In this document: one piece after another, positions 1 to 64,000 of the stretch
How positions within the stretch are numbered: the first letter of the stretch is position 1
Layout of the letters: every line of letters starts with the position of its first letter
Assembly: GCF_014218335.1 (NCBI RefSeq)
Contig: NZ_AP023367.1
Coordinates: 3,777,501-3,841,500, forward strand
Origin: Anaerocolumna cellulosilytica
GTDB taxonomy: Bacteria; Bacillota; Clostridia; Lachnospirales; Lachnospiraceae
Direction of reading: 5' to 3'
Length of the DNA stretch: 64,000 nucleotides
Translations under genes and position numbers: made by a program
Notes under the pieces: generated by a model
Databases searched by the model: none
Told to the model about the DNA's origin: nothing
The model's input: the letters and a program-made list of their open reading frames with translations, nothing else

Positions 1-924
1 GCATATTTCAGGTACATTTAATTCAGAACCTATTGATTCTCTACTAAGAGCATGAGCATTTAATTCTGCACCCATTGATTCTGCTAGTGATTTTGCGACT
101 GTTAAACCTAATCCTGAACCACCTTGACTTCTAGATTGATCTTGCATATAAAACCTTTCAAATAAGTGAGGTATATCATTCTCTGTTAGTACCTTGGTAT
201 CATTGATAAATGAAATAGATATACCTTGCTTACTATTTTTCATTAATATATGAAGGTATGTGTACGCATATCTTCCTGCGTTTTGGAATAGATTATGAAA
301 TATTCGTTCTAATGCCGACTCCTCTCCTAATACCCAGATTGGATAATCAGGAATATCTACTTCTACCTGTAAATGAGTTCTTTCCAAAATTCGATACAGT
401 CCTATAATGGATTCCCTTATAGTTTTTGTAATATCAACTTTGTTCAGAGGCAGTTTGTAGTCACCTGCATTTACTCGGGTAAAATCATAAAACTGTATCA
501 CCAAATTCTTCAAACTTTCAGCTTTATCTTCGATAATGTCTATTGTCTCAGAGCGTTCATTCTCATCTTTTATTGAATTATTCCAAGATTTTTTAATGAG
601 TTTCAAATACCCTAGTATTACAGTTAAAGGTGTGCGCAAATCATGACTTATATTCTCTATTTGTCTTTCAAAATCTTTTTCTCTTTTTTCATATTTTTGC
701 CGTTCCTTTCGTATCTCTTCTAAAGTGGTATTAAAAGCAGATAGTAATTTTCCTAAATGCCGATCCGGTATAGGTAGATGAAGCACCTGATTCTTTGTGA
801 AGTCCTGTTGTATATTGGTTATTTCTTTTATAACATGCTTAAAAGCATAGAGGATTGAAAAATAGCGAAAAGAAAAATATCCTCCCGTGATAACTGCTGT
901 AAAAATTAACACAATATACAACAT
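1..924 (-). CDS. Sensor histidine kinase (C-terminus cut by window edge)
   Basis: Read directly from the sequence: 308 codons open to the window edge. One N-terminal membrane segment (about residues 1-18) is followed by a linker, then the H-box around ISHDLRTPL with phospho-acceptor His94, the N-box around NLFQNAGRYA with Asn215, an F-box (FERFYM) and the G2 loop GGSGLGLTVAK. Only the last few residues should be missing. The ATG follows a GGGAGG-type Shine-Dalgarno. The short N-terminus with almost no extracellular loop resembles intramembrane-sensing kinases that control peptide-antibiotic ABC transporters; that role is inferred and fits the possible permease remnant just upstream. The partner response regulator is not in the window. 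Confidence 0.85.
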   Translation of the reverse strand, partial: MLYIVLIFTAVITGGYFSFRYFSILYAFKHVIKEITNIQQDFTKNQVLHLPIPDRHLGKLLSAFNTTLEEIRKERQKYEKREKDFERQIENISHDLRTPLTVILGYLKLIKKSWNNSIKDENERSETIDIIEDKAESLKNLVIQFYDFTRVNAGDYKLPLNKVDITKTIRESIIGLYRILERTHLQVEVDIPDYPIWVLGEESALERIFHNLFQNAGRYAYTYLHILMKNSKQGISISFINDTKVLTENDIPHLFERFYMQDQSRSQGGSGLGLTVAKSLAESMGAELNAHALSRESIGSELNVPEIC

Positions 925-955
925 CTAATAATTCCTCCCAGCTTTGTATTTTAAT

Positions 956-1039
956 TTACAATTCTCTTTTTTTCAATAACACGATACCCGAAAAATTAAA
1001 AACAACAATTCCAATCATCCCAGCAATGATACTCCTCGT
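956..1039 (-). pseudogene. Possible C-terminal remnant of an ABC-type permease
   Basis: About 27 codons ending in a stop, 31 bases before the kinase start, encode a hydrophobic helix and a charged tail (VVFNFSGIVLLKKREL). This resembles the end of lantibiotic-immunity/bacitracin-type ABC permeases, which often lie next to such kinases. An in-frame stop precedes it and no longer coding frame continues upstream, so it would be a decayed gene end. The stretch is short and chance similarity is possible. Confidence 0.35.
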
Positions 1040-1214
1040 TTAGAGTAAAGAAGTAGGCAAAATAACTTTTATTTCGTTTATTATATCAAAAATTTCATAT
1101 AGTTACATCTTGATTTTACAAATCTAAATCCATGCAAATGAAACAGCTGATTTACATAGCATAACAGTTGATAATACCCATTAACAGCACGCACATGTAT
1201 CCCTATTACGCGTA

Positions 1215-1260
1215 AAAACGCCTGGAGTCAAGATTTAAGAAGCTTGACTCCAGGCGTTTT
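1215..1260. terminator. Perfect 18-bp stem terminator
   Basis: Two 18-base arms (1215-1232 and 1243-1260) pair perfectly around a 10-base loop, with A-runs at one end and T-runs at the other, so it can work in both directions. It most likely ends the leftward alr-mazF transcript. The rest of 1040-1422 shows no gene. Confidence 0.85.
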
Positions 1261-1422
1261 CTATATAATAGCCTATTCTAAATAATATAAGCGTACTGAG
1301 TAAGATAGGATGGTTTCAATACACTTTTATAACATAAGGCTGTCCTTGTTGGTTCCTTAATCACTTTTTTATTATACTCTTATCCTATTAAAATTGTATG
1401 CAGAAAATTAATGTCCCGTTTC

Positions 1423-1779
1423 TTATTTAAAGTATGTATCTAATGCAAAACTTATAATCAGCGCACGATTAATTTTCTTTAATACGTCTTGGTCCAGATG
1501 ACATACTTTTTCTTTTAATCTTGATTTATCAATTGTCCTGACCTGCTCAAGCAAAATCACCGAATCCTTAATAATTCCATATTTGTCTGCATCTATTTCA
1601 ACATGAGTCGGAAGTTTCGCTTTATTCATTTTAGAAGTTATTGCCGCACATATTACTGTAGGGCTATGCTTATTTCCTGTATCATTTTGTATTATCAAGA
1701 CAGGGCGGACTCCTCCTTGTTCCGAACCAATAACAGGTCTTAAATCCGCATAGAAGATATCTCCACGTTTTATAATCAC
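1423..1779 (-). CDS. mazF: Type II toxin MazF/NdoA (mRNA interferase)
   Basis: A sequence-specific endoribonuclease of the MazF/PemK family, 118 residues as called. The N-terminus [20 protein letters not shown] is the family signature, followed by [12 protein letters not shown] and the conserved AAITSK segment. I chose the GTG start because it follows a GGAG Shine-Dalgarno by about 10 bases and gives the usual family length; an ATG 15 codons upstream has no ribosome site. It lies 96 bases after alanine racemase on the same strand, matching the alr-ndoA linkage of Firmicutes. No antitoxin reading frame lies between them or directly after the gene. Confidence 0.9.
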
Positions 1780-1875
1780 TTTTCTCACACTCCATTTTAT
1801 GGCTTTAGTCTTATTATTTCCCATTTTTGACTTGTGTATTCCATAAAATGTTTTCTTTTCTGTGATTTGCTATAT

Positions 1876-3066
1876 TTATTCCCTTATCTCCACTGCTTTA
1901 CCGTTACGGTAATATATACGCGGTACTCTTTTTCCAACATTACATACGAATTCGTAGTTAAAGGAATAGGCTAAAGCTGCTAACTCTTCTACTGTTATGC
2001 GCTCGCCATTATCTTCACCAACCAAAGTTACAACGTCTCCCTGCTTAACCTCTTCAATGTTTGATGCATCTACCATAAACTGATCCATACATACTCTTCC
2101 AATTATAGGTGCTGCCTTTCCGTGTATTAAAACCCGCCCTTTGGAAGATAATTGTCTTGGGTATCCATCACCATAGCCCACAGGTATTGTTGCTATCTTA
2201 GTCTTTTTTTCAGTTACATATGTACTACCGTAACTAACTCCAATTCCTGCCTCAACTTCTTTTACATAGCTAACATGTGTTTTAATCTCCATTGCCGGCT
2301 CTAGTGGAATCCTTTTCTGTATTACCTCTTCGGAAGGATACATACCATAAGTGGCTATTCCGCTTCGTACCATGTCAAGATACGCTTCCGGTAAATCAAT
2401 AATACCTGCACTATTAGCCATATGCTTTACCGGAATATAAATTCCTTCTTCTTCTAATTGCTTTATGAATGACAAAAATCTTTCCAATTGCCTTTTTGCA
2501 GAAGTCTTATCAGACGCATCAGCACATGCAAAGTGGGAAAAGATACCTTCGATTTCAATGCCTTCTAGCCGGGCAATTTTTTTGACTTCTTCAATACTAT
2601 CTATACTATCATAAAAACCAATCCTAGACATTCCTGTATCGATTTTAATATGAATTTTGGCACATTTTTTTTCTCTCCTGGCTTCTATCGCTAATTCTTT
2701 TGCCGCGCAATACTGAAAAATAGTCTGCGTAATATCATACTCCACCAATTGCTTATACTGCTCCTTAGAAGTATGACCTAATACTAAAATAGGTTTATCA
2801 ATGCCATTTTTCCTTAACTCTATTGCTTCCTCTATAATTGCAATGCCATATGCATCCGCTAATGGATAGAGTGTTCTGGCGATGGGAACAGCTCCGTGTC
2901 CATAGCCATCTGCTTTTATAATTACCATTAGTTTTGCACCAGCAGTAAGCATATTTTTAGTCTTTTCTATATTATGATAAATGGCATCTAAATTGATATT
3001 GGCAGTTACCCTAAAATATCTGCCTTCTACTTCGTTCTCTTCGCTTTCATGATTCTCTGCTGTCAT
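1876..3066 (-). CDS. alr: Alanine racemase
   Basis: PLP-dependent interconversion of L- and D-alanine, providing D-Ala for peptidoglycan; cytoplasmic dimer. The PLP lysine is Lys51 in KADGYGHG, and the opposing catalytic tyrosine is in GVSYGSTY (about residue 279), followed by IPVGYGDGYPR. Length 396 is normal. The ATG follows a GGAGG site. It sits between NAD(P)HX repair and mazF in a leftward gene run. Confidence 0.96.
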   Translation of the reverse strand: MTAENHESEENEVEGRYFRVTANINLDAIYHNIEKTKNMLTAGAKLMVIIKADGYGHGAVPIARTLYPLADAYGIAIIEEAIELRKNGIDKPILVLGHTSKEQYKQLVEYDITQTIFQYCAAKELAIEARREKKCAKIHIKIDTGMSRIGFYDSIDSIEEVKKIARLEGIEIEGIFSHFACADASDKTSAKRQLERFLSFIKQLEEEGIYIPVKHMANSAGIIDLPEAYLDMVRSGIATYGMYPSEEVIQKRIPLEPAMEIKTHVSYVKEVEAGIGVSYGSTYVTEKKTKIATIPVGYGDGYPRQLSSKGRVLIHGKAAPIIGRVCMDQFMVDASNIEEVKQGDVVTLVGEDNGERITVEELAALAYSFNYEFVCNVGKRVPRIYYRNGKAVEIRE

Positions 3067-3145
3067 ATATTCCTCCGTTTAAACAGTCCTTGCAGTGCAG
3101 TCACACCTGCTAAGTTACTATTGTAACTGCTAAATATTATTTTTT

Positions 3146-4699
3146 TTACATTTTAAGTACCTTCGGAAGCATATCTATAACATCACTGGCTATCAAGGAA
3201 TAATACCCTTTTTCTTCACTTGCCTTATCTCCTGCTAAGCCATGGACATACACTCCAAGTTCTGCCGCTTCCGTATACTCTGACCCTTGTGCAATGAAAG
3301 CTGCTATTATTCCAGTTAATGCATCTCCCATTCCGCCGGTAGCCATTCCATGGTTACCGGAGAGGTTAATATATCGCTTATTCTCACCTGCTACAATGGT
3401 ATGTGTATCCTTTATTATAAACCGGATACGATTCTGCTCTGTACATACATCCGCAGCTTTTAAAAGATTGTTTTTTATCTCTTTTAGCGGGCATCCCAGT
3501 AAAACAGATAATTCTTTCAAATGAGGTGTCAGTATAGTCTTCGCAGGCAGAATACCCGAAAGATATTTTATTCTTTCTTTGACATCCATATAACCATTTT
3601 TACTTATATCCCCAGCCAATAAAGTGATTGCATCAGCGTCTATTATAAGTGGGACATTCACATTTTTTACTACTATCTCCAAAAGCCTTTGTGATAGCTC
3701 TGACAGTCCCAGTCCCGGGCCGATTACAACAACGCTGGCCCACTCCAATTCTCTTAAAAGCTCTAAAGTTATAGCCTCTTCCCATCTATTCTCATAAGTA
3801 ACCACTAAAGCCTCCGGCAGCTGTGTCTGCAAAATAATTCTATTTTCCACTGCTGTCATAACCTTAACAAGGCCGGCACCAGAGCGATAAGCAGCTTTTG
3901 CTGAAAAATAACAGGCACCACTTACATTGACAGAACCGGCTATCACCAAAACCTTTCCATAGCTGCCTTTATTAGAATAGGCTGTTCTATTTGGTAATTT
4001 ATCTAAATCAACGGCATCATAGGTGAATCTTTTCTTGCTTAGCAAATGATCTATATGACTAGAAAAACCAATATCAGCAATGTTTACTGCTCCGGTGTAC
4101 TGCGGTCCGGGATATAGTAACTGTCCTGTCTTATAAAAACCAAAAGTAATTGTATAATCCGCTTTCACTGCTATGCCAAGAGGTTTACCGGTATCCGCCG
4201 ACAAGCCTGAAGGAATATCAACAGCGAATACAGTATAATTCCCCTTATTAATATGTTCAATTACTTCACGCTGATTCTCTCTTACTTCTTTGTTCAGACC
4301 AATACCAAAAATCCCATCGATAATAATAGTATATTCATTCCAGTCTATATTGTTATCAATAGATATGCCTAAATTTTGGGCGATGCTCAATTGCTGGCGA
4401 AATAATTCAGTGCCTTTACTCAGATTGCCTGACAGCAGTATATCAATTTCATAACCTTGCATATATAAAATGCGAGCCGCTGCTATCCCATCAGCACCAT
4501 TATTACCGATACCGCACACTGTTAGTATCTTATTCCTACTTTTACTAGGCGGACTAGTGTCAGATTCTATATATTTCTTAACGGTATTAGCAACTGCCAG
4601 AGCCGCACGTTCCATCAAAACAACCCCCGGAATACCGATTTTTTCTATGGTATATTTATCAATTGCTTTCATTTCAACTGAATCCACTATATTTTTCAT
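3146..4699 (-). CDS. nnr: Bifunctional NAD(P)H-hydrate epimerase / ADP-dependent dehydratase
   Basis: Repairs hydrated NAD(P)H: the N-terminal YjeF_N half epimerises R-NAD(P)HX, and the C-terminal carbohydrate-kinase-like half dehydrates S-NAD(P)HX using ADP. Visible N-half motifs are CGIGNNGADG and DIPSGLSADTG. C-half motifs are GSYGKVLVIAG, GPGLG, DADAITLLAG, LTPHLKE and the GNHGMATGGMGDALTG nucleotide loop. The full fusion is about 517 residues. Two ATGs lie in tandem; the second (chosen) is better spaced from the GGGAG site. Its leader carries the recurrent motif described at 4703. Confidence 0.93.
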   Translation of the reverse strand: MKNIVDSVEMKAIDKYTIEKIGIPGVVLMERAALAVANTVKKYIESDTSPPSKSRNKILTVCGIGNNGADGIAAARILYMQGYEIDILLSGNLSKGTELFRQQLSIAQNLGISIDNNIDWNEYTIIIDGIFGIGLNKEVRENQREVIEHINKGNYTVFAVDIPSGLSADTGKPLGIAVKADYTITFGFYKTGQLLYPGPQYTGAVNIADIGFSSHIDHLLSKKRFTYDAVDLDKLPNRTAYSNKGSYGKVLVIAGSVNVSGACYFSAKAAYRSGAGLVKVMTAVENRIILQTQLPEALVVTYENRWEEAITLELLRELEWASVVVIGPGLGLSELSQRLLEIVVKNVNVPLIIDADAITLLAGDISKNGYMDVKERIKYLSGILPAKTILTPHLKELSVLLGCPLKEIKNNLLKAADVCTEQNRIRFIIKDTHTIVAGENKRYINLSGNHGMATGGMGDALTGIIAAFIAQGSEYTEAAELGVYVHGLAGDKASEEKGYYSLIASDVIDMLPKVLKM

Positions 4700-4702
4700 C
4701 AT

Positions 4703-4745
4703 AAACTCCCATCTGTGCGTTTAGAGCTGCTAACCTAAACCTATA
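4703..4745 (-). promoter_or_regulatory. Recurrent leader motif, copy A
   Basis: On the minus strand, a small hairpin (GTTTAG / CTAAAC arms) is followed by GCACAGATGGGAGTTT, which ends in the Shine-Dalgarno of the nnr gene. Similar CACAGAT-GGAG leaders occur before the genes at 31093, 60667 and 61921, and without a gene near 12080. Confidence 0.45.
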
Positions 4746-4777
4746 TTTACCGAAAGGTATTTTAATTCATGATATTA

Positions 4778-4835
4778 GGGGTGCCGCAAAATACCAATAT
4801 GTTCTATTATGAAATATTGTATTTTGAGACACCCC
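4778..4835. terminator. Hairpin terminator
   Basis: A 17-base arm starting GGGGTG at 4778-4794 pairs with 4819-4835 (ending ACACCCC) with two mismatches. It lies between the coiled-coil gene (ending 4920) and the nnr leader, so it probably ends the rex-proximal transcript. Confidence 0.7.
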
Positions 4836-4919
4836 CCATTATGTTCTATATGATATTTTTAAAGACATTTAGGTAGGCTTTATATTGGCAAGATTCATCT
4901 AATTAAATATTGCAGTTAA

Positions 4920-5528
4920 TTATTTTTTCTTGATTGCTTCGTCTAGTTCCTGCATTAAACCTGCTCCCATTATATCATGCAGATAAGAATAAATAGCTGA
5001 ATTTTTCATTTCCATATCTTGCTTTTCTAATAACCGCTCTTTTAATTCCTCACGAATACCTGATATCCAGCTCGCGATTTCTGATATCCGCTTGGAATTA
5101 TTGTTTAATCTATTGTAACATACGGTTGCACTTTCAATAATCAGCTGTTCATTCAATGACTTTATCTGATAAGGAAGGTCAATTAACTCGTCTTCCGAGT
5201 TTTTCATCTTCTCGCTGATTTCTTTGATTAACTTTTGATTCCTGTCTAATTTTTTTGCTCTTTGCTTTCCGGCTGCATTCTCATTTACATCCATATTCGT
5301 TATAATTTCTTGCATTAGATTGGATTTAAGTTTCTTCATATCCTTCATGTCACCGGACAGCTTACCCTGCTGCTTTAACAAATCGTTAATTTTTGTCTCG
5401 AGTTCTTTAATATGAGCCGGCTTATCGTACTCCGGAAATAGCTCATGCCAGCGTTCATCTAAAGTAACAATGGGTATTTTTTTCCCTTTAAAAATTTTTT
5501 GAAAATCCACCTCAATATTTTTTTTCAT
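4920..5528 (-). CDS. Coiled-coil protein of unknown function
   Basis: 202 residues, rich in Lys and Glu, with long predicted coiled coils (about residues 40-90 and 95-180) and no membrane segment or signal peptide. The N-terminus contains IPIVTLDERWHELFPEYDK. I do not recognise a functional family; it resembles a conserved hypothetical of Lachnospiraceae. The ATG is placed at the codon with an AGGAAG site; an ATG 14 codons upstream has no ribosome site. It follows rex by 58 bases on the same strand and is probably co-transcribed. Confidence 0.75.
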   Translation of the reverse strand: MKKNIEVDFQKIFKGKKIPIVTLDERWHELFPEYDKPAHIKELETKINDLLKQQGKLSGDMKDMKKLKSNLMQEIITNMDVNENAAGKQRAKKLDRNQKLIKEISEKMKNSEDELIDLPYQIKSLNEQLIIESATVCYNRLNNNSKRISEIASWISGIREELKERLLEKQDMEMKNSAIYSYLHDIMGAGLMQELDEAIKKK

Positions 5529-5586
5529 TGGTTTACACTTCCTGTCGTGTGACCGTATACGGTCTCTCATATGGTTGATGTTTTGT

Positions 5587-6234
5587 CTACTCTTCTGTGT
5601 TACTTTCTTCCAGGGCTTTCAGATTATATGATAAGCGCATTAAACTCTCTGCCAAGTGTACATTTTCAACCATTACATCCTTGGGCAAATTCAAATCAAT
5701 GGGCGCAAAATTCCAGATTGCCTTGATTCCTAGTTTTGCTAATTCTTTTGCTATTGCTGGTGCCTTTAACTTAGGAATCGTTAATGCTGCTATATGAATC
5801 GTATTATTTTTAACAAACTCTTCCAGTTCGTCTATCATATGAATTTCTGTCCCGCGAATAGATATACCTTCCAGTCTGGGATTCACATCAAAAATTCCTT
5901 TTATAATAAAGCCTCTTCGTTCAAAGTCAGTGTAATTGGCTAATGCCTGACCTAAATTACCGGCACCGATGATAATAACATTGTAACATTTATCCAACCC
6001 CAAAATTTTACCTATCTCTGTATATAAATATTCAACATTATAACCGTATCCCTGCTGTCCAAAACCACCGAAATTATTCAAATCCTGCCTTATCTGGGAG
6101 GCAGTAACTTTCATTCTTTCGCTTAATTCTTTTGAAGATATACGTACCACGTCATTTTCAAGTAATTCCCCCAAATATCTGTAGTACCTGGGCAATCTCT
6201 GTATTACTGCCAATGATATTTCTTTATCCTGCAC
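5587..6234 (-). CDS. rex: Redox-sensing transcriptional repressor Rex
   Basis: Senses the NADH/NAD+ ratio and represses fermentation and electron-transfer genes. The N-terminal winged helix carries AVIQRLPRYYRYL and the recognition segment VTASQIRQDLNNFGGFGQQG. The Rossmann domain has NVIIIGAGNLGQALANY, and the C-terminal helix ends the dimer. The GTG start at 6234 is chosen because GGAGG lies 7 bases upstream, giving 215 residues, the usual length; an ATG 6 bases earlier is too close to that site. Confidence 0.95.
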   Translation of the reverse strand: MQDKEISLAVIQRLPRYYRYLGELLENDVVRISSKELSERMKVTASQIRQDLNNFGGFGQQGYGYNVEYLYTEIGKILGLDKCYNVIIIGAGNLGQALANYTDFERRGFIIKGIFDVNPRLEGISIRGTEIHMIDELEEFVKNNTIHIAALTIPKLKAPAIAKELAKLGIKAIWNFAPIDLNLPKDVMVENVHLAESLMRLSYNLKALEESNTEE

Positions 6235-6486
6235 GTTCATTCCTCCTTCACATGTGAAATAAATAGAATACCCCACTTTATTAAATTATTATATTTGATT
6301 GATATCAAAATATCAAGGGTCTGTTTCAAAATAACGTACAGTTGTTTACTTGACATTTTCTTAAGGTTACAATATGATTTTATAAGATAAGCAGCTTTTG
6401 AACTTAAACTGTTAAGCTGTGATTTGTAATAAAAAGACAGATATGTTTTTATCATATCTGTACAGAAGAAAGGTTTGGGAGATACA

Positions 6487-8421
6487 ATGATTTTAGCATG
6501 TCAAAACATCAGTAAGAGCTTTGGAACTGATCAGATATTAAATGATATATCCTTTCATATAAATGAACGCGAAAAGGCTGCCATTATTGGTATTAATGGA
6601 GCAGGCAAATCTACCCTGTTTAAAATTATTATGGGTCAGTTGCAGGCTGATTCAGGAGAAGTCATCTTTGCCAAAGGAAGCAGTGTAGGTTATCTGGCAC
6701 AGCATCAGGATTTGTCTACCGAAAATTCTATCTATGATGAAATAATGACCGTAAAAAAAGACGTTATAGAGCTTGACAATTCCATTCGTCGTCTAGAGGA
6801 AAACATGAAAACGGTTACCGGCAGAGAACTGGAGCAAATGCTTAGTACCTATACCCGTCTAACACATGAATTTGAACTTAAAAACGGTTATGCCTATAAA
6901 AGTGAGGTTGTGGGAATTCTAAAGGGTCTGGGATTTGTAGAGGCCGATTTTAACAAACCGGTTACAGCCCTATCCGGAGGACAAAAAACTAGAATTGCTC
7001 TTGGTAAACTTCTTCTTAGTACACCGGATTTAATTCTTCTTGACGAGCCTACAAACCATTTGGATATGGAATCCATCGCCTGGCTGGAGACCTATCTGCT
7101 TAACTATAACGGTGCAGTAGTTGTTATTGCCCATGACCGCTACTTCTTGGATAAAGTAGTTTCAAAGGTAGTAGAAATAGAAAATACGAAGGCAATCTGC
7201 TTTGAAGGTAATTACTCTGCCTTTGCAGAAAAAAAGGCTCAGCAAAGAGACGCCATGTTAAAGCATTATTTAAATCAGCAAAAAGAAATTAAACGTCAGG
7301 AAGAGGTTATTACTAAGCTGCGTTCCTTTAATAGAGAGAAATCCATAAAACGCGCGGAAAGCCGTGAAAAAATGCTGGATAAAATTGAGCGTGTAGACAA
7401 ACCGGTTATGGAACAGTCTCACATGTCGATTCGCTTAGAGCCGCATATTATCAGCGGCAACGATGTTCTTACTATTAAAGATTTATCGAAGTCCTATGAC
7501 GCTTTGAAGTTATTCGACCATCTGAACTTTGAGATTAAGCGAGGTGAACGTGTTTCCATTATTGGTAATAACGGTACTGGTAAAACCACTATTTTAAAAA
7601 TCATCAATCAACTCGTTTCTTATGATAGTGGTGAAATTAAATTAGGTGCGAAAGTAAAAATCGGTTACTATGATCAGGAGCACCAGGTTTTAAGTTCAGA
7701 GAAGACTCTATTTGATGAGCTGCAAGATACCTATCCACACATGGATAACACAAAAATACGTAATATCCTAGCTGCTTTTTTATTCACAAATGATGATGTA
7801 TTTAAGCGGATTAAAGATATCAGTGGTGGTGAGAGAGGTCGTGTTTCTCTTGCGAAATTAATGCTTTCTGAAGCCAACTTTCTGATACTGGATGAGCCCA
7901 CCAACCATTTAGATATTACTTCTAAGGAAATCCTTGAGAATGCCCTTGTAAATTATACCGGTACTGTATTATATGTATCCCATGACCGTTACTTTATTAA
8001 TAAAACTGCCACAAGAATTTTAGACTTAACCAATAAAAATCTCATTAATTATATAGGCAATTATGATTATTACCTGGAAAAGAAACCTGTTATGGAAATG
8101 ACCGCTTCATCTGCACACCATAACACTTCTTTTAAAGCAGAGGCGAGTACTTCCGAATCCAATCTGACCGAAACAAAGATGGATTGGAAGCTGCAAAAAG
8201 AAGAACAAGCAAAACTACGTAAAAAACAGAATGAATTGAAAAGAACAGAAGAAGAAATTCAAAAATTAGAAACCAGGAATGAAGAAATTGATACTCTTTT
8301 GGTACAAGAAGATGTCTTTACCAATGTTTCAAAATTATTGGAACTCAATAAAGAAAAAAAGACCATTGAAGAACGCTTAGAGGAATTATTGCTCCTCTGG
8401 GAAGAACTCGCTGATGCGTAA
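6487..8421 (+). CDS. ABC-F family ATPase
   Basis: A soluble twin-ABC protein (644 residues) of the ribosome-associated ABC-F group. Domain 1 has Walker A GINGAGKST, signature LSGGQKTR and Walker B LILLDEPTNHLDM. A charged linker (about 235-315) matches the P-site tRNA interaction motif region. Domain 2 has GNNGTGKTT, SGGERGR and LILDEPTNHLD. The C-terminal 90 residues are a Lys/Glu coiled coil as in YdiF/Uup types. It has no membrane segments, so it is not a transporter. The ATG follows GGGAG by 5 bases. Antibiotic protection versus housekeeping cannot be decided here. Confidence 0.9.
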   Translation: MILACQNISKSFGTDQILNDISFHINEREKAAIIGINGAGKSTLFKIIMGQLQADSGEVIFAKGSSVGYLAQHQDLSTENSIYDEIMTVKKDVIELDNSIRRLEENMKTVTGRELEQMLSTYTRLTHEFELKNGYAYKSEVVGILKGLGFVEADFNKPVTALSGGQKTRIALGKLLLSTPDLILLDEPTNHLDMESIAWLETYLLNYNGAVVVIAHDRYFLDKVVSKVVEIENTKAICFEGNYSAFAEKKAQQRDAMLKHYLNQQKEIKRQEEVITKLRSFNREKSIKRAESREKMLDKIERVDKPVMEQSHMSIRLEPHIISGNDVLTIKDLSKSYDALKLFDHLNFEIKRGERVSIIGNNGTGKTTILKIINQLVSYDSGEIKLGAKVKIGYYDQEHQVLSSEKTLFDELQDTYPHMDNTKIRNILAAFLFTNDDVFKRIKDISGGERGRVSLAKLMLSEANFLILDEPTNHLDITSKEILENALVNYTGTVLYVSHDRYFINKTATRILDLTNKNLINYIGNYDYYLEKKPVMEMTASSAHHNTSFKAEASTSESNLTETKMDWKLQKEEQAKLRKKQNELKRTEEEIQKLETRNEEIDTLLVQEDVFTNVSKLLELNKEKKTIEERLEELLLLWEELADA

Positions 8422-8442
8422 ACAACGACTATAATTGATAGT

Positions 8443-8494
8443 AAAAAGAGGATGTCCTGTATGGTGTTATTCATTGTCCAGGCATCCTCTTTTT
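8443..8494. terminator. Bidirectional terminator
   Basis: AAAAAGAGGATG (8443-8454) pairs with CATCCTCTTTTT (8483-8494), and the stem continues through CCTG/CAGG after one bulge. It lies between the convergent ABC-F and gntR genes and can end both. Confidence 0.88.
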
Positions 8495-8518
8495 CTTCTA
8501 TTTACGATTTGTTAGTTG

Positions 8519-9187
8519 TTACAAGCCTCTTTCGCTAATGTTCTTAATTGTATTCATAATATGTTCATGAGCCAGATTTTCTGCTCTTTCTCCGTCTCTT
8601 TGACGAATTGCATCTAATATGGCTGTATGCTCTTTGTTAGAGTTTGCCGCCCTAAGATCTGATGCTAGAGTAATTTTTCTGATTCTCTGCACATAGTGAT
8701 GAAAATCTGATAATACATGATTTAGTATTTTACTGCTGGAGGCTTCATATATTAACTGATGAAATTTGTTATCTAATTCTACGATTTGTTCGTGGTGCTC
8801 TTTCTTTGCATGAAATTCAGATAAGTATACGACTTCTTCTAATTCGTCAATCTGTTCCTGGGTAATATGTTCACAAGCCCATCTTGCACACAGCCCTTCC
8901 AGATAAGAACGGATTATATATATATCGTGAATATCCTTTTCTGAGATTCCGTTCACATACGCCCCTTTATTGGGTATTATGTTAACCAATCCTTCTAATT
9001 CCAACTGTCGCAGTGCTTCTCTGACCGGAGTTCGGCTTACTCCCAACTCTGCTCCAATTGTGGTTTCTTTCAGTTCTTCATTCTGGCTATAAACACCGGA
9101 CAAAATATCTTCACGGATTTTTTTAAAAACACGTCCACGAAGAGAATATTTGTCGGTAACTTCCTTATGAACATCTTTATCGTTCAC
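8519..9187 (-). CDS. GntR family regulator, FCD subfamily
   Basis: 222 residues. The N-terminal winged helix contains LGVSRTPVREALRQLELEGL, and the C-terminal all-helical FCD ligand domain contains the metal-binding pattern with DNKFHQLIY and EHTAILDAI. The GTG start follows AGGAGGG by 6 bases. It is the last gene of a Re-citrate synthase-IDH operon, 11 bases after IDH. The 12-bp palindrome over the operon promoter (11888-11899) is a likely site for it, suggesting autoregulation in response to a citrate-branch metabolite (inferred). Confidence 0.9.
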   Translation of the reverse strand: MNDKDVHKEVTDKYSLRGRVFKKIREDILSGVYSQNEELKETTIGAELGVSRTPVREALRQLELEGLVNIIPNKGAYVNGISEKDIHDIYIIRSYLEGLCARWACEHITQEQIDELEEVVYLSEFHAKKEHHEQIVELDNKFHQLIYEASSSKILNHVLSDFHHYVQRIRKITLASDLRAANSNKEHTAILDAIRQRDGERAENLAHEHIMNTIKNISERGL

Positions 9188-9198
9188 AAAATGCCCTC

Positions 9199-10359
9199 CT
9201 ATAGTTTCTCAATGGTCTCCATCAAATAGTCTGCGAATTCAGCACTGGTTGCACCGGTATTCCTTCCGGTAATTACTAATTTTCTTTCTGTTACTGTACA
9301 GATATCCAGTGCCTTATATAATTGGTCTGCTTCTGCGGTATATCCAATATGAGCTAACAGCATAGCACCAGCACGAATAACACTGCAAGGGTCTGCATAA
9401 ATGTCTCTTCCTTCATCCACCATTCTAGGTGCTGAACCGTGAATTGCTTCAAACATAGAATATCTCTTACCAATATTCGCACTGCCTGCTGTTCCTACAC
9501 CACCTTGGAATTCTGCTGCTTCATCTGTAAGAATGTCTCCATATAGATTCGGTAATACCAGTACCTGGAATTCTTTTCTTCGTTTTTCATCCACCAGTTT
9601 TGCAGTCATAATATCAATGTACCAGTCATCTGCTGTAATGTCCGGGTATTCTTTTGCAATTTCATTGAATATCTCTAAGAACTTACCGTCTGTTGTCTTA
9701 ATAATATTTGCCTTTGTTACTGCTGTAACCCTTGTCTTATTATTTGCTTTTGCATATTCAAAAGCCGCGCGGATAATTCTTTCGGTTCCCTGGGTAGTTA
9801 CTACTGTAAAGTCAACCCCTAAATCAGAAGTTACATGAAACCCCTTGCTGCCTACTGCATATGCTCCTTCTGTATTCTCACGGTAAAACGTCCAATCAAT
9901 ACCCTGTTCCGGTATCCTGACAGGTCTTACATTCGCAAATAAGTCCAGTTCTTTACGCATAGCAACATTGGCACTTTCCACATTAGGCCAAGGGTCACCT
10001 TTTCTTGGAGTTGTAGTTGGCCCTTTTAAGATTACATGACATTCTTTTAGTTCCTTTAAAACTTCCGCCGGAATTGCTGCCTGTTCCGCTGCCCTGCGCT
10101 CAATGGTAAGACCCTCAATATTCTTAAATTCTACCTTGCCGGATTCAACATCCTTTTTCAGCAGATACTTCAGAACACGACTGGCCTGGGATGTAATGGC
10201 CGGTCCGATTCCATCACCGCCGCAAACACCTATAATAAGTTTGTCTAAATCTTTATAGTTTAGAAAATCACCCTGCTGCTTCATGACTTCTACTCGTTTT
10301 AACTGTTCCTCAAGTAATTTGCCAAATTGATCTTTTGCTGCTTGAATAAAATCTGTCAT
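9199..10359 (-). CDS. Isocitrate dehydrogenase, isocitrate/isopropylmalate family
   Basis: Oxidative decarboxylation of isocitrate to 2-oxoglutarate, probably NAD-dependent. Seen: GGDGIGPAITSQA, KGPTTTPRKGD, the substrate segment NVAMRKELDLFANVRPVR, RENTEGAY, TKANIIKTTDG, LPNLYGDILTDEAAE and the cofactor loop FEAIHGSAPRM. Isopropylmalate dehydrogenase is the alternative, but the neighbouring Re-citrate synthase-like gene and absence of leuCD support IDH. Two ATGs lie in tandem; the second fits the GGAGG spacing better. About 35 bases separate it from the upstream gene. Confidence 0.85.
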   Translation of the reverse strand: MTDFIQAAKDQFGKLLEEQLKRVEVMKQQGDFLNYKDLDKLIIGVCGGDGIGPAITSQASRVLKYLLKKDVESGKVEFKNIEGLTIERRAAEQAAIPAEVLKELKECHVILKGPTTTPRKGDPWPNVESANVAMRKELDLFANVRPVRIPEQGIDWTFYRENTEGAYAVGSKGFHVTSDLGVDFTVVTTQGTERIIRAAFEYAKANNKTRVTAVTKANIIKTTDGKFLEIFNEIAKEYPDITADDWYIDIMTAKLVDEKRRKEFQVLVLPNLYGDILTDEAAEFQGGVGTAGSANIGKRYSMFEAIHGSAPRMVDEGRDIYADPCSVIRAGAMLLAHIGYTAEADQLYKALDICTVTERKLVITGRNTGATSAEFADYLMETIEKL

Positions 10360-10393
10360 CATTATCCTCCATTTATTTTTTAATAGTGAAATT

Positions 10394-11791
10394 TTATATT
10401 ACCGTGTCTTCTTTTGATAACCCAGCTTTAACCTTATCAATTACTGCTATTAATTCATCGTCAGTGATAACAGTTACTCGTCCGCTTTCATATTCTTCAT
10501 CCACCCATTCTTTTATCTTAATAACCACGGGGTCATTCTTGTCTACGGCATTGGCACCCTTTAATTTGAAATATGTATTTATCCAATGGGCGATACCTGC
10601 CAGACCAGAAGTATTGGACACAGAAACTAAAACTGGCCTGTTTAAAAATTTCTCTGTATCAAATATATTATAAATCTCTTCATTTTTCAATAGCCCATCC
10701 GCATGTATTCCTGCACGGGTTACATTAAAGTTCTTACCTACAAAGGGCGTGCGGGGTGGAATTTTATACCCTATTTCCTTGGTAAAGTATTCTGCAAGCT
10801 CTGTAATCACTGTTGTATCCATCCCATCCAGTGTCCCTTTTAGCTGGGCATATTCAAATACCATTGCCTCAAGAGGAGTATTACCAGTTCTCTCTCCAAT
10901 ACCGAATAAAGAACAGTTTACACCGCAGGCACCATAAAGCCAGGCAGTAGTGGAATTAGTGACCGCCTTATAGAAATCATTGTGTCCATGCCACTCAATT
11001 AGTGCAGAAGGTACGCCACCGTGGGTTAACAGCCCGTATATAATACCTTGTACGGATCTTGGAATAACCGCACCTGAGAAATTAACTCCATACCCCATGG
11101 TGTCACAGGCTCTTATCTTAACAGGAATTCTATATTCCTCACCTAGTTTCATTAATTCCATGCAAAATGGAATGACAAAGCCATGGATATCGGAGCGGGT
11201 TATGTCCTCAAAATGGCAGCGGGGAGCTATGCCGGTTTCCAGACATTCTCTTACAACACTTAAATAGTGATTTAAGGCTTCTCTTCTTGTCATCTTCATT
11301 TTATAAAAGATATGGTAGTCAGAACAACTGACCAAAATACCGGTTTCCTTCATACCAATTTCTTTTACCAATTCAAAATCTTTTTTGCTGGCGCGTATCC
11401 AAGAGGTTACCTCAGGAAATTCATAACCTCTTTCCATACACTTATACACAGCATCTCTGTCTTTCTTGCTGTATAAAAAGAATTCGCTTTGCCTGATAAT
11501 ACCTTTTGGTCCTCCCAGGCGATGCAGATAATCATAAATAGTTACAATTTGATCTGTTGTGTAAGGAGCCCTGGATTGCTGCCCATCACGGAATGTAGTG
11601 TCTGTAATCCATATCTCTTCTGGAAAATTATGAGGTACAATTCTATCATTAAATGCAATCTTTGGCACCTCATCATAGGGAAATAAATTCCGAAATACAT
11701 TCGGGTGTGATACATCAACCAGAGGGTATAAATGCTCTTCTAACTGAAGCAGATTATTCTGGCGATTCATAAATACTTTCCTGTTTTCCAT
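10394..11791 (-). CDS. Re-type citrate synthase (homocitrate/isopropylmalate synthase superfamily)
   Basis: DRE-TIM aldolase-type enzyme condensing acetyl-CoA with a 2-oxoacid. The first strand reads WITDTTFRDGQQSRAPYTT, with metal-binding residues also in EWHGHNDFYKA. Length is 465. The TTFRDGQQ form, the RQSEFFLY segment and the IDH partner resemble the Clostridium kluyveri Re-citrate synthase rather than LeuA, so citrate is the likely product; homocitrate is the main alternative. Start ATG is placed after AAGGAG; an upstream TTG gives 7 more residues. It is the first gene of the operon. No aconitase lies in the window. Confidence 0.8.
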   Translation of the reverse strand: MENRKVFMNRQNNLLQLEEHLYPLVDVSHPNVFRNLFPYDEVPKIAFNDRIVPHNFPEEIWITDTTFRDGQQSRAPYTTDQIVTIYDYLHRLGGPKGIIRQSEFFLYSKKDRDAVYKCMERGYEFPEVTSWIRASKKDFELVKEIGMKETGILVSCSDYHIFYKMKMTRREALNHYLSVVRECLETGIAPRCHFEDITRSDIHGFVIPFCMELMKLGEEYRIPVKIRACDTMGYGVNFSGAVIPRSVQGIIYGLLTHGGVPSALIEWHGHNDFYKAVTNSTTAWLYGACGVNCSLFGIGERTGNTPLEAMVFEYAQLKGTLDGMDTTVITELAEYFTKEIGYKIPPRTPFVGKNFNVTRAGIHADGLLKNEEIYNIFDTEKFLNRPVLVSVSNTSGLAGIAHWINTYFKLKGANAVDKNDPVVIKIKEWVDEEYESGRVTVITDDELIAVIDKVKAGLSKEDTVI

Positions 11792-11887
11792 AATTAGCTT
11801 CTCCTTACCCAATTTTTTTACATATGTAGGCGTATAGGAATTATCCCGTTATCCTGTTTCTATGTATTTTTATCTTCATACTGTTTC

Positions 11888-11916
11888 ATTGTATACAATT
11901 ATACGGATATTGTCAA
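11888..11916 (-). promoter_or_regulatory. Promoter with overlapping GntR-type operator
   Basis: On the minus strand, TTGACA (11911-11916), a 17-base spacer and TACAAT (11888-11893) form a sigma-A promoter about 97 bases before the Re-citrate synthase start. The perfect palindrome ATTGTATACAAT (11888-11899) covers the -10 box. Its TTGTATACAA core is typical of FCD-type GntR operators. Confidence 0.72.
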
Positions 11917-12060
11917 GAAAAAGTTTTGTGATGTAATTGGATAATTAGTTATCACGTTAATCTGTTAAATTAATAATGTATATGTTTATAGGTTTGTCTT
12001 TATTTTTCAAAGGATGTACTTTCCTTTTTTGATTACTTATTATATAATGAATGAATAACA

Positions 12061-12220
12061 GGCATTCTTCAATCTTTAGCTCCCATCTGCGACCTTTAGT
12101 CGCGTACAAATCAAGGGGTTGAATGTCTTTAATTCAACCTTATGCACACCATATAGGATTTTCTCCTATACCATAAAAAGAAATTTAGGCTGCTTACGAT
12201 TGTGTACCTGAAAGCAGCCT
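12061..12220. other. Hairpin-rich intergenic element
   Basis: Four inverted repeats follow each other: GCGAC/GTCGC (12089-12103), GGTTGAAT/ATTCAACC (12117-12139), TATAGGA/TCCTATA (12152-12170) and AGGCTGCTT/AAGCAGCCT (12187-12220). The minus strand of the first part reads as copy C of the recurrent leader motif (GTCGCAGATGGGAG) but no gene follows. It could be a small structured RNA, a remnant end of an IS200/IS605-type element, or a leader of carbamate kinase. No protein gene is seen between 11792 and 12264. Confidence 0.4.
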
Positions 12221-12264
12221 ATATATGATTAAAAATATACTAATTTAAAAGCGAGGTTTTGATT

Positions 12265-13215
12265 ATGTCAAAAAAGAAACTTGTAGTTGCTTTAGGAAGA
12301 AATTCTTTTGGAGATACTTTTCCTGAGCAGCAAAAAGCAGTAAAAATAGCAGCAAAGTCCATTGCCGATTTAATAGAGGCTGATTATGAAGTAGTTATTA
12401 CTCACAGCAATGGACCTCAGGTTGGAATGTTTCATACAGCCATGACAGAATTCAGCCGTCTTGATTCTAAGTATACCGTAGCACCTATGTCCGTATGCAG
12501 TGCTCTAAGCCAGGGATATATAGGGTATGATTTGCAGAACATTCTTCGCACGGAACTGCTAAACCGTGGGATATTTAAACCTGTATCAACCATTATTACC
12601 CAGGTTAAGGTTGATCCCTTTGATAAGGCTTTTAGCAATCCTACAAAAATAATTGGCAGATATATGTCCGAAGAAGAAGCTGATTTGGAAAAGAAAAAAG
12701 GGAATTATGTTGTCTTTGAAGAAGGTAAAGGCTACCGCCGTATTATTGCATCACCTAAACCAAAGGAAATCTATGAAATTGATGCCATTCAGGCTCTTAT
12801 TGCAGCAAATCAGATTGTTATTGCAGCCGGTGGCGGCGGTATTCCTGTTCTGGAACAAGGAACAATCTTAAAAGGTGCCAGTGCCGTTATTGAAAAGGAT
12901 GACACCAGTGAATTGTTAGCAGAGCTTGTTGATGCAGAGGTTTTGTTGTTCTTAACGGGAGTAGAAAAAGTTTCTTTAAACTATGGCAAAGAAGAGGAAC
13001 AGCCACTTGACACTCTAAATTCCAAAGAGGTTCAGGATTTATTAGAAACAGGGGTTTTTGAAGCTGGTTCCATTCTACCAAAAGTAGAAGCCTCCCTCAA
13101 ATTTGTAACATCAACCTTAAATAACAGTACAACTGACAGAAGAGCTATTATTACACATGTGGATCAAGCTCTTAACGCAGTTCATGGTAAGACCGGCACA
13201 CATATAATAAAATAA
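12265..13215 (+). CDS. arcC: Carbamate kinase
   Basis: Carbamoyl phosphate plus ADP to ATP and carbamate, the last energy-yielding step of arginine, agmatine or ureide fermentation. Amino acid kinase fold: N-terminal KKLVVALGRNSFG (usually GGNA in the family), VVITHSNGPQVG, IASPKPKEIYE, VIAAGGGGIPV, VIEKDDTSELLA and GSILPKVEA. 316 residues from an ATG with GAGG 8 bases upstream; a TTG two codons earlier is possible. No arcA, arcB or transporter is adjacent, so it is a solitary gene here. Confidence 0.93.
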   Translation: MSKKKLVVALGRNSFGDTFPEQQKAVKIAAKSIADLIEADYEVVITHSNGPQVGMFHTAMTEFSRLDSKYTVAPMSVCSALSQGYIGYDLQNILRTELLNRGIFKPVSTIITQVKVDPFDKAFSNPTKIIGRYMSEEEADLEKKKGNYVVFEEGKGYRRIIASPKPKEIYEIDAIQALIAANQIVIAAGGGGIPVLEQGTILKGASAVIEKDDTSELLAELVDAEVLLFLTGVEKVSLNYGKEEEQPLDTLNSKEVQDLLETGVFEAGSILPKVEASLKFVTSTLNNSTTDRRAIITHVDQALNAVHGKTGTHIIK

Positions 13216-13220
13216 TCAGT

Positions 13221-13265
13221 AAAACCCGAAGAAGACACTTGCTTAATCTGTCTTCTTCGGGTTTT
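13221..13265. terminator. Terminator of arcC
   Basis: AAAACCCGAAGAAGA (13221-13235) pairs perfectly with 13251-13265, ending in a T-run, 6 bases after the arcC stop. No further gene is seen up to 13442. Confidence 0.9.
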
Positions 13266-13442
13266 CTTATTTGTCAACGAATACAAATCTAATTAAATAC
13301 TACCTAAGATTATTATGTCCTGATATACAAATATCAAAATCTAGTTCTTGATATTATTTATTGTATTATTGTAAATATCTTTCTCACAATAAATAAACTT
13401 CCCTATTTTTTATTTTTTTAATTCGCATTACATCATGTTTCC

Positions 13443-15236
13443 TTATACTGCATAGTTGCTTAAATCTTCCTGGAAGTTTTTAATCATAGAATCAAATACT
13501 GTTATCTGGTGGGTTAATTCCTTTATCTGTTCTACGTATACTGTTACATTAGAATTTGCTTCCTCTGTCATGGCTGAATTTTCCTCTGCGATAGAGGCTA
13601 AATTCTGAATTCCGTCAAAAAGTTCAGAAATATTGTCTGCTTCAAGCTTTAAGTCCTGTGAATTTTGAATCATCAAGTCAGATACCACCTTAAGTCTCTG
13701 ATTCATCTGATTAGAACTATTAACTGCCTCGCTTAGTTTTGTATTTTCATTTTCAAGTACATTATACTGTACATCAATACCTTCCACTACTTCGTTAATA
13801 CTGCCGACAAAACCGGTGAGACTTTCATTAATCTGACTTACCGCCTGATTGGTTTCTTCTGAAAGCTTTCTTACCTCTTCTGCTACTACCGTAAAACCTT
13901 TTCCGGCTTCGCCTGCTCTGGCTGCTTCTATGGAAGCATTTAACGCTAATAAATTAATCTGCTTTGCAATGGACGCTACAATTAATACAATTTGTGTAAT
14001 ATCATCAGCGTTGTTCTTAAGTTCATTGCTGCTGTGACGGATTTCATTAAATCGATGCAACACATCCGTAATCTGGCCAGCCGTTGCCTGCACATTCTGA
14101 AAGCTGTCTTCAATACCAATAACCGCTTCCTCAATCTGGCTTTTATTCTTCTGTCCATCGTTTGAAATACTAGTAACATTTTGGATACTACTGTCTAATA
14201 CCGTAATTGCCTTACCTGTATCTTCTGCCTGGGTTATAGCCGCTTCAGCCACCTGATCAAGGACATTGGTAATATCATTAGATGTACTTTGCATCGTATG
14301 AGCAATGTCTGATACAGAATGATTAAAGATATACATTTCATCTACTATCGCATTAAAACCAATAAAATCTTTTTGAACATTCTTCTTGATTTTGTTAATT
14401 TCATCCATGAGGTCTTCGTATTCATCTTTTGATTTCAATACAACGGACTCCACAAAGTTACGCTTTTCTAACTTTTCCAATTCCATCATAATCAGCTGTT
14501 TGGGACGATGTATCAACACAGAGGAAGCTAAGGAAATCAAAAAAGCTCCACCTGTCAATACTAAGGTTTTCATTAAACCAAGAGATAGCAAGAAAGATAG
14601 TATTGCAAGCATAACCGTATTAACTACTGCTGTTTTCATTGCAGTAGTCTTAATAAAACCAAGCGATAACAGCTGATTCAGCCTATACTTCTTCGTAAAT
14701 TGTATTTCTTTTTCAAAGGTCAGCTTTAACTGGGTTTCTCCTTCCTGTTTGCTTAAAACTTCCACTTGAATCTCTTCTTTAAAATACCTGGCTACTCCGC
14801 TGATTAAACCTGTAAGATAGTCAATCATGCCTCTTTGGGAGCGGTATGTAAAAATAATATCATGGGACGAAATCGGAGTTACATCTAAGAGCGGAGGCTT
14901 GGCTCCCTGAAAACGTTTCATAACAATAATGTGAACATCATTCATAGACTTTAAAAACTGATATGCTGTCTCATGGCGGAAAAATCCCGGATAGTTGTTA
15001 CTGAACGTTTTTATATTTTCTTCCCCCATAACATTCCATATGTCTTTGTGACTTTTTCCAACTGCTTCTCCTATTTTATTGATTACACCGCAAGCTACGG
15101 AATCTTCTACATCTTCCAGGGGGGTGAATATGTGGTCACCAGATACTCCGAATGACTCTAGGGCATTCGTCACAACAGAAACGCCAAATAATCTCCTGCA
15201 AGATTCCACCCAAGTTGATACTACTGTTCCTTTCAT
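13443..15236 (-). CDS. Methyl-accepting chemotaxis protein with N-terminal H-NOX haem sensor
   Basis: 597 residues. Residues 1-185 are an H-NOX (HNOB) domain starting [18 protein letters not shown]. It has the proximal haem ligand His102, Pro115 and the haem-propionate motif Tyr131-Ser133-Arg135. Two hydrophobic segments (about 203-245) anchor it in the membrane. The C-terminal half is an MCP signalling domain with the conserved hairpin [20 protein letters not shown]. It should sense a diatomic gas in the cytoplasm and signal to CheA/CheW. The distal residues Trp9, Asn74 and Tyr140, numbered as in the Thermoanaerobacter (Caldanaerobacter) O2-binding H-NOX, are all present, so O2 binding is predicted. 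GGAG precedes the ATG. No che genes are nearby. Confidence 0.93.
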
Positions 15237-15519
15237 AGAATTATCTCCTTATGTTTATTGTAATCGAAACTGAGATTTATAAATTAGCCAGTCATGCTGT
15301 TTTCTAAGTTGCGATTGTATTACTCCTATTAGATCACTTCCACTTACAGATGTGACCTTTTTCTCCCTTATTATAAATCAAACGCGTTTTAATTACAAGA
15401 TATGCTAAATTTTATTTCCTTGTCCAAAATGAATACTCATTATTATTTTCTTTAAATGTGTGTATCAGAAATAAAAGTGAGGCATACTATAACTATTATG
15501 ATTAAGGATGGTGTCAATT

Positions 15520-17373
15520 TTGTGTGGAATCGCAGGTTTTTGCAGCTTTAAAGAAAACTACACGGCCGAATCACCGAAATGGAATGAAGTACTTCATAGG
15601 ATGCGGGAACGTATTAACCACAGAGGACCGGATGAACATGGTCAGTACTTAGCAGAACATATCGGTTTTGCCCATGCCAGACTTTCTATCATAGACTTAG
15701 CCAATGGTAAACAGCCTATGACCAGAAAAATCGGCAATAAAACATATACAATAATATACAATGGAGAATTGTATAATACAGCCGAATTAAGAAATGATTT
15801 AGAATTAAGAGGCTGGAAATTTAAAACCACCAGCGATACAGAAGTTATACTGGTAGGCCTGATTGAATACGGCGATGCATTTATCAAGGAATTAAACGGC
15901 ATCTTTGCTTTTGCTTTCTGGGATGCATACCATGAAACCTTAAGTATTGTAAGGGACCGTTTGGGTATTAAGCCATTATTTTATTCTTATAAAAACGGCA
16001 CTTTAATCTTTGGTTCCGAATTAAAGGTTCTCTTTGAATTCCCCGGCTTCTCTCCAGTCATTGACCGCCAGGGTCTTTGTGAAATATTTGGAATTGGACC
16101 GGCTAAGACTTATGGAAGCGGTGTCTTTAAGGATTGTCACGAAGTACTGCCAGGTTATTATAATGTTATCACCAGAGACAGCTTAAAAGAATATCAGTAT
16201 TGGAAGCTTGAAAGCCGCCAGCACACGGATACCTATGAAGAGACCATTGAAAAAACTGCCTTTTTGGTCACTGACTCCATTAAAAGGCAAATGATATCGG
16301 ATATTCCTATTTGCACCTTTCTATCCGGCGGCTTAGACAGCAGCATCGTTACCGCAGTCTGTGCCACAGAACTTGCAAAACTGGGGGAACAGCTTAATAC
16401 CTTTTCCTTTGACTTTGACGGCAACGATAAATACTTTCAGGCTAACTCCTTTCAACCCTCTAGAGACCGGCCTTATGTAGATATGATGGTATCTCACTTT
16501 AAGACCAATCATACCTATCTGGAATGTGATAATTTGAAGCTTGCCGATGCACTCTATAAAGCGGTTGATGCAAAAGACCTGCCTGGTATGGCTGATGTAG
16601 ATTCCTCCTTGTTATATTTTTGTTCAGAAGTTAAAAAGTATAATAAGGTAACTTTAACCGGGGAATGTGCCGATGAAATCTTCGGTGGTTATCCCTGGTT
16701 TCATAGCAAGGAAGCTTTTGAGTCACACACCTTCCCCTGGTCTAAGAATACGGAACCTAGAAAGCAATTGCTTAAGGATTCCCTTATTAAAAATCTGGAT
16801 TTGGACTCTTACATCCTTAAGACTTATGAAAAATCAGTAAGTGAAACACCAAAGATTGCTATTGAAGATGATGTAACCTCCAGAAGAAGAGAAATATCCT
16901 ATCTGAATATAAAATGGTTCATGGTTACACTTCTTGACAGAATGGACAGAACGAGCATGTATTCAGGTCTGGAAGCCAGAGTGCCTTTGGCTGACCACAG
17001 AATACTAGAGTATGTATGGAATGTTCCCTGGGATATTAAGTGTAAGGATGGTGTTGTAAAACACCTTTTAAGGGAATCATCAAAAGGACTTCTGCCGGAT
17101 GAAGTTTTATACCGTAAAAAAAGTCCTTACCCAAAAACCTATAATCCGCTGTATGAAAAATTGCTGGCAAACCGTCTTTTAGATGTGTTATCAGACAATT
17201 CATCTCCAATTAATGCACTGGTTGATAAAGATAAGGTACAGTACTTTATTAATACTCCGTCGGATTACGGAAAGCCTTGGTTTGGTCAGCTTATGGCAGG
17301 TCCCCAGATGCTTGCTTATATGCTGCAGGTAAATTATTGGCTGAGTAAATACAAGATTGATATTGTTATATAG
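15520..17373 (+). CDS. asnB: Asparagine synthase (glutamine-hydrolysing)
   Basis: Makes asparagine from aspartate, glutamine and ATP. The N-terminal class II amidotransferase domain needs Cys directly after the initiator Met; CGIAGF follows the TTG at 15520, so that codon is chosen over an ATG 4 codons upstream. NHRGPDEHG and YNGELYN are the glutaminase motifs. The synthetase domain has the ATP-pyrophosphatase loop FLSGGLDSS, GECADEIFGGYPW and the late LDRMDRTSMYSGLEARVPL block. 617 residues, monocistronic, between two leftward chemoreceptor genes. Confidence 0.95.
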   Translation: MCGIAGFCSFKENYTAESPKWNEVLHRMRERINHRGPDEHGQYLAEHIGFAHARLSIIDLANGKQPMTRKIGNKTYTIIYNGELYNTAELRNDLELRGWKFKTTSDTEVILVGLIEYGDAFIKELNGIFAFAFWDAYHETLSIVRDRLGIKPLFYSYKNGTLIFGSELKVLFEFPGFSPVIDRQGLCEIFGIGPAKTYGSGVFKDCHEVLPGYYNVITRDSLKEYQYWKLESRQHTDTYEETIEKTAFLVTDSIKRQMISDIPICTFLSGGLDSSIVTAVCATELAKLGEQLNTFSFDFDGNDKYFQANSFQPSRDRPYVDMMVSHFKTNHTYLECDNLKLADALYKAVDAKDLPGMADVDSSLLYFCSEVKKYNKVTLTGECADEIFGGYPWFHSKEAFESHTFPWSKNTEPRKQLLKDSLIKNLDLDSYILKTYEKSVSETPKIAIEDDVTSRRREISYLNIKWFMVTLLDRMDRTSMYSGLEARVPLADHRILEYVWNVPWDIKCKDGVVKHLLRESSKGLLPDEVLYRKKSPYPKTYNPLYEKLLANRLLDVLSDNSSPINALVDKDKVQYFINTPSDYGKPWFGQLMAGPQMLAYMLQVNYWLSKYKIDIVI

Positions 17374-17418
17374 TTTTATTTTCATAAATGGTTTTGTAAA
17401 ACCAAGCGTAATGTTATA

Positions 17419-17505
17419 AGAAGCTCTGTGCTTTCCTGCATCCACTGTCTGAAAGAGTTGTTGTCTTGAATTCAGTGCATAAGAAAAAGTCATAGAGCTT
17501 CTTTT
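17419..17505. terminator. Hairpin between convergent asnB and mcp
   Basis: AGAAGCTCTGTG (17419-17430) pairs with CATAGAGCTTCT (17491-17502) with one G-T pair, followed by TTTT. The loop is long (about 60 bases), so the terminator is plausible rather than certain; it would serve asnB. Confidence 0.6.
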
Positions 17506-17540
17506 CGTAATCCAATATAAGTTTTTACACTACTTTTATG

Positions 17541-19235
17541 TTAAAAATTAAAAAATTGTATTTGTTCGTTTAAGCTCACAGCGCTTTCCCTGTTACCTTG
17601 TGCTTGGCGCAGTACATCGCTTGTTTTAGCAGCAATGGAGGTAGCTTTTTCTGCAATGTCAGAAGCTCCGGTAGCTCCTTCATTGGTAGCTATGGTTACT
17701 TCATCAATAGCCGTTTTAATGTATACTATGGATTCTTGTAGCTTATAAGCAGAGTTTTTAATTTCTGCCACCATTTCATCAAATTCACTGGCATCCCTAT
17801 AATATTGCTCTCCGGTAGTTACCATGGTTTTATAATCTGCAATTACTTTGTCATCTACAAATTCCAGAAGGTTTACAGAATCCTCCACCAATTCTTCCAC
17901 TGCATTAGCAACTTCGGTTGTTATATCTTCAATTTTTGATACTGCTGCTTTTGAATTCTCTGCAAGAAGCCGAATTTCATTGGCTACGACTGCAAAACCT
18001 TTACCAGCTTCTCCTGCTCTGGCAGATTCTATGGATGCATTTAAAGCTAATAAATTTGTCTGGGCTGTAATCGCTAATATGGTTTTTGACAAAGACCTGA
18101 TTTCCTCTATAGCACTTGTTCTTTCAATAGAACGTCTTAACTGGTTATTGGCTTCTTCATAGATACCAACAGCATTTTTCTGAGATTCCAAGGCTGCTGC
18201 TTTCAGCTTGTCTGCTCTTTCTTTAATTTCCACTGCTAGTTGTAAGCCATTGTTGGATTTATCAGCTACTACTCCAACTTCTTTCTCAACCTCCTGAGCA
18301 GTATACCCGATTTCCTGGGTAGATGCTGCGGTTTCTTCCATGCTTGCTGACAATTCCTCTGTGGTTGCTGATATATTTTCAATATCACTGTACACATCTT
18401 TTGCACTGCCTTCTAAGATACCTGTTGAATCCTGTATATTCTGGCTTTCTGTACGTATTGTTTCCATGGTTCGGGCTATCTGTTTTTGCATTTGGAAGAA
18501 GGAACGGGTTATATCTCCCACTTCATCTTTTCTCTTGGCAAATTTTTCTTTGAGTGCAATAGTTAAGTCACCTTGCTCCATCTTTAGCATATTATTTTTA
18601 ATCTGGTTAAAACCATGTGCTATACTATTTCCTAACAGGTAAGAGAGCAGGACACCAATTACTAGAACTGCCAGCAGAATTACAATAATCCAGGTTAAAT
18701 ATTCTGCTATCTTCGCCTCTAGTTCATAGTTGTAAATACCCACAAACCACATACCAATTGCTGTTCCGCTGCCATCAACTATGGGCATATAATATGCATC
18801 TGCCTTTTTTCCCGCAACCATGGCACTTCCAATATAGTCTGAATTGGATAAAAGCACGGTTTCTATTACATCCTCCGATGCCTGTGTACCAGTCTGGCGG
18901 TTTCCATTATCATCAATTACCGTCGTTGATACTCTTGTATCTCCTGCAAATAAGGTGGCTTGGATACCTGTATTCCCTGTAAATTGGTCAACTATATCAT
19001 AATTACCATTAATTAATGTATCTCCTTTATATAGATTCTCTCCTTCTATTCTCCATTCTCCGGGATAGTTGGCATCTAACAAAGCTAGTCCTAGTTCAGA
19101 GTAATTCCCAAGTTGTTCAAGGGTTTCATCATCCACCAGTTTTGTGATTATCCGGTGAAAGGAAATACTTGTCAGTAAAATAAAACCGGTCAAAGCCAGG
19201 ATAACTGCTGAAACAATCTTCCATTTAATCTTCAT
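17541..19235 (-). CDS. Methyl-accepting chemotaxis protein, single-Cache sensor
   Basis: 564 residues. A transmembrane helix (about 7-27) is followed by an extracellular single-Cache-type domain (about 30-178) with ESEL-like [11 protein letters not shown] and the late [19 protein letters not shown] strand. Then come a second helix (about 181-203), HAMP (about 204-258) and the MCP domain with the tip [20 protein letters not shown]. The extracellular ligand cannot be named; small carboxylates are common for this fold. The gene is monocistronic with no chemotaxis genes adjacent. Confidence 0.92.
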
Positions 19236-19467
19236 AAAAATACCTCGGCCATATTATGTCAAGAATTTATATTTGTTATGTAACGGCCGCCCTTTCATTA
19301 ATCTCATCTTTATTACATATTGTAACATTATTTGATAATAAATGCAATGAAGCACCTTGCTTCCATTTCTGTCATTTTGTTGCATCTGCAACATACTTTA
19401 TACAAATAAGAGTATACTATAGTAGTATAAAATACCAAAAGTAACAAGAAACAAATAGAAAGGAAAA

Positions 19468-19815
19468 ATGTCTATGGAACAATCTATATTAAAAAATATT
19501 GATTTGGCTCAGGTTCTGACCTTAAAAAATCTTGTTGATTATCAACATGGGCAGATTGTTAGTAAAACTTTCGTACAAAATAAGAATGTCAGTATGACCC
19601 TATTTGCTTTTTCTAAGGGTGAAGAAATCAGTACACATTCTTCACATGGAGACGCCTTTGTCTACGTTATGGATGGAAACGGTGAATTTACCGTAGGAGA
19701 TACGGTTCATAAAGTAACAGAAGGGCAGGTTTTAGTTATGCCTGCTGAGATTCCTCACGCTGTATATGCTGCAACAGATTTTAAAATGCTCTTAGTGGTT
19801 GTTTTCCCATCTTAA
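19468..19815 (+). CDS. Small cupin-domain protein
   Basis: 115 residues forming one cupin barrel. Motif 1 is THSSHGDAFVYVMDGNGEF and motif 2 is PAEIPHAVYA, giving likely metal ligands His and Glu/Asp positions. No signal peptide. Such single-domain cupins are common in Clostridia; substrate and reaction are unknown. AAAGGA lies just before the ATG; the second ATG two codons later is also possible. It stands alone, convergent with metQ. Confidence 0.82.
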   Translation: MSMEQSILKNIDLAQVLTLKNLVDYQHGQIVSKTFVQNKNVSMTLFAFSKGEEISTHSSHGDAFVYVMDGNGEFTVGDTVHKVTEGQVLVMPAEIPHAVYAATDFKMLLVVVFPS

Positions 19816-19880
19816 CGATCTTCACCGGTTATTCCAAAACCTAATGCATCCTCCCAAAGTTACAGTCAACTTTATTTATA

Positions 19881-19930
19881 AAAAAACTGCCGGGTTCGGA
19901 ATATTCTATCCGGCCTTCGGCAGTTTTTTT
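19881..19930. terminator. Bidirectional terminator
   Basis: AAAAAACTGCCG (19881-19892) pairs with CGGCAGTTTTTT (19918-19929), with T-runs on both strands. It separates the convergent cupin and metQ genes. Confidence 0.92.
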
Positions 19931-19937
19931 TATTCTA

Positions 19938-20855
19938 TTAGAAAACAGGTACGACAGCACCTTTCCATTGTTCTTCAATGAACCTCTTAGTCTCTTCAGA
20001 AGTGACTGCTTTAATTAAAGCTTTTGTCTTATCTGTTTCTTCATTACCTGCTTTTACAACAAGCACATTAGCATAAGTAGTAGAACCCTCAGACTGGGCA
20101 TCTTCTACTAAAAGTGCGTCCTCATTGGCAGAAAGACCCTCTGTTAATGCATAGTTACCGTTGATTACTGCTAATTCAACATCTTGAAGTACCTTTGCAG
20201 TCTGAGCAGCTTCTATTTCAACAATGTCTAAATTCTTAGGATTTTCAAGAATATCTTTAATGGTGGCTTCTAAACCTACACCCTCTTTTAACTTAATCAG
20301 CCCAGCTTTTTCTAATAATAATAAAGCTCTTGCTTCATTTGATGTGTCATTCGGTACTGCTACCTGCCCTTTATCAGGTATTGCATCAAGGGAAGCAGTT
20401 TTTCCGGGATAGATTCCAAGTGGTTCAAAGTGTACATTCGCTACAGATACCAGGTTTGTTCCATTATTCTTATTAAAATCATTCAGATAAGGAACATGCT
20501 GAAAGAAGTTAGCATCAAGGCTTCCATCCTCTGTTGCTGCATTCGGCTGAACATAATCCGTATATTCTACTACTTCAATGGAATAACCTTGTTCTGCCAA
20601 CGCATTTTTAACAGCCTCCGAGTTTAATATTGTTGCATGAGGCTCAATAGTGGCTCCTACTACTATTTTAATTAGTTCTTTTGGTTCTTCTGTATTTGTC
20701 TCCTCTTTTACAGGTTTCTCCGTTTCACTGCCTGCTTCTGTAGGTGTTGCTCCTTGTTCAGGCGTTGTTGTATTATCATTCTCTTTTGTCCCGCATCCCA
20801 CCAAAAGAGCACTGACAAGTACAAATGCCATTAAAAGTACGGATAATTTCTTCAT
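19938..20855 (-). CDS. metQ: Methionine ABC transporter substrate-binding lipoprotein MetQ
   Basis: 305 residues with a lipoprotein signal ending LLVGC (Cys21), a Thr/Glu-rich linker (about 22-62) and an NlpA/MetQ domain. Landmarks are VVGATIEPHATIL, VVEYTDYVQPN, DANFFQHVPYL and VAVPNDTSNEARALLLL. It captures D/L-methionine outside the membrane. It is the last gene of the leftward metN-metI-metQ operon, two bases after metI. Confidence 0.94.
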   Translation of the reverse strand: MKKLSVLLMAFVLVSALLVGCGTKENDNTTTPEQGATPTEAGSETEKPVKEETNTEEPKELIKIVVGATIEPHATILNSEAVKNALAEQGYSIEVVEYTDYVQPNAATEDGSLDANFFQHVPYLNDFNKNNGTNLVSVANVHFEPLGIYPGKTASLDAIPDKGQVAVPNDTSNEARALLLLEKAGLIKLKEGVGLEATIKDILENPKNLDIVEIEAAQTAKVLQDVELAVINGNYALTEGLSANEDALLVEDAQSEGSTTYANVLVVKAGNEETDKTKALIKAVTSEETKRFIEEQWKGAVVPVF

Positions 20856-20856
20856 G

Positions 20857-21555
20857 TTACATCTCTCCTTTTCCTCTTTTATCTATTTTTTTTGAAGCTA
20901 TATGTCCAACGTTCTGTACAATCTGTACTAAAATTATTAACAGAACAATTGTTACAAACATAATATCTGGCTGGTATCTGTGATATCCATAGCGCTGTGC
21001 GATATCTCCTAGTCCCCTGCCCCCTACTGTTCCTGCCATTGCCGTATAACCTATTACCGTAATAGTTGCAAGAGAGGCTCCAAGTATAAGAGAGGGAAGT
21101 GATTCCGGTATCATTACCTTAAAGATTATCTGCAAATCCGTTGCACCCATGGCTTTTGCCGCTTCAATTACCCCATTATCAACTTCTCTTAAGGACGTTT
21201 CCACCAGACGGGCTATAAAAGGTACCGCCGCTATAATTAACGGAACTGTAGCTGCTTTGGGTCCAATGGTTGTTCCTGCAAGCAGTCTGGTTAATGGTAT
21301 AACTGCTACTAACAGAATGATAAAAGGTACGGACCTTCCAATATTAATTATAATACCAAGAATTTTATTCAATATGGGTCTTGGACGAATTCCACCGTTT
21401 CTCGTAACTTCTGACAATATTCCTAAAGGTAAGCCCAGTATGTATGCTGCAAAGGTTGCGGTAAAGGTCATAAATAAGGTATCAGCAATACCCTGGGAAA
21501 TCATTGCTCCATTGTCTTCTAAGAATATACGAACATACTCTAAAATATTACTCAT
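20857..21555 (-). CDS. metI: Methionine ABC transporter permease MetI
   Basis: 232 residues with five predicted membrane helices and the BPD_transp EAA-type loop EAAKAMGATDLQIIFKVMIP that contacts the ATPase. The tail carries MAGTVGGRGLGDIAQRYGY, typical of MetI. GGAGG precedes the ATG. Its start overlaps the metN stop by four bases, indicating translational coupling. Confidence 0.95.
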   Translation of the reverse strand: MSNILEYVRIFLEDNGAMISQGIADTLFMTFTATFAAYILGLPLGILSEVTRNGGIRPRPILNKILGIIINIGRSVPFIILLVAVIPLTRLLAGTTIGPKAATVPLIIAAVPFIARLVETSLREVDNGVIEAAKAMGATDLQIIFKVMIPESLPSLILGASLATITVIGYTAMAGTVGGRGLGDIAQRYGYHRYQPDIMFVTIVLLIILVQIVQNVGHIASKKIDKRGKGEM

Positions 21556-22364
21556 GCTTCTGCACCTCCCAGCAAACGTTTTACAATCTCCGTAGAATTG
21601 TTGTTAAATACTTCGTCAGTAACGCCGGAAGCTGCAATTTCTGCTTTATCCAGTACTACAACTTTATTACAGATTTTCTGTACAACATTCATCTCATGGG
21701 TGATTAAAATAATCGTAACTTTAGTTTCTTCGTTTATCTTCTTAAGTAATCGTAATATAGAATCGGTGGTCATACTATCGAGAGCTGATGTTGCTTCATC
21801 ACATAGCAGTACAGACGGTTTCGTTGCCAGAGCTCTTGCAATTGCAACTCTTTGTCTTTGTCCTCCGCTTAGCTTGGCAGGATAATAGTTTTCCTTTTCT
21901 TTTAAATCCACCAGCTCGAGCAATTCATCAACACGTCTGTTAATTTCTTCCTTTTTAATCTTCCTTTTATCAAAATAGCTTAAACGGTTAAAATCTTTCT
22001 GAGGTATACTGGTTACCTTAAAATCTTTTAATCTGGTAATCTCTAAACCAAAAGCAATGTTTTTTCTAACATTTTTCTGCATAAGAAGATTAAAGTTCTG
22101 AAAAATCATACCTATATTTTTGCGCAATAACAGTAATTCTTTTCTGCTTTTTCTCGTAATGTCAACACCATCAATTTCTATGATGCCTTTTGTCGGACGC
22201 TCTAACAGATTGATACAACGAACCAGGGTGCTTTTGCCTGCACCACTCATACCGATGATTCCAAAGACATCGCCATCTTCTATTTCTAAGTTAATATTTT
22301 TCAGTACTGTTAAGGTTTGTTTACCGTTCTTAAACTCCTTCGTTAATGCTTTTACTCGAATCAT
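21552..22364 (-). CDS. metN: Methionine ABC transporter ATPase MetN, short form without NIL domain
   Basis: Walker A GMSGAGKST, Q-loop IFQNFNLL, signature LSGGQRQR, Walker B VLLCDEATSALD and the switch ITHEMNVV are complete, so ATPase function is expected. The protein is 270 residues, whereas MetN is usually about 340 with a C-terminal NIL/ACT domain that binds methionine and inhibits transport; that domain is absent. About 25 extra residues (RLKDFKVTSIPQKDF and onward, about 115-140) lie before the helical subdomain. Missing NIL suggests transport without feedback inhibition. Confidence 0.9.
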   Translation of the reverse strand: MIRVKALTKEFKNGKQTLTVLKNINLEIEDGDVFGIIGMSGAGKSTLVRCINLLERPTKGIIEIDGVDITRKSRKELLLLRKNIGMIFQNFNLLMQKNVRKNIAFGLEITRLKDFKVTSIPQKDFNRLSYFDKRKIKKEEINRRVDELLELVDLKEKENYYPAKLSGGQRQRVAIARALATKPSVLLCDEATSALDSMTTDSILRLLKKINEETKVTIILITHEMNVVQKICNKVVVLDKAEIAASGVTDEVFNNNSTEIVKRLLGGAEA

Positions 22365-22435
22365 ATCTTCACCTTTTCAATATTTTATGGGATAAACTTT
22401 TATTTCATACTTATCTGATATGATTTGTATGAATA

Positions 22436-22464
22436 GTTATACTTCATTTTTTGGTCATTGTCAA
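22436..22464 (-). promoter_or_regulatory. Proximal promoter of metNIQ
   Basis: Minus strand TTGACA (22459-22464), 17-base spacer, TATAAC (22436-22441), about 72 bases before the metN start. No SAM riboswitch or T-box was recognised between 22365 and 22622. Confidence 0.72.
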
Positions 22465-22531
22465 GTAAATCTTTGTATATGAAATAAAACAAATTAAATT
22501 TTATACATTCGACAATGATATAACATATGCA

Positions 22532-22561
22532 GTTATACTATATTAATAGGGTTTTTGTCAA
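22532..22561 (-). promoter_or_regulatory. Distal promoter upstream of metNIQ
   Basis: Minus strand TTGACA (22556-22561), 18-base spacer, TATAAC (22532-22537). The -35 and -10 hexamers are the same as those of the proximal promoter, giving a tandem pair 97 bases apart. Confidence 0.6.
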
Positions 22562-22622
22562 GTAATGCAATGTGCATTTTAATACCATAATCCTTGTAAA
22601 TACTGATGTTTTCTGCATAAAA

Positions 22623-22682
22623 AAAGTATATCTAAATTTTAGCTTGCTACTGCATTGACTTGCTAAAATCTAGATATACTTT
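22623..22682. terminator. Terminator of the PFOR gene
   Basis: AAAGTATATCTA (22623-22634) pairs perfectly with 22671-22682, and an inner ATTTTAGC/GCTAAAAT stem continues it. T-rich ends suit termination of the leftward PFOR transcript. Confidence 0.82.
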
Positions 22683-22722
22683 ATTTTATTGGATATCACT
22701 TCCAAATACAACTCACCTAAGT

Positions 22723-25700
22723 CTATAACGAAGCCAGAGTTTTATAGGTGGCATATCTGTCTTTTGCGTGTTCTTCTGCTAAAACAAATAATTCTTCGGC
22801 CGTATCCGGGAAGGTTCTTGCCAGAGAACTGTAACGAACCTGCCCCATTAAGAAATCCCTAAAGCTTTCTGTAGGTTCTTTAGAATCAAGAATAAATGGA
22901 TTCTTTCCCTCCTTCTTTAATTCCGGATTATAACGGTACAAATGCCAATAACCTGCTTTTACAGCCTTTTTAATTGTTTCCATACTTCTGCCCATACCTT
23001 CTCTGATTCCATGACTGATACATGGTGCATAAGCAATTACTATAGAAGGACCTTTATAATTCTCTGCCTCACGAATAGCCTTTATCAGCTGGTTATTGTC
23101 TGCGTGGATACCTACTTGCGCAACATATACATTACCATAGGTCATCATCATGCGACCTAAATCCTTTTTACCGGATTTTTTACCGGAGGTGGCGAACTTG
23201 GCAACCGCTGCGGCCGGTGTAGATTTAGACGCCTGCCCGCCAGTATTGGAGTATACTTCGGTATCAAATACCAGGATATTGATATCTTCACCCGTAGACA
23301 GTACCTGGTCTACACCGCCATACCCTATATCATACGCCCAGCCATCACCTCCGACAATCCACTGCGAACGTTTTACCAAATAATCTTTTCTTTGTTTTAT
23401 TTCTTCTATAAGCTGCATAGTCTCTGCATCTCCGGACTGGTACTGTTCTAGTGTATCCAGCAACTTAGCACTAACTTCCCTGGTTACTTCCCCGTCTTCC
23501 TTATAATGAAGCCAATCCTCCATCCGTTCCTTTAATAATGGTTCAATTGGTTTTTCAATCAGTTCGGTCATTACCGTTTCCAGTTTCCTGCGAAGCTGTT
23601 TTACTGCCAGGTACATACCAAAACCGAATTCAGCGTTATCTTCAAAAAGTGAGTTTGCCCATGCCGGACCTTGACCCTCTCTATTGGTGGAATACGCCGT
23701 ACTTGGAGCTGAAGCTCCCCATATAGAAGAACAGCCGGTTGCATTGGCAATCATCATACGGTCTCCAAATAGTTGGGTAATCAGCTTAATATAAGGTGTC
23801 TCACCACAGCCTGCGCATGCACCTGAGAATTCTATAAGTGGCTCTTTAAACTGACTTTCTTTAAAGGACTTACCAAATGATATATTGTTTTTATAACCAA
23901 CTTCACAGGAAGCAAACTTCCAATTTTCCACTTGAACTTCTGCTTGGGTATCGAAAGGCTTCATAACCAACGCCTTTTCCTTGGCAGGACACACATCCGC
24001 ACAGTTACCGCAGCCGGTACAATCCATAGGACTGATTTGTATCTTAAAGCGAAGATTTTCTAAACTTTTCCCATTTGCTTTTAAAGTATTAAAAGTACTT
24101 GGTGCTTTACTTACTTCTTCTTCGTTTAAGAGGAAAGGACGAATAACAGCATGAGGACAAACATAGGAACACTGGTTGCATTGAATACAGTTTTCATCAA
24201 TCCATTCTGGTACATTAACTGCAATACCACGCTTTTCATAAGCCGTAGATCCTGATGGAAAGGTTCCGTCTTCTCTTCCTGAAAATGCACTGACAGGCAG
24301 TTTATGCCCTTTCTGTTCTTGCATCGGACGCATGATATTCTTTACGAATTCCGGTTCTTCTACTTTCTTAGCTTGGATTTTTTCTTCGGCATTTCTCCAA
24401 CCGGCAGGAATGTTTACCTTATGAATCAGGCGCACACCCTTTTCAATGGCATCATGATTCATCTTTACTACCTTCTCTCCCTTTTTATTATAGGAATAGG
24501 TAGCTGCCTCCTTTAAGGCCTTAATGAACGTATCCTCCGGTAAAATGTTAATCAGTTTAAAGAACGCTCCCTGCATAACCATATTAATACGGTTGCCAAG
24601 ACCGATTTCCTCTGCTATCTTAACTGCATTGACCGTATAAAACTGTACATCTTTTTCAGCTAACAACCGTTTATAGTGTGCCGGTAAATGCTCATCCAGT
24701 TCATCATCTGACCATTGGCAATTCAGCACAAAGATACCACCTGGTTTTAAATCATCTATAACATCGTATTTATTTACATAGGACTGATTATGGCAAGCTA
24801 CGTAATCCGCATTGCCGACCAGATAGGTGGATTTAATAGGCGTTTCTCCAAACCTTAGGTGAGATATGGTAATTCCGCCGGATTTTTTAGAATCATAATC
24901 AAAATATGCTTGTACTTTATTAGCTGTTTGATTACCGATAATCATAATTGCCTGTTTGTTGGCACCTACAGTACCATCGGATCCAAGTCCCCATATCTTG
25001 CAGGATTTCCTGCTTTCTGGTTCTGTAGTAAAACTCATAGCAGGCTCTAAAGAAGTACCGGTTACATCATCCTGTATACCAAGCGTAAAGCGGTTTTTAG
25101 GGCTTTTCTGTTTTAAATTTTCATAAACAGCAGCAATATCTGCCGGTCTGGTATCTTTAGAACCCAATCCAAAACGCCCTCCAACAATAACCGGTGCATT
25201 GTCTACTTCGCTAAAACATCCGCAGACATCCAGATATAATGGTTCTCCGATTGCTCCTGGTTCTTTTGTACGGTCTAGAACCGCTAACTTTTTGACGGAT
25301 TTTGGCAATGCATTTATAAAATGCTTCATACTAAAGGGACGATATAGATGGATTTTTATCAATCCATACTTTTCACCCTTATTATTGCAATAATCGATGG
25401 TTTCTTCAATGGTTTCTGTGACCGAACCCATGGCTACAATTACATATTCCGCATCAGGAGCACCGTAATAATCAAACAAACCATATTTTCTGCCAGTTAA
25501 ACTTCCCACTTTCTCCAGATATTCTTCTACTACCGGAATTAAATTGCAATAGAAAGGATTACTGGCTTCTCTTCCCTGAAAATAAATATCGGGATTTTGA
25601 GCAGTACCTCTGATAACCGGATGGTTTGGTGATAAAGCACGGCTTCTAAATTCTTCCAAAGCCTTATGGTCTACTAATTTGGCATAATCCTCATACTCTA

Positions 25701-26256
25701 GAGCCTCCACTTTTTGAATTTCATGTGAAGTACGAAATCCATCAAAAAAATGAACAAAAGGTAGTCTGCCTTTTAATGCCGATAAGTGTGCTATCGGAGC
25801 CAAGTCCATAACCTCTTGTACTGAACCGCTGGCAAGCATTGCACATCCGGTCTGTCTTACAGCCATTACATCCTGATGATCTCCAAAAATACTCAACGCA
25901 TGGGTAGCAAGAGCTCTTGCACTAACATGCAAGACACCGGGCAGAAGCTCACCTGCTGCCTTATACATATTGGGAATCATAAGTAACAAGCCTTGAGAAG
26001 CCGTAAAGGTAGTTGTTAGGGCTCCTGCCTGCAAGGAACCGTGAAAAGCTCCTGCTGCACCGGCTTCTGACTGCATTTCTACTACATTTACTTCCTGATT
26101 AAATATATTTTTTCTTCCCTTTGCCGCCCAGTCATCCGTTATTTCTGCCATACCGGAGGAGGGTGTAATTGGATAAATTGCTGCAACCTCAGTAAAAGCA
26201 TAGGCTGCATAGGCTGCGGCGGAATTGCCGTCCACTGTCATCTGAATCTTTGCCAT
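22723..26256 (-). CDS. nifJ: Pyruvate:ferredoxin (flavodoxin) oxidoreductase
   Basis: 1,177 residues, the full single-chain PFOR. It oxidises pyruvate with CoA to acetyl-CoA and CO2 and reduces ferredoxin, the central step of fermentation here. Domain I-II starts with the pyruvate-binding YPITPSSGMAE. The two-cluster ferredoxin domain has CIQCNQCSYVCP (about 685) and CTGCGNCADVCP (about 752). The TPP domain holds CAGCGETPY and GDGWAYDIGYGG with NTGGQ (about 985-1010). GGAG precedes the ATG. Single-gene transcript. Confidence 0.96.
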   Translation of the reverse strand: MAKIQMTVDGNSAAAYAAYAFTEVAAIYPITPSSGMAEITDDWAAKGRKNIFNQEVNVVEMQSEAGAAGAFHGSLQAGALTTTFTASQGLLLMIPNMYKAAGELLPGVLHVSARALATHALSIFGDHQDVMAVRQTGCAMLASGSVQEVMDLAPIAHLSALKGRLPFVHFFDGFRTSHEIQKVEALEYEDYAKLVDHKALEEFRSRALSPNHPVIRGTAQNPDIYFQGREASNPFYCNLIPVVEEYLEKVGSLTGRKYGLFDYYGAPDAEYVIVAMGSVTETIEETIDYCNNKGEKYGLIKIHLYRPFSMKHFINALPKSVKKLAVLDRTKEPGAIGEPLYLDVCGCFSEVDNAPVIVGGRFGLGSKDTRPADIAAVYENLKQKSPKNRFTLGIQDDVTGTSLEPAMSFTTEPESRKSCKIWGLGSDGTVGANKQAIMIIGNQTANKVQAYFDYDSKKSGGITISHLRFGETPIKSTYLVGNADYVACHNQSYVNKYDVIDDLKPGGIFVLNCQWSDDELDEHLPAHYKRLLAEKDVQFYTVNAVKIAEEIGLGNRINMVMQGAFFKLINILPEDTFIKALKEAATYSYNKKGEKVVKMNHDAIEKGVRLIHKVNIPAGWRNAEEKIQAKKVEEPEFVKNIMRPMQEQKGHKLPVSAFSGREDGTFPSGSTAYEKRGIAVNVPEWIDENCIQCNQCSYVCPHAVIRPFLLNEEEVSKAPSTFNTLKANGKSLENLRFKIQISPMDCTGCGNCADVCPAKEKALVMKPFDTQAEVQVENWKFASCEVGYKNNISFGKSFKESQFKEPLIEFSGACAGCGETPYIKLITQLFGDRMMIANATGCSSIWGASAPSTAYSTNREGQGPAWANSLFEDNAEFGFGMYLAVKQLRRKLETVMTELIEKPIEPLLKERMEDWLHYKEDGEVTREVSAKLLDTLEQYQSGDAETMQLIEEIKQRKDYLVKRSQWIVGGDGWAYDIGYGGVDQVLSTGEDINILVFDTEVYSNTGGQASKSTPAAAVAKFATSGKKSGKKDLGRMMMTYGNVYVAQVGIHADNNQLIKAIREAENYKGPSIVIAYAPCISHGIREGMGRSMETIKKAVKAGYWHLYRYNPELKKEGKNPFILDSKEPTESFRDFLMGQVRYSSLARTFPDTAEELFVLAEEHAKDRYATYKTLASL

Positions 26257-26306
26257 AGTTTATCTCCACTTCTATATTTTTGTTTCTATCACTTTTATTG
26301 CCTACT

Positions 26307-26324
26307 ACATCTGCTTGCAGATGT
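26307..26324. repeat. Inverted repeat in the PFOR upstream region
   Basis: ACATCTGC-TT-GCAGATGT, with 8-base arms around two bases, lies about 50 bases upstream of the PFOR start. The tight centre suits a protein-binding site better than an RNA hairpin. A GATGTGAC flank recurs near 15346. The regulator is unknown. Confidence 0.4.
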
Positions 26325-26412
26325 GACTTGTCCACAAATGAGGGTGCGAATTATATTATCCACTGTATATATCATGTATCCTATCAATCCGTACTTATGA
26401 TAATACTTATTT

Positions 26413-26607
26413 CTATAGTTTACTTCCGTTATCAACCCAGTTTTTTGCTTTCTCAACATCATACTCAGCCGGTATTGCCACCTGACTTCCATCTAAAACC
26501 TTCTCTGCATTTGCCCAAGCAGCGGTACACTCACAATTGGTGGCATCAACCTCTGTTAACCTTTTGTTATCAAAGCCACTTAATGTTTTTTCTTTTTTTT
26601 CTTCCAT
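26413..26607 (-). CDS. Small spore surface protein, CDIF630_02480/DUF3787-like
   Basis: 64 residues with no signal peptide or membrane helix. The core TAAWANAEKVLDGSQVAIPA followed by VEKAKNWVDNGSKL matches the DUF3787 pattern (TAAW-N, VPIP, A-K-YVD) of Clostridia spore surface proteins. AAGGAG lies 10 bases before the ATG. It sits between PFOR and a signalling gene, alone on its transcript. Confidence 0.75.
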   Translation of the reverse strand: MEEKKEKTLSGFDNKRLTEVDATNCECTAAWANAEKVLDGSQVAIPAEYDVEKAKNWVDNGSKL

Positions 26608-26860
26608 TTCCTATATTCTCCTTTTTTATCATTCTAGATTGCCTCAGTATGTCTGTCGTCACTGCTTTACGCACATCGTATTCCGCAGGCCTGCCTGCGA
26701 TACTGCCACAAGAAAAAAGTTGAAGGTTTTCGATTGTAAACCCCATTCTTATACTTAATTTTCTATCTTACACAATATGGTACATAGCAGATTTGGAATC
26801 AATATTCCCAATACTAATAAATTCTCCAAAAATTCCAGAAAATATACAATCATGAACAGC
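26608..26860. other. Intergenic stretch without a recognised gene
   Basis: Leader of the spore-protein gene plus AT-rich sequence. The only open frames are short and lack ribosome sites. Apart from the terminator at 26861 I see nothing further. Confidence 0.5.
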
Positions 26861-26912
26861 AAAAAAGATGCAAATTAAATACCAAAAAAGGAATTTGATT
26901 TGCATCTTTTTT
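26861..26912. terminator. Terminator of the GGDEF-EAL gene
   Basis: AAAAAAGATGCAAAT (26861-26875) pairs perfectly with 26898-26912, a 15-bp stem with T-runs on both strands, directly after the stop of the leftward gene. Confidence 0.9.
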
Positions 26913-26924
26913 ATGACAGAACAG

Positions 26925-29861
26925 TTAATGTCTTATTTTATTTGTAAAATTGCAGTTATAAATTTTTTCAACTTCTTCTTTTTTCAACGGCTTGCTAAAT
27001 AAATAGCCCTGAATATAGTCACAACCTCCAGCTTTTAAACGTTCATACTGCTCAATATCTTCAATTCCTTCTGCCGTGATTACCAAATGCAGACTGTGTA
27101 CCAGAGCAATTAGACTGTTCATTGCTTTTATATTATCCATTCCAAGAAATTTTTCGCAAAGTGATTTATCCAGTTTGATTTTGTCTACAGGAATAAAGGT
27201 AAGGTAATTTAATGAGGAATACCCTGTTCCAAAATCATCTAAGGCAAGTCTGATTCCAAGTTTTTTAAAACTCTGGATAAACCTAGCAGTATCTGAATTA
27301 TTTTCAAGAAGAATACTTTCGGTAAACTCAATTTCTATAAAATGCGGGGGTACCTTATAAAATTGCAGGGTTTTATCCAGAAAATCTACGTATTCATCAT
27401 CTCTGAGTTGTTTACTGGAAAAATTTATGGCAACTGGTTTAAGTTCATAACCTTTATCTCTCCAGTCTGCAATTTGTCTTATAACCTCAGTCGTAACCCA
27501 TCTGCCCATTTCTTTAATCAATCCGGTCTCTTCTGCTATCTCTATGAATTTATCCGGCGACAATTGATAATGCTTTAACCGGAGTAAGGCCTCAAATCCT
27601 TCTATTTCTGCACTCCCTACATTAACCTGGGGCTGATAAGCAAGCTCAAATCCATCTTCTTTTATTGCTGCACGAAGTATTCCTTCAATCTCTGCTTTAT
27701 TTTTTACCTCATCCTGCATCTGATTGCAATAGAACATGTAATTGTTTTTTCCGTTTCGTTTTACATGATACATGGCAGTATCCACATTTATAATTAATTG
27801 ATCTATATCACTACTGTCAAAAGGAAAGCAGGTAATACCGATACTGAACTGTATATAATTTTCTTTCTTTTCCAGTACAAAAGGACCGTCAAATAATTTT
27901 GTCATGTTTAATACGTAGCTTTCCACATCCTCATATTTTGAGATTCCGGATAACAAAATAAGGAATTCATCACCGCCAAATCTTGATACAAATAATTTAT
28001 CATCCACAAGTCCTGATAGCCGGTCAGCAATCTCTTGTAATATCTTATCACCATAGATATGCCCCATCGTATCATTTATACTTTTAAAGTTATCTATGTC
28101 TAACAACAGGATGGCTCCGGGTATGCCAAGTGATAAGTCTTTATGTAATTTATCCATAAAGGTAAGTCTATTGGGCAGATTGGTAAGATAATCATGTCGT
28201 GCCAGATGCTCTATGTACTCCTCCTGCTCCTTCATTTTTGTAATTTCTAATAAAATACCATTGAGAATTTTATTGTCTCCCCTGTTGTCCACTTCTTTTC
28301 CTCTAACCAGTATCCAGCGTCTATTAAAATTTTCATCATAAATCGGAAGCTGAATATTAATTTTATCCGTTTTTCCTTCCTTATACCGTTGATATTCTTT
28401 AAGCACTTTTCTTTTGCCCTTTTCGTCAAAAAGAGTACAAAAAATGTTATCAATGCTTTCACGGTCACACATGGAGGAATGTATTCCACGCAGAAAATGT
28501 TTTGATATATAAAATTCCTTCTTTTCTATGTCATATTCCCAAACCGCACTTTCTGTACTTTCAATGGCTATACCGTATTTTTGATTGAGCACTTCAATCT
28601 CATCTGCATGCTCCTGTATCGTATCATACTGTGCTCTTAATTCCTCCTCAGAGGCGGTTAATTCTTCAAAAGTCTGGGTTAATTCTTCATGACTTTCCTG
28701 CAATTCCTTTTCCATTTTTCTCCGTCTTATATTATCATAGGCTAGAACTGTAATAAGTACACAGAGGAATCCTAAAACTACACTGACATTGAAAACCAAT
28801 TGCTTGTTTGTATCAAAAAAACTGACTTTCCGATTTATGACTGTAGAATTCTCAGGTAATATCTTTTCATCAATGTTATATTTCTGAAGGACTTCATAGT
28901 CGAAAATGTAATAATTAGGGCTCTCCTGCACTACGGATATAGTAGATACGGGTGTTCCATTAAAGACCTTAAGTATTATATCGGCTGCCTGCCTTCCCGC
29001 CTCCTGATACGATACCATTTTTCCTCCTAGAATACCCTCCCCCACACCTCCAACCGCTGCCCTGAGAATCGGTACCTTCGTATGTTCTTTCAGCATATTT
29101 ACAGCTTCCGGTATGGTGAGGCTGGCACCGGTACTATCTGTATACATGCTCATATACAGTACAATGGTATCCTCTTTAATCTCCTCCAGAATCTGCTCTA
29201 ATTCCTTGAAGGTGTATAAAGAGGTATTAATACCTTTAAATTGTAAGTCACGAAAATCGTCTTCATATTGATAAAACTGTTTCCTGTCTCCCAATCCTGT
29301 TAGGGTATCGTCAAAAATTGCAACTATTTTATCCGCTGCCGGATTAAGCTTTATACCAAGTTCTATGTTGTCCCTTATAGACATTTCTTCAATAATTCCT
29401 GTTATATATTCATCTTCCTCTGCCAGTTCGGCACGGTTTACATCGTTTACCCCTAAAAAGACCACCGGTATCGTATGAAACAATTCCTCCTGATAATCCA
29501 GCACAAATTGCAGGGCATTGTCATCTCCTACAAGTATAGCATCATAGGGGGGAAGATTTTCCATCTTATATTTTAGAGTGTCGTGAAAAAGTTGAATGCT
29601 TTCCTCTGTATAAAACCGTTTGGTATCCATATACTCTAAGTCCAAGTGAACCCCTTCCGGTTCCAGCACATTGCGTATTCCATCTATCTGTTCCGGCACA
29701 CTGGGAAAATTCTCATTATATGAACTAATGTATAATACTCTTTTTCTTTCTTCCCATGCATATACCCTAGGCATCAACAGTATCATAAGCAAGCTGGCAA
29801 ATACAATCATAAAGCCTGTCATACATATAAAATCAAGTCTTCTTTGCTTACCATTCTCCAT
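26925..29861 (-). CDS. Membrane sensor with ABC-type binding domain, PAS, GGDEF and EAL domains
   Basis: 978 residues. A signal anchor (about 12-34) leads to an extracytoplasmic ABC_sub_bind-like domain (about 38-345; YISSYNENFPS, DAILVGDDNALQF, VVFLGVND). Then come a helix (about 352-375), a coiled coil, a PAS region (about 430-545), GGDEF (about 550-710) and EAL (about 715-970). The cyclase signature RFGGDEF is intact. EAL residues are intact: FEALLRL, INFS, EFTES, DDFGTGYSSL, KLDKS, AEGIED and QGYLFSKP. Both synthesis and hydrolysis of cyclic di-GMP are therefore possible, controlled by an unknown ligand. Confidence 0.93.
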   Translation of the reverse strand: MENGKQRRLDFICMTGFMIVFASLLMILLMPRVYAWEERKRVLYISSYNENFPSVPEQIDGIRNVLEPEGVHLDLEYMDTKRFYTEESIQLFHDTLKYKMENLPPYDAILVGDDNALQFVLDYQEELFHTIPVVFLGVNDVNRAELAEEDEYITGIIEEMSIRDNIELGIKLNPAADKIVAIFDDTLTGLGDRKQFYQYEDDFRDLQFKGINTSLYTFKELEQILEEIKEDTIVLYMSMYTDSTGASLTIPEAVNMLKEHTKVPILRAAVGGVGEGILGGKMVSYQEAGRQAADIILKVFNGTPVSTISVVQESPNYYIFDYEVLQKYNIDEKILPENSTVINRKVSFFDTNKQLVFNVSVVLGFLCVLITVLAYDNIRRRKMEKELQESHEELTQTFEELTASEEELRAQYDTIQEHADEIEVLNQKYGIAIESTESAVWEYDIEKKEFYISKHFLRGIHSSMCDRESIDNIFCTLFDEKGKRKVLKEYQRYKEGKTDKINIQLPIYDENFNRRWILVRGKEVDNRGDNKILNGILLEITKMKEQEEYIEHLARHDYLTNLPNRLTFMDKLHKDLSLGIPGAILLLDIDNFKSINDTMGHIYGDKILQEIADRLSGLVDDKLFVSRFGGDEFLILLSGISKYEDVESYVLNMTKLFDGPFVLEKKENYIQFSIGITCFPFDSSDIDQLIINVDTAMYHVKRNGKNNYMFYCNQMQDEVKNKAEIEGILRAAIKEDGFELAYQPQVNVGSAEIEGFEALLRLKHYQLSPDKFIEIAEETGLIKEMGRWVTTEVIRQIADWRDKGYELKPVAINFSSKQLRDDEYVDFLDKTLQFYKVPPHFIEIEFTESILLENNSDTARFIQSFKKLGIRLALDDFGTGYSSLNYLTFIPVDKIKLDKSLCEKFLGMDNIKAMNSLIALVHSLHLVITAEGIEDIEQYERLKAGGCDYIQGYLFSKPLKKEEVEKIYNCNFTNKIRH

Positions 29862-30023
29862 TTGCGTCTCCCCTTTTTTAATGTCTAGATAAACGATTTA
29901 TAATTACATATTATACCATATTATACAAAGTTTCGCCACAATTATCTAAACTTTAACACAGAATAAAGCAAATGACTGAATCAACCTAGTTTACTGTTAA
30001 ATATAAAAGTACTAATAGAAAAA

Positions 30024-30128
30024 AACTATATAATTTACTGTATATGTACTTCATGCACCCGAATCTAATTTGGAATACTGCCGTTTTTCCAATTAATTCT
30101 GTGTGAATTTACAGTAAATGATATAGTT
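30024..30128. repeat. Long 19-bp inverted repeat, 105 bases overall
   Basis: Arms 30024-30042 (AACTATATAATTTACTGTA) and 30110-30128 match in 18 of 19 positions when reversed. The 67-base interior has a weaker TTGGAA/TTCCAA pair. It begins 39 bases after the tcdA stop. It could be a large stem-loop or a small non-autonomous mobile element; no clear target duplication is seen. The rest of 29862-30166 holds no gene. Confidence 0.55.
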
Positions 30129-30166
30129 TGTAAATGCAAATACTAAATATAGAATTAAAGTAATTC

Positions 30167-30925
30167 CTAATGTACTCCTGTTATATCCTTAATAACCTCT
30201 CCTGCTATAATTAAACCTGCCACTGATGGAACAAACGCTGTGCTGCCGGGAATCTGTCTTCTGTCTGTACATTTTCTTTCCGCTCCAGGCGGGCAAATAC
30301 AATTTGCACGACAGCTAATGGACATGTCTTCCAAAGGTTTTCTTGCCGGTTCCTTTGAATACACTACCTTTAATTTTTTAATTCCTCTTACACGAAGTTC
30401 TTTTCTCATAACCTTGGCTAAAGGACATATTGAGGTTTTATAAATATCTGTTACTTCAAATTGAGTGGGATCTAATTTGTTACCGGCACCCATACAGCTT
30501 ATAATAGGAATATTCAGTTTGTTTGCCCTTTCAACCAATTCTAATTTCGCCGTTACCGTGTCAATGGCGTCTACAACATAGGTATATTCAGAAAAATCAT
30601 ATTGGTCTGCAACTTCAGGGGTATAGAAGGTCTGATGGGTATTTACTACTGCCTTAGGATTAATCTCTACTATTCTTTCCTTCATAACCTCTACCTTATA
30701 CTTTCCTACCGTCTTTCTAGTAGCAATAATCTGTCGGTTAATATTGGTTAAACAGACTTTATCATCATCAAATAAGTCAAAGATTCCAACTCCGCTTCTA
30801 GCCAATGCTTCTGCGGTATATCCCCCCACGCCGCCAATACCAAAAATAGCTACTCTTGCCTTGCTTAATTTATCCATCGCTTCATTGCCAAAAAGAAGCT
30901 CCGTTCTCGAAAATTGATTTAACAT
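30167..30925 (-). CDS. tcdA: tRNA threonylcarbamoyladenosine dehydratase (TcdA/CsdL, ThiF/E1 family)
   Basis: ATP-dependent cyclisation of t6A37 in tRNAs to ct6A. E1-like Rossmann domain with FGIGGVGGYTAEALARSGVG. FDDDKVCLTNINRQ adenylation residues and VVDAIDTVTAKLELV follow. Conserved cysteines occur in ISCMGAG, TSICPLAK, SCRANCICPPGAERKC. 252 residues, the usual length. The late SVAGLIIAGEVIKDI helix is also typical. Single gene. Confidence 0.92.
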   Translation of the reverse strand: MLNQFSRTELLFGNEAMDKLSKARVAIFGIGGVGGYTAEALARSGVGIFDLFDDDKVCLTNINRQIIATRKTVGKYKVEVMKERIVEINPKAVVNTHQTFYTPEVADQYDFSEYTYVVDAIDTVTAKLELVERANKLNIPIISCMGAGNKLDPTQFEVTDIYKTSICPLAKVMRKELRVRGIKKLKVVYSKEPARKPLEDMSISCRANCICPPGAERKCTDRRQIPGSTAFVPSVAGLIIAGEVIKDITGVH

Positions 30926-31092
30926 TTCATGCTCCTGTTATATAGGTTTCTGTTTGTGAGTCTGAATAATGATAGCATTTTCTATCTATCCTGTCAACTT
31001 ACATACAAGATACTGAAATTATTTCCCAGAGCGTTTAGGTCTTCTTCTGCCAGTCTAGGGGATTCGCTTCGTCCTCAACCGAGGATGCATTT

Positions 31093-31698
31093 TCAGACAC
31101 AGCTTAATTCTTCTCCCGAAAAGAATAATTGAATTGCTTCTTCCCTGATACGTTTAAAATACGCAAAAGTAAGCAGTGCTTCTTCAACGTTATGATATAC
31201 CTTCCAATAACCACATAAAAGATAATTTTCTCCATTATTCTTAACGTACTCTTCTACATCTTCAATTGGATATCCTAAGAATATTCCAACTTCATGTGGA
31301 AAATCAAATTCTGCCTCTCTCTTGTACTTCTGAAATCTTGCCTGAAATACCTTCAGATTAAATGACAACAATCGTTCCTGTATTTTATAACCATGGTTTT
31401 TTAACAATGGATTATTTCCATACTTTTTTAAAATCTCTTCTAAAAGTTCAGGCTGGTAAACCAGGACATATAGTACTTTTTCATTTTCATGCAGAAGCTC
31501 ACAGCAACAGCTAAATCTTGCTGCCTCCGCTACTAATGTGCGAAAAAAAATTTCTTCCTTCTCTATATACCTTTTCTGAAAAGTAACCAAGCTTGATGGT
31601 TTGTGCTTAAACAATGTGGGCATACAACTATTGGCAAACGTAAAGATTATATAAGATAGCATCTTATCTTCCCTCATGTTGAATATATCCTCACTCAT
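31093..31698 (-). CDS. DUF3793 family protein
   Basis: 201 residues, no signal peptide. The family core PHEVGIFLGYPIEDVEEYV and LCGYWKVYHNVEEAL is clear. Function is unknown; in Clostridia the family tends to occur with iron-transport and flavodoxin genes. Here two Fur-box-like sequences and two promoters lie upstream, supporting an iron-linked role. Its leader carries copy B of the recurrent motif, ending AGATAGGAGTTT before the ATG. Confidence 0.85.
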   Translation of the reverse strand: MSEDIFNMREDKMLSYIIFTFANSCMPTLFKHKPSSLVTFQKRYIEKEEIFFRTLVAEAARFSCCCELLHENEKVLYVLVYQPELLEEILKKYGNNPLLKNHGYKIQERLLSFNLKVFQARFQKYKREAEFDFPHEVGIFLGYPIEDVEEYVKNNGENYLLCGYWKVYHNVEEALLTFAYFKRIREEAIQLFFSGEELSCV

Positions 31699-31737
31699 AA
31701 TAAACTCCTATCTCTGCGCTCTACTGCTCCTAGCACT
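31699..31737 (-). promoter_or_regulatory. Recurrent leader motif, copy B
   Basis: Minus strand: a possible hairpin GTGCT/AGCGC, then AGAGATAGGAGTTTATT containing the Shine-Dalgarno of the DUF3793 gene. Confidence 0.45.
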
Positions 31738-31831
31738 TGCACACGTGTTAATCAGGCTGTTAAAAAAACAAAATACTGGAAATACAGGTAATAAATAATT
31801 ATACTGCTTACATATACTTGCTTGTCAATTT

Positions 31832-31846
31832 TGATTCTCATTCTCA
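31832..31846 (-). promoter_or_regulatory. Fur-box-like operator 1
   Basis: Minus strand TGAGAATGAGAATCA matches the 7-1-7 Fur pattern TGATAATNATTATCA at 11 of 15 positions. It lies between the -10 of one promoter (TTGACA 31882-31887, 17-base spacer, TATGAT 31859-31864) and the -35 of a second (TTGACA 31823-31828). Confidence 0.6.
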
Positions 31847-31896
31847 TTTATTACTTTTATCATATTTTAGAAATCCTTATTTGTCAATATAATTTT

Positions 31897-31911
31897 TGAG
31901 AACAATTATCA
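31897..31911 (-). promoter_or_regulatory. Fur-box-like operator 2
   Basis: TGAGAACAATTATCA on the plus strand, its reverse on the minus strand, matches the 7-1-7 Fur pattern with two deviations. It is 10 bases upstream of the -35 TTGACA at 31882-31887. Confidence 0.55.
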
Positions 31912-31958
31912 TTTATCGAATCTTGCGTTATTAGTTTTTGCAAAAATAATAGAAATAA

Positions 31959-31989
31959 ACCCCAACTTATAATTAATTTAAGCTGGGGT
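31959..31989 (-). terminator. Terminator of msrA
   Basis: ACCCCAACTTA (31959-31969) pairs with TAAGCTGGGGT (31979-31989) with one mismatch. The right arm lies inside the msrA 3' end, so the stop codon is part of the hairpin. Confidence 0.65.
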
Positions 31990-32509
31990 CTTTTTCCAAT
32001 TTCACTTTATCGAATTTATCTTTACCTATATGACAGTAGCCACCCGGATTTTTATCTAAATAGCTTTGATGGTACTCTTCAGCCGTATAGTAATTATCTA
32101 ATGGAGATACTTCTATGGCTATGGGGGCTTCATAATGCTTTTGAAGCTCTTTTATAGAGGCTTCAATTACTGGTAAGTCCTCTTTATCAACATAATAGAT
32201 ACCTGTTCTGTACTGAGTTCCTTTATCCGGTCCCTGTTTGTTTACGGAAGTCGGATCGATAACCCGATAATACAAATCCAGAAGAAAAGAGAGACTAATT
32301 ACATTCGTGTTATAAACAACCTTAACTGTTTCTGCATGACCTGTATCATGGCGGCATACCTCTTCATATGAAGGATTTTGCGTCCGGCCATTGGCATACC
32401 CTACACCGGTTTCTGATACTCCCTGAATACACGCAAAATACTTTTCCGTACCCCAGAAGCATCCTCCTGCTAAATAGATGGTTTTCTCATTATTATCACT
32501 AATATTCAT
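31973..32509 (-). CDS. msrA: Peptide-methionine (S)-S-oxide reductase
   Basis: Repairs oxidised methionine (S-epimer) in proteins. The catalytic GCFWG motif (Cys17) opens the domain, followed by [21 protein letters not shown] and the [13 protein letters not shown] tail. 178 residues, cytoplasmic. AAGGAG precedes the ATG. No msrB is fused or adjacent. Confidence 0.95.
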
Positions 32510-32568
32510 TGTCTTCTCCTTTCACTTTTTATATCCTTAGGTAATTGCAACTTAATTTAATAAATTTC

Positions 32569-33249
32569 TCATTTTAATTTAAAATACGCAGGATATTGCT
32601 CCATTAGTTCAATCTTATTTAGTTTATACCGGGACAAATGGTCTGTAATGACTTCTTTTGCCAGTTCTTTATCCTTATTTCTGATTGCGTCGACTAATTT
32701 TTTATGATCCGATATGTTTTTAGAATCCTTGATAACCGATAGGCTTAATCTTCTGACACGGTCAAAATGAGTCATCATGCCGCTGATTAAATCATACGTA
32801 AATTTCTTATTATTAATGGTAAACAGTAACTCATGAAATTCATTATCTAATTGCAGCAACTTATCTTTAGCTCCTCTTTCCAGATAAAAATCCTGCAATC
32901 TTAATATTTCTTCCAGCGCAAGAAGGTTTTCCTCACTTGCTGCATCACAGGACTCCATAACCATAGTTTGTTCTAAGAGCAGACGAACAAATCTTGCCTC
33001 TTCTACCAATTCATTATCAATTAAGGAGATAAAGCTTCCCCTTTGGGGATAAATTTCTACTACTTTTAGTTTACTAAGCTCTATCAATGCTTCTCTTACA
33101 GGCGTTCTGCTAATTCCCATCTCTTCTGCAAGTTCATTTTCACTTACCATACTGCCAGGAGTAAGCTCCAGAGAAATAATATTGTATTTTATAACCCGGA
33201 AAGCATATTCCCTGGCGGTTTCTTTCTCCATTCGTTCCATTGTATACAT
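32569..33249 (-). CDS. GntR family regulator, FCD subfamily (hexuronate operon)
   Basis: 226 residues. Winged helix with MGISRTPVREALIELSKLKV; FCD domain with DNEFHELLF and SDHKKLVDAI. The ATG follows GGAGGAAAGCA; a longer frame would overlap the upstream gene and has no ribosome site. It is the third gene of uxuA-uxuB-gntR and probably represses the operon at the operator near 36151 (inferred), as UxuR-type regulators do. Confidence 0.88.
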   Translation of the reverse strand: MYTMERMEKETAREYAFRVIKYNIISLELTPGSMVSENELAEEMGISRTPVREALIELSKLKVVEIYPQRGSFISLIDNELVEEARFVRLLLEQTMVMESCDAASEENLLALEEILRLQDFYLERGAKDKLLQLDNEFHELLFTINNKKFTYDLISGMMTHFDRVRRLSLSVIKDSKNISDHKKLVDAIRNKDKELAKEVITDHLSRYKLNKIELMEQYPAYFKLK

Positions 33250-33337
33250 TGCTTTCCTCCACTTTCCTATATTTCCCTGCTGCTTACTCATGACTTTATA
33301 AAATAAATTTTTGTCTTTTTCTGGTGTACCTATGTTA

Positions 33338-34984
33338 TTATAAATGTTGCTCTTCGTCAAGATACTTTTTCAAAGTGTCTCGAACGGCGCCCTCTCCCTT
33401 TATCATTTCTTTAAAGAAGCCTTCGATTTTCTCACCCAAACCAACCTTATATAAATCAACACCAAAGATTAAATCATTTGACAATATATCTTTAAGACAC
33501 TTAGTAACATCTATATTCTCTCCCAAGTTAATATCAGAAAATAGGGGTACTAAATGATTCAGCATCGGATCAGGACTTAACTCAAATGGTTGTCCCTTAT
33601 CATTAACCCCCATTAAATAACGGCACCAACCAGCTAATACTAGAGGTATAAATGTAAGCTGCGTCACATCTAAATCCGGTCGCTCTATATACGCCTTAAT
33701 TGTTTCACCAAACCGAATACTTAGCTTTTGTGAGGTATCACAGGCGATTCGTTGCGGTGTGTCTGGCATAAATGGATTAGGAAGCCTTACACTTAAGACT
33801 TCTTGTAGAAAATCGGCAGGTTTAATGATACCCGGATCAACTACTACCGGAAGCCCTTCCTGATATCCGATTTTTTTAATCAGCGCAGTTAACTCCTGAT
33901 CCTTCATCTCATCTGATATTTTATCATAAGACAAAAGACAACCAAAGATAGCCAATGCTGTATGCAAAGGATTTAAGCAGGTACACACCTTCATTTTTTC
34001 AACCTTATCAACGGTAGCCCTGTCGGTATATATAATTCCGCCCAAGTCTAACGGCAGTTTTCCATTGTTAAACGCATCCTCTATAACCAGATATTGTGGT
34101 GCTTCAGCATTTACAAAAGGTGCAATGTACGTATTCTTTGATGTAATATAGGCCTCCGTATCTTCAAAACCGTCTGCTTTTAAAATTTCCAGAACAGAGT
34201 CTGCTGGTCTTGGTGTAATTTTATCAATCATAGACCAAGGATAGGAGATGTCTTCGGATACATATTCAAGAAATTCAGGTGCTGTAATCCCGTTTTCCAC
34301 CCATATTTTCGCAAATGACGTTACTGCTTCCTTTAATTTGCTTCCATTGTGGGAGCAATTATCCATACTTACTAAAGCTAAGGGAAGTTTTCCTTGCAAA
34401 TTCCCTGGAAGTTTTCCTGCTAAAAATCTTTCGTAGCATAGTGCTACCAGCTTACCAATATAACTTTCTGCCTGCTTTGGATTATTTTTAAAGTCCTTTG
34501 CAACAGCAGGCATGTACTCTCCATTCTGACTTTTTAAACTATATCCCTTTTCAGTAATAGTAAATGACACTACCTTAAGACTCGGGTTTTTAAAGATTTC
34601 TACCAACCGGTTCCAGTCAGATGTATTAGCAGTATCTACACATAAAGCCTCTGCCACACTGGCTATCACTTTCTTTTGTAAATTTCCGTCCGGCATTAAG
34701 GTAACTAAAAGCGTCAAATTATCACTATTTTTATAGCTGTGTTCTATAATTTCATAGTCATAGCCCTCTGCTACTATAATTCCACTTTCCATAATGCCTT
34801 GGTTTAAAAGCTCCTGGCATACAGCAGCCGGAAATGCTCTAAATATATTGCCCCCGCCAAAGTGTACCCACTCCGGTTTATGCTTTGTATTTTCTTTCAT
34901 TTTCTCTATTGAAAAAGCAGGAATTTCATACCCCTTCTCTTCCCATTGCTGTCTATTATTAAGTTCGTCTAGTTTTAACTTCAT
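33338..34984 (-). CDS. uxuB: Fructuronate reductase / mannonate oxidoreductase
   Basis: Long-chain mannitol dehydrogenase family, 548 residues. It reduces D-fructuronate to D-mannonate with NADH in glucuronate degradation. Seen: the nucleotide-binding start WVHFGGGNIFRAFPAA, SMDNCSHNG, EDAFNNGKLPL and the catalytic CLNPLHTALAIFG block with its Lys-Asn-His type residues. Tagaturonate reductase (UxaB) is the alternative, but linkage with uxuA favours UxuB. About 75 bases follow uxuA. Confidence 0.9.
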   Translation of the reverse strand: MKLKLDELNNRQQWEEKGYEIPAFSIEKMKENTKHKPEWVHFGGGNIFRAFPAAVCQELLNQGIMESGIIVAEGYDYEIIEHSYKNSDNLTLLVTLMPDGNLQKKVIASVAEALCVDTANTSDWNRLVEIFKNPSLKVVSFTITEKGYSLKSQNGEYMPAVAKDFKNNPKQAESYIGKLVALCYERFLAGKLPGNLQGKLPLALVSMDNCSHNGSKLKEAVTSFAKIWVENGITAPEFLEYVSEDISYPWSMIDKITPRPADSVLEILKADGFEDTEAYITSKNTYIAPFVNAEAPQYLVIEDAFNNGKLPLDLGGIIYTDRATVDKVEKMKVCTCLNPLHTALAIFGCLLSYDKISDEMKDQELTALIKKIGYQEGLPVVVDPGIIKPADFLQEVLSVRLPNPFMPDTPQRIACDTSQKLSIRFGETIKAYIERPDLDVTQLTFIPLVLAGWCRYLMGVNDKGQPFELSPDPMLNHLVPLFSDINLGENIDVTKCLKDILSNDLIFGVDLYKVGLGEKIEGFFKEMIKGEGAVRDTLKKYLDEEQHL

Positions 34985-35059
34985 AATACCTCCATTCCAA
35001 CTGCCCTGAAACCTCTAGCCCTACTACAGCCAATATTGTATTTTAATAGTTCCGGGTTT

Positions 35060-36124
35060 TTAATGTGATTTTTCAATAGCCTCAAGTAAGCCGTTCAAAT
35101 AAGTTGCGCCTAAGGCTCTGTCATACAGACCGTAGCCGGGCATAGATACTTCTCCCCAGATTGCTCGTCCATGGTCAGGACGGATAGGTCCATCAAACTC
35201 CGTTTCATATAAAGCTTTCATAATTTCATACATATCAAAAGAACCGTCACTAGATAAATGTGCTGCTTCATCAAATTTACCGGGCGCGTGGTGAATGAGA
35301 TTTCTGACATGTGCAAAATGAATTCTTCCCTTAGCTGCATGTATTATACCACATAAATCATTGTTTGGATTAGAACCATAGGAGCCGGAACAAAACGTTA
35401 AACCATTGAATTTTGCGTCTACTGCCTTTAAAAGCCTTATTACATTTTCTTTATTTGTTACAATTCTTGGAAGATTAAATACCGGCCAAGCTGGATCATC
35501 CGGGTGAATTGCCATTTTTATATCATATTGCTCACAAACCGATTGAATTCTCTTTAAGAAATATACAAGATTTTCAAACAGCTTCTCACTGTCCACATCC
35601 TTATATTTTTCAAATAGCTCTTTTACGCGTCCAAGACGTTCTGGTTCCCAGCCCGGAAGAACGAAACCATTACTCTTTTTGTCAATTTCATTAAACATTT
35701 TTATGGGATCTATTTTATCAATTATTTCCTGATCGTAGGATAATACAGTGGAACCATCTGGCCTTACCTTTGCTAAATCAGCTCGGGTCCAGTCAAATAC
35801 AGGCATAAAATTATAACATACCAAATGGATATCAGCCTTTCCCAAATTCTCAAGAGTAGTTATATAATTATCGATATACCCTTCTCTGTCCGGTAAACCA
35901 ATCTTTATAGAATCATGGATATTAACACTTTCTATTCCTGCAAGCTCTAGACCACCGGCGTTTACTTCTCCTTTTAATTTTAATATATCTTCTAAAGTCC
36001 AGGCCTCTCCCGCCGGAATATCATAAAGAGTTGTGATTACTCCTTTTACTCCGGGAATTTGTCTAATTTGCTCCAATGTAACGGAATCATGTTTACTACC
36101 AAACCAACGTAATGTCATTTGCAT
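35060..36124 (-). CDS. uxuA: Mannonate dehydratase
   Basis: Dehydrates D-mannonate to 2-keto-3-deoxygluconate. TIM-barrel protein of 354 residues with N-terminal MTLRWFG, IPGVKGVITTLYDIP, MAIHPDDPAWPVF, FCSGSYGSN, IHFAHVRN and RPDHGRAIWGE, which hold the metal-binding His and Cys residues. GGAG lies 9-10 bases before the ATG. First gene of the operon, directly behind a strong promoter. Confidence 0.95.
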   Translation of the reverse strand: MQMTLRWFGSKHDSVTLEQIRQIPGVKGVITTLYDIPAGEAWTLEDILKLKGEVNAGGLELAGIESVNIHDSIKIGLPDREGYIDNYITTLENLGKADIHLVCYNFMPVFDWTRADLAKVRPDGSTVLSYDQEIIDKIDPIKMFNEIDKKSNGFVLPGWEPERLGRVKELFEKYKDVDSEKLFENLVYFLKRIQSVCEQYDIKMAIHPDDPAWPVFNLPRIVTNKENVIRLLKAVDAKFNGLTFCSGSYGSNPNNDLCGIIHAAKGRIHFAHVRNLIHHAPGKFDEAAHLSSDGSFDMYEIMKALYETEFDGPIRPDHGRAIWGEVSMPGYGLYDRALGATYLNGLLEAIEKSH

Positions 36125-36150
36125 AATAGTTTATCTCCTTTTTTATTCTA

Positions 36151-36189
36151 CTTGTATACTAGTATATTAAAAACCTTCTGAATTGTCAA
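36151..36189 (-). promoter_or_regulatory. uxu promoter with overlapping palindromic operator
   Basis: Minus strand TTGACA (36184-36189), 17-base spacer, TATACT (36161-36166). TATACTAGTATACAAG (36151-36166) begins at the -10 box and contains a palindrome TATACTAGTATA and the GntR-like core AGTATACAA. This is the likely site of the operon's own GntR protein. Confidence 0.72.
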
Positions 36190-36218
36190 GTAAATCGCAA
36201 TTAAACCTAACAAAAAGG

Positions 36219-36275
36219 AGGTTCCTCTCCTTCTATCAATCAATTTATTTCTGACTATAATAAGAAGAGGAACCT
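36219..36275 (-). terminator. Terminator of the collagen-like gene
   Basis: AGGTTCCTCT (36219-36228) pairs perfectly with AGAGGAACCT (36266-36275), followed on the minus strand by CTCCTTTTTG. Confidence 0.75.
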
Positions 36276-36328
36276 TTTGTTAAAACATATCACAATTAGG
36301 AGGCAGGATATATTTTAAGTGCTTGATA

Positions 36329-37915
36329 TTATTCGATGGTTAAACCGGCACTTGCATAGCCAACAATAGCTGTTGCTATATCAAGTCCTGCGGTTACAGC
36401 AGGCGTAAATATCAACAATAAACGTGTTCCAGCAGTAACCGGGATGGATAAACCACTGGTGATACCACTTGAAATTTCACCAATGGAAATTAACCCGGTA
36501 AGGGGAGGAGTTAAAGTTACGGATGCTCCGGGTACGGCGGTAAAGGTATTATTTGGTACAGTAGATCTATACAACTGTGCAGTAATTGCTACAGTTGAAC
36601 CTATTAGTGAAACTGCTGCTGTAGTACTAAAATAACCTGCTAAGGATGTTATTGTACCGTCTCTTGGAACTGAGAAAGCAAAATTCAGTAATGGCAGTGT
36701 ATTAATAATAATAGAACCACCCAGTATCTCAATTTCCGGTGCAGCGCTGCCGAAACCTATGGCAGCAGAAGTATTTAAAATACCTCCTAACACGGTTGTT
36801 AATGGCACTGGAATTCCAGAAGCAAACGGTATTATTGCACCTGCTCCTGCTGGTCCTGGAGGACCTTGTGGGCCTTCCGGACCCGTTGGACCGGTCGGAC
36901 CTGCTGGACCTGTTGGACCTGTTGGGCCTTCTGGACCTGTTGGACCCGTTGGACCTTCCGGACCTGTCGGGCCTGTCGGACCCGTTGGACCTGTTGGACC
37001 CGCTGGGCCTTCTGGACCGGTCGGACCTGCCGGACCTTCTGGACCGGTTGGGCCTTCTGGGCCTGTCGGACCCGTTGGACCTTCTGGACCGGTCGGACCG
37101 GTCGGACCCGTTGGACCGGTTGGACCGGTTGGACCTTCTGGGCCGGTTGGACCGGTCGGACCTTGCGGACCGGTTGGGCCTTCTGGGCCTGTCGGACCTT
37201 CTGGACCCGTTGGACCAGTTAGACCTTGCGGACCTGCTGGACCTTCTGGGCCGGTCGGACCTTCTGGACCCGTTGGACCGGTTAGACCTTGCGGACCCGT
37301 TGGACCTTCTGGACCTTCTGGACCGGTCGGACCTGCTGGACCTGTTGGACCAGTTAGACCTTGCGGACCCGTTGGACCTTCTGGACCGGTCGGACCTGCT
37401 GGACCCGTTGGACCGGTTAGACCTTGCGGACCTGCTGGACCTTCTGGACCGGTGGGGCCTTCTGGGCCAACTGGACCCGTTGAACCGGTTGGACCTGCTG
37501 GGCCTTGCGGACCTATGGGCCCTTCTGGGCCAACTGGACCCGTTACTCCTGCTGGACCTTGGGCTCCTGTTGCTCCTGTTGATCCCGGAGGGCCTGCCGG
37601 ACCGGCTTCACCCTGAGGACCTTCTGGACCGGTTGCTCCTGCCGGACCTTGGGCTCCTGCCGGACCTGAGGCTCCTGTTGCTCCCTGAGGACCTGCGGGA
37701 CCTCTAGGACCCATCGGACCTACTGGCCCGGGTGGTCCGGGCGGTCCGGGCGGTCCCGGCGGTCCCGGCGGCGGGCATGGAGGATGGCATGGATCGGGCT
37801 TATAGCAATCTCTACCTGGCCGCCAAGAGTTGGCATAATCTGCTGCCGCTACATCACGCGTGTCTTTTTTGTTTATTGAGTCATCTGCATTAGAATAATA
37901 CTTATCAATACTCAT
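36329..37915 (-). CDS. Collagen-like exosporium-type protein with BclB-like C-terminus
   Basis: 528 residues. A 48-residue N-terminus without a classical signal peptide and with Cys/Pro-rich [11 protein letters not shown] leads into about 100 Gly-X-Y triplets, mostly GPT, GPE and GPA. The C-terminal globular domain (about 360-528) has [34 protein letters not shown] and QLYRS, matching the BclB/exosporium C-terminal type. It should be a trimeric filament on the spore surface, with Thr residues available for glycosylation (known for BclA proteins, inferred here). A sigma-K-like promoter lies upstream. Confidence 0.9.
36845..37770 (-). repeat. Collagen Gly-X-Y coding repeat
   Basis: About 103 nine-base triplet codons with higher-order units of 18, 27 and 36 bases built from [16 protein letters not shown] and GPQGLTGP blocks. 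GC content is well above the surrounding AT-rich sequence. The opposite strand is also open and would read Gly-Pro-X, which is a codon-symmetry artefact. Confidence 0.9.
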
Positions 37916-37962
37916 GCAAAAACCCCTTTCATTTAGGTTATGGATTTTTACAATCCATACTC

Positions 37963-37992
37963 TATATTTATGTAAATTTCGAAAAAATGTGC
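37963..37992 (-). promoter_or_regulatory. Sigma-K-like promoter of the first collagen-like gene
   Basis: Minus strand GCAC (37989-37992), 16 bases from its AC to CATAAATATA (-10). The late mother-cell pattern AC-N16-CATANNNTA is closely followed, and the second collagen-like gene has the same layout. Confidence 0.5.
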
Positions 37993-38115
37993 ATTATAAT
38001 TCTTTTTCATTCGTCTTTTTTACCGTTTATTTTATTTAATTTTACTAAAATTATTATAAGTAATTATTATGCTTATATCCTGAGAAAAGGGGCTGTAAAA
38101 AAACTCCCCTAAAAG

Positions 38116-38151
38116 AAAAATCGCTGAGGTCATGAGACTTCAGCGATTTTT
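38116..38151 (+). terminator. IS left-end hairpin
   Basis: AAAAATCGCTGAGGT (38116-38130) pairs with ACTTCAGCGATTTTT (38137-38151), directly before the transposase promoter. It probably stops outside transcripts from entering the transposase gene. The same hairpin lies at 53494-53529. Confidence 0.75.
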
Positions 38152-38154
38152 TGG

Positions 38155-38160
38155 TATAAT
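38155..38160 (+). promoter_or_regulatory. Extended -10 of the transposase (IS copy 1)
   Basis: TGGTATAAT is an extended -10 box with TATAAT ending only five bases before the transposase ATG. No Shine-Dalgarno fits between, so the mRNA is likely leaderless. The equivalent in copy 2 is 53533-53538. Confidence 0.6.
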
Positions 38161-38165
38161 TAATT

Positions 38166-39752
38166 ATGCAAATAAATAAAAACACCAATGATAATTATAC
38201 AGTACGTCAGCTGAAATTACCATTGGAAATCGAAAAATTAATTAATATATCTGATCCAGTATACACGTTCTGTGAGGTGATGGATCACATCGACCTATCA
38301 AAATATTTTGTAGAGAAAGGCTACAGAACAGGTCGTCCAAGATGTGATGAACAGAAACTCCTTAAAGTGATACTCTTTGCCTTCATGGAGCACGGAATTA
38401 GTTCTCTGCGTGAAATAGAAAAACTCTGTAGGAATGATATACGATACCTGTATCTTCTTGATGAGATGAAGGCTCCTTCTTTTGCGACCTTTGGCAATCT
38501 TATACGCAATGAACTAACAGATTCCATAGAACAGATTTTTATTGACTTAAACAGTTACATTTTTGAAAAGGAGCATGTGGACCTGGAGCATACTTACATA
38601 GATGGAACAAAAATGGAAGCGAATGCCAACCGATATACCTGGGTATGGAAAAAGTCTTGTACAAAAAACCGAGGAAAGGTTTATGAAAAGATATCCACGC
38701 TAATTGATGCAATGAACCAGGAAGTATTAGGATATTTCGGTGTAAAACTTGATAAGAGAGATGAGTATGCTGTCGAATATGTATCTGAACTCTTGGAAAT
38801 GTACAAGAATGCAACAAATCTGGTGGAATCCACGTTTGTATCTGGTTGTGGTCATAGAAAAAGCCTTCCGCAAAAACAATATCAGGAATTAGAGGGGTAT
38901 CTAGAACGATTAAAGACATATGCACATCATATAGAAGTTTGTGGCGATGAAAGAAACAGTTATTCCAAAACCGATCACGATGCCACTTTTATGCGCATAA
39001 AACGGGATTATATGGGGAATGATCAGCTTCTCCCAGCGTACAATCTACAGACCGCTGTCTGTGATGAATATATAGCGGTAGTTGATGTAAAACCATATGC
39101 ATCAGATATGGAATGCTTTGTTCCTTTGATGGAAAAATTCAATGAAATCTATGGTCATTATCCAAAGTATCCAGTTGCAGATGCAGGCTATGGTTCCTAT
39201 AATAACTATCTTTACTGTGAAGAGCATGGGATGGAAAAATATATGAAATTTACCATGTTCAAAAAAGAAACATCCGATAAGAAGTATCATGAAAATCCAT
39301 ATCGCGCAGTCAACTTTAAAAGAGACGAGAATGGAAATTTAATATGCCCAAATGGAAAGACTTTTCACTTTAAAAGCAAACAACATGTCTATAAAAACAA
39401 ATACAGCAGAACCGAAGAAATCTATGAATGCAAATCATGTGAAGGCTGCCAGTTTAAAAACGATTGTTGTCCTAAGGCAAGCAAAAATAGAACTATTCGA
39501 ATGAATCAGGAATTAACATCAATACATCAAGAGGTAATGACAAATCTTGAATCAATACATGGCGCACTGTTGAGAATGAATCGTAGTATTCAAGCGGAAG
39601 GAACCTTTGGTATTTTAAAATGGAATAAATCCTACAAAAGATTATTTCGAAGAGGTGAGAAAAACGCAATTCTTGAACTCACACTGATTTCTTGTGGTTT
39701 TAATCTTTATAAATATCATAATAAAAAACAGAGAAACAAGTTGGCTGCTTAA
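38166..39752 (+). CDS. IS1182-family transposase, copy 1
   Basis: 528 residues. N-terminal DUF772-like domain (KLLKVILFAFMEHGISSLREI), then an RNase-H-type DDE core with likely catalytic Asp146 (YIDGTKMEAN), Asp339 (VADAGYGSY) and Glu478 (QAEGTFGILKWNK). A zinc-ribbon-like insertion (CKSCEGCQFKNDCCP) lies before the last residue. Full length with no frameshift, so probably active. The codon-level sequence matches copy 2. Confidence 0.95.
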   Translation: MQINKNTNDNYTVRQLKLPLEIEKLINISDPVYTFCEVMDHIDLSKYFVEKGYRTGRPRCDEQKLLKVILFAFMEHGISSLREIEKLCRNDIRYLYLLDEMKAPSFATFGNLIRNELTDSIEQIFIDLNSYIFEKEHVDLEHTYIDGTKMEANANRYTWVWKKSCTKNRGKVYEKISTLIDAMNQEVLGYFGVKLDKRDEYAVEYVSELLEMYKNATNLVESTFVSGCGHRKSLPQKQYQELEGYLERLKTYAHHIEVCGDERNSYSKTDHDATFMRIKRDYMGNDQLLPAYNLQTAVCDEYIAVVDVKPYASDMECFVPLMEKFNEIYGHYPKYPVADAGYGSYNNYLYCEEHGMEKYMKFTMFKKETSDKKYHENPYRAVNFKRDENGNLICPNGKTFHFKSKQHVYKNKYSRTEEIYECKSCEGCQFKNDCCPKASKNRTIRMNQELTSIHQEVMTNLESIHGALLRMNRSIQAEGTFGILKWNKSYKRLFRRGEKNAILELTLISCGFNLYKYHNKKQRNKLAA

Positions 39753-39840
39753 AATCCAAGAACTATACTCACAGCTTTATTAAGTGCACGCTTTTTTATG
39801 GAAAAATCAATCATAATCATAAAAAATAAATAAAAAAAAG

Positions 39841-39882
39841 AAGAATCACCAGAACCGGCATCTGTCGGAACTGGCGATTCTT
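39841..39882. terminator. IS right-end hairpin
   Basis: AAGAATC (39841-39847) pairs with GATTCTT (39876-39882), with the inner CCAG/CTGG and CCG/CGG stems extending it, next to an A-rich stretch. It should end transposase mRNA and may also now end the second collagen-like transcript. The same structure lies at 55219-55260. Confidence 0.7.
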
Positions 39883-39962
39883 AATTAAGGACTTATTTTA
39901 CAGCCCCTTCAGAGGTGAGATATCTGCTGTAAACTATATAATAACTAGTTAATTATCAGTAA

Positions 39963-41102
39963 CTATGATAATTTTAATATTGTAAGAGATGAAATAACGC
40001 TGCCTGGTGCAAGTACCGGGAAGCCTATTGTCACAAATGAATTATTAGATACTGTTATTGTTGAAGGGGCCGTAGTTACTTCTACTAGTGCTGTGATATC
40101 GATTTCATTCGTTGCAGCAAGTGCTCCTGCTGTTCCACCCGGAACCGGATTTCCATTCAGGTTAATAGATACCGACGTCAGTGCTCCTACCACATTAGTT
40201 TCAAAGGTAACCTGATATACACCCGTTTCAAGAAGTGTTGTATCTGTACTATTAGGCAGTGAAAACCCACTTGGCACCGCCGGTACATTTCCCGAACCAA
40301 ATGCAAAGTCATCACCACCTAGTATTGTTATTGCCGGATTTGTACTATAACGATACAAATATGCTGCCAAGCCTCCTGCCGGACCTGCCGGGCCTTGGGG
40401 ACCTACCGGACCCTGAGCACCCGTGGCTCCTGTTGGACCTGCCGGACCTTGGGGACCTGTTGCTCCTACCGAGCCCTGAGGACCTGCCGGACCTTGGGGA
40501 CCTATTGGACCTGGATCTCCTTGCGGGCCCTGCGCTCCTGTTGCTCCTGTAGAACCCTGGGCTCCTGCCGGACCTGCCTCGCCTTGGGGACCTGCCGGGC
40601 CTGCTTCACCTTGAGGGCCCTGCGGGCCTGGCACTCCTGCCGGACCTTGGGCTCCTGCCGGACCTGCTTCGCCTTGAGGACCCTGCGGGCCTGGATCACC
40701 TTGTGCACCCTGAGGGCCTTGAGGACCTGTCGCTCCAGTTGCTCCCGTTAATCCAATCGGACCTTGTTCTCCTTGCGGACCTGTTGGCCCAATCGAACCT
40801 GATGCTCCTGCTGTACCTGTTGCTCCTGTTGCTCCCGTTGCTCCTGCCGGACCCTGTGGTCCTGGAGGACCTGCCGGGCCTGCCGGGCCTCTGGGTCCTA
40901 TTGGACCTATCATACCTGTTGGTCCTGGAGGTCCGGGGGGGCCCGGAGGTCCGGGCGGTCCGGGCGGTGGGCATGGTGACGGAGGGCATGGAGGTCTGCA
41001 TCCATCATTAGGCCTTCCTTGATTCCAGGAATTACTCATTGCGGACACACTCTTTTTATCTATATTAGACTTGTCATTAGATGAATTATAGTCAGTGTTC
41101 AT
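39963..41102 (-). CDS. Collagen-like exosporium-type protein with BclA-like C-terminus
   Basis: 379 residues. The N-terminus [13 protein letters not shown] and the Cys-Pro stretch [13 protein letters not shown] parallel the first collagen-like protein. About 66 Gly-X-Y triplets rich in GPQ, GPA and GAT follow. The C-terminal 130 residues ([40 protein letters not shown]) look like the TNF-like jelly roll of BclA-type spore filaments. The ATG follows AAAGGAGTTTTTGC, the same leader ending as the first gene. Confidence 0.88.
40375..40970 (-). repeat. Collagen Gly-X-Y coding repeat of the second gene
   Basis: About 66 triplet codons, richer in GPQ, GEA and GAT units than the first gene and less regular, so the two tracts were not copied recently from each other. 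Confidence 0.88.
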
Positions 41103-41146
41103 GCAAAAACTCCTTTCCACTTCATTCAGGAATTAATATCCTACAT

Positions 41147-41176
41147 TATAAATATGGTTTTTGCAAAAAAATGTGC
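41147..41176 (-). promoter_or_regulatory. Sigma-K-like promoter of the second collagen-like gene
   Basis: Minus strand GCAC (41173-41176), 16 bases to CATATTTATA. The -35 context GCACATTTTTT is shared with the first collagen-like gene. Confidence 0.5.
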
Positions 41177-41268
41177 TGCAAAATTCACCAGCATTCCAAG
41201 AAATATTTCTTTATATCAGTTTTTCTTAGTTGCTTTAGAATTCCTATAAAAAATTGGTATTAAATTAT

Positions 41269-43020
41269 TTATAGGATGGTGTATTGTCCCAGCAATTGCT
41301 CCAAGATCTCAGCCTGACTAATGAATTCTTCACTCATCGCAGAACTCTCTCTTGCCGCATCTGAATTCGTTTCTATGATAGCAGCTATCTGCTGTAAATA
41401 TTCCATGGAGGTATTGAGCTGTCCAGCTTCCTCTTTGGCATTATCTGCTATCTTATCCATTACCTGATTGGTTTTTAAAGAAGCCTGAACTATATTTTTA
41501 AAATTTTCAGAAGTTTCATTTGCAAGCGCTACCCCTTCTTGTATGGCTTGCACTGTACTTTCTATTAGATTGGTTGTTGACTTTACAGCCTCTCTGCTCT
41601 CTGTAGCCAATTTACCTATTTCGGAAGCTACTATGGCAAAACCTCTGCCTGCACTGCCTGCTCTAGCCGCTTCAATAGAAGCATTCAAAGACAGGAAGTT
41701 TGTCTGATCTGCAATCTCTTCTACTACTGCAATAACCTGAGATATCTTACCTGCATGGGCAGAAATTGCTGTCATAGCATTTACGAGGATTTTTATCTGT
41801 CCATCTCCCAATTTTGCAGCTTCAACAGTATCTATGGATATAGTATACACATCCGCAGCTTCCTTTGCGTTTTTATTTACCATTAAAGCTATTTCATTTA
41901 ACTGTCCCGACAGTCTGTTGATTGCTTGTGACTGCTCTTCGCTGCCATCTGCTACAACTTTGGCAGCCTGTGCAATCTGGTCTGCTCCAAGAGTCATTTC
42001 TTTCGCAGACTGGAACAACAACCTGATTACCTCCTGAAGCGTCGATGCAGTATTATCCAGAGATATTTTTATAGGTGCAAATCCACCTTCATAATCAATA
42101 CCCACCCGAATCGTCATATTTTTATCTTCTAACTGCTTAATAACATACGTAATATTTGAAATATAATCATTAAGCCTCTGAAGTGTTTTCCGTACTGCCT
42201 CACATAAAATCCCCATCTCATCCTTAGAATGATACGATATCTCTACTTGAAGCTGTCCCCGCGATATTTCAACCATTGCCTCTTTTATTTCATCTATTGG
42301 CTTTGTTATACTACGTTCTGTTCCTATAAGGATATATATGCAACTGCCAGTTCCGGCCAGAAACATACCAAGGAATCCTATAATACTAAACAAAACTTTT
42401 TGATTTGCACTTTCCATGAAAGATTCACGGTACTCTTCGGAAAAGGTTTCAATTTCTTCAAACTCAGTTAACATATGGCTCCATATGGGTACATAATCGT
42501 TTTTATAGATACTGTATATCTTTTTCTGGTCGAAAGACTTGGCACTCTCTAGAATCTGATTTCGATAGCGGTTGCCTTTTTCTATCTCTATATTTAGGCT
42601 GTTTATGTATTCTTGATTTTTTCCTTTTTTTAATATAGGTATAGTGGCTAATTCCTGAATGCAGTTCTCCACCTTGTCATATTCTTCTTCAGACGCTTGA
42701 ATGTATTCATAACAAAGACTTTCTTTATTCGTTATATATGCACGGTAGATATTATTTTCAATGGTTTTCATAGCGGACTGAGCCTGCTTTACGTTTTCTG
42801 TAATTAGAAAGGGCCCAGTGTAAAACCCTTTTAACATGCTGTCAATTGTTACTATATTAAACACACCAATGATTAGCACCAGAAAGGCAATGGCACCAAT
42901 ATATAGAAAAGTTAGGTTAAGCCTCTTCTTAATGGATAAATTCATAAATTTTTCCTTATAATATCTTAAGCCCTCTGTTATTCTTTTTTTCCTATTTAAC
43001 GGCTGCTTATTTTTCTTCAT
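41269..43020 (-). CDS. Methyl-accepting chemotaxis protein, helical-bundle sensor
   Basis: 583 residues. After a basic cytoplasmic start comes a helix (about 36-58), an extracellular all-helical region (about 60-207) resembling the 4HB_MCP type, a second helix (about 208-232) and HAMP. The signalling domain has the tip [20 protein letters not shown]. The ligand is unknown. Third chemoreceptor in the window, again without che genes. Confidence 0.91.
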   Translation of the reverse strand: MKKNKQPLNRKKRITEGLRYYKEKFMNLSIKKRLNLTFLYIGAIAFLVLIIGVFNIVTIDSMLKGFYTGPFLITENVKQAQSAMKTIENNIYRAYITNKESLCYEYIQASEEEYDKVENCIQELATIPILKKGKNQEYINSLNIEIEKGNRYRNQILESAKSFDQKKIYSIYKNDYVPIWSHMLTEFEEIETFSEEYRESFMESANQKVLFSIIGFLGMFLAGTGSCIYILIGTERSITKPIDEIKEAMVEISRGQLQVEISYHSKDEMGILCEAVRKTLQRLNDYISNITYVIKQLEDKNMTIRVGIDYEGGFAPIKISLDNTASTLQEVIRLLFQSAKEMTLGADQIAQAAKVVADGSEEQSQAINRLSGQLNEIALMVNKNAKEAADVYTISIDTVEAAKLGDGQIKILVNAMTAISAHAGKISQVIAVVEEIADQTNFLSLNASIEAARAGSAGRGFAIVASEIGKLATESREAVKSTTNLIESTVQAIQEGVALANETSENFKNIVQASLKTNQVMDKIADNAKEEAGQLNTSMEYLQQIAAIIETNSDAARESSAMSEEFISQAEILEQLLGQYTIL

Positions 43021-43225
43021 TGGTTTCCCCGGCTTTCTCTCTTTTTAATTTGTATCCTGTTTATACTTAAAGCTAACAAGAATACGTAAAAGGGATATTT
43101 AAGCTTTGTTAAATTTATGTAAAATTGTTAAGTCTAAGAATAAGAGATTCGTAAAATAACTGTAAAGTAATAAAACAGGGCTCTTTGGAATGTTAAGAAC
43201 AGATTAAGTAAAAACAGCAAAAAAA

Positions 43226-43286
43226 ATACTCAAGTTATATACAAGCTCTTCTTTTAGCAAAGAAACCTGTTTTCTAACTAGAGTAT
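43226..43286 (-). terminator. Terminator of the metal-handling operon
   Basis: ATACTCAAGTTA (43226-43237) pairs with TAACTAGAGTAT (43275-43286) with one mismatch, followed on the minus strand by eight T. The rest of 43021-43372 shows no gene. Confidence 0.72.
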
Positions 43287-43372
43287 CTTAATTACAACTG
43301 TATATTATAGTATTAGTAACCACCTGCCTATTAAGAAGGGTACTACCTATAATTACAATGCTTTTTATAAAA

Positions 43373-44704
43373 TCATTCTGTCACAGCTATGAAACTTCGA
43401 ATCATACCCATCCAGCAGCTATAACCAAAAGTGCCTGCTTTATCCGGTAAGAACTCGATTACATTATTGCCTTCCACTAACTTTACCGTTATACCAAATT
43501 CCGGTATAATTATCTCATTGTTACAACCGTTTATCATACCTTTCTCTGCAACAATCGTCCACTGCACCGGTACTCCTGCTTTCACTGTAATAGGCGGATA
43601 TGTACCGTAATCAATATTCGTTGTGACATGCTGGTACTTACCGTCTATAACTGCTTGATTCATACCGCCTTGGGTGGCCTGCATCTGAGGCAGTGTAACA
43701 CCGGATAATGCCAATCCATTATTAAGCATCCCAACACCTAGAACCACTACCAGTAGTGCACAGACAAACATCATCTTTTCTGTAAAATTTTTATTTAATT
43801 TTGTACTGACCGCCCCCAGAAGAAACATTAACGGAACCGTCCCCAAACTAAACAAAAACATAGAAAGTGCGCCCATGAATACACTTCCGGCAGAAAGTGC
43901 GTAAAGCTGCATACTCTGAAGTGGTCCACAGGGCATCAGGCCATTTAGCAGACCAATATAAAAAGAAGAGCCTGCTCCTTTCTTTTTTTTTAATGCCGCC
44001 GCATTCTTACCAAGCTTCTTACCGATAAACTTAGGCATTCTTATTGCAAAGCGTCTAAGCCATGGGAATAAATTAAGCATATTTAATCCCATAACAATCA
44101 TAAAAACACCTGCAAAAACAGCCACTGCTCCGCGAAATCCTCCTCCGATACTGATAATACTTCCAACCCCGCCAACAATACCACCGATTATGGTGTACGA
44201 AACGACTCGACCCAAATTATATAAAATATTTGGCATTAATGCAGAATGGCTGGTCTTTGCAGAATTAATACTCTGAGCCAGATTAATGCCTCCGCACATA
44301 GCCACACAATGAAGAGAGGTCAGAGCACCAATAAGAAAAAGCATACCTAAACTAAAGCCTTCTTGTACCTGAGGGAAAAAATTGAGTACCTGAAATACAC
44401 CCAGATGTTTTAAGATAACATATCCCCCCAGCAATATAATAAGAATAGATATGGTTTGTGAATTAAAGCTTTCCGTTTTCGTTATTTTTTCATCCACGCA
44501 TTGGTAATCCAGTCCGTTAATAGCAGCTTTTATTTCCTTTATGGACACCATCTCCGGATTATAAGTTACAAACACCTTTCCTTTAGAAAAACTGGATTTA
44601 CAAGCAAGAACCCCTTCCATATCAGAAAGAGCATTCTCAATTGTCAGCTCACAGTGCGCGCAGCTCATACCGGCAACTGACAATTGAATATCCTTCGTAT
44701 GCAT
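43373..44704 (-). CDS. HMA - SafE/DsbD-like membrane - cupredoxin fusion protein
   Basis: 443 residues. An N-terminal heavy-metal-associated domain has GMSCAHC (Cys15, Cys18). About seven membrane helices (80-330) follow with SLHCVAMCGG and NGLMPCGPLQSMQLYALSAGS, the paired cysteine motifs of the TauE/SafE-DsbD_2 group. The C-terminal cupredoxin-like domain (about 355-443) has GCNNEIIIP and SCWMGM, offering Cys and Met ligands. This suggests copper handling or thiol/metal transfer across the membrane; a family name of sulfite exporter would mislead. Its ATG overlaps the stop of the upstream DUF2318 gene (TAATG). Confidence 0.85.
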   Translation of the reverse strand: MHTKDIQLSVAGMSCAHCELTIENALSDMEGVLACKSSFSKGKVFVTYNPEMVSIKEIKAAINGLDYQCVDEKITKTESFNSQTISILIILLGGYVILKHLGVFQVLNFFPQVQEGFSLGMLFLIGALTSLHCVAMCGGINLAQSINSAKTSHSALMPNILYNLGRVVSYTIIGGIVGGVGSIISIGGGFRGAVAVFAGVFMIVMGLNMLNLFPWLRRFAIRMPKFIGKKLGKNAAALKKKKGAGSSFYIGLLNGLMPCGPLQSMQLYALSAGSVFMGALSMFLFSLGTVPLMFLLGAVSTKLNKNFTEKMMFVCALLVVVLGVGMLNNGLALSGVTLPQMQATQGGMNQAVIDGKYQHVTTNIDYGTYPPITVKAGVPVQWTIVAEKGMINGCNNEIIIPEFGITVKLVEGNNVIEFLPDKAGTFGYSCWMGMIRSFIAVTE

Positions 44705-45300
44705 TAAAACTTCTTCCAGTTCTTAAAGTACTGTGCATTTTCGTTAAGATAGCTTGCCGGAATAATAATTTCATTATCCTCCGCTATCTTCTCTCCGTCA
44801 CTTATAGGAACAGGATTACAACCGCCGCGTTCCTGCTCTATCATATCAAGGTTAAACATATTACCGCAGTTCTGACATTGTACTTTATCAGCATTTTGTT
44901 CAAAATATGCATAAGGGCTTCCATTACATACCTGACAGGTATTTAAAGCTGTACGAATTGTACCGTCACTGGCTTTCACCGCAAATAGACCCACCGCAGT
45001 TCCATCAGCATCATATTCATAAAAGGATGCCTGGTCCGTAATATCTGCAATTTGGATTACCACATCGCCATCCTCATTCACTGAAAATCCTCTAGCATCT
45101 GCAATTTCAGAAGTATTTTCAGTGGTACTTTCCGTTTCTTTATTATTATTGTCATCTGCTTTTGTCGCTACTAGTTTTGTTGTGTCTTTTTGAACACCAG
45201 GATTAAGAAATACTACAACTACTGCCAAAACTGCTACCACTGCTGCGGTAACCAACAGTAATGTATTTTTGTTACCCGTGTTTTTCTTATTATTCGACAT
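44704..45300 (-). CDS. Membrane-anchored DUF2318 protein with two CxxC pairs
   Basis: 198 residues. One N-terminal membrane anchor (about 12-32), an acidic linker rich in Asn and Glu, then a DUF2318-like domain with Cys122-Cys125 (TCQVCNG), Cys142-Cys145 (QCQNCGNMFN) and Cys161 (GGCNPVPI). DUF2318 domains occur with iron and copper uptake systems and probably bind a metal or act as thiol carriers. The ATG follows GGAG by 6 bases. Translationally coupled to the HMA fusion, so the two likely work as a pair outside the membrane. Confidence 0.85.
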   Translation of the reverse strand: MSNNKKNTGNKNTLLLVTAAVVAVLAVVVVFLNPGVQKDTTKLVATKADDNNNKETESTTENTSEIADARGFSVNEDGDVVIQIADITDQASFYEYDADGTAVGLFAVKASDGTIRTALNTCQVCNGSPYAYFEQNADKVQCQNCGNMFNLDMIEQERGGCNPVPISDGEKIAEDNEIIIPASYLNENAQYFKNWKKF

Positions 45301-45476
45301 AATATTCTCCATTCTTCTGCTAATTTTATTGATTCATGCAATCTTCATCTTATGGCATTTCTCCTCATTCAGATTCCTTTGACTTCACTAAATATTATAA
45401 CTCCTTATTATGGAGGTTTTATGGAGACACGCTATAGATAGTTTTCACATTAACAGAATCTTATTTTTAGCAATTG

Positions 45477-46754
45477 CTAATTTTGTGCCTTTTGGTTAAC
45501 CAGCTCTTCTGAGAAATGATATATTCCCTGTGAATCACTATAGAAAAATAAATAATTTGTTTCATTGGGATTTAGGGCGGCATCTATTGCATTCCTTCCC
45601 GGATTACATATGGGCCCTGCCGGCAGGTCACTGCATTTATATGTATTGTAAAAGCTATTATAACGGTTTATATCTCCCTCTATAAACGGTTTTATATATC
45701 TTTCTACATAAAAGATAGAGGCATCTAACTGAAGTTTCATACCTTTATTTAACCGATTGTGTATAACAGAAGAAATATCACCCATCCACTGTTTCTTACC
45801 CGCTTCTTTTTCTATTAAAGAGGCAATGGTTAATAGTTGGTCCACGGAAAGTCCATGATTTTCCGCTTTTACCCGGTCCTCTGCGGTTAATTTTGCTTCT
45901 GCATTCTTCAAAAACTTCCCAATTACATCCTGAGGTTTACTCAACCTATAAAATTCATAAGTATCAGGATACAAATATCCCTCAAGTAAAAATGCACGGT
46001 TTACATTTGCCTTTATGGATTCTACCAAAAGATAATAGCTAAAATCATAGGAATCCATAATTTCATATAACTCCTTTGTGGATGAGCTTACACCTTTTTT
46101 CACAAGTAAATCAAAAATCTGGGATACACTGAAACCTTCTGGAATTGTTACCTTCACAGTTCTTCCTAAATTGCTTACTTTAGAGGCAAGGGGCAGTGCT
46201 GAAACTTCTCCATAAGGATTATATAAAATAACGCCTTCATAATTTAAGGTATCATAGCCAGCTGCTTGTAAATCCGTAACTTTGAAGGATTTTACTCCTT
46301 TTGAATTCCCCATTACCCATTTAAGAGCCGACATTTCTATCATAATAGCCTTATTTTCAGCAGATATATATGAAGCATGCGGCAATGCTTTTTTAACTCC
46401 TTTTTTACTTCCTAAAGCATAATAGGTACATTTGTTTTCATTACTTTTTAATACTACTTTTCTGCCATTATAAAGATTTACAACCGTTGACGTTTTTGTT
46501 TTTGTATTGTAGTTGAATTTCACATCCGGCATTAAGGCACATACATCTTTTAAGGGAATCATGATGCTACCTGATTCTGTAATTTCTACCCCTGCACCCT
46601 CCTCATTTTCTAAGTCCCAAAAAGTATACGTTCCATTTTTATCAACTATCAGTAGCCCGTAATTAATTCCTTCTGCCTGAACCAAACTGCCTGCCATACC
46701 TGCAGAAAATATCAATAATACTATTATAATTAAAGCTGCACTATTTTTTTTCAT
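45477..46754 (-). CDS. MltG-like endolytic murein transglycosylase
   Basis: 425 residues. A membrane anchor/signal (about 5-27), a copper-amine-oxidase-N-like stalk domain (about 30-165), then an MltG/YceG catalytic domain. Motifs are LLEGYLYPDTYEF, ASLIEKEAG with the catalytic Glu, VIHNRLNKGMKLQLDASIFY, YNTYKCSDLPAGPICNPG and AIDAALNPNETNYLFFY. It should cut nascent glycan strands. The extra N-terminal domain differs from housekeeping MltG, so a specialised role is possible. Confidence 0.88.
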   Translation of the reverse strand: MKKNSAALIIIVLLIFSAGMAGSLVQAEGINYGLLIVDKNGTYTFWDLENEEGAGVEITESGSIMIPLKDVCALMPDVKFNYNTKTKTSTVVNLYNGRKVVLKSNENKCTYYALGSKKGVKKALPHASYISAENKAIMIEMSALKWVMGNSKGVKSFKVTDLQAAGYDTLNYEGVILYNPYGEVSALPLASKVSNLGRTVKVTIPEGFSVSQIFDLLVKKGVSSSTKELYEIMDSYDFSYYLLVESIKANVNRAFLLEGYLYPDTYEFYRLSKPQDVIGKFLKNAEAKLTAEDRVKAENHGLSVDQLLTIASLIEKEAGKKQWMGDISSVIHNRLNKGMKLQLDASIFYVERYIKPFIEGDINRYNSFYNTYKCSDLPAGPICNPGRNAIDAALNPNETNYLFFYSDSQGIYHFSEELVNQKAQN

Positions 46755-46845
46755 ATAATGCCTTATATCCTTTCTTACATTTTTTTCTTATTATTTTACT
46801 CCGTTTTCTAATCTATGTCATTCTATATTTATATTTTTTACCTAT

Positions 46846-47438
46846 TATGGTATTCCAGAAAGCCATTCTTTATCACGTCAACTAAATGATACTATCAACT
46901 CCTGTTACATTTTTCCGATAATTCCTGCACGGTATGTACTGTACAGATGTATGGTGGACTATGCGCCTTCTCTGAAGGAGAAAATGATAATCCCTACTAT
47001 CTTCTGGCAAAGCAAAAACCCTCTCCTTATTCAGATGACTTTACAATGGAATATTTTAAGGATTTACTTACGTCCATTCAACCACTGAAAACATCCGCTA
47101 AAGCCTTTTTAGCAACGGAACAAAGAATACCCGGATTAGGTAATGGCGTATTGCAGGACATACTATATAAAGCTTGGATCCATCCAAAAACCAAGATATC
47201 CACTCTGCTTGTGGAACAGTTACATTACCTGTATCAGGTTATAAAGAAAACACTATTGCAGAATGAAAAGGGAGGAAGGGATACAGAAAAAGACCTGTTT
47301 GGACAACCCGGAGGTTACAAGACTAAGTTAAGTAAGAAGACCGTCGGAACAAAATGCCCAAAATGCTGGGAGCTAATCATAAAAGCTTATTTGAGTGGCA
47401 GTATTTATTATTGCACCGGCTGTCAAAAGGTTTCATAA
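46846..47438 (+). pseudogene. Decayed Fpg/Nei-family DNA glycosylase
   Basis: The C-terminal part is intact: TVQMYGGL, the H2TH region QRIPGLGNGVLQDILYKAWIHP, and the zinc finger with CPKCW and CTGCQKVS. Homology continues upstream in frame as QLLLHFSDNS to a stop at 46887. In another frame, IPESHSLSRQLNDTIN (46852 on) matches the family N-terminus. So roughly 60 residues of the N-terminal domain are lost and the frame is broken. The product would lack the catalytic N-terminal region. A shorter expressed fragment from the ATG at 46947 cannot be excluded. Confidence 0.75.
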
Positions 47439-47519
47439 ATTTTGTTTGTAAGAATCTGCATAAAGACAAGGAAGGTTCTCATAAGATTAGTAATGATATT
47501 AAGAAGGAATTGAGCTGCC

Positions 47520-48683
47520 ATGAATAAAAAGCAAACCATACAAATCATCGTAAGCTGCAGTGATTATGAAAAAAATTACAATGAGGTAGCTTCTATGGGA
47601 AAGTTGAAATATAAACTACCTATGATAGATTCTTATGTCATTGAGGTGGAACAAGAAAGGCTGGAACAATTACAGGAAGAACATACTTTATGGAGCTACG
47701 AACTTGATACCCATATTACCGCCCAGATGAACCGGGTTTCAGAAATAATTGACTTAAAATGGGCTCATGATAGAAATATCTTCGGTGAGCATATCGGTGT
47801 AGCAGTGGTTGACACCGGTCTTTGCATCCATAAGGATTTTACTGAAGGCGGAAATCGTATAAAGGCTTTTTACGACCTCATACATGGAAGAACTGAACCC
47901 TATGATGATAACGGTCATGGAAGTCATGTGTCAGGAATAATCGGCGGAAACGGTTCCTTATCTAATGGCAAATATGTTGGTATTGCACCAAAATGTAACC
48001 TGATTGGTATTAAAGTACTTGACCAGAAAGGTGATGGAAATATCTCCGATGTCCTTGCCGGACTGCAATGGATCATCGATAATAAGGAAAAATACAATAT
48101 CCGGATTGTAAATATATCCGTTGGTACCACTACAAAAGATAATGTAGATGAAAATTCTCTGTTGGTAAAGGGCGTAAATGCAGTTTGGGATGCCGGCATT
48201 GTGGTCGTAGTTGCTGCCGGTAACAATGGCCCTGGTCCTATGTCCATATCCACTCCCGGCATCAGCCGTAAAGTTATTACCGTGGGCTCTTCGGATGACA
48301 GAATTACCGTTGAATTATTCGGCAACAAGACCATGGATTATTCCGGCAGAGGACCCACTGCTAATTGTATAAAAAAACCAGATATTGTGGCCCCTGGGTC
48401 TAATATAATCTCCTGCGGAACTATGAAGAATTATCAAAGATATCGCTATAATCTATTAAATAATCCAAGAAATGATTATTCTAATCTTATGTATACTATA
48501 AAAAGCGGAACTTCTATGGCAACCCCTATTGTTTCCGGTGCAATCGCTCTTCTTTTGTCAAAGCACCCTATGATGAATAACCGAGATGTAAAGCTAAAAC
48601 TAAGGGAATGCGCTGTTGACTTGGGTTACCCCTGGTCAAAACAAGGCTGGGGATTATTAAACATTCCAAAATTGTTACAATGA
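47520..48683 (+). CDS. Subtilisin-like serine protease (S8), no signal peptide
   Basis: 387 residues. Catalytic triad Asp98 (VVDTG), His133 (NGHGSHVSG) and Ser332 (SGTSMATP), with oxyanion Asn235 (AAGNN). A short N-terminal inhibitor-like region (about 1-70) precedes the domain. No signal peptide or membrane helix, so it is probably cytoplasmic or acts in the spore/mother cell, as intracellular subtilisins and Csp-type proteases do. It follows the glycosylase remnant on the same strand. Confidence 0.9.
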   Translation: MNKKQTIQIIVSCSDYEKNYNEVASMGKLKYKLPMIDSYVIEVEQERLEQLQEEHTLWSYELDTHITAQMNRVSEIIDLKWAHDRNIFGEHIGVAVVDTGLCIHKDFTEGGNRIKAFYDLIHGRTEPYDDNGHGSHVSGIIGGNGSLSNGKYVGIAPKCNLIGIKVLDQKGDGNISDVLAGLQWIIDNKEKYNIRIVNISVGTTTKDNVDENSLLVKGVNAVWDAGIVVVVAAGNNGPGPMSISTPGISRKVITVGSSDDRITVELFGNKTMDYSGRGPTANCIKKPDIVAPGSNIISCGTMKNYQRYRYNLLNNPRNDYSNLMYTIKSGTSMATPIVSGAIALLLSKHPMMNNRDVKLKLRECAVDLGYPWSKQGWGLLNIPKLLQ

Positions 48684-48737
48684 TTACTGTTGCAGGAATT
48701 GAAGCAATTAAGTAAAACTTCGATTTCTTATTGTGTA

Positions 48738-48788
48738 AATATGTGTGGTTTCTTACAGATTAGCTACTTGGCAGTAACCACACATATT
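48738..48788. terminator. Bidirectional terminator
   Basis: AATATGTGTGGTT (48738-48750) pairs perfectly with 48776-48788. It separates the convergent subtilase and rubrerythrin genes. Confidence 0.82.
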
Positions 48789-48864
48789 ATACACAATGGT
48801 TAATTTTTCAAATTCTATCTTCAGGGTTTATACTCATAATCCATTTTTAATACTGCTTTACGTA

Positions 48865-49419
48865 TTAGAACTCTTTATAAAGTTCCTTCTTTGCACCGCA
48901 TACCGGACAATTATCCGGTGCTTCGTCTAATACGGTATGTCCACAGATTGGACATACATAAACTGCATTAAGTTCTATATCTTTTCCTTCTTTTGCAGCA
49001 TTCTGAGCCTGCAAAAATAAATCAGCATGTATTTTTTCTGCCTCCAATGCAAAATGAAAAGAGCGCCTTGCCCCTTTTTCCTCTTGGAACTCTGCTGCAT
49101 TTAAGTATACCGGATACATTTGTTCTACCTCATGCAATTCTCCGTTAATAGCACCTTGCAGATTATCTACGGTTTTACCGGTACCAAATACAGCACCTGC
49201 CGTTACAGTCGCATCTGTTGTAGTACCGTTGATTTCTTTATAGTGGTTATCAGCATGTACCCTTTCTGCATATGCAATTCCTTCAAAAAGCTTCGCGATA
49301 TTAGGGAAGCCTTCTTTATCGGCCATCGTACCCCAGGTTAAGTACCTCATATGAGCCATACTTTCTCCGCCGTAAGCCGAATGTAAAAAGTCACTTGTCA
49401 TTGCATTTTTAACTGCCAT
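48865..49419 (-). CDS. rbr: Rubrerythrin
   Basis: NADH-linked peroxide reduction protecting anaerobes from oxidative stress. Ferritin-like four-helix domain with Glu19, the ERVH and EKIH ExxH motifs and GELHEVE, forming the di-iron site. C-terminal rubredoxin-like domain with CPICG (Cys156, Cys159) and CPVCG (Cys171, Cys174). 184 residues. AGGAGG precedes the ATG. Single gene. Confidence 0.95.
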   Translation of the reverse strand: MAVKNAMTSDFLHSAYGGESMAHMRYLTWGTMADKEGFPNIAKLFEGIAYAERVHADNHYKEINGTTTDATVTAGAVFGTGKTVDNLQGAINGELHEVEQMYPVYLNAAEFQEEKGARRSFHFALEAEKIHADLFLQAQNAAKEGKDIELNAVYVCPICGHTVLDEAPDNCPVCGAKKELYKEF

Positions 49420-49450
49420 TGTTAAACCTCCTAAATTTTATTTTATTCCC

Positions 49451-49492
49451 TAAGGCTGTTAATATGCTAAAACCTCATGCGTAACAGCCTTA
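49451..49492 (-). terminator. Terminator of the 2-oxoacid oxidoreductase operon
   Basis: TAAGGCTGTTA (49451-49461) pairs perfectly with TAACAGCCTTA (49482-49492), between the operon end (49550) and the rubrerythrin start. T-richness after the stem on the minus strand is moderate. Confidence 0.6.
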
Positions 49493-49549
49493 AGGATAGA
49501 TAACAGATAAACCAAACTGCTTTTTATAGTATTGGATTATCTTTTGTGT

Positions 49550-50395
49550 TTATACAAAACTATTAATTAAATTATCCACAGCTTCCATTCTTTTCTTTCT
49601 ATCAATTAAAGGAATTCCTTCACTTAATAACTTATTCTTTTGATGAAAATTCACCTTTTCTTCCTTATATATAACTCCTGTTGGTATCTTATCATCAAAA
49701 TCCATCGCCTTACTAAGAGCAGCAATTTTGTCAGCAGGGTCATATTCCTCTCCTAGAGGCTCTACCTTACTCTTATAATATGCAAAAGTATTGACCTTAT
49801 TAAAGCTGATACAAGGCTGTAAAATATCAACAAAGGCATAGCCAGGATAAGAAATAGCTTCTTTCATTATTTCTGTCAATTGTTTGGGATCACCGCTAAA
49901 GGCTCTGGCTACAAAACCAGCTCCGGCAGCAATTGCCATTAATACAGGATTTAGGGGCGTATTCATATTTCCATTCGTCTGTACCTGTGTTACCTGCCCT
50001 TCTCCTGTAGTCGGAGAAGCCTGCCCCTTTGTTAAACCATAAATCTGATTGTCGTGAACAAAATGTGTAATATCTACATTTCTTCGAATGTTATGTATAA
50101 AATGGTTACCGCCTTCTCCATAAGAATCACCATCTCCGGAATCAACAATAACTGTCAGTTTTTCATTGGCAATCTTTGCTGCTACTGCTGCCGGCAAAGC
50201 CCTTCCATGAAGTCCGCAAAAACTATTGGCACTTATATACTGGGGCGTTTTTGCTGCCTGACCAATCCCTGCTACCATTAAAACTTCATATGGATCTTTA
50301 TTAAGTTCCTCCAAAGCTGTTTTTAGACACCTTAATATGTTAAAATTGCCACAGCCCGGGCACCAGGCTGTTTCATAGGTTTCGAATTTACTCAT
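49550..50395 (-). CDS. 2-oxoacid:ferredoxin oxidoreductase, beta subunit
   Basis: 281 residues, TPP-binding subunit. WCPGCGNF provides cluster cysteines; GDGDSYGEGGNHF and NQIYGLTKGQASPT form the TPP/Mg site. The ATG after GGAGG starts one base after the alpha-subunit stop, so translation is coupled. Together with the alpha subunit it oxidatively decarboxylates a 2-oxoacid to an acyl-CoA. Substrate is undecided; 2-oxoglutarate is plausible given the citrate branch at 9-12 kb. Confidence 0.9.
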   Translation of the reverse strand: MSKFETYETAWCPGCGNFNILRCLKTALEELNKDPYEVLMVAGIGQAAKTPQYISANSFCGLHGRALPAAVAAKIANEKLTVIVDSGDGDSYGEGGNHFIHNIRRNVDITHFVHDNQIYGLTKGQASPTTGEGQVTQVQTNGNMNTPLNPVLMAIAAGAGFVARAFSGDPKQLTEIMKEAISYPGYAFVDILQPCISFNKVNTFAYYKSKVEPLGEEYDPADKIAALSKAMDFDDKIPTGVIYKEEKVNFHQKNKLLSEGIPLIDRKKRMEAVDNLINSFV

Positions 50396-50396
50396 A

Positions 50397-52064
50397 CTAC
50401 ACCAAGCCTCCTTCCAGTAACTTTTCTGCGATTTCTTCACCGGATATCTGCCTACCATCGTACTTAAGAATACTAGCAGCACAGGTTATGCCTGTTTTCT
50501 CTCGTATCAATTCCGCAAGTTGTCCGGTGGCATTCTGTTCTATATTAATAAAACGTTTTCCTTTTTTATGTAATTCATCAAGACTTTTTCTGGGCAGTGG
50601 AAATACATCTCCGAAAAGCAATGCACCTATTTTCTTTTTATTCGATGTTAGCAGCTTAACTGCATCTGCTATGGGTCCATAGGTAGAACCCCAGCCTATT
50701 AATACAATATCTGCTTCTTCCGCTCCTAAAAATTCCGGCTCTAAAAGTTCTTCCTCCAGTTTTTTTAATTTCCCCATTCTTTTATCCATCATCTTAATTC
50801 GTATTTGAGCAGATTCGGTTATAAAACCCCTCTCATCATGTTCATCACTGTCAGCTGATACAAAATTCTTTGACTTCCCAGGTATTAAACGAGGGGATAT
50901 TCCATCCTCTGTAAACTTATAACGGAGATATTCTCCTTCATATTCATAGGTATCTGCCGGGACAGCCACTTCAATCTTACTAGTATCATAAGGTTTCACA
51001 ACTGCTGTTGAATCACCCAGATACTGGTCACTTAATAAGATAACCGGAATCTGATACTTTTCAGCTAAATGAAAGGCCCTTATGGTTTGATAAAAGGAGT
51101 CTTCGTGATTCCTTAGGGCAATTACCATTCGAGGAAATTCCCCTTGTGCCGCAGAAATAACAAACTTCAAATCACTCTGCTCAGTCCGGGTGGGAAGTCC
51201 TGTAGCTGGGCCTGGTCGTTGAACATCTACTACTACCAAGGGTATTTCAGCAATTCCTGAAAATCCAAGTGCTTCAACTTTCAAACAAAACCCACCACCA
51301 GAAGTTCCTGTCATAGCACGGGCACCTGCATAGGAAGCACCCAATGCCATATTAATGGCAGCAATTTCGTCCTCTGCCTGCTCTACTAAAACACCTGCAT
51401 AGTTTCCAATTCTTGCCAGATATTCCATCACTGTTGTTGACGGTGACATCGGATATGCGGAATAGAAATTTACGCCTGCTGCCGCTGCACCCAACGCCAA
51501 GGCTTTACTCCCTGTAATTAGCATCCAGTCCTTAAATTCTCCATCCAAATGTTCAAACCTTGCTTCTACGCTATCATAACCTAACCGAATAGCCTTTAGG
51601 TTAATTTCCAAAAACGCTTCTCTTACAGATGCCTTTATAACTTCTTCAACATAATCAAATGATTCACCAAATAGTTTTAAGATTGCTCCTACGGCTATAC
51701 TTCCTGACACTCTTGGATTGCCAAGCTCTTTCGCCTTTTTGTCCATATCTAACTTAATTGCTTTTGCATGTGTTGTTTCCAGATTGCTATCGCAAAATAT
51801 AAAACCCTTTTCTGTCAGCTTCTCTTTATGTAATACAATTGTTTCATCGTTTAATGCAATAATTCCATCCAGTTTGTCGCTATGGGAGTTGATTTGTTCA
51901 GTTCCAAAACGAAGCAGTGAAAAATTGTGACCTCCACGGACACGGGACATAAAGTCTCTTGTTGTATATATAAAATAACCTGATTTTTTTAATAATTTCT
52001 CCAAAATGGCGACTGTTGTGTCTATGCCTTGCCCTGCGGCACCACCAATTAAAATATTATACAT
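50397..52064 (-). CDS. 2-oxoacid:ferredoxin oxidoreductase, fused gamma-alpha subunit
   Basis: 555 residues. The N-terminal gamma domain (GGAAGQGIDTTVAILEKLL, SRVRGGHNFSLLRFG) is fused to the alpha domain with YPMSPSTTVMEYLA, EDEIAAINMALGASYAGAR and GTSGGGF. No ferredoxin domain is present, so clusters must come from the beta subunit and a separate ferredoxin. GGAGG precedes the ATG. Order alpha-beta is that of KorAB/VorAB-type enzymes. Confidence 0.9.
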   Translation of the reverse strand: MYNILIGGAAGQGIDTTVAILEKLLKKSGYFIYTTRDFMSRVRGGHNFSLLRFGTEQINSHSDKLDGIIALNDETIVLHKEKLTEKGFIFCDSNLETTHAKAIKLDMDKKAKELGNPRVSGSIAVGAILKLFGESFDYVEEVIKASVREAFLEINLKAIRLGYDSVEARFEHLDGEFKDWMLITGSKALALGAAAAGVNFYSAYPMSPSTTVMEYLARIGNYAGVLVEQAEDEIAAINMALGASYAGARAMTGTSGGGFCLKVEALGFSGIAEIPLVVVDVQRPGPATGLPTRTEQSDLKFVISAAQGEFPRMVIALRNHEDSFYQTIRAFHLAEKYQIPVILLSDQYLGDSTAVVKPYDTSKIEVAVPADTYEYEGEYLRYKFTEDGISPRLIPGKSKNFVSADSDEHDERGFITESAQIRIKMMDKRMGKLKKLEEELLEPEFLGAEEADIVLIGWGSTYGPIADAVKLLTSNKKKIGALLFGDVFPLPRKSLDELHKKGKRFINIEQNATGQLAELIREKTGITCAASILKYDGRQISGEEIAEKLLEGGLV

Positions 52065-52306
52065 AAGATTTCCTCCTTTTCTAGAATCTTGATAGTATTA
52101 TATCCTATATTAAGCTTAATTTCAACAAAAAACATTATTTTTTCTGATAACTCTTATTTTAATTGCTAATTCACTATTTATTATCCGGCTTTGTTGCAAT
52201 TCTCATCCATTAACTATATTAAATAAATGCCCTGCGTATACCTGTTATCTTTTAGAATTGCTTATAATGTCTATCATGCTGTCATTTCACAACAAATATA
52301 AAAAAC

Positions 52307-52347
52307 TTCCCAAGCAGATTATATCCCCTTGAATGTAAACTTGGGAA
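52307..52347 (-). terminator. Terminator of the isochorismatase-fold gene
   Basis: TTCCCAAG (52307-52314) pairs with CTTGGGAA (52340-52347), followed on the minus strand by GTTTTTTA. The rest of 52065-52388 contains only the promoter region of the oxidoreductase operon and no recognised gene. Confidence 0.7.
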
Positions 52348-52388
52348 ATCTATTTGGAAAGTCTTTTTTTTCTATCTCATTCATTTCG

Positions 52389-52934
52389 TTATTTTACAAG
52401 CTTAAGTATTTGTTTAAATATCTCATCTCCTGCTTGTCTTGTTAATTCAAATAAGATGGATTCACTGGTGGTAATCATGGCACCCTCCTGCTGCATGCGC
52501 AGCAGGGCAATTTCCATATCACTAAGGTCTCTGGAACTGATACAGTCTTTTACCACCACTACCTGATACCCAGCCTTAATAGCATCCATAACCGTTTGCA
52601 AAACACATACATGTGCTTCGATGCCACACACAAGCAATGTTTTCTTCTCATAGTCTGCCACTGCTATTTTGATGTTCTCCTCTTCCATTGCGCTAAAGGT
52701 AACTTTTTCATAATACTGTGTTTCTGCTTCAAGATTATTTTGGATCTCCTGTATCGTCTCACCAAGACCTTTGGTATACTGTTGTGTGACAACCATAGGA
52801 ATATGAAGTATCTGCAATCCTTTTATTAATTTCAGGGAATTACGAAGCAAGTTGTCTTTTTCTGCCATAGCAGGCACAAGTTTACTCTGATAGTCTACAA
52901 TCATAGCCAATACATCTTTTGCCAGGACTCTCAT
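52389..52934 (-). CDS. Isochorismatase-fold cysteine hydrolase
   Basis: 181 residues, YcaC/nicotinamidase-like fold. Likely catalytic triad: Asp in MIVDYQSKLV, Lys in EKVTFSAM and Cys in CGIEAHVCVLQT. It could hydrolyse an amide or enol ether; the substrate is unknown and no neighbouring pathway gene informs it. AGAGGA precedes the ATG. Single-gene transcript. Confidence 0.88.
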   Translation of the reverse strand: MRVLAKDVLAMIVDYQSKLVPAMAEKDNLLRNSLKLIKGLQILHIPMVVTQQYTKGLGETIQEIQNNLEAETQYYEKVTFSAMEEENIKIAVADYEKKTLLVCGIEAHVCVLQTVMDAIKAGYQVVVVKDCISSRDLSDMEIALLRMQQEGAMITTSESILFELTRQAGDEIFKQILKLVK

Positions 52935-53225
52935 GTGTTCCGTTCCTCTCTCCTCTAATTTTTATAAATAGAAACAAAAATGATTTGTTACAAAATAGTA
53001 TAACATTTCTGATACTTCCCCACAAGAGTAGGGATTGTCAGAAATAAGGATAACCTGTTGCATTTTAAGGACAATCACCCTGTCGTTTTTGGACACACCA
53101 TGGTTGTCTATATATTTCAAGGTCACATTTTGTAATAAAAACGCAACATCTTTTTAAGAAATATAGGAAATAAGGCAAGCTAAAAATCATATGATACATT
53201 GTAATAACAAATAGGAGGCTCTTAC

Positions 53226-53432
53226 ATGAGTGATTTAGCAGCAACAAACTGTGGCATTGGCTGCGGTGGAGGAAATAACAGCGCATGGATTCTTATTATT
53301 CTTTTATTCTGTTGTGGAGGTAACAACGGCGGATTATTCGGCGGTGGCGGATGTGGTTGCGGCGGCAACGACGGATGCGGTTCCATTATTTGGATCATCT
53401 TAATCCTTTGCTTATGCGGTGGCGGTTTCTAG
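53226..53432 (+). CDS. Small Gly/Cys-rich hydrophobic protein
   Basis: 68 residues: CGIGCGGGNNS, a hydrophobic stretch WILIILLFCC, a Gly/Cys centre GGGGCGCGGNDGCG, then WIILILCLCGGGF. Nine cysteines. It resembles the peptides named chorion class high-cysteine HCB protein in Clostridia databases; function is unknown, but a cross-linked spore or surface layer component is plausible. AGGAGG precedes the ATG by 7 bases. IS copy 2 begins 34 bases after its stop, so its own terminator may have been displaced. Confidence 0.75.
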   Translation: MSDLAATNCGIGCGGGNNSAWILIILLFCCGGNNGGLFGGGGCGCGGNDGCGSIIWIILILCLCGGGF

Positions 53433-53466
53433 TATTACTCCTGCATTACTATGTAATTGTTAGAAT

Positions 53467-55285
53467 GGGGCTGTAAAAAAACTCCCCTAAAAGAAAAATC
53501 GCTGAGGTCATGAGACTTCAGCGATTTTTTGGTATAATTAATTATGCAAATAAATAAAAACACCAATGATAATTATACAGTACGTCAGCTGAAATTACCA
53601 TTGGAAATCGAAAAATTAATTAATATATCTGATCCAGTATACACGTTCTGTGAGGTGATGGATCACATCGACCTATCAAAATATTTTGTAGAGAAAGGCT
53701 ACAGAACAGGTCGTCCAAGATGTGATGAACAGAAACTCCTTAAAGTGATACTCTTTGCCTTCATGGAGCACGGAATTAGTTCTCTGCGTGAAATAGAAAA
53801 ACTCTGTAGGAATGATATACGATACCTGTATCTTCTTGATGAGATGAAGGCTCCTTCTTTTGCGACCTTTGGCAATCTTATACGCAATGAACTAACAGAT
53901 TCCATAGAACAGATTTTTATTGACTTAAACAGTTACATTTTTGAAAAGGAGCATGTGGACCTGGAGCATACTTACATAGATGGAACAAAAATGGAAGCGA
54001 ATGCCAACCGATATACCTGGGTATGGAAAAAGTCTTGTACAAAAAACCGAGGAAAGGTTTATGAAAAGATATCCACGCTAATTGATGCAATGAACCAGGA
54101 AGTATTAGGATATTTCGGTGTAAAACTTGATAAGAGAGATGAGTATGCTGTCGAATATGTATCTGAACTCTTGGAAATGTACAAGAATGCAACAAATCTG
54201 GTGGAATCCACGTTTGTATCTGGTTGTGGTCATAGAAAAAGCCTTCCGCAAAAACAATATCAGGAATTAGAGGGGTATCTAGAACGATTAAAGACATATG
54301 CACATCATATAGAAGTTTGTGGCGATGAAAGAAACAGTTATTCCAAAACCGATCACGATGCCACTTTTATGCGCATAAAACGGGATTATATGGGGAATGA
54401 TCAGCTTCTCCCAGCGTACAATCTACAGACCGCTGTCTGTGATGAATATATAGCGGTAGTTGATGTAAAACCATATGCATCAGATATGGAATGCTTTGTT
54501 CCTTTGATGGAAAAATTCAATGAAATCTATGGTCATTATCCAAAGTATCCAGTTGCAGATGCAGGCTATGGTTCCTATAATAACTATCTTTACTGTGAAG
54601 AGCATGGGATGGAAAAATATATGAAATTTACCATGTTCAAAAAAGAAACATCCGATAAGAAGTATCATGAAAATCCATATCGCGCAGTCAACTTTAAAAG
54701 AGACGAGAATGGAAATTTAATATGCCCAAATGGAAAGACTTTTCACTTTAAAAGCAAACAACATGTCTATAAAAACAAATACAGCAGAACCGAAGAAATC
54801 TATGAATGCAAATCATGTGAAGGCTGCCAGTTTAAAAACGATTGTTGTCCTAAGGCAAGCAAAAATAGAACTATTCGAATGAATCAGGAATTAACATCAA
54901 TACATCAAGAGGTAATGACAAATCTTGAATCAATACATGGCGCACTGTTGAGAATGAATCGTAGTATTCAAGCGGAAGGAACCTTTGGTATTTTAAAATG
55001 GAATAAATCCTACAAAAGATTATTTCGAAGAGGTGAGAAAAACGCAATTCTTGAACTCACACTGATTTCTTGTGGTTTTAATCTTTATAAATATCATAAT
55101 AAAAAACAGAGAAACAAGTTGGCTGCTTAAAATCCAAGAACTATACTCACAGCTTTATTAAGTGCACGCTTTTTTATGGAAAAATCAATCATAATCATAA
55201 AAAATAAATAAAAAAAAGAAGAATCACCAGAACCGGCATCTGTCGGAACTGGCGATTCTTAATTAAGGACTTATTTTACAGCCCC
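53467..55285 (+). mobile_element. IS1182-family insertion sequence, copy 2
   Basis: 1,819 bases with the same terminal repeats and orientation as copy 1 (offset 15,378 bases). Flanks read TAGAAT and ATTTCTA, so the target was palindromic and an AT duplication is possible. It sits just beside the terminator at 55297. Confidence 0.92.
53544..55130 (+). CDS. IS1182-family transposase, copy 2
   Basis: 528 residues identical to copy 1, with Asp146, Asp339 and Glu478 intact. Promoter TGGTATAAT lies five bases before the ATG as in copy 1. Identity of protein and visible DNA indicates very recent transposition or gene conversion. Confidence 0.95.
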   Translation: MQINKNTNDNYTVRQLKLPLEIEKLINISDPVYTFCEVMDHIDLSKYFVEKGYRTGRPRCDEQKLLKVILFAFMEHGISSLREIEKLCRNDIRYLYLLDEMKAPSFATFGNLIRNELTDSIEQIFIDLNSYIFEKEHVDLEHTYIDGTKMEANANRYTWVWKKSCTKNRGKVYEKISTLIDAMNQEVLGYFGVKLDKRDEYAVEYVSELLEMYKNATNLVESTFVSGCGHRKSLPQKQYQELEGYLERLKTYAHHIEVCGDERNSYSKTDHDATFMRIKRDYMGNDQLLPAYNLQTAVCDEYIAVVDVKPYASDMECFVPLMEKFNEIYGHYPKYPVADAGYGSYNNYLYCEEHGMEKYMKFTMFKKETSDKKYHENPYRAVNFKRDENGNLICPNGKTFHFKSKQHVYKNKYSRTEEIYECKSCEGCQFKNDCCPKASKNRTIRMNQELTSIHQEVMTNLESIHGALLRMNRSIQAEGTFGILKWNKSYKRLFRRGEKNAILELTLISCGFNLYKYHNKKQRNKLAA

Positions 55286-55296
55286 ATTTCTATTAG

Positions 55297-55324
55297 AAAA
55301 AAAGCTGCTTTCGCAGCTTTTTTT
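55297..55324. terminator. Terminator after the small hypothetical gene
   Basis: AAAAAAAGCTGC (55297-55308) pairs perfectly with GCAGCTTTTTTT (55313-55324) around a four-base loop. Confidence 0.9.
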
Positions 55325-55337
55325 CTATTTCCTCACT

Positions 55338-55565
55338 TTATTTCTTATTCCAGTCCTGCCTGTGGTTCATTCTGCTCTGTCTTGCCCTTTCATAGCATTC
55401 CGGATCAATCTCATATACGGAATTATCATCTATAATTAAATCCTCAGACGATTTCTCTACTCTACTCTTCTCCACTTCTCCTGATGAAGTCTTGTTATAA
55501 TCACTCATTGCAGCTTTTTGCCTAAGCTGTTCATTACCTCTGTTTACGTTATAAAAATTTGGCAT
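55338..55565 (-). CDS. Small hypothetical protein
   Basis: 75 residues, starting MPNFYNVNRGNEQLRQ; highly charged and probably soluble, with the C-terminal segment DPECYERARQSRMNHRQDW. I do not recognise a family. The ATG is chosen because GGGAGG lies 5-6 bases upstream; a longer frame has no ribosome site. Convergent with IS copy 2. Confidence 0.65.
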   Translation of the reverse strand: MPNFYNVNRGNEQLRQKAAMSDYNKTSSGEVEKSRVEKSSEDLIIDDNSVYEIDPECYERARQSRMNHRQDWNKK

Positions 55566-55877
55566 AGCAACCTCCCTGTATATTGAATCTAGAGTATAAC
55601 GTGTTGTATCACAAGTGAATCTAGGCTCTGTAATTTTACAGTTGATTGGTATAACCCCTCTGTCGGCACACATTTTAAGTACTACTTAAGACAGCCCCTT
55701 ACATTACGTTAACCAATCATTACAATATATGAAGGGAATTTTTAAAATGTCCGTAAAACATATTGATTACCATCATCTTTTCTTATATACTTAAGAGGAC
55801 TTACGTAGCAAAGTTATACATCATAGTGAATAAATTTACAGATTTTCAAATTTAATATAAGTTAGAGAGGTGACCCT

Positions 55878-56981
55878 ATGTCCGGTTCCGTATATGGAAA
55901 TATTTTTAGGATTTCTACCTGGGGTGAATCCCATGGTAAAGGTATTGGTGTTGTAGTGGACGGCTGTCCCGCAGGTTTAACGCTGAATGAAGAAATTATC
56001 CAGGACTATTTAGACCGCAGGAAACCAGGTCAAACTAAATATGCAACACCCAGAAAAGAAAGTGATAGTGTTGAAATTTTATCCGGCGTATTTGAGCAAA
56101 AGACCACCGGCGCCCCCATATCAATGGTAGTTATGAATACCAATCAACAATCAGCGGATTACTCTGAGATTGCAGGTTATTACCGTCCAGGACATGCTGA
56201 TTATACCTTTGACCAAAAGTATGGTTTCAGGGATTACAGAGGCGGTGGACGTTCCTCCGGTCGAGAAACTATAGGCCGGGTAGCTGCCGGTGCTGTGGCT
56301 GTCTCCATTCTGAAACAATTAGGTGTCGACGTTTGTGCCTACACTAGATCAATTGGTTCTGTCAGCATCGAGTATAAGAATTGTGATAGAAAAAATATCC
56401 TATTAAGTCCTATGGCAATGCCTGATTTAAAAGCTTCTCTTAAGGCAGAGCATTATCTGGATCAAAAGATGCAGGAACAGGACTCAGCCGGAGGGGTAAT
56501 TGAATGTATTATAACCGGATTACCAGCCGGTATAGGAGAGCCTGTTTTTGAGAAGCTGGATGCCAATCTGGCAAAAGCCGTTCTATCCATGGGTGCCATA
56601 AAAGGTATCGAATTCGGTTCCGGTTTTTTGGCTGCTGAGATGTCTGGTGGCGAGCATAATGATAATTTCCGTTATGACAATGATGGCAATGTTACAAAAC
56701 TTACGAACCATGCCGGAGGCATACTAGGTGGTATGAGCGATGGATCAGAGATTATATTCCGTGCTGCCGTTAAGCCTACTCCTTCTATCTCAAAAACGCA
56801 GCGCACCATAAATAAAACAGGAGAAAATATCGATATTAATGTAAAAGGACGCCATGACCCCATCATTGTCCCCAGAGCAGTTGTTGTTGTTGAAGCCATG
56901 ACAGCATTAACCTTAGTGGATATGTTATTTATGAGTATGACCTCCAGAATGGATAATCTGGTTCATTTTTTTCATAAATAA
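55878..56981 (+). CDS. aroC: Chorismate synthase
   Basis: FMN-dependent elimination of phosphate from EPSP to chorismate, last step of the shikimate pathway. Signatures GESHGKGIGVVVDGCPAG, RRKPGQ, GHADYTFDQKYGFRDYRGGG-type phosphate site, GRSSGRETIGRVAAGA and the C-terminal GRHDPIIVPRAVVVVEAM. 367 residues. GAGAGG precedes the ATG. No other aro genes adjoin. Confidence 0.96.
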   Translation: MSGSVYGNIFRISTWGESHGKGIGVVVDGCPAGLTLNEEIIQDYLDRRKPGQTKYATPRKESDSVEILSGVFEQKTTGAPISMVVMNTNQQSADYSEIAGYYRPGHADYTFDQKYGFRDYRGGGRSSGRETIGRVAAGAVAVSILKQLGVDVCAYTRSIGSVSIEYKNCDRKNILLSPMAMPDLKASLKAEHYLDQKMQEQDSAGGVIECIITGLPAGIGEPVFEKLDANLAKAVLSMGAIKGIEFGSGFLAAEMSGGEHNDNFRYDNDGNVTKLTNHAGGILGGMSDGSEIIFRAAVKPTPSISKTQRTINKTGENIDINVKGRHDPIIVPRAVVVVEAMTALTLVDMLFMSMTSRMDNLVHFFHK

Positions 56982-57096
56982 TATACGGGTATAATATTAT
57001 AGGTGCCTTTAATTCAGCTATTTACAAAGTTGACACTGCCACAAACTAGGATAAAAAATTACTTATTAATTTCACATATTCTATATATAAACAGAT

Positions 57097-57146
57097 AAAA
57101 AGCTTAAAATCCCGGATAATAGCCTATTGGATTTAAAGCTTTTTTA
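57097..57146 (+). terminator. Terminator of aroC
   Basis: AAAAAGCTTAAAATCC (57097-57112) pairs with 57129-57144 with one mismatch, followed by T-rich sequence. Confidence 0.82.
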
Positions 57147-57182
57147 TTATACAAAATTATATAAAAAAATTCATTTTATTTA

Positions 57183-57241
57183 TTGACATACCTTTGATTG
57201 CGTGTATAATAAAATATGTTGTTTGTTTAGCAACACTAAAC
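57183..57241 (+). promoter_or_regulatory. pot operon promoter with inverted-repeat operator
   Basis: TTGACA (57183-57188), 16-base spacer, TATAAT (57205-57210). Downstream, GTTTAG-CAACA-CTAAAC (57225-57241) forms an inverted repeat at the expected start of the mRNA. A second partly overlapping pair GTTG/CAAC also spans it. The XRE regulator encoded just downstream is the likely binder. Confidence 0.7.
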
Positions 57242-57272
57242 TTTGAGTTTATCTTTATTAAGGAGGTGTCCA

Positions 57273-57812
57273 ATGAAAATCGGTGAAAAGCTAAAGGAAC
57301 TACGTGTACAAAAAAGTTTGACGCAGGAGGAGCTTGCTGACCGAGCTGAGTTATCCAAGGGTTTTATATCCCAATTGGAAAGGGACTTAACTTCTCCTTC
57401 TATAGCTACTTTAGTTGATATTCTGCAATGTCTGGGTACTAACCTGGAAGAATTTTTTACGAATACTTCTCCCGAACAGGTGGTTTTTAAAAAGACAGAT
57501 TATTTTGAAAAATACGACAACGAACTGAAAAATAAAATTAAATGGATCATTCCTAATGCTCAGAAGAATATGTTAGAGCCTATTCTTTTGACCCTCGACC
57601 CGGGTGGTTCTACTTATCCTGATAATCCTCATGAAGGGGAAGAATTCGGATATATACTTAATGGAAGTATTAATCTTCATCTGGGCAACAAAATATACAA
57701 AGCTAAAAAAGGGGAGTCTTTTTACTTTAAAGCAGGAAAAGAACATTATATTACTGCCTCGGATAAGCAAGGTGCTACCCTATTATGGATTTCTACACCT
57801 CCGAACTTTTAA
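57273..57812 (+). CDS. XRE family regulator with C-terminal cupin domain
   Basis: 179 residues. Helix-turn-helix (about 5-60) with LTQEELADRAELSKGFISQLE, then a cupin (about 110-175) with NPHEGEEFGYILNGSINLH. This architecture is that of PuuR/PotR-like polyamine regulators. AAGGAGG lies 6 bases before the chosen ATG; an upstream frame start has no such site. First gene of the potABCD operon, so it should control polyamine uptake through the operator in its own leader (inferred). Confidence 0.92.
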   Translation: MKIGEKLKELRVQKSLTQEELADRAELSKGFISQLERDLTSPSIATLVDILQCLGTNLEEFFTNTSPEQVVFKKTDYFEKYDNELKNKIKWIIPNAQKNMLEPILLTLDPGGSTYPDNPHEGEEFGYILNGSINLHLGNKIYKAKKGESFYFKAGKEHYITASDKQGATLLWISTPPNF

Positions 57813-57869
57813 GAGTTCTTTTGGATAGAAACTTATTTTAAATGAAAGCGATACAAAGGAGGATATGTG

Positions 57870-58949
57870 ATGGCTGGCAGTAAACTGATTGATTTAATAG
57901 ATATAACAAAGAAATACGATGATAATACGGTTCTTGATTCTCTGAACCTTTATATCAGAGAAAATGAATTTTTAACCTTATTAGGTCCAAGTGGCTGTGG
58001 TAAAACTACTACTTTGCGAATTATCGGCGGATTTGAGAATCCGGATGCAGGCAAGGTAATCTTTGACGGCAAGGATATTACGAATCTCGCCCCAAATGAA
58101 AGACAATTAAACACGGTCTTCCAAAAGTATGCATTATTTACACATATGACAATTGCCGATAACATAGCCTTCGGTTTAAAAATTAAGAAGAAAAGCAGAG
58201 ACTATATTAAAGATAAAATTAAATATGCTCTTAAGCTCGTAAATCTGGAGGGATTTGAAAACAGAACACCTGAATCTCTAAGCGGTGGACAACAACAGCG
58301 TATTGCAATTGCACGTGCAATTGTAAATGAACCAAAGGTGCTGCTGCTGGATGAACCTTTAGGCGCTCTGGATTTAAAGCTCAGACAGGATATGCAGTAT
58401 GAATTAATCCGTTTAAAGAATGAACTTGGAATTACCTTTATCTATGTTACACACGACCAGGAAGAAGCTCTGACCATGTCTGACACTATTGTGGTCATGA
58501 ATCAAGGTTATATTCAGCAGGTAGGAACGCCTGAGATAATCTACAACGAGCCAAAGAATGCATTTGTTGCCGACTTTATAGGTGAAAGTAATATATTACC
58601 GGCTACTATGGTTGAAGACAAATTAGTTCATATTTTAGGAACTAATTTCCCATGTGTTGATGTGGGTTTTGGAAAGAACCAGCCGGTAGATGTCGTAATT
58701 CGCCCTGAAGATATTGATTTAGTGAAACCGGAAGAAGGACTGTTAAAGGGACGTGTTACCTCACTCATCTTTAAAGGTGTTCACTACGAAATGGATGTTA
58801 TGGCAAACGGTCATGAATGGCTGGTACACAGTACAGATCTCTGTCCGGTTGGTACTGAAGTTGGAATCTATGTAAATCCCTTTGATATACAGATTATGAA
58901 TAAACCGGAATCTGAGGATGAGGAGGCAGTGAATATCGATGAAACTTAA
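57870..58949 (+). CDS. potA: Spermidine/putrescine ABC transporter ATPase PotA
   Basis: 359 residues. Walker [11 protein letters not shown]-loop VFQKYALF, signature LSGGQQQR, Walker [13 protein letters not shown], switch [13 protein letters not shown]. The C-terminal TOBE-like domain (about 270-345) includes [15 protein letters not shown]. The ATG at 57870 lies 7 bases after AAAGGAGG; a GTG one codon earlier is too close. The end overlaps the potB start by 11 bases. Confidence 0.95.
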
Positions 58950-59757
58950 GAAATGGATGTCCTTTCCTTACATTTTATGGATGGCAATGTTTATCATAAT
59001 TCCACTGTTTATTATAATCTATTACGGCTTTACGGCAAAAGGCGGCGGTATTACCTTTGATAATCTACGCCTTATTATGGATCCGATTAACCGAAGAGCA
59101 CTATGGCTTTCCTTATGTTTATCCATAGTAAGCACTATTATTTGTTTAATCCTGGCCTATCCGCTGGCTTTGATATTACACAGTATGAAGCTTAAGAATA
59201 ATTCTATTATAGTAATGATATTTATCTTGCCTATGTGGATGAATTTTTTACTTCGTACTCTTGCCTGGCAGAATATTTTAGAAAAAACTGGTGTAATTAA
59301 TACCGTATTAAATTTCTTCCATCTGCCTACATTGAATATAATAAACACTCCATCTGCCATTGTATTTGGTATGGTATATAATTTTTTACCTTTTATGATA
59401 CTTCCCATTTACAATGTACTTATTAAAATAAGTGAAGATACCACCAATGCAGCCAGGGATTTAGGTGCCAATTCTGTTCAGACCTTTATTAAAATTATAC
59501 TTCCCTTAAGCCTTCCCGGTGTAATCAGCGGCATAACCATGGTATTTGTACCTTCTCTGACCACCTTTGTTATCTCTGATATCCTTGGCGGAAGCAAGGT
59601 CGTTTTAATCGGAAACGTAATTGAACAACAATTTAAAACAATTAACAACTGGCATACCGGTTCAGGACTTTCTCTGGTACTCATGCTGTTTATTCTAATC
59701 AGCATGGCAATCCTGGCTAAATATGATAAAGAATCGGAGGGTAAAAACGTATGGTAA
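58939..59757 (+). CDS. potB: Spermidine/putrescine ABC transporter permease PotB
   Basis: 272 residues, six membrane helices, with the EAA loop [21 protein letters not shown] that docks on PotA. Family features include [17 protein letters not shown] near the fourth helix. It overlaps both potA and potC. Confidence 0.94.
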
Positions 59758-60536
59758 AAAAATTCCTGCAAAAAGCTTACCTAGCTATTATCTTATTATT
59801 TTTATACGCTCCTATTCTGATTTTAATTATATTATCCTTTAATAAGTCAAAATCCCGTTCCAAATGGGGCGGTTTTACCCTTGACTGGTATGTAAAGCTC
59901 TTTCAAAATGATGATATAATGAATGCCTTATATACTACCTTATTAATCGCATTTTTATCGGCATTGATAGCCACCATAATAGGAACCGCTGCCTCTCTGG
60001 CCATGAACAATATGAAAAAGGTTCCCAGAACTGTATTAATGGGCATTACGAATATACCTATGCTAAATGCTGATATTGTAACTGGTATCTCTTTAATGCT
60101 TTTATTTGTGGCACTAAATTACACCTTGGGTTTTTCCAGTGTTTTAATGGCCCACATTACCTTTAATATCCCTTATGTCATCCTGAGTGTCATGCCTAAA
60201 TTAAAACAGCTCAACAAAAATACCTATGAGGCCGCATTGGACTTAGGTGCCTCCAAAAGCTATGCATTTTTTAAAGTTGTATTCCCTGATTTATTTCCGG
60301 GGATTCTTTCAGGCTTTTTATTAGCTTTTACAATGTCTTTGGATGACTTTGTTATCACCCATTTTACAAAAGGTGCTGCGGTGAATACCTTGTCAACTAA
60401 AATTTATACTGAGGTAAGAAAGGGTATTAAACCTGAAATGTATGCCCTATCTACTCTCCTCTTTCTCTCCGTTATTATACTTCTGGTATTTATTAACAGA
60501 AGGAAGGATAAAACCGCCTTAATACAAGGAAGGTAA
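59751..60536 (+). CDS. potC: Spermidine/putrescine ABC transporter permease PotC
   Basis: 261 residues, six membrane helices. EAA loop YEAALDLGASKSYAFFKVVFP; SLDDFVITHFTKG is typical of PotC. GGAGG precedes the ATG, which lies within the last codons of potB. Confidence 0.94.
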   Translation: MVKKFLQKAYLAIILLFLYAPILILIILSFNKSKSRSKWGGFTLDWYVKLFQNDDIMNALYTTLLIAFLSALIATIIGTAASLAMNNMKKVPRTVLMGITNIPMLNADIVTGISLMLLFVALNYTLGFSSVLMAHITFNIPYVILSVMPKLKQLNKNTYEAALDLGASKSYAFFKVVFPDLFPGILSGFLLAFTMSLDDFVITHFTKGAAVNTLSTKIYTEVRKGIKPEMYALSTLLFLSVIILLVFINRRKDKTALIQGR

Positions 60537-60538
60537 GA

Positions 60539-60637
60539 GTGAAGATGTTTTTGAACATAAAAGAATGCCCTTACTGTTTAATAGATTTTTTACACACCGA
60601 GTTCACAGAATATTATATGTGCTTTCGTATAACCTAA
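60539..60637 (+). CDS. Possible small ORF between potC and potD
   Basis: A 32-residue frame beginning GTG (or ATG two codons later), two bases after the potC stop, with AAGG just upstream. It contains a CPYC pair. No homology is recognised; it may be chance in a 130-base spacer. Confidence 0.22.
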   Translation: MKMFLNIKECPYCLIDFLHTEFTEYYMCFRIT

Positions 60638-60645
60638 ATATGTAA

Positions 60646-60666
60646 TCACACAGATAGGAGTTTATT
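60646..60666 (+). promoter_or_regulatory. Recurrent leader motif, copy E
   Basis: TCACACAGATAGGAGTTT ends in the Shine-Dalgarno of potD and closely matches copies A, B and D before unrelated genes. Confidence 0.45.
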
Positions 60667-61734
60667 ATGAGAAAAAAAATTGCTGCCCTGTTACTTGCAT
60701 CTGTTTGTGCTTTCAGCCTTGTCGGATGTCAGAAAAGTGACCAGCCAACCTTATATGTATATAACTGGGGGGAATATATTGACCCCGATGTTATTGATTT
60801 ATTTGAAGATGAAACTGGTATTAAAGTTGAATATAATGAATTTGTTCAGAACGAAGATATGTATCCGGTAATTCAAACCGGTTCTGTAAAATACGATGTT
60901 GTATGTCCGTCAGATTATATGATTCAGAAGATGATACAAGAAGACATGTTAGCAGAAATCAATTATGAGAATGTACCAAATATATCTAACATTGATTCTT
61001 TATATTTAAAGAGTGCTGAAGAATTCGATCCCGGTAATAAATATAGTGTACCTTATTGCTGGGGAACCGTAGGTATACTTTACAACAAAACCATGATAAA
61101 TACTAAAATTGATAGCTGGGATGCATTATTTGATAAGGATTTTATTGAAGCTAACGGTTATTCAGGAGATATCCTTATGATTGATAGTGTCCGAGATGCA
61201 CTAGGTATTGCACTTACTTATCTGGGCTATCCCATTAATAGCGCCGATGAAGCACAATTAGAGGAAGCAAAACAGCTTTTACAAGAACAGTTTCCTATGG
61301 TAGATGCTTATGTAGTGGATCAGGTTCGAGATAAAATGATTGGCGGAGATAACCCAATCGGCGTTATATACTCCGGCGAGGCTATCTTTACCCAAAGAGA
61401 AAATGCTGACCTTGAATATGTCGTACCGAAAGAAGGCTCCAATGTATGGATTGACGGTTGGGTTATTCCTAAAAACGCGCAAAATAAAGAATACGCTGAA
61501 AAATGGATTAACTTTATGTGTGATCCTGAAATTGCATTAAAAAACTTTGAGTATATTACCTACTCCACTCCTAATGCCGCTGCAAGAGATTTAATAGAGG
61601 ATGCAGACATTAAAAACAGTACTATAGCTTTTCCTGAAGCTTCTGTTTTGGAAAGATGCTCCACCTATCAATATCTGGGTGAAGATATGGATGCACTATA
61701 CCTTCAAAAATGGAATGAAGTAAAATCCAATTAA
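60667..61734 (+). CDS. potD: Spermidine/putrescine-binding lipoprotein PotD
   Basis: 355 residues. Lipoprotein signal with FSLVGC (Cys21). Family motifs are LYVYNWGEYIDPDV, YDVVCPSDYMIQKM, YCWGTVGILYNK and WIDGWVIPKNA. It captures polyamine outside the membrane for PotABC. Last gene of the operon after a 130-base gap. Confidence 0.95.
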   Translation: MRKKIAALLLASVCAFSLVGCQKSDQPTLYVYNWGEYIDPDVIDLFEDETGIKVEYNEFVQNEDMYPVIQTGSVKYDVVCPSDYMIQKMIQEDMLAEINYENVPNISNIDSLYLKSAEEFDPGNKYSVPYCWGTVGILYNKTMINTKIDSWDALFDKDFIEANGYSGDILMIDSVRDALGIALTYLGYPINSADEAQLEEAKQLLQEQFPMVDAYVVDQVRDKMIGGDNPIGVIYSGEAIFTQRENADLEYVVPKEGSNVWIDGWVIPKNAQNKEYAEKWINFMCDPEIALKNFEYITYSTPNAAARDLIEDADIKNSTIAFPEASVLERCSTYQYLGEDMDALYLQKWNEVKSN

Positions 61735-61785
61735 TTGCATCAAGAATCTTAGTCAAATGTTTCTTTTAAAATAAAGTATCATTCA

Positions 61786-61836
61786 AAAACTGCTGTAATA
61801 TACCTATACTAAATCAGGATATATTACAGCAGTTTT
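61786..61836. terminator. Terminator of the pot operon
   Basis: AAAACTGCTGTAATATA (61786-61802) pairs perfectly with 61820-61836, a 17-bp stem ending in TTTT. It lies between convergent potD and the dehydrogenase gene and can serve both. Confidence 0.92.
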
Positions 61837-61920
61837 ATAATTTGATTTATTATGATGACCAGGGTATTAAAGCCCTTTCTCAGCTTTTGACACTCAATCC
61901 TATGAATTAATATTAGATAT

Positions 61921-62880
61921 TTATTGCTTCACTATATTACGTGCTTCCTGATTTAAAAAAGCTTTGACATTTTCATGCACTTCTTTTACGCAGCGCTGTC
62001 TGGCTTCAATGGTAGCCCATGCAATATGCGGCGTTATCAGTAATTTGGTACTGTCCTTAATACGTAACAGAGGATTATCAGCTGCCATAGGTTCTACTTT
62101 TATTACGTCCAGCCCGGCAGCGGCTATTTCGCCATTGTCCAAAGCGTCAGCTAAATCCTCTTCATTTACGATAGGCCCTCTACCAAGATTTAATAGGATA
62201 GCTGAACTCTTCATTTTTTTAAGGGCTGAGGCATCTATTAAGTTCTCTGTCCGTTCATTCAAAGGTGCATGAATTGAAACTATATCAGAACTGCTTAACA
62301 ATGTATCAAAATCCACTTGTTTGACGGTATTGTCTATATTTTTTCCTGAGGTGGAGTAATACTGAACCTGACACCCAAAAGTTGATGCTATATTAGCTAC
62401 ATTCTTACCAATCTCACCAAGCCCTATGATCCCCCATGTCTTTCCGTGTAATTCATTGAATTTAGGATCAAACCTGCTGAATATATCGCTTTTAACATAA
62501 TCACCGCTTTTTACGAAATCATCATAAAAAGCAAGCTTTTCATAAAGATAGAAAAACAGTGCAAAGGTATGCTGTACTACTGACTGGGTTGAATAACCCT
62601 TTACATTAGCTACGGCTATATTCCTTTCATTGGTATAAGGAAAATCAACAATATTAGTTCCTGTTCCTGTAATACAGATAAGCTTTAAATTGATAGCCTC
62701 TTTCAGTGTTCTTTCATTCATGGGAACCTTGTTTACAATAAGTATATCTGCATCCTTTGCCCTCTCTGCATTCTTATCCGGTTCAGATTTGTTATACTTA
62801 ATGACTTCACCAAATTCATCGAATATATTTAAATCAACATCATCTCCTAGTGTATCTGTTTCTAAAAATACTATTTTCAT
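61921..62880 (-). CDS. D-2-hydroxyacid dehydrogenase (NAD-dependent)
   Basis: 319 residues. NAD-binding loop WGIIGLGEIGKNVANIA; catalytic Arg-Glu-His in LLNLGRGPIV, DVIKVEPMAADNPL and TPHIAWAT. The family interconverts 2-oxoacids and D-2-hydroxyacids; hydroxypyruvate/glycerate is the most common substrate for this group but cannot be fixed here. It follows trpS by 58 bases; its leader is copy D of the recurrent motif. Confidence 0.9.
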   Translation of the reverse strand: MKIVFLETDTLGDDVDLNIFDEFGEVIKYNKSEPDKNAERAKDADILIVNKVPMNERTLKEAINLKLICITGTGTNIVDFPYTNERNIAVANVKGYSTQSVVQHTFALFFYLYEKLAFYDDFVKSGDYVKSDIFSRFDPKFNELHGKTWGIIGLGEIGKNVANIASTFGCQVQYYSTSGKNIDNTVKQVDFDTLLSSSDIVSIHAPLNERTENLIDASALKKMKSSAILLNLGRGPIVNEEDLADALDNGEIAAAGLDVIKVEPMAADNPLLRIKDSTKLLITPHIAWATIEARQRCVKEVHENVKAFLNQEARNIVKQ

Positions 62881-62921
62881 TCATCTTAACTCCATTCTGT
62901 GTGCGTCAGCACATATTTAAC
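62881..62921 (-). promoter_or_regulatory. Recurrent leader motif, copy D
   Basis: Minus strand hairpin GTGC-TGAC-GCAC followed by ACAGAATGGAGTTAAG, which includes the Shine-Dalgarno of the dehydrogenase gene. Confidence 0.45.
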
Positions 62922-62938
62922 TCAGCAGGCAGCTGATT

Positions 62939-63943
62939 TTATCGGATTCTTTCCGGGAATCCTACCTTTTTTTGAACCTTACGCAAAGTTTTGGTGGCAT
63001 AATAGTTAGCTTTTTCTCCATTTGCCTTAATAATACCATCAATATATGCTTTATCTTTATTTAGCTCAGTAATTTTTTCCTGAATAGGTTTTAGCACGGA
63101 TACGACAGCCTCACCAACAGCCATTTTAAAATCACCATAGCCTTTGCCGTCAAATTCTCTCACCACTTCATCGACCGTTTTATTAGCGGCTATACTATAT
63201 ATATCAATTAAATTCTTAATGCCCGGCTTATCATCAGAATAAATTATCTGATTTTCAGAATCCGTTACAGCACGTTTAAATTTACGAATAACGGTATCCG
63301 GATCATCTGTCAGATAAATACTTGCATTAACATTCTCGTCGGATTTAGACATCTTCTTCTCCGGTTCCTGTAGACTCATAATCTTTGCTCCAACCTTTCC
63401 GATATAAGGTTCAGGTATGGTAAATACATCACCATATATATTATTAAACCGTTCTGCGATATCTCTGGTGATCTCTAGATGCTGCTTTTGGTCTACACCG
63501 ACAGGAACTACGTCAGCCTGAAATAATAATATATCGGCGGCCATTAACACAGGATACGTAAACAAACCGGCATTAATATTGTCTGCATGTTTGGCTGACT
63601 TATCCTTAAATTGTGTCATACGACTAAGCTCACCCATATAAGTAAAGCAGTTTAATATCCAGCTAAGTTCTGCATGGCCGGATACATGAGACTGATAGTA
63701 TATACAGTTTTTTACCGGATCAAGTCCTGCCGCTATATATAAGGTAAGTAGGGCTCTCGCTCTCCTTCTAAGTTCGGCTGGGTCCTGACGAACTGTAATA
63801 GAATGAAGGTCAACTACACAATAAAAGCACTGATATTCTTCCTCCATGGCAACCCAGTTTTTTAATGCTCCCATGTAATTTCCTAAAGTAAGGTTTCCTG
63901 TAGCCTGCATTCCGCTGAATAAAGATTTTTTTCCATCCAACAT
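62939..63943 (-). CDS. trpS: Tryptophanyl-tRNA synthetase
   Basis: Class I synthetase, 334 residues, the standard short bacterial form. HIGH-type motif GNLTLGNYMGALKNW, KMSKS at about residues 195-199 and AGLFTYPVLMAADILLF in the core. GGAGAG precedes the ATG. No T-box is visible in the 57 bases available upstream; one could lie beyond the window. Confidence 0.96.
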   Translation of the reverse strand: MLDGKKSLFSGMQATGNLTLGNYMGALKNWVAMEEEYQCFYCVVDLHSITVRQDPAELRRRARALLTLYIAAGLDPVKNCIYYQSHVSGHAELSWILNCFTYMGELSRMTQFKDKSAKHADNINAGLFTYPVLMAADILLFQADVVPVGVDQKQHLEITRDIAERFNNIYGDVFTIPEPYIGKVGAKIMSLQEPEKKMSKSDENVNASIYLTDDPDTVIRKFKRAVTDSENQIIYSDDKPGIKNLIDIYSIAANKTVDEVVREFDGKGYGDFKMAVGEAVVSVLKPIQEKITELNKDKAYIDGIIKANGEKANYYATKTLRKVQKKVGFPERIR

Positions 63944-64000
63944 AATAACAACTCTCCTAACATAATCATTTCCATAAATTTCACCTTTTGGAAACTAAAC

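What the first reader, a model, noticed from the sequence alone, without database searches (positions are those of the whole stretch)
13443..15236. H-NOX chemoreceptor of an anaerobe keeps the full oxygen-binding pocket
The H-NOX domain has His102, the Y-x-S-x-R motif at 131-135, and Trp9, Asn74 and Tyr140 at the same numbers as the Thermoanaerobacter (Caldanaerobacter) O2-binding H-NOX. In that protein the three distal residues stabilise bound O2; NO-only H-NOX lack Tyr140. The residues are read from the sequence; oxygen binding is inferred. It predicts an oxygen-avoidance receptor directly wired to chemotaxis.
Basis: partly seen in the sequence, partly recalled or inferred. Interest (0 to 1): 0.7.

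Follow-up and report, generated by a model that had tools for sequence, protein, structure and literature searches.

The report
Typical oxygen-binding H-NOX chemoreceptor
The window encodes an ordinary member of a known family of haem-based gas-sensing chemotaxis receptors of anaerobic bacteria, with the oxygen-binding pocket intact as in its sampled relatives; the one less expected point is that its host shows no recognised enzyme for making the haem the receptor needs.

Summary
An intact 597-residue ORF (13443-15236, minus strand) is an N-terminal H-NOX domain, a membrane hairpin and an MCP signalling domain. Trp9, Asn74, His102, Tyr131/Ser133/Arg135 and Tyr140 align without gaps with the Thermoanaerobacter/Caldanaerobacter O2-binding H-NOX. 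It is not surprising: all 157 H-NOX-MCP proteins I read carry the whole set, and Trp9, Asn74 and Tyr140 are among only 14 of 185 invariant positions. Eight stand-alone H-NOX proteins of the same phylum lack Tyr140 and Asn74 (Trp9 too in the seven that cover it) and branch apart. Published papers, a review among them, already state the rule: strict-anaerobe H-NOX have distal Tyr, bind O2, are fused to MCPs and probably serve O2 chemotaxis. So this is a new member of a known kind. O2 binding is likely; affinity and behavioural sign are unknown (two proteins with the same nearest residues differ about 1,200-fold in O2 affinity). Less expected: the host genome (Anaerocolumna, inferred) shows neither ferrochelatase nor AhbD/NirJ2-type haem synthase, but has an IsdE-type haem-import cluster. 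The receptor may depend on scavenged haem. This is inferred, untested.

The parts
13443..15236 (-). H-NOX-MCP chemoreceptor gene, 597 aa, intact
   Evidence: translation; Pfam HNOB and MCPsignal
14682..15236 (-). H-NOX haem domain, residues 1-185
   Evidence: Pfam HNOB 2-160; phmmer to 1xbn/1u4h, residues 1-173
15210..15212 (-). Trp9 codon (distal H-bond triad)
15015..15017 (-). Asn74 codon (distal H-bond triad)
14931..14933 (-). His102 codon (proximal haem ligand)
14832..14846 (-). Y-x-S-x-R motif, residues 131-135
14817..14819 (-). Tyr140 codon (distal H-bond donor to O2)
14508..14630 (-). two-helix membrane hairpin, about residues 203-243, with almost nothing between the helices
   Evidence: hydropathy maxima at 204-222 and 224-242
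13671..14045 (-). MCP signalling domain, residues 398-522; tip motif [12 protein letters not shown] from residue 437
   Evidence: Pfam PF00015
15245..15250 (-). Shine-Dalgarno-like AAGGAG, 8 nt before ATG
   Evidence: read directly
13218..13267 (-). 19-pair hairpin between the stop codons of this gene and the convergent carbamate kinase gene; probable terminator for both (inferred)
   Evidence: fold -27.2 kcal/mol, z -7.4; the pattern scan found no terminator there, its loop limit being 3-8 and this loop 11

Best explanation
A membrane-anchored chemoreceptor whose cytoplasmic N-terminal H-NOX domain holds ferrous haem b on His102, with the propionates gripped by Y-x-S-x-R. Diatomic gas enters the cell and binds the distal face; Tyr140, positioned by Trp9 and Asn74, hydrogen-bonds O2. 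Binding moves the haem and the two subdomains (hinge Gly71), which changes the membrane hairpin and MCP coiled coil and hence CheA activity, steering the cell, most likely away from O2. Shown: sequence, pocket residues, architecture, family-wide invariance, CheA genes. Inferred: haem loading, O2 binding, signal direction, behaviour. Because the genome shows neither ferrochelatase nor an AhbD/NirJ2-type enzyme but has a haem-import cluster, the haem is probably scavenged (inferred).
For: Gap-free match to the Tt/Cs O2-binding H-NOX with all pocket residues. 157 of 157 full-length MCP-fused loci (the own locus included) have W9/N74/H102/Y131/S133/R135/Y140; 78 of 78 in the HMM-found subset, which is free of motif bias. 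8 of 8 stand-alone H-NOX lack Y140 and N74, and 7 of 7 that cover residue 9 lack W9; they split off at 100/100 support. Hydropathy hairpin; MCP domain. Three CheA-type hits in the host. No cytochrome bd in 15 of 15 genus genomes. Literature: distal Tyr requisite for O2 binding, MCP fusion (passages). IsdE, FecCD, ATPase, flavodoxin and ChuW/HutW-like cluster in the host.
Against: O2 affinity varies about 1,200-fold between proteins with the same nearest residues. The Ct domain also binds NO and CO. The host has no detected haem synthase, so the protein could be partly apo. No neighbouring gene points to O2: the flanks are asparagine synthase and carbamate kinase.
Confidence: 0.72

Rival explanations
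1. It is mainly a nitric oxide receptor: O2 can bind, but NO binds far more tightly and is the physiological signal.
For: The Ct/Tt domain binds NO, CO and O2 (PMC9814294 passage). Weak O2 binding of the C. botulinum relative is in PMC7356049; its femtomolar NO affinity is recalled, not read.
Against: Strict invariance of W9, N74 and Y140 in every MCP fusion read, and their absence in stand-alone relatives, is hard to explain if only NO matters, since NO-binding H-NOX lack the distal Tyr.
Confidence: 0.2
2. The domain works as a haem or redox sensor, or is often apo, and reports haem status rather than gas.
For: No ferrochelatase in any of 15 genus genomes, host included; the host's best match to the AhbD model is 102 bits, where NirJ1- and NirJ2-type proteins score 217 and 360; a haem import and degradation cluster is present. 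A haem-free H-NOX with redox function is described for V. cholerae (abstract start in the search listing).
Against: The residues that act on bound gas stay invariant, which haem sensing alone would not need. A same-genus genome, G006, does have a NirJ1/NirJ2-like pair. The IsdE link is not significant class-wide: 6 of 37 against 2 of 43, p 0.14.
Confidence: 0.08

Closest known systems
Tt/Ct/Cs H-NOX (Thermoanaerobacter tengcongensis, now Caldanaerobacter subterraneus), PDB 1xbn, 1u4h
   Same: Gap-free alignment to residue 160 and all pocket residues; MCP fusion and strict anaerobe (literature passages)
   Different: 67 of 160 residues identical; I5 to V, V70 to M, F141 to L; haem synthase genes not found in this host, not checked in the Tt host
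Clostridium botulinum H-NOX (Cb)
   Same: H-NOX of an obligate anaerobe with distal Tyr that binds O2 (passages)
   Different: Not aligned here; much weaker O2 affinity is reported
H-NOX-MCP of Anaerocolumna and other Lachnospiraceae (for example L054-L060, L065, L068, L075)
   Same: Same pocket; 597 aa in all 13 genus proteins; 80% domain identity to the nearest, L054
   Different: Nothing of note; orthologues
Stand-alone NO-type H-NOX (L167-L174 here; Alr2278, PDB 2o09, as a characterised case, its nature recalled)
   Same: H-NOX family; His102 in 8 of 8 and YxSxR in 7 of 8 of L167-L174
   Different: No MCP, no Tyr140 or Asn74, and no Trp9 where that position is covered

Membership tests
H-NOX (PF07700) | Score over the curated cut-off; His102 and Y-x-S-x-R | tested here: met
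   149.8 bits against 25.5; residues
O2-binding, MCP-linked H-NOX subfamily | Distal Tyr140 with Trp9 and Asn74 | tested here: met
O2-binding, MCP-linked H-NOX subfamily | Fusion to a membrane MCP | tested here: met
O2-binding, MCP-linked H-NOX subfamily | Falls with MCP-linked, not stand-alone, H-NOX in a tree | tested here: met
   100/100 branch; 44 of the 157 MCP-fused loci plus Tt, against 8 stand-alone rows; midpoint root for drawing only; the program warned of long branches meeting
O2-binding, MCP-linked H-NOX subfamily | Stable ferrous-O2 complex | not testable with these tools
   needs purified protein
O2-binding, MCP-linked H-NOX subfamily | Host is a strict anaerobe | tested here: inconclusive
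   no cytochrome bd in 15 of 15 genus genomes; haem-copper oxidase not searched; anaerobic growth of Anaerocolumna is recalled
NO-only stand-alone H-NOX | No Tyr at 140, no MCP | tested here: not met
   Tyr140 and MCP fusion
Methyl-accepting chemotaxis protein | MCPsignal domain with conserved tip; CheA in the genome | tested here: met
Methyl-accepting chemotaxis protein | HAMP domain (common, not universal; recalled) | tested here: not met
   no HAMP match in Pfam at E 0.001; not defining, so membership stands

The most novel reading that the evidence does not exclude
The receptor sits in a cell that cannot make haem, so it becomes an oxygen sensor only when haem has been scavenged: a chemoreceptor whose sensitivity is set by external haem, possibly common among H-NOX-MCP bacteria (31 of 37 H-NOX-positive genomes of the class sample show neither ferrochelatase nor an AhbD/NirJ2-type enzyme).
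Probability: 0.2. Interest if true: 0.5.

Novelty: new member of a known kind. Interest (0 to 1): 0.2.

Why it matters
As a family member it adds little: the rule is in print. It sharpens two points. In the proteins read from this phylum the pocket is invariant in MCP fusions and absent in stand-alone relatives, so domain architecture predicts it cleanly. And most H-NOX carriers in the class sample show no recognised end enzyme of haem synthesis, which raises the testable question of where an anaerobe's O2 receptor gets its haem.

Tried and rejected
Plus-strand reading: stops throughout the frame translated. The finding as an exception: rejected, the pocket is the default state. A conserved partner: asparagine synthase (divergent) and carbamate kinase (convergent) flank the gene in 9 and 8 of 80 named loci. 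Some loci are too short to show both. Promoter scan: 14 hits against 9.4 expected (sd 3.0), not informative. The Cb H-NOX primary paper PMC8344375 was not held.

Haem-synthase statistics: AhbD-model matches at E 1e-90 are in 6 of 37 H-NOX carriers and 2 of 356 others (p 1e-5); 5 of 36 and 3 of 357 if G287, whose H-NOX is a fragment with a stop, is moved (p 2e-4); 6 of 37 and 6 of 356 at E 1e-60 (p 3e-4). Genomes are related, so these p-values are not independent evidence. The curated cut-off (500 bits) is not reached by any of 393 class genomes and is the wrong yardstick here: a check scan of one such locus (L175) names the pair NirJ1 and NirJ2, over those models' own cut-offs; that these serve haem b synthesis in clostridia is my assumption. 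In one search at most 5 candidates per genome were scored; all 24 of the host were. The 9 class ferrochelatase matches are weak (20-47 bits, 7 over the cut-off), unlike the 3 strong ones (329-352 bits), and may not be real. Searches used the same settings and list the same family members, but most genomes without a match are not printed, so identity of the samples is inferred.

Limits of the survey: of 38 matches, 8 were not read (G336, G213, G168, G158, G145, two G243 pieces, G287); of 40, G567, two G524 pieces and G652 (below cut-off) were not read. The 80 named loci were found with a pattern that contains Trp9, and only the best 80 of 188 were kept, so Trp9 is biased there; the HMM-found set is not. 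Some genomes occur in both collections: 140 distinct domains among 157.

Mended on checking: the statement that no genus member has an AhbD-like gene was too wide. G006 has a NirJ1-like gene (664 bits, over its cut-off) and a NirJ2-like gene lying in two reading frames.

Full report
WHAT IS THERE. The ORF lies on the minus strand of 13443-15236, 597 aa, with AAGGAG 8 nt before the ATG and a strong hairpin at 13218-13267 between its stop and that of the convergent carbamate kinase gene (12259-13215). Pfam finds HNOB (2-160) and MCPsignal (398-522) above their cut-offs and no HAMP. Hydropathy gives two adjacent helices near 204-222 and 224-242 with almost nothing between them, so the H-NOX domain is most simply cytoplasmic (inference).

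THE POCKET. The best solved-structure matches are the Tt/Cs H-NOX entries, E about 7e-39, without a gap to residue 160.

HOW UNUSUAL IS IT. The genome is of the genus Anaerocolumna (inferred: same-genus contigs have exactly the lengths of named Anaerocolumna records, for example 6,817,888, 5,500,435 and 217,307 bases). H-NOX is in 13 of 15 genus genomes, the two misses being 63% and 78% complete, and in 1 of 45 other same-family genomes of that sample, though named loci show it in further Lachnospiraceae genera such as Kineothrix, Mobilitalea and Lachnotalea. In the class it is in 37 of 393 genomes, in the phylum sample in 39 of 398 at E 0.001, 38 over the cut-off. I read 161 H-NOX loci, the own one included. 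All 157 that run on into the MCP part (400 aa or more) carry the complete residue set; 10 of them missed a strict tip motif but proved to be MCPs on reading (9 with a variant tip, L081 cut off at the tip). Of the other 4, two are cut short (L024, L092) and two are stand-alone proteins (L155, L159). In the unbiased HMM-found set it is 78 of 78 full-length proteins, out of 81 loci. Trp9, Asn74 and Tyr140 are among 14 of 185 positions identical in all 157 proteins, 140 distinct domains. The eight stand-alone H-NOX proteins I read (two of them L155 and L159 again, as L173 and L174) have I, F or L at 140, W or F at 74, and L or I at 9 in the seven that cover it; the eighth has an in-frame stop upstream. 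One also departs from YxSxR. In a tree of 53 rows (44 of the 157, Tt, and the eight) the two architectures separate with 100/100 support, with a long-branch warning. So the full pocket is what this class of protein has; finding it here is expected.

WHAT IS IN PRINT. PMC8738867, a review (passages): H-NOX from obligate anaerobes form stable oxy complexes, have the requisite distal Tyr, are membrane bound, fused to MCPs and are likely O2 sensors for chemotaxis. PMC12329717 (passages) says the same and names Y140. PMC9814294 (passages) names O2 avoidance or metabolic adaptation as the expected use but says the function is not yet demonstrated.

HOW IT PROBABLY WORKS. O2 (also NO or CO) binds ferrous haem; the haem and subdomains shift about the glycine hinge; the signal passes the membrane hairpin into the MCP coiled coil and CheA. 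The host has three CheA-type hits and no cytochrome bd is found in 15 genus genomes. Repellent response is inferred from lifestyle only.

THE HAEM PROBLEM. No ferrochelatase match in the host or its 14 genus relatives; 3 of 98 genomes in that sample have one, all strong. For the sirohaem route I used the AhbD model. The host's best of 24 scored candidates is 102 bits. For scale, in locus L175 of a class genome the adjacent NirJ1- and NirJ2-type proteins score 225 and 364 bits with that model and pass their own models' cut-offs, so either would have stood out in the host. One same-genus genome of 15, G006, does have a NirJ1-like gene and a NirJ2-like gene spread over two reading frames, so the genus is not uniform. 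In the class sample ferrochelatase matches 9 of 393 genomes, all weakly and none among the 37 H-NOX carriers; AhbD/NirJ2-type matches at E 1e-90 are in 6 of 37 carriers and 2 of 356 others. So carriers have the route more often than others, yet 31 of 37 show neither enzyme. The host has one locus (L180, genome 308.9-313.3 kb) with an IsdE haem-binding lipoprotein over its cut-off (313 bits), a FecCD permease, an ABC ATPase, a flavodoxin, and a radical-SAM protein whose best match is ChuW/HutW but below its cut-off (255 of 400 bits). That fits haem import and anaerobic haem breakdown. IsdE is over the cut-off in only 2 of 15 genus genomes (the other, G007, 78% complete, had no H-NOX match), and at E 1e-60 it is in 6 of 37 carriers against 2 of 43 others, not significant. 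Other importers were not tested. My searches showed no paper on haem supply for H-NOX-MCP receptors in such anaerobes: one search listed 12 of 87 papers, all 5, open-licence papers only; one review was checked by passages.

VERDICT. Correct observation, standard interpretation, ordinary finding; new member of a known kind. The haem-supply question is the part worth following.

Noticed in passing
L180:8870-13346 (own genome C1 about 308.9-313.3 kb): Haem import and degradation cluster: IsdE, FecCD permease, ABC ATPase, flavodoxin (best match BilS, below cut-off), ChuW/HutW-like radical SAM protein (below cut-off), in a genome without a detected haem synthase.
   Followed up: partly
L164:422-2637 (genome G006, same genus): NirJ1-like gene over its cut-off beside a NirJ2-like gene that lies in two reading frames; a haem-synthesis pair that the window's own genome does not show.
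   Followed up: partly
L167-L174: Stand-alone H-NOX proteins in the same phylum without Tyr140 or Asn74; the seven neighbouring ORFs scanned in L174, L167 and L172 are not histidine kinases or c-di-GMP enzymes.
   Followed up: partly
L172:4275-5006: Stand-alone H-NOX with a weak V4R-like tail (E 8e-4, below cut-off), beside a hydrogenase maturation protease gene.
   Followed up: no
window 8519-11812: Minus-strand run of a GntR-type regulator, an isocitrate dehydrogenase-like gene and an isopropylmalate/homocitrate synthase-like gene, the last 88-94% identical in 9 of 80 named loci; such proteins in clostridia include Re-citrate synthase (recalled).
   Followed up: no
window 17541-19235, minus strand: A second MCP gene close to the H-NOX receptor; a 57-62% identical match lies within 4 kb in three named Anaerocolumna loci (L055, L058, L082).
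   Followed up: no
L010, L021 and other loci: Position 144, L in the window protein, is M in 21 and V in 1 of 161 loci; such natural variants may tune gas access.
   Followed up: no
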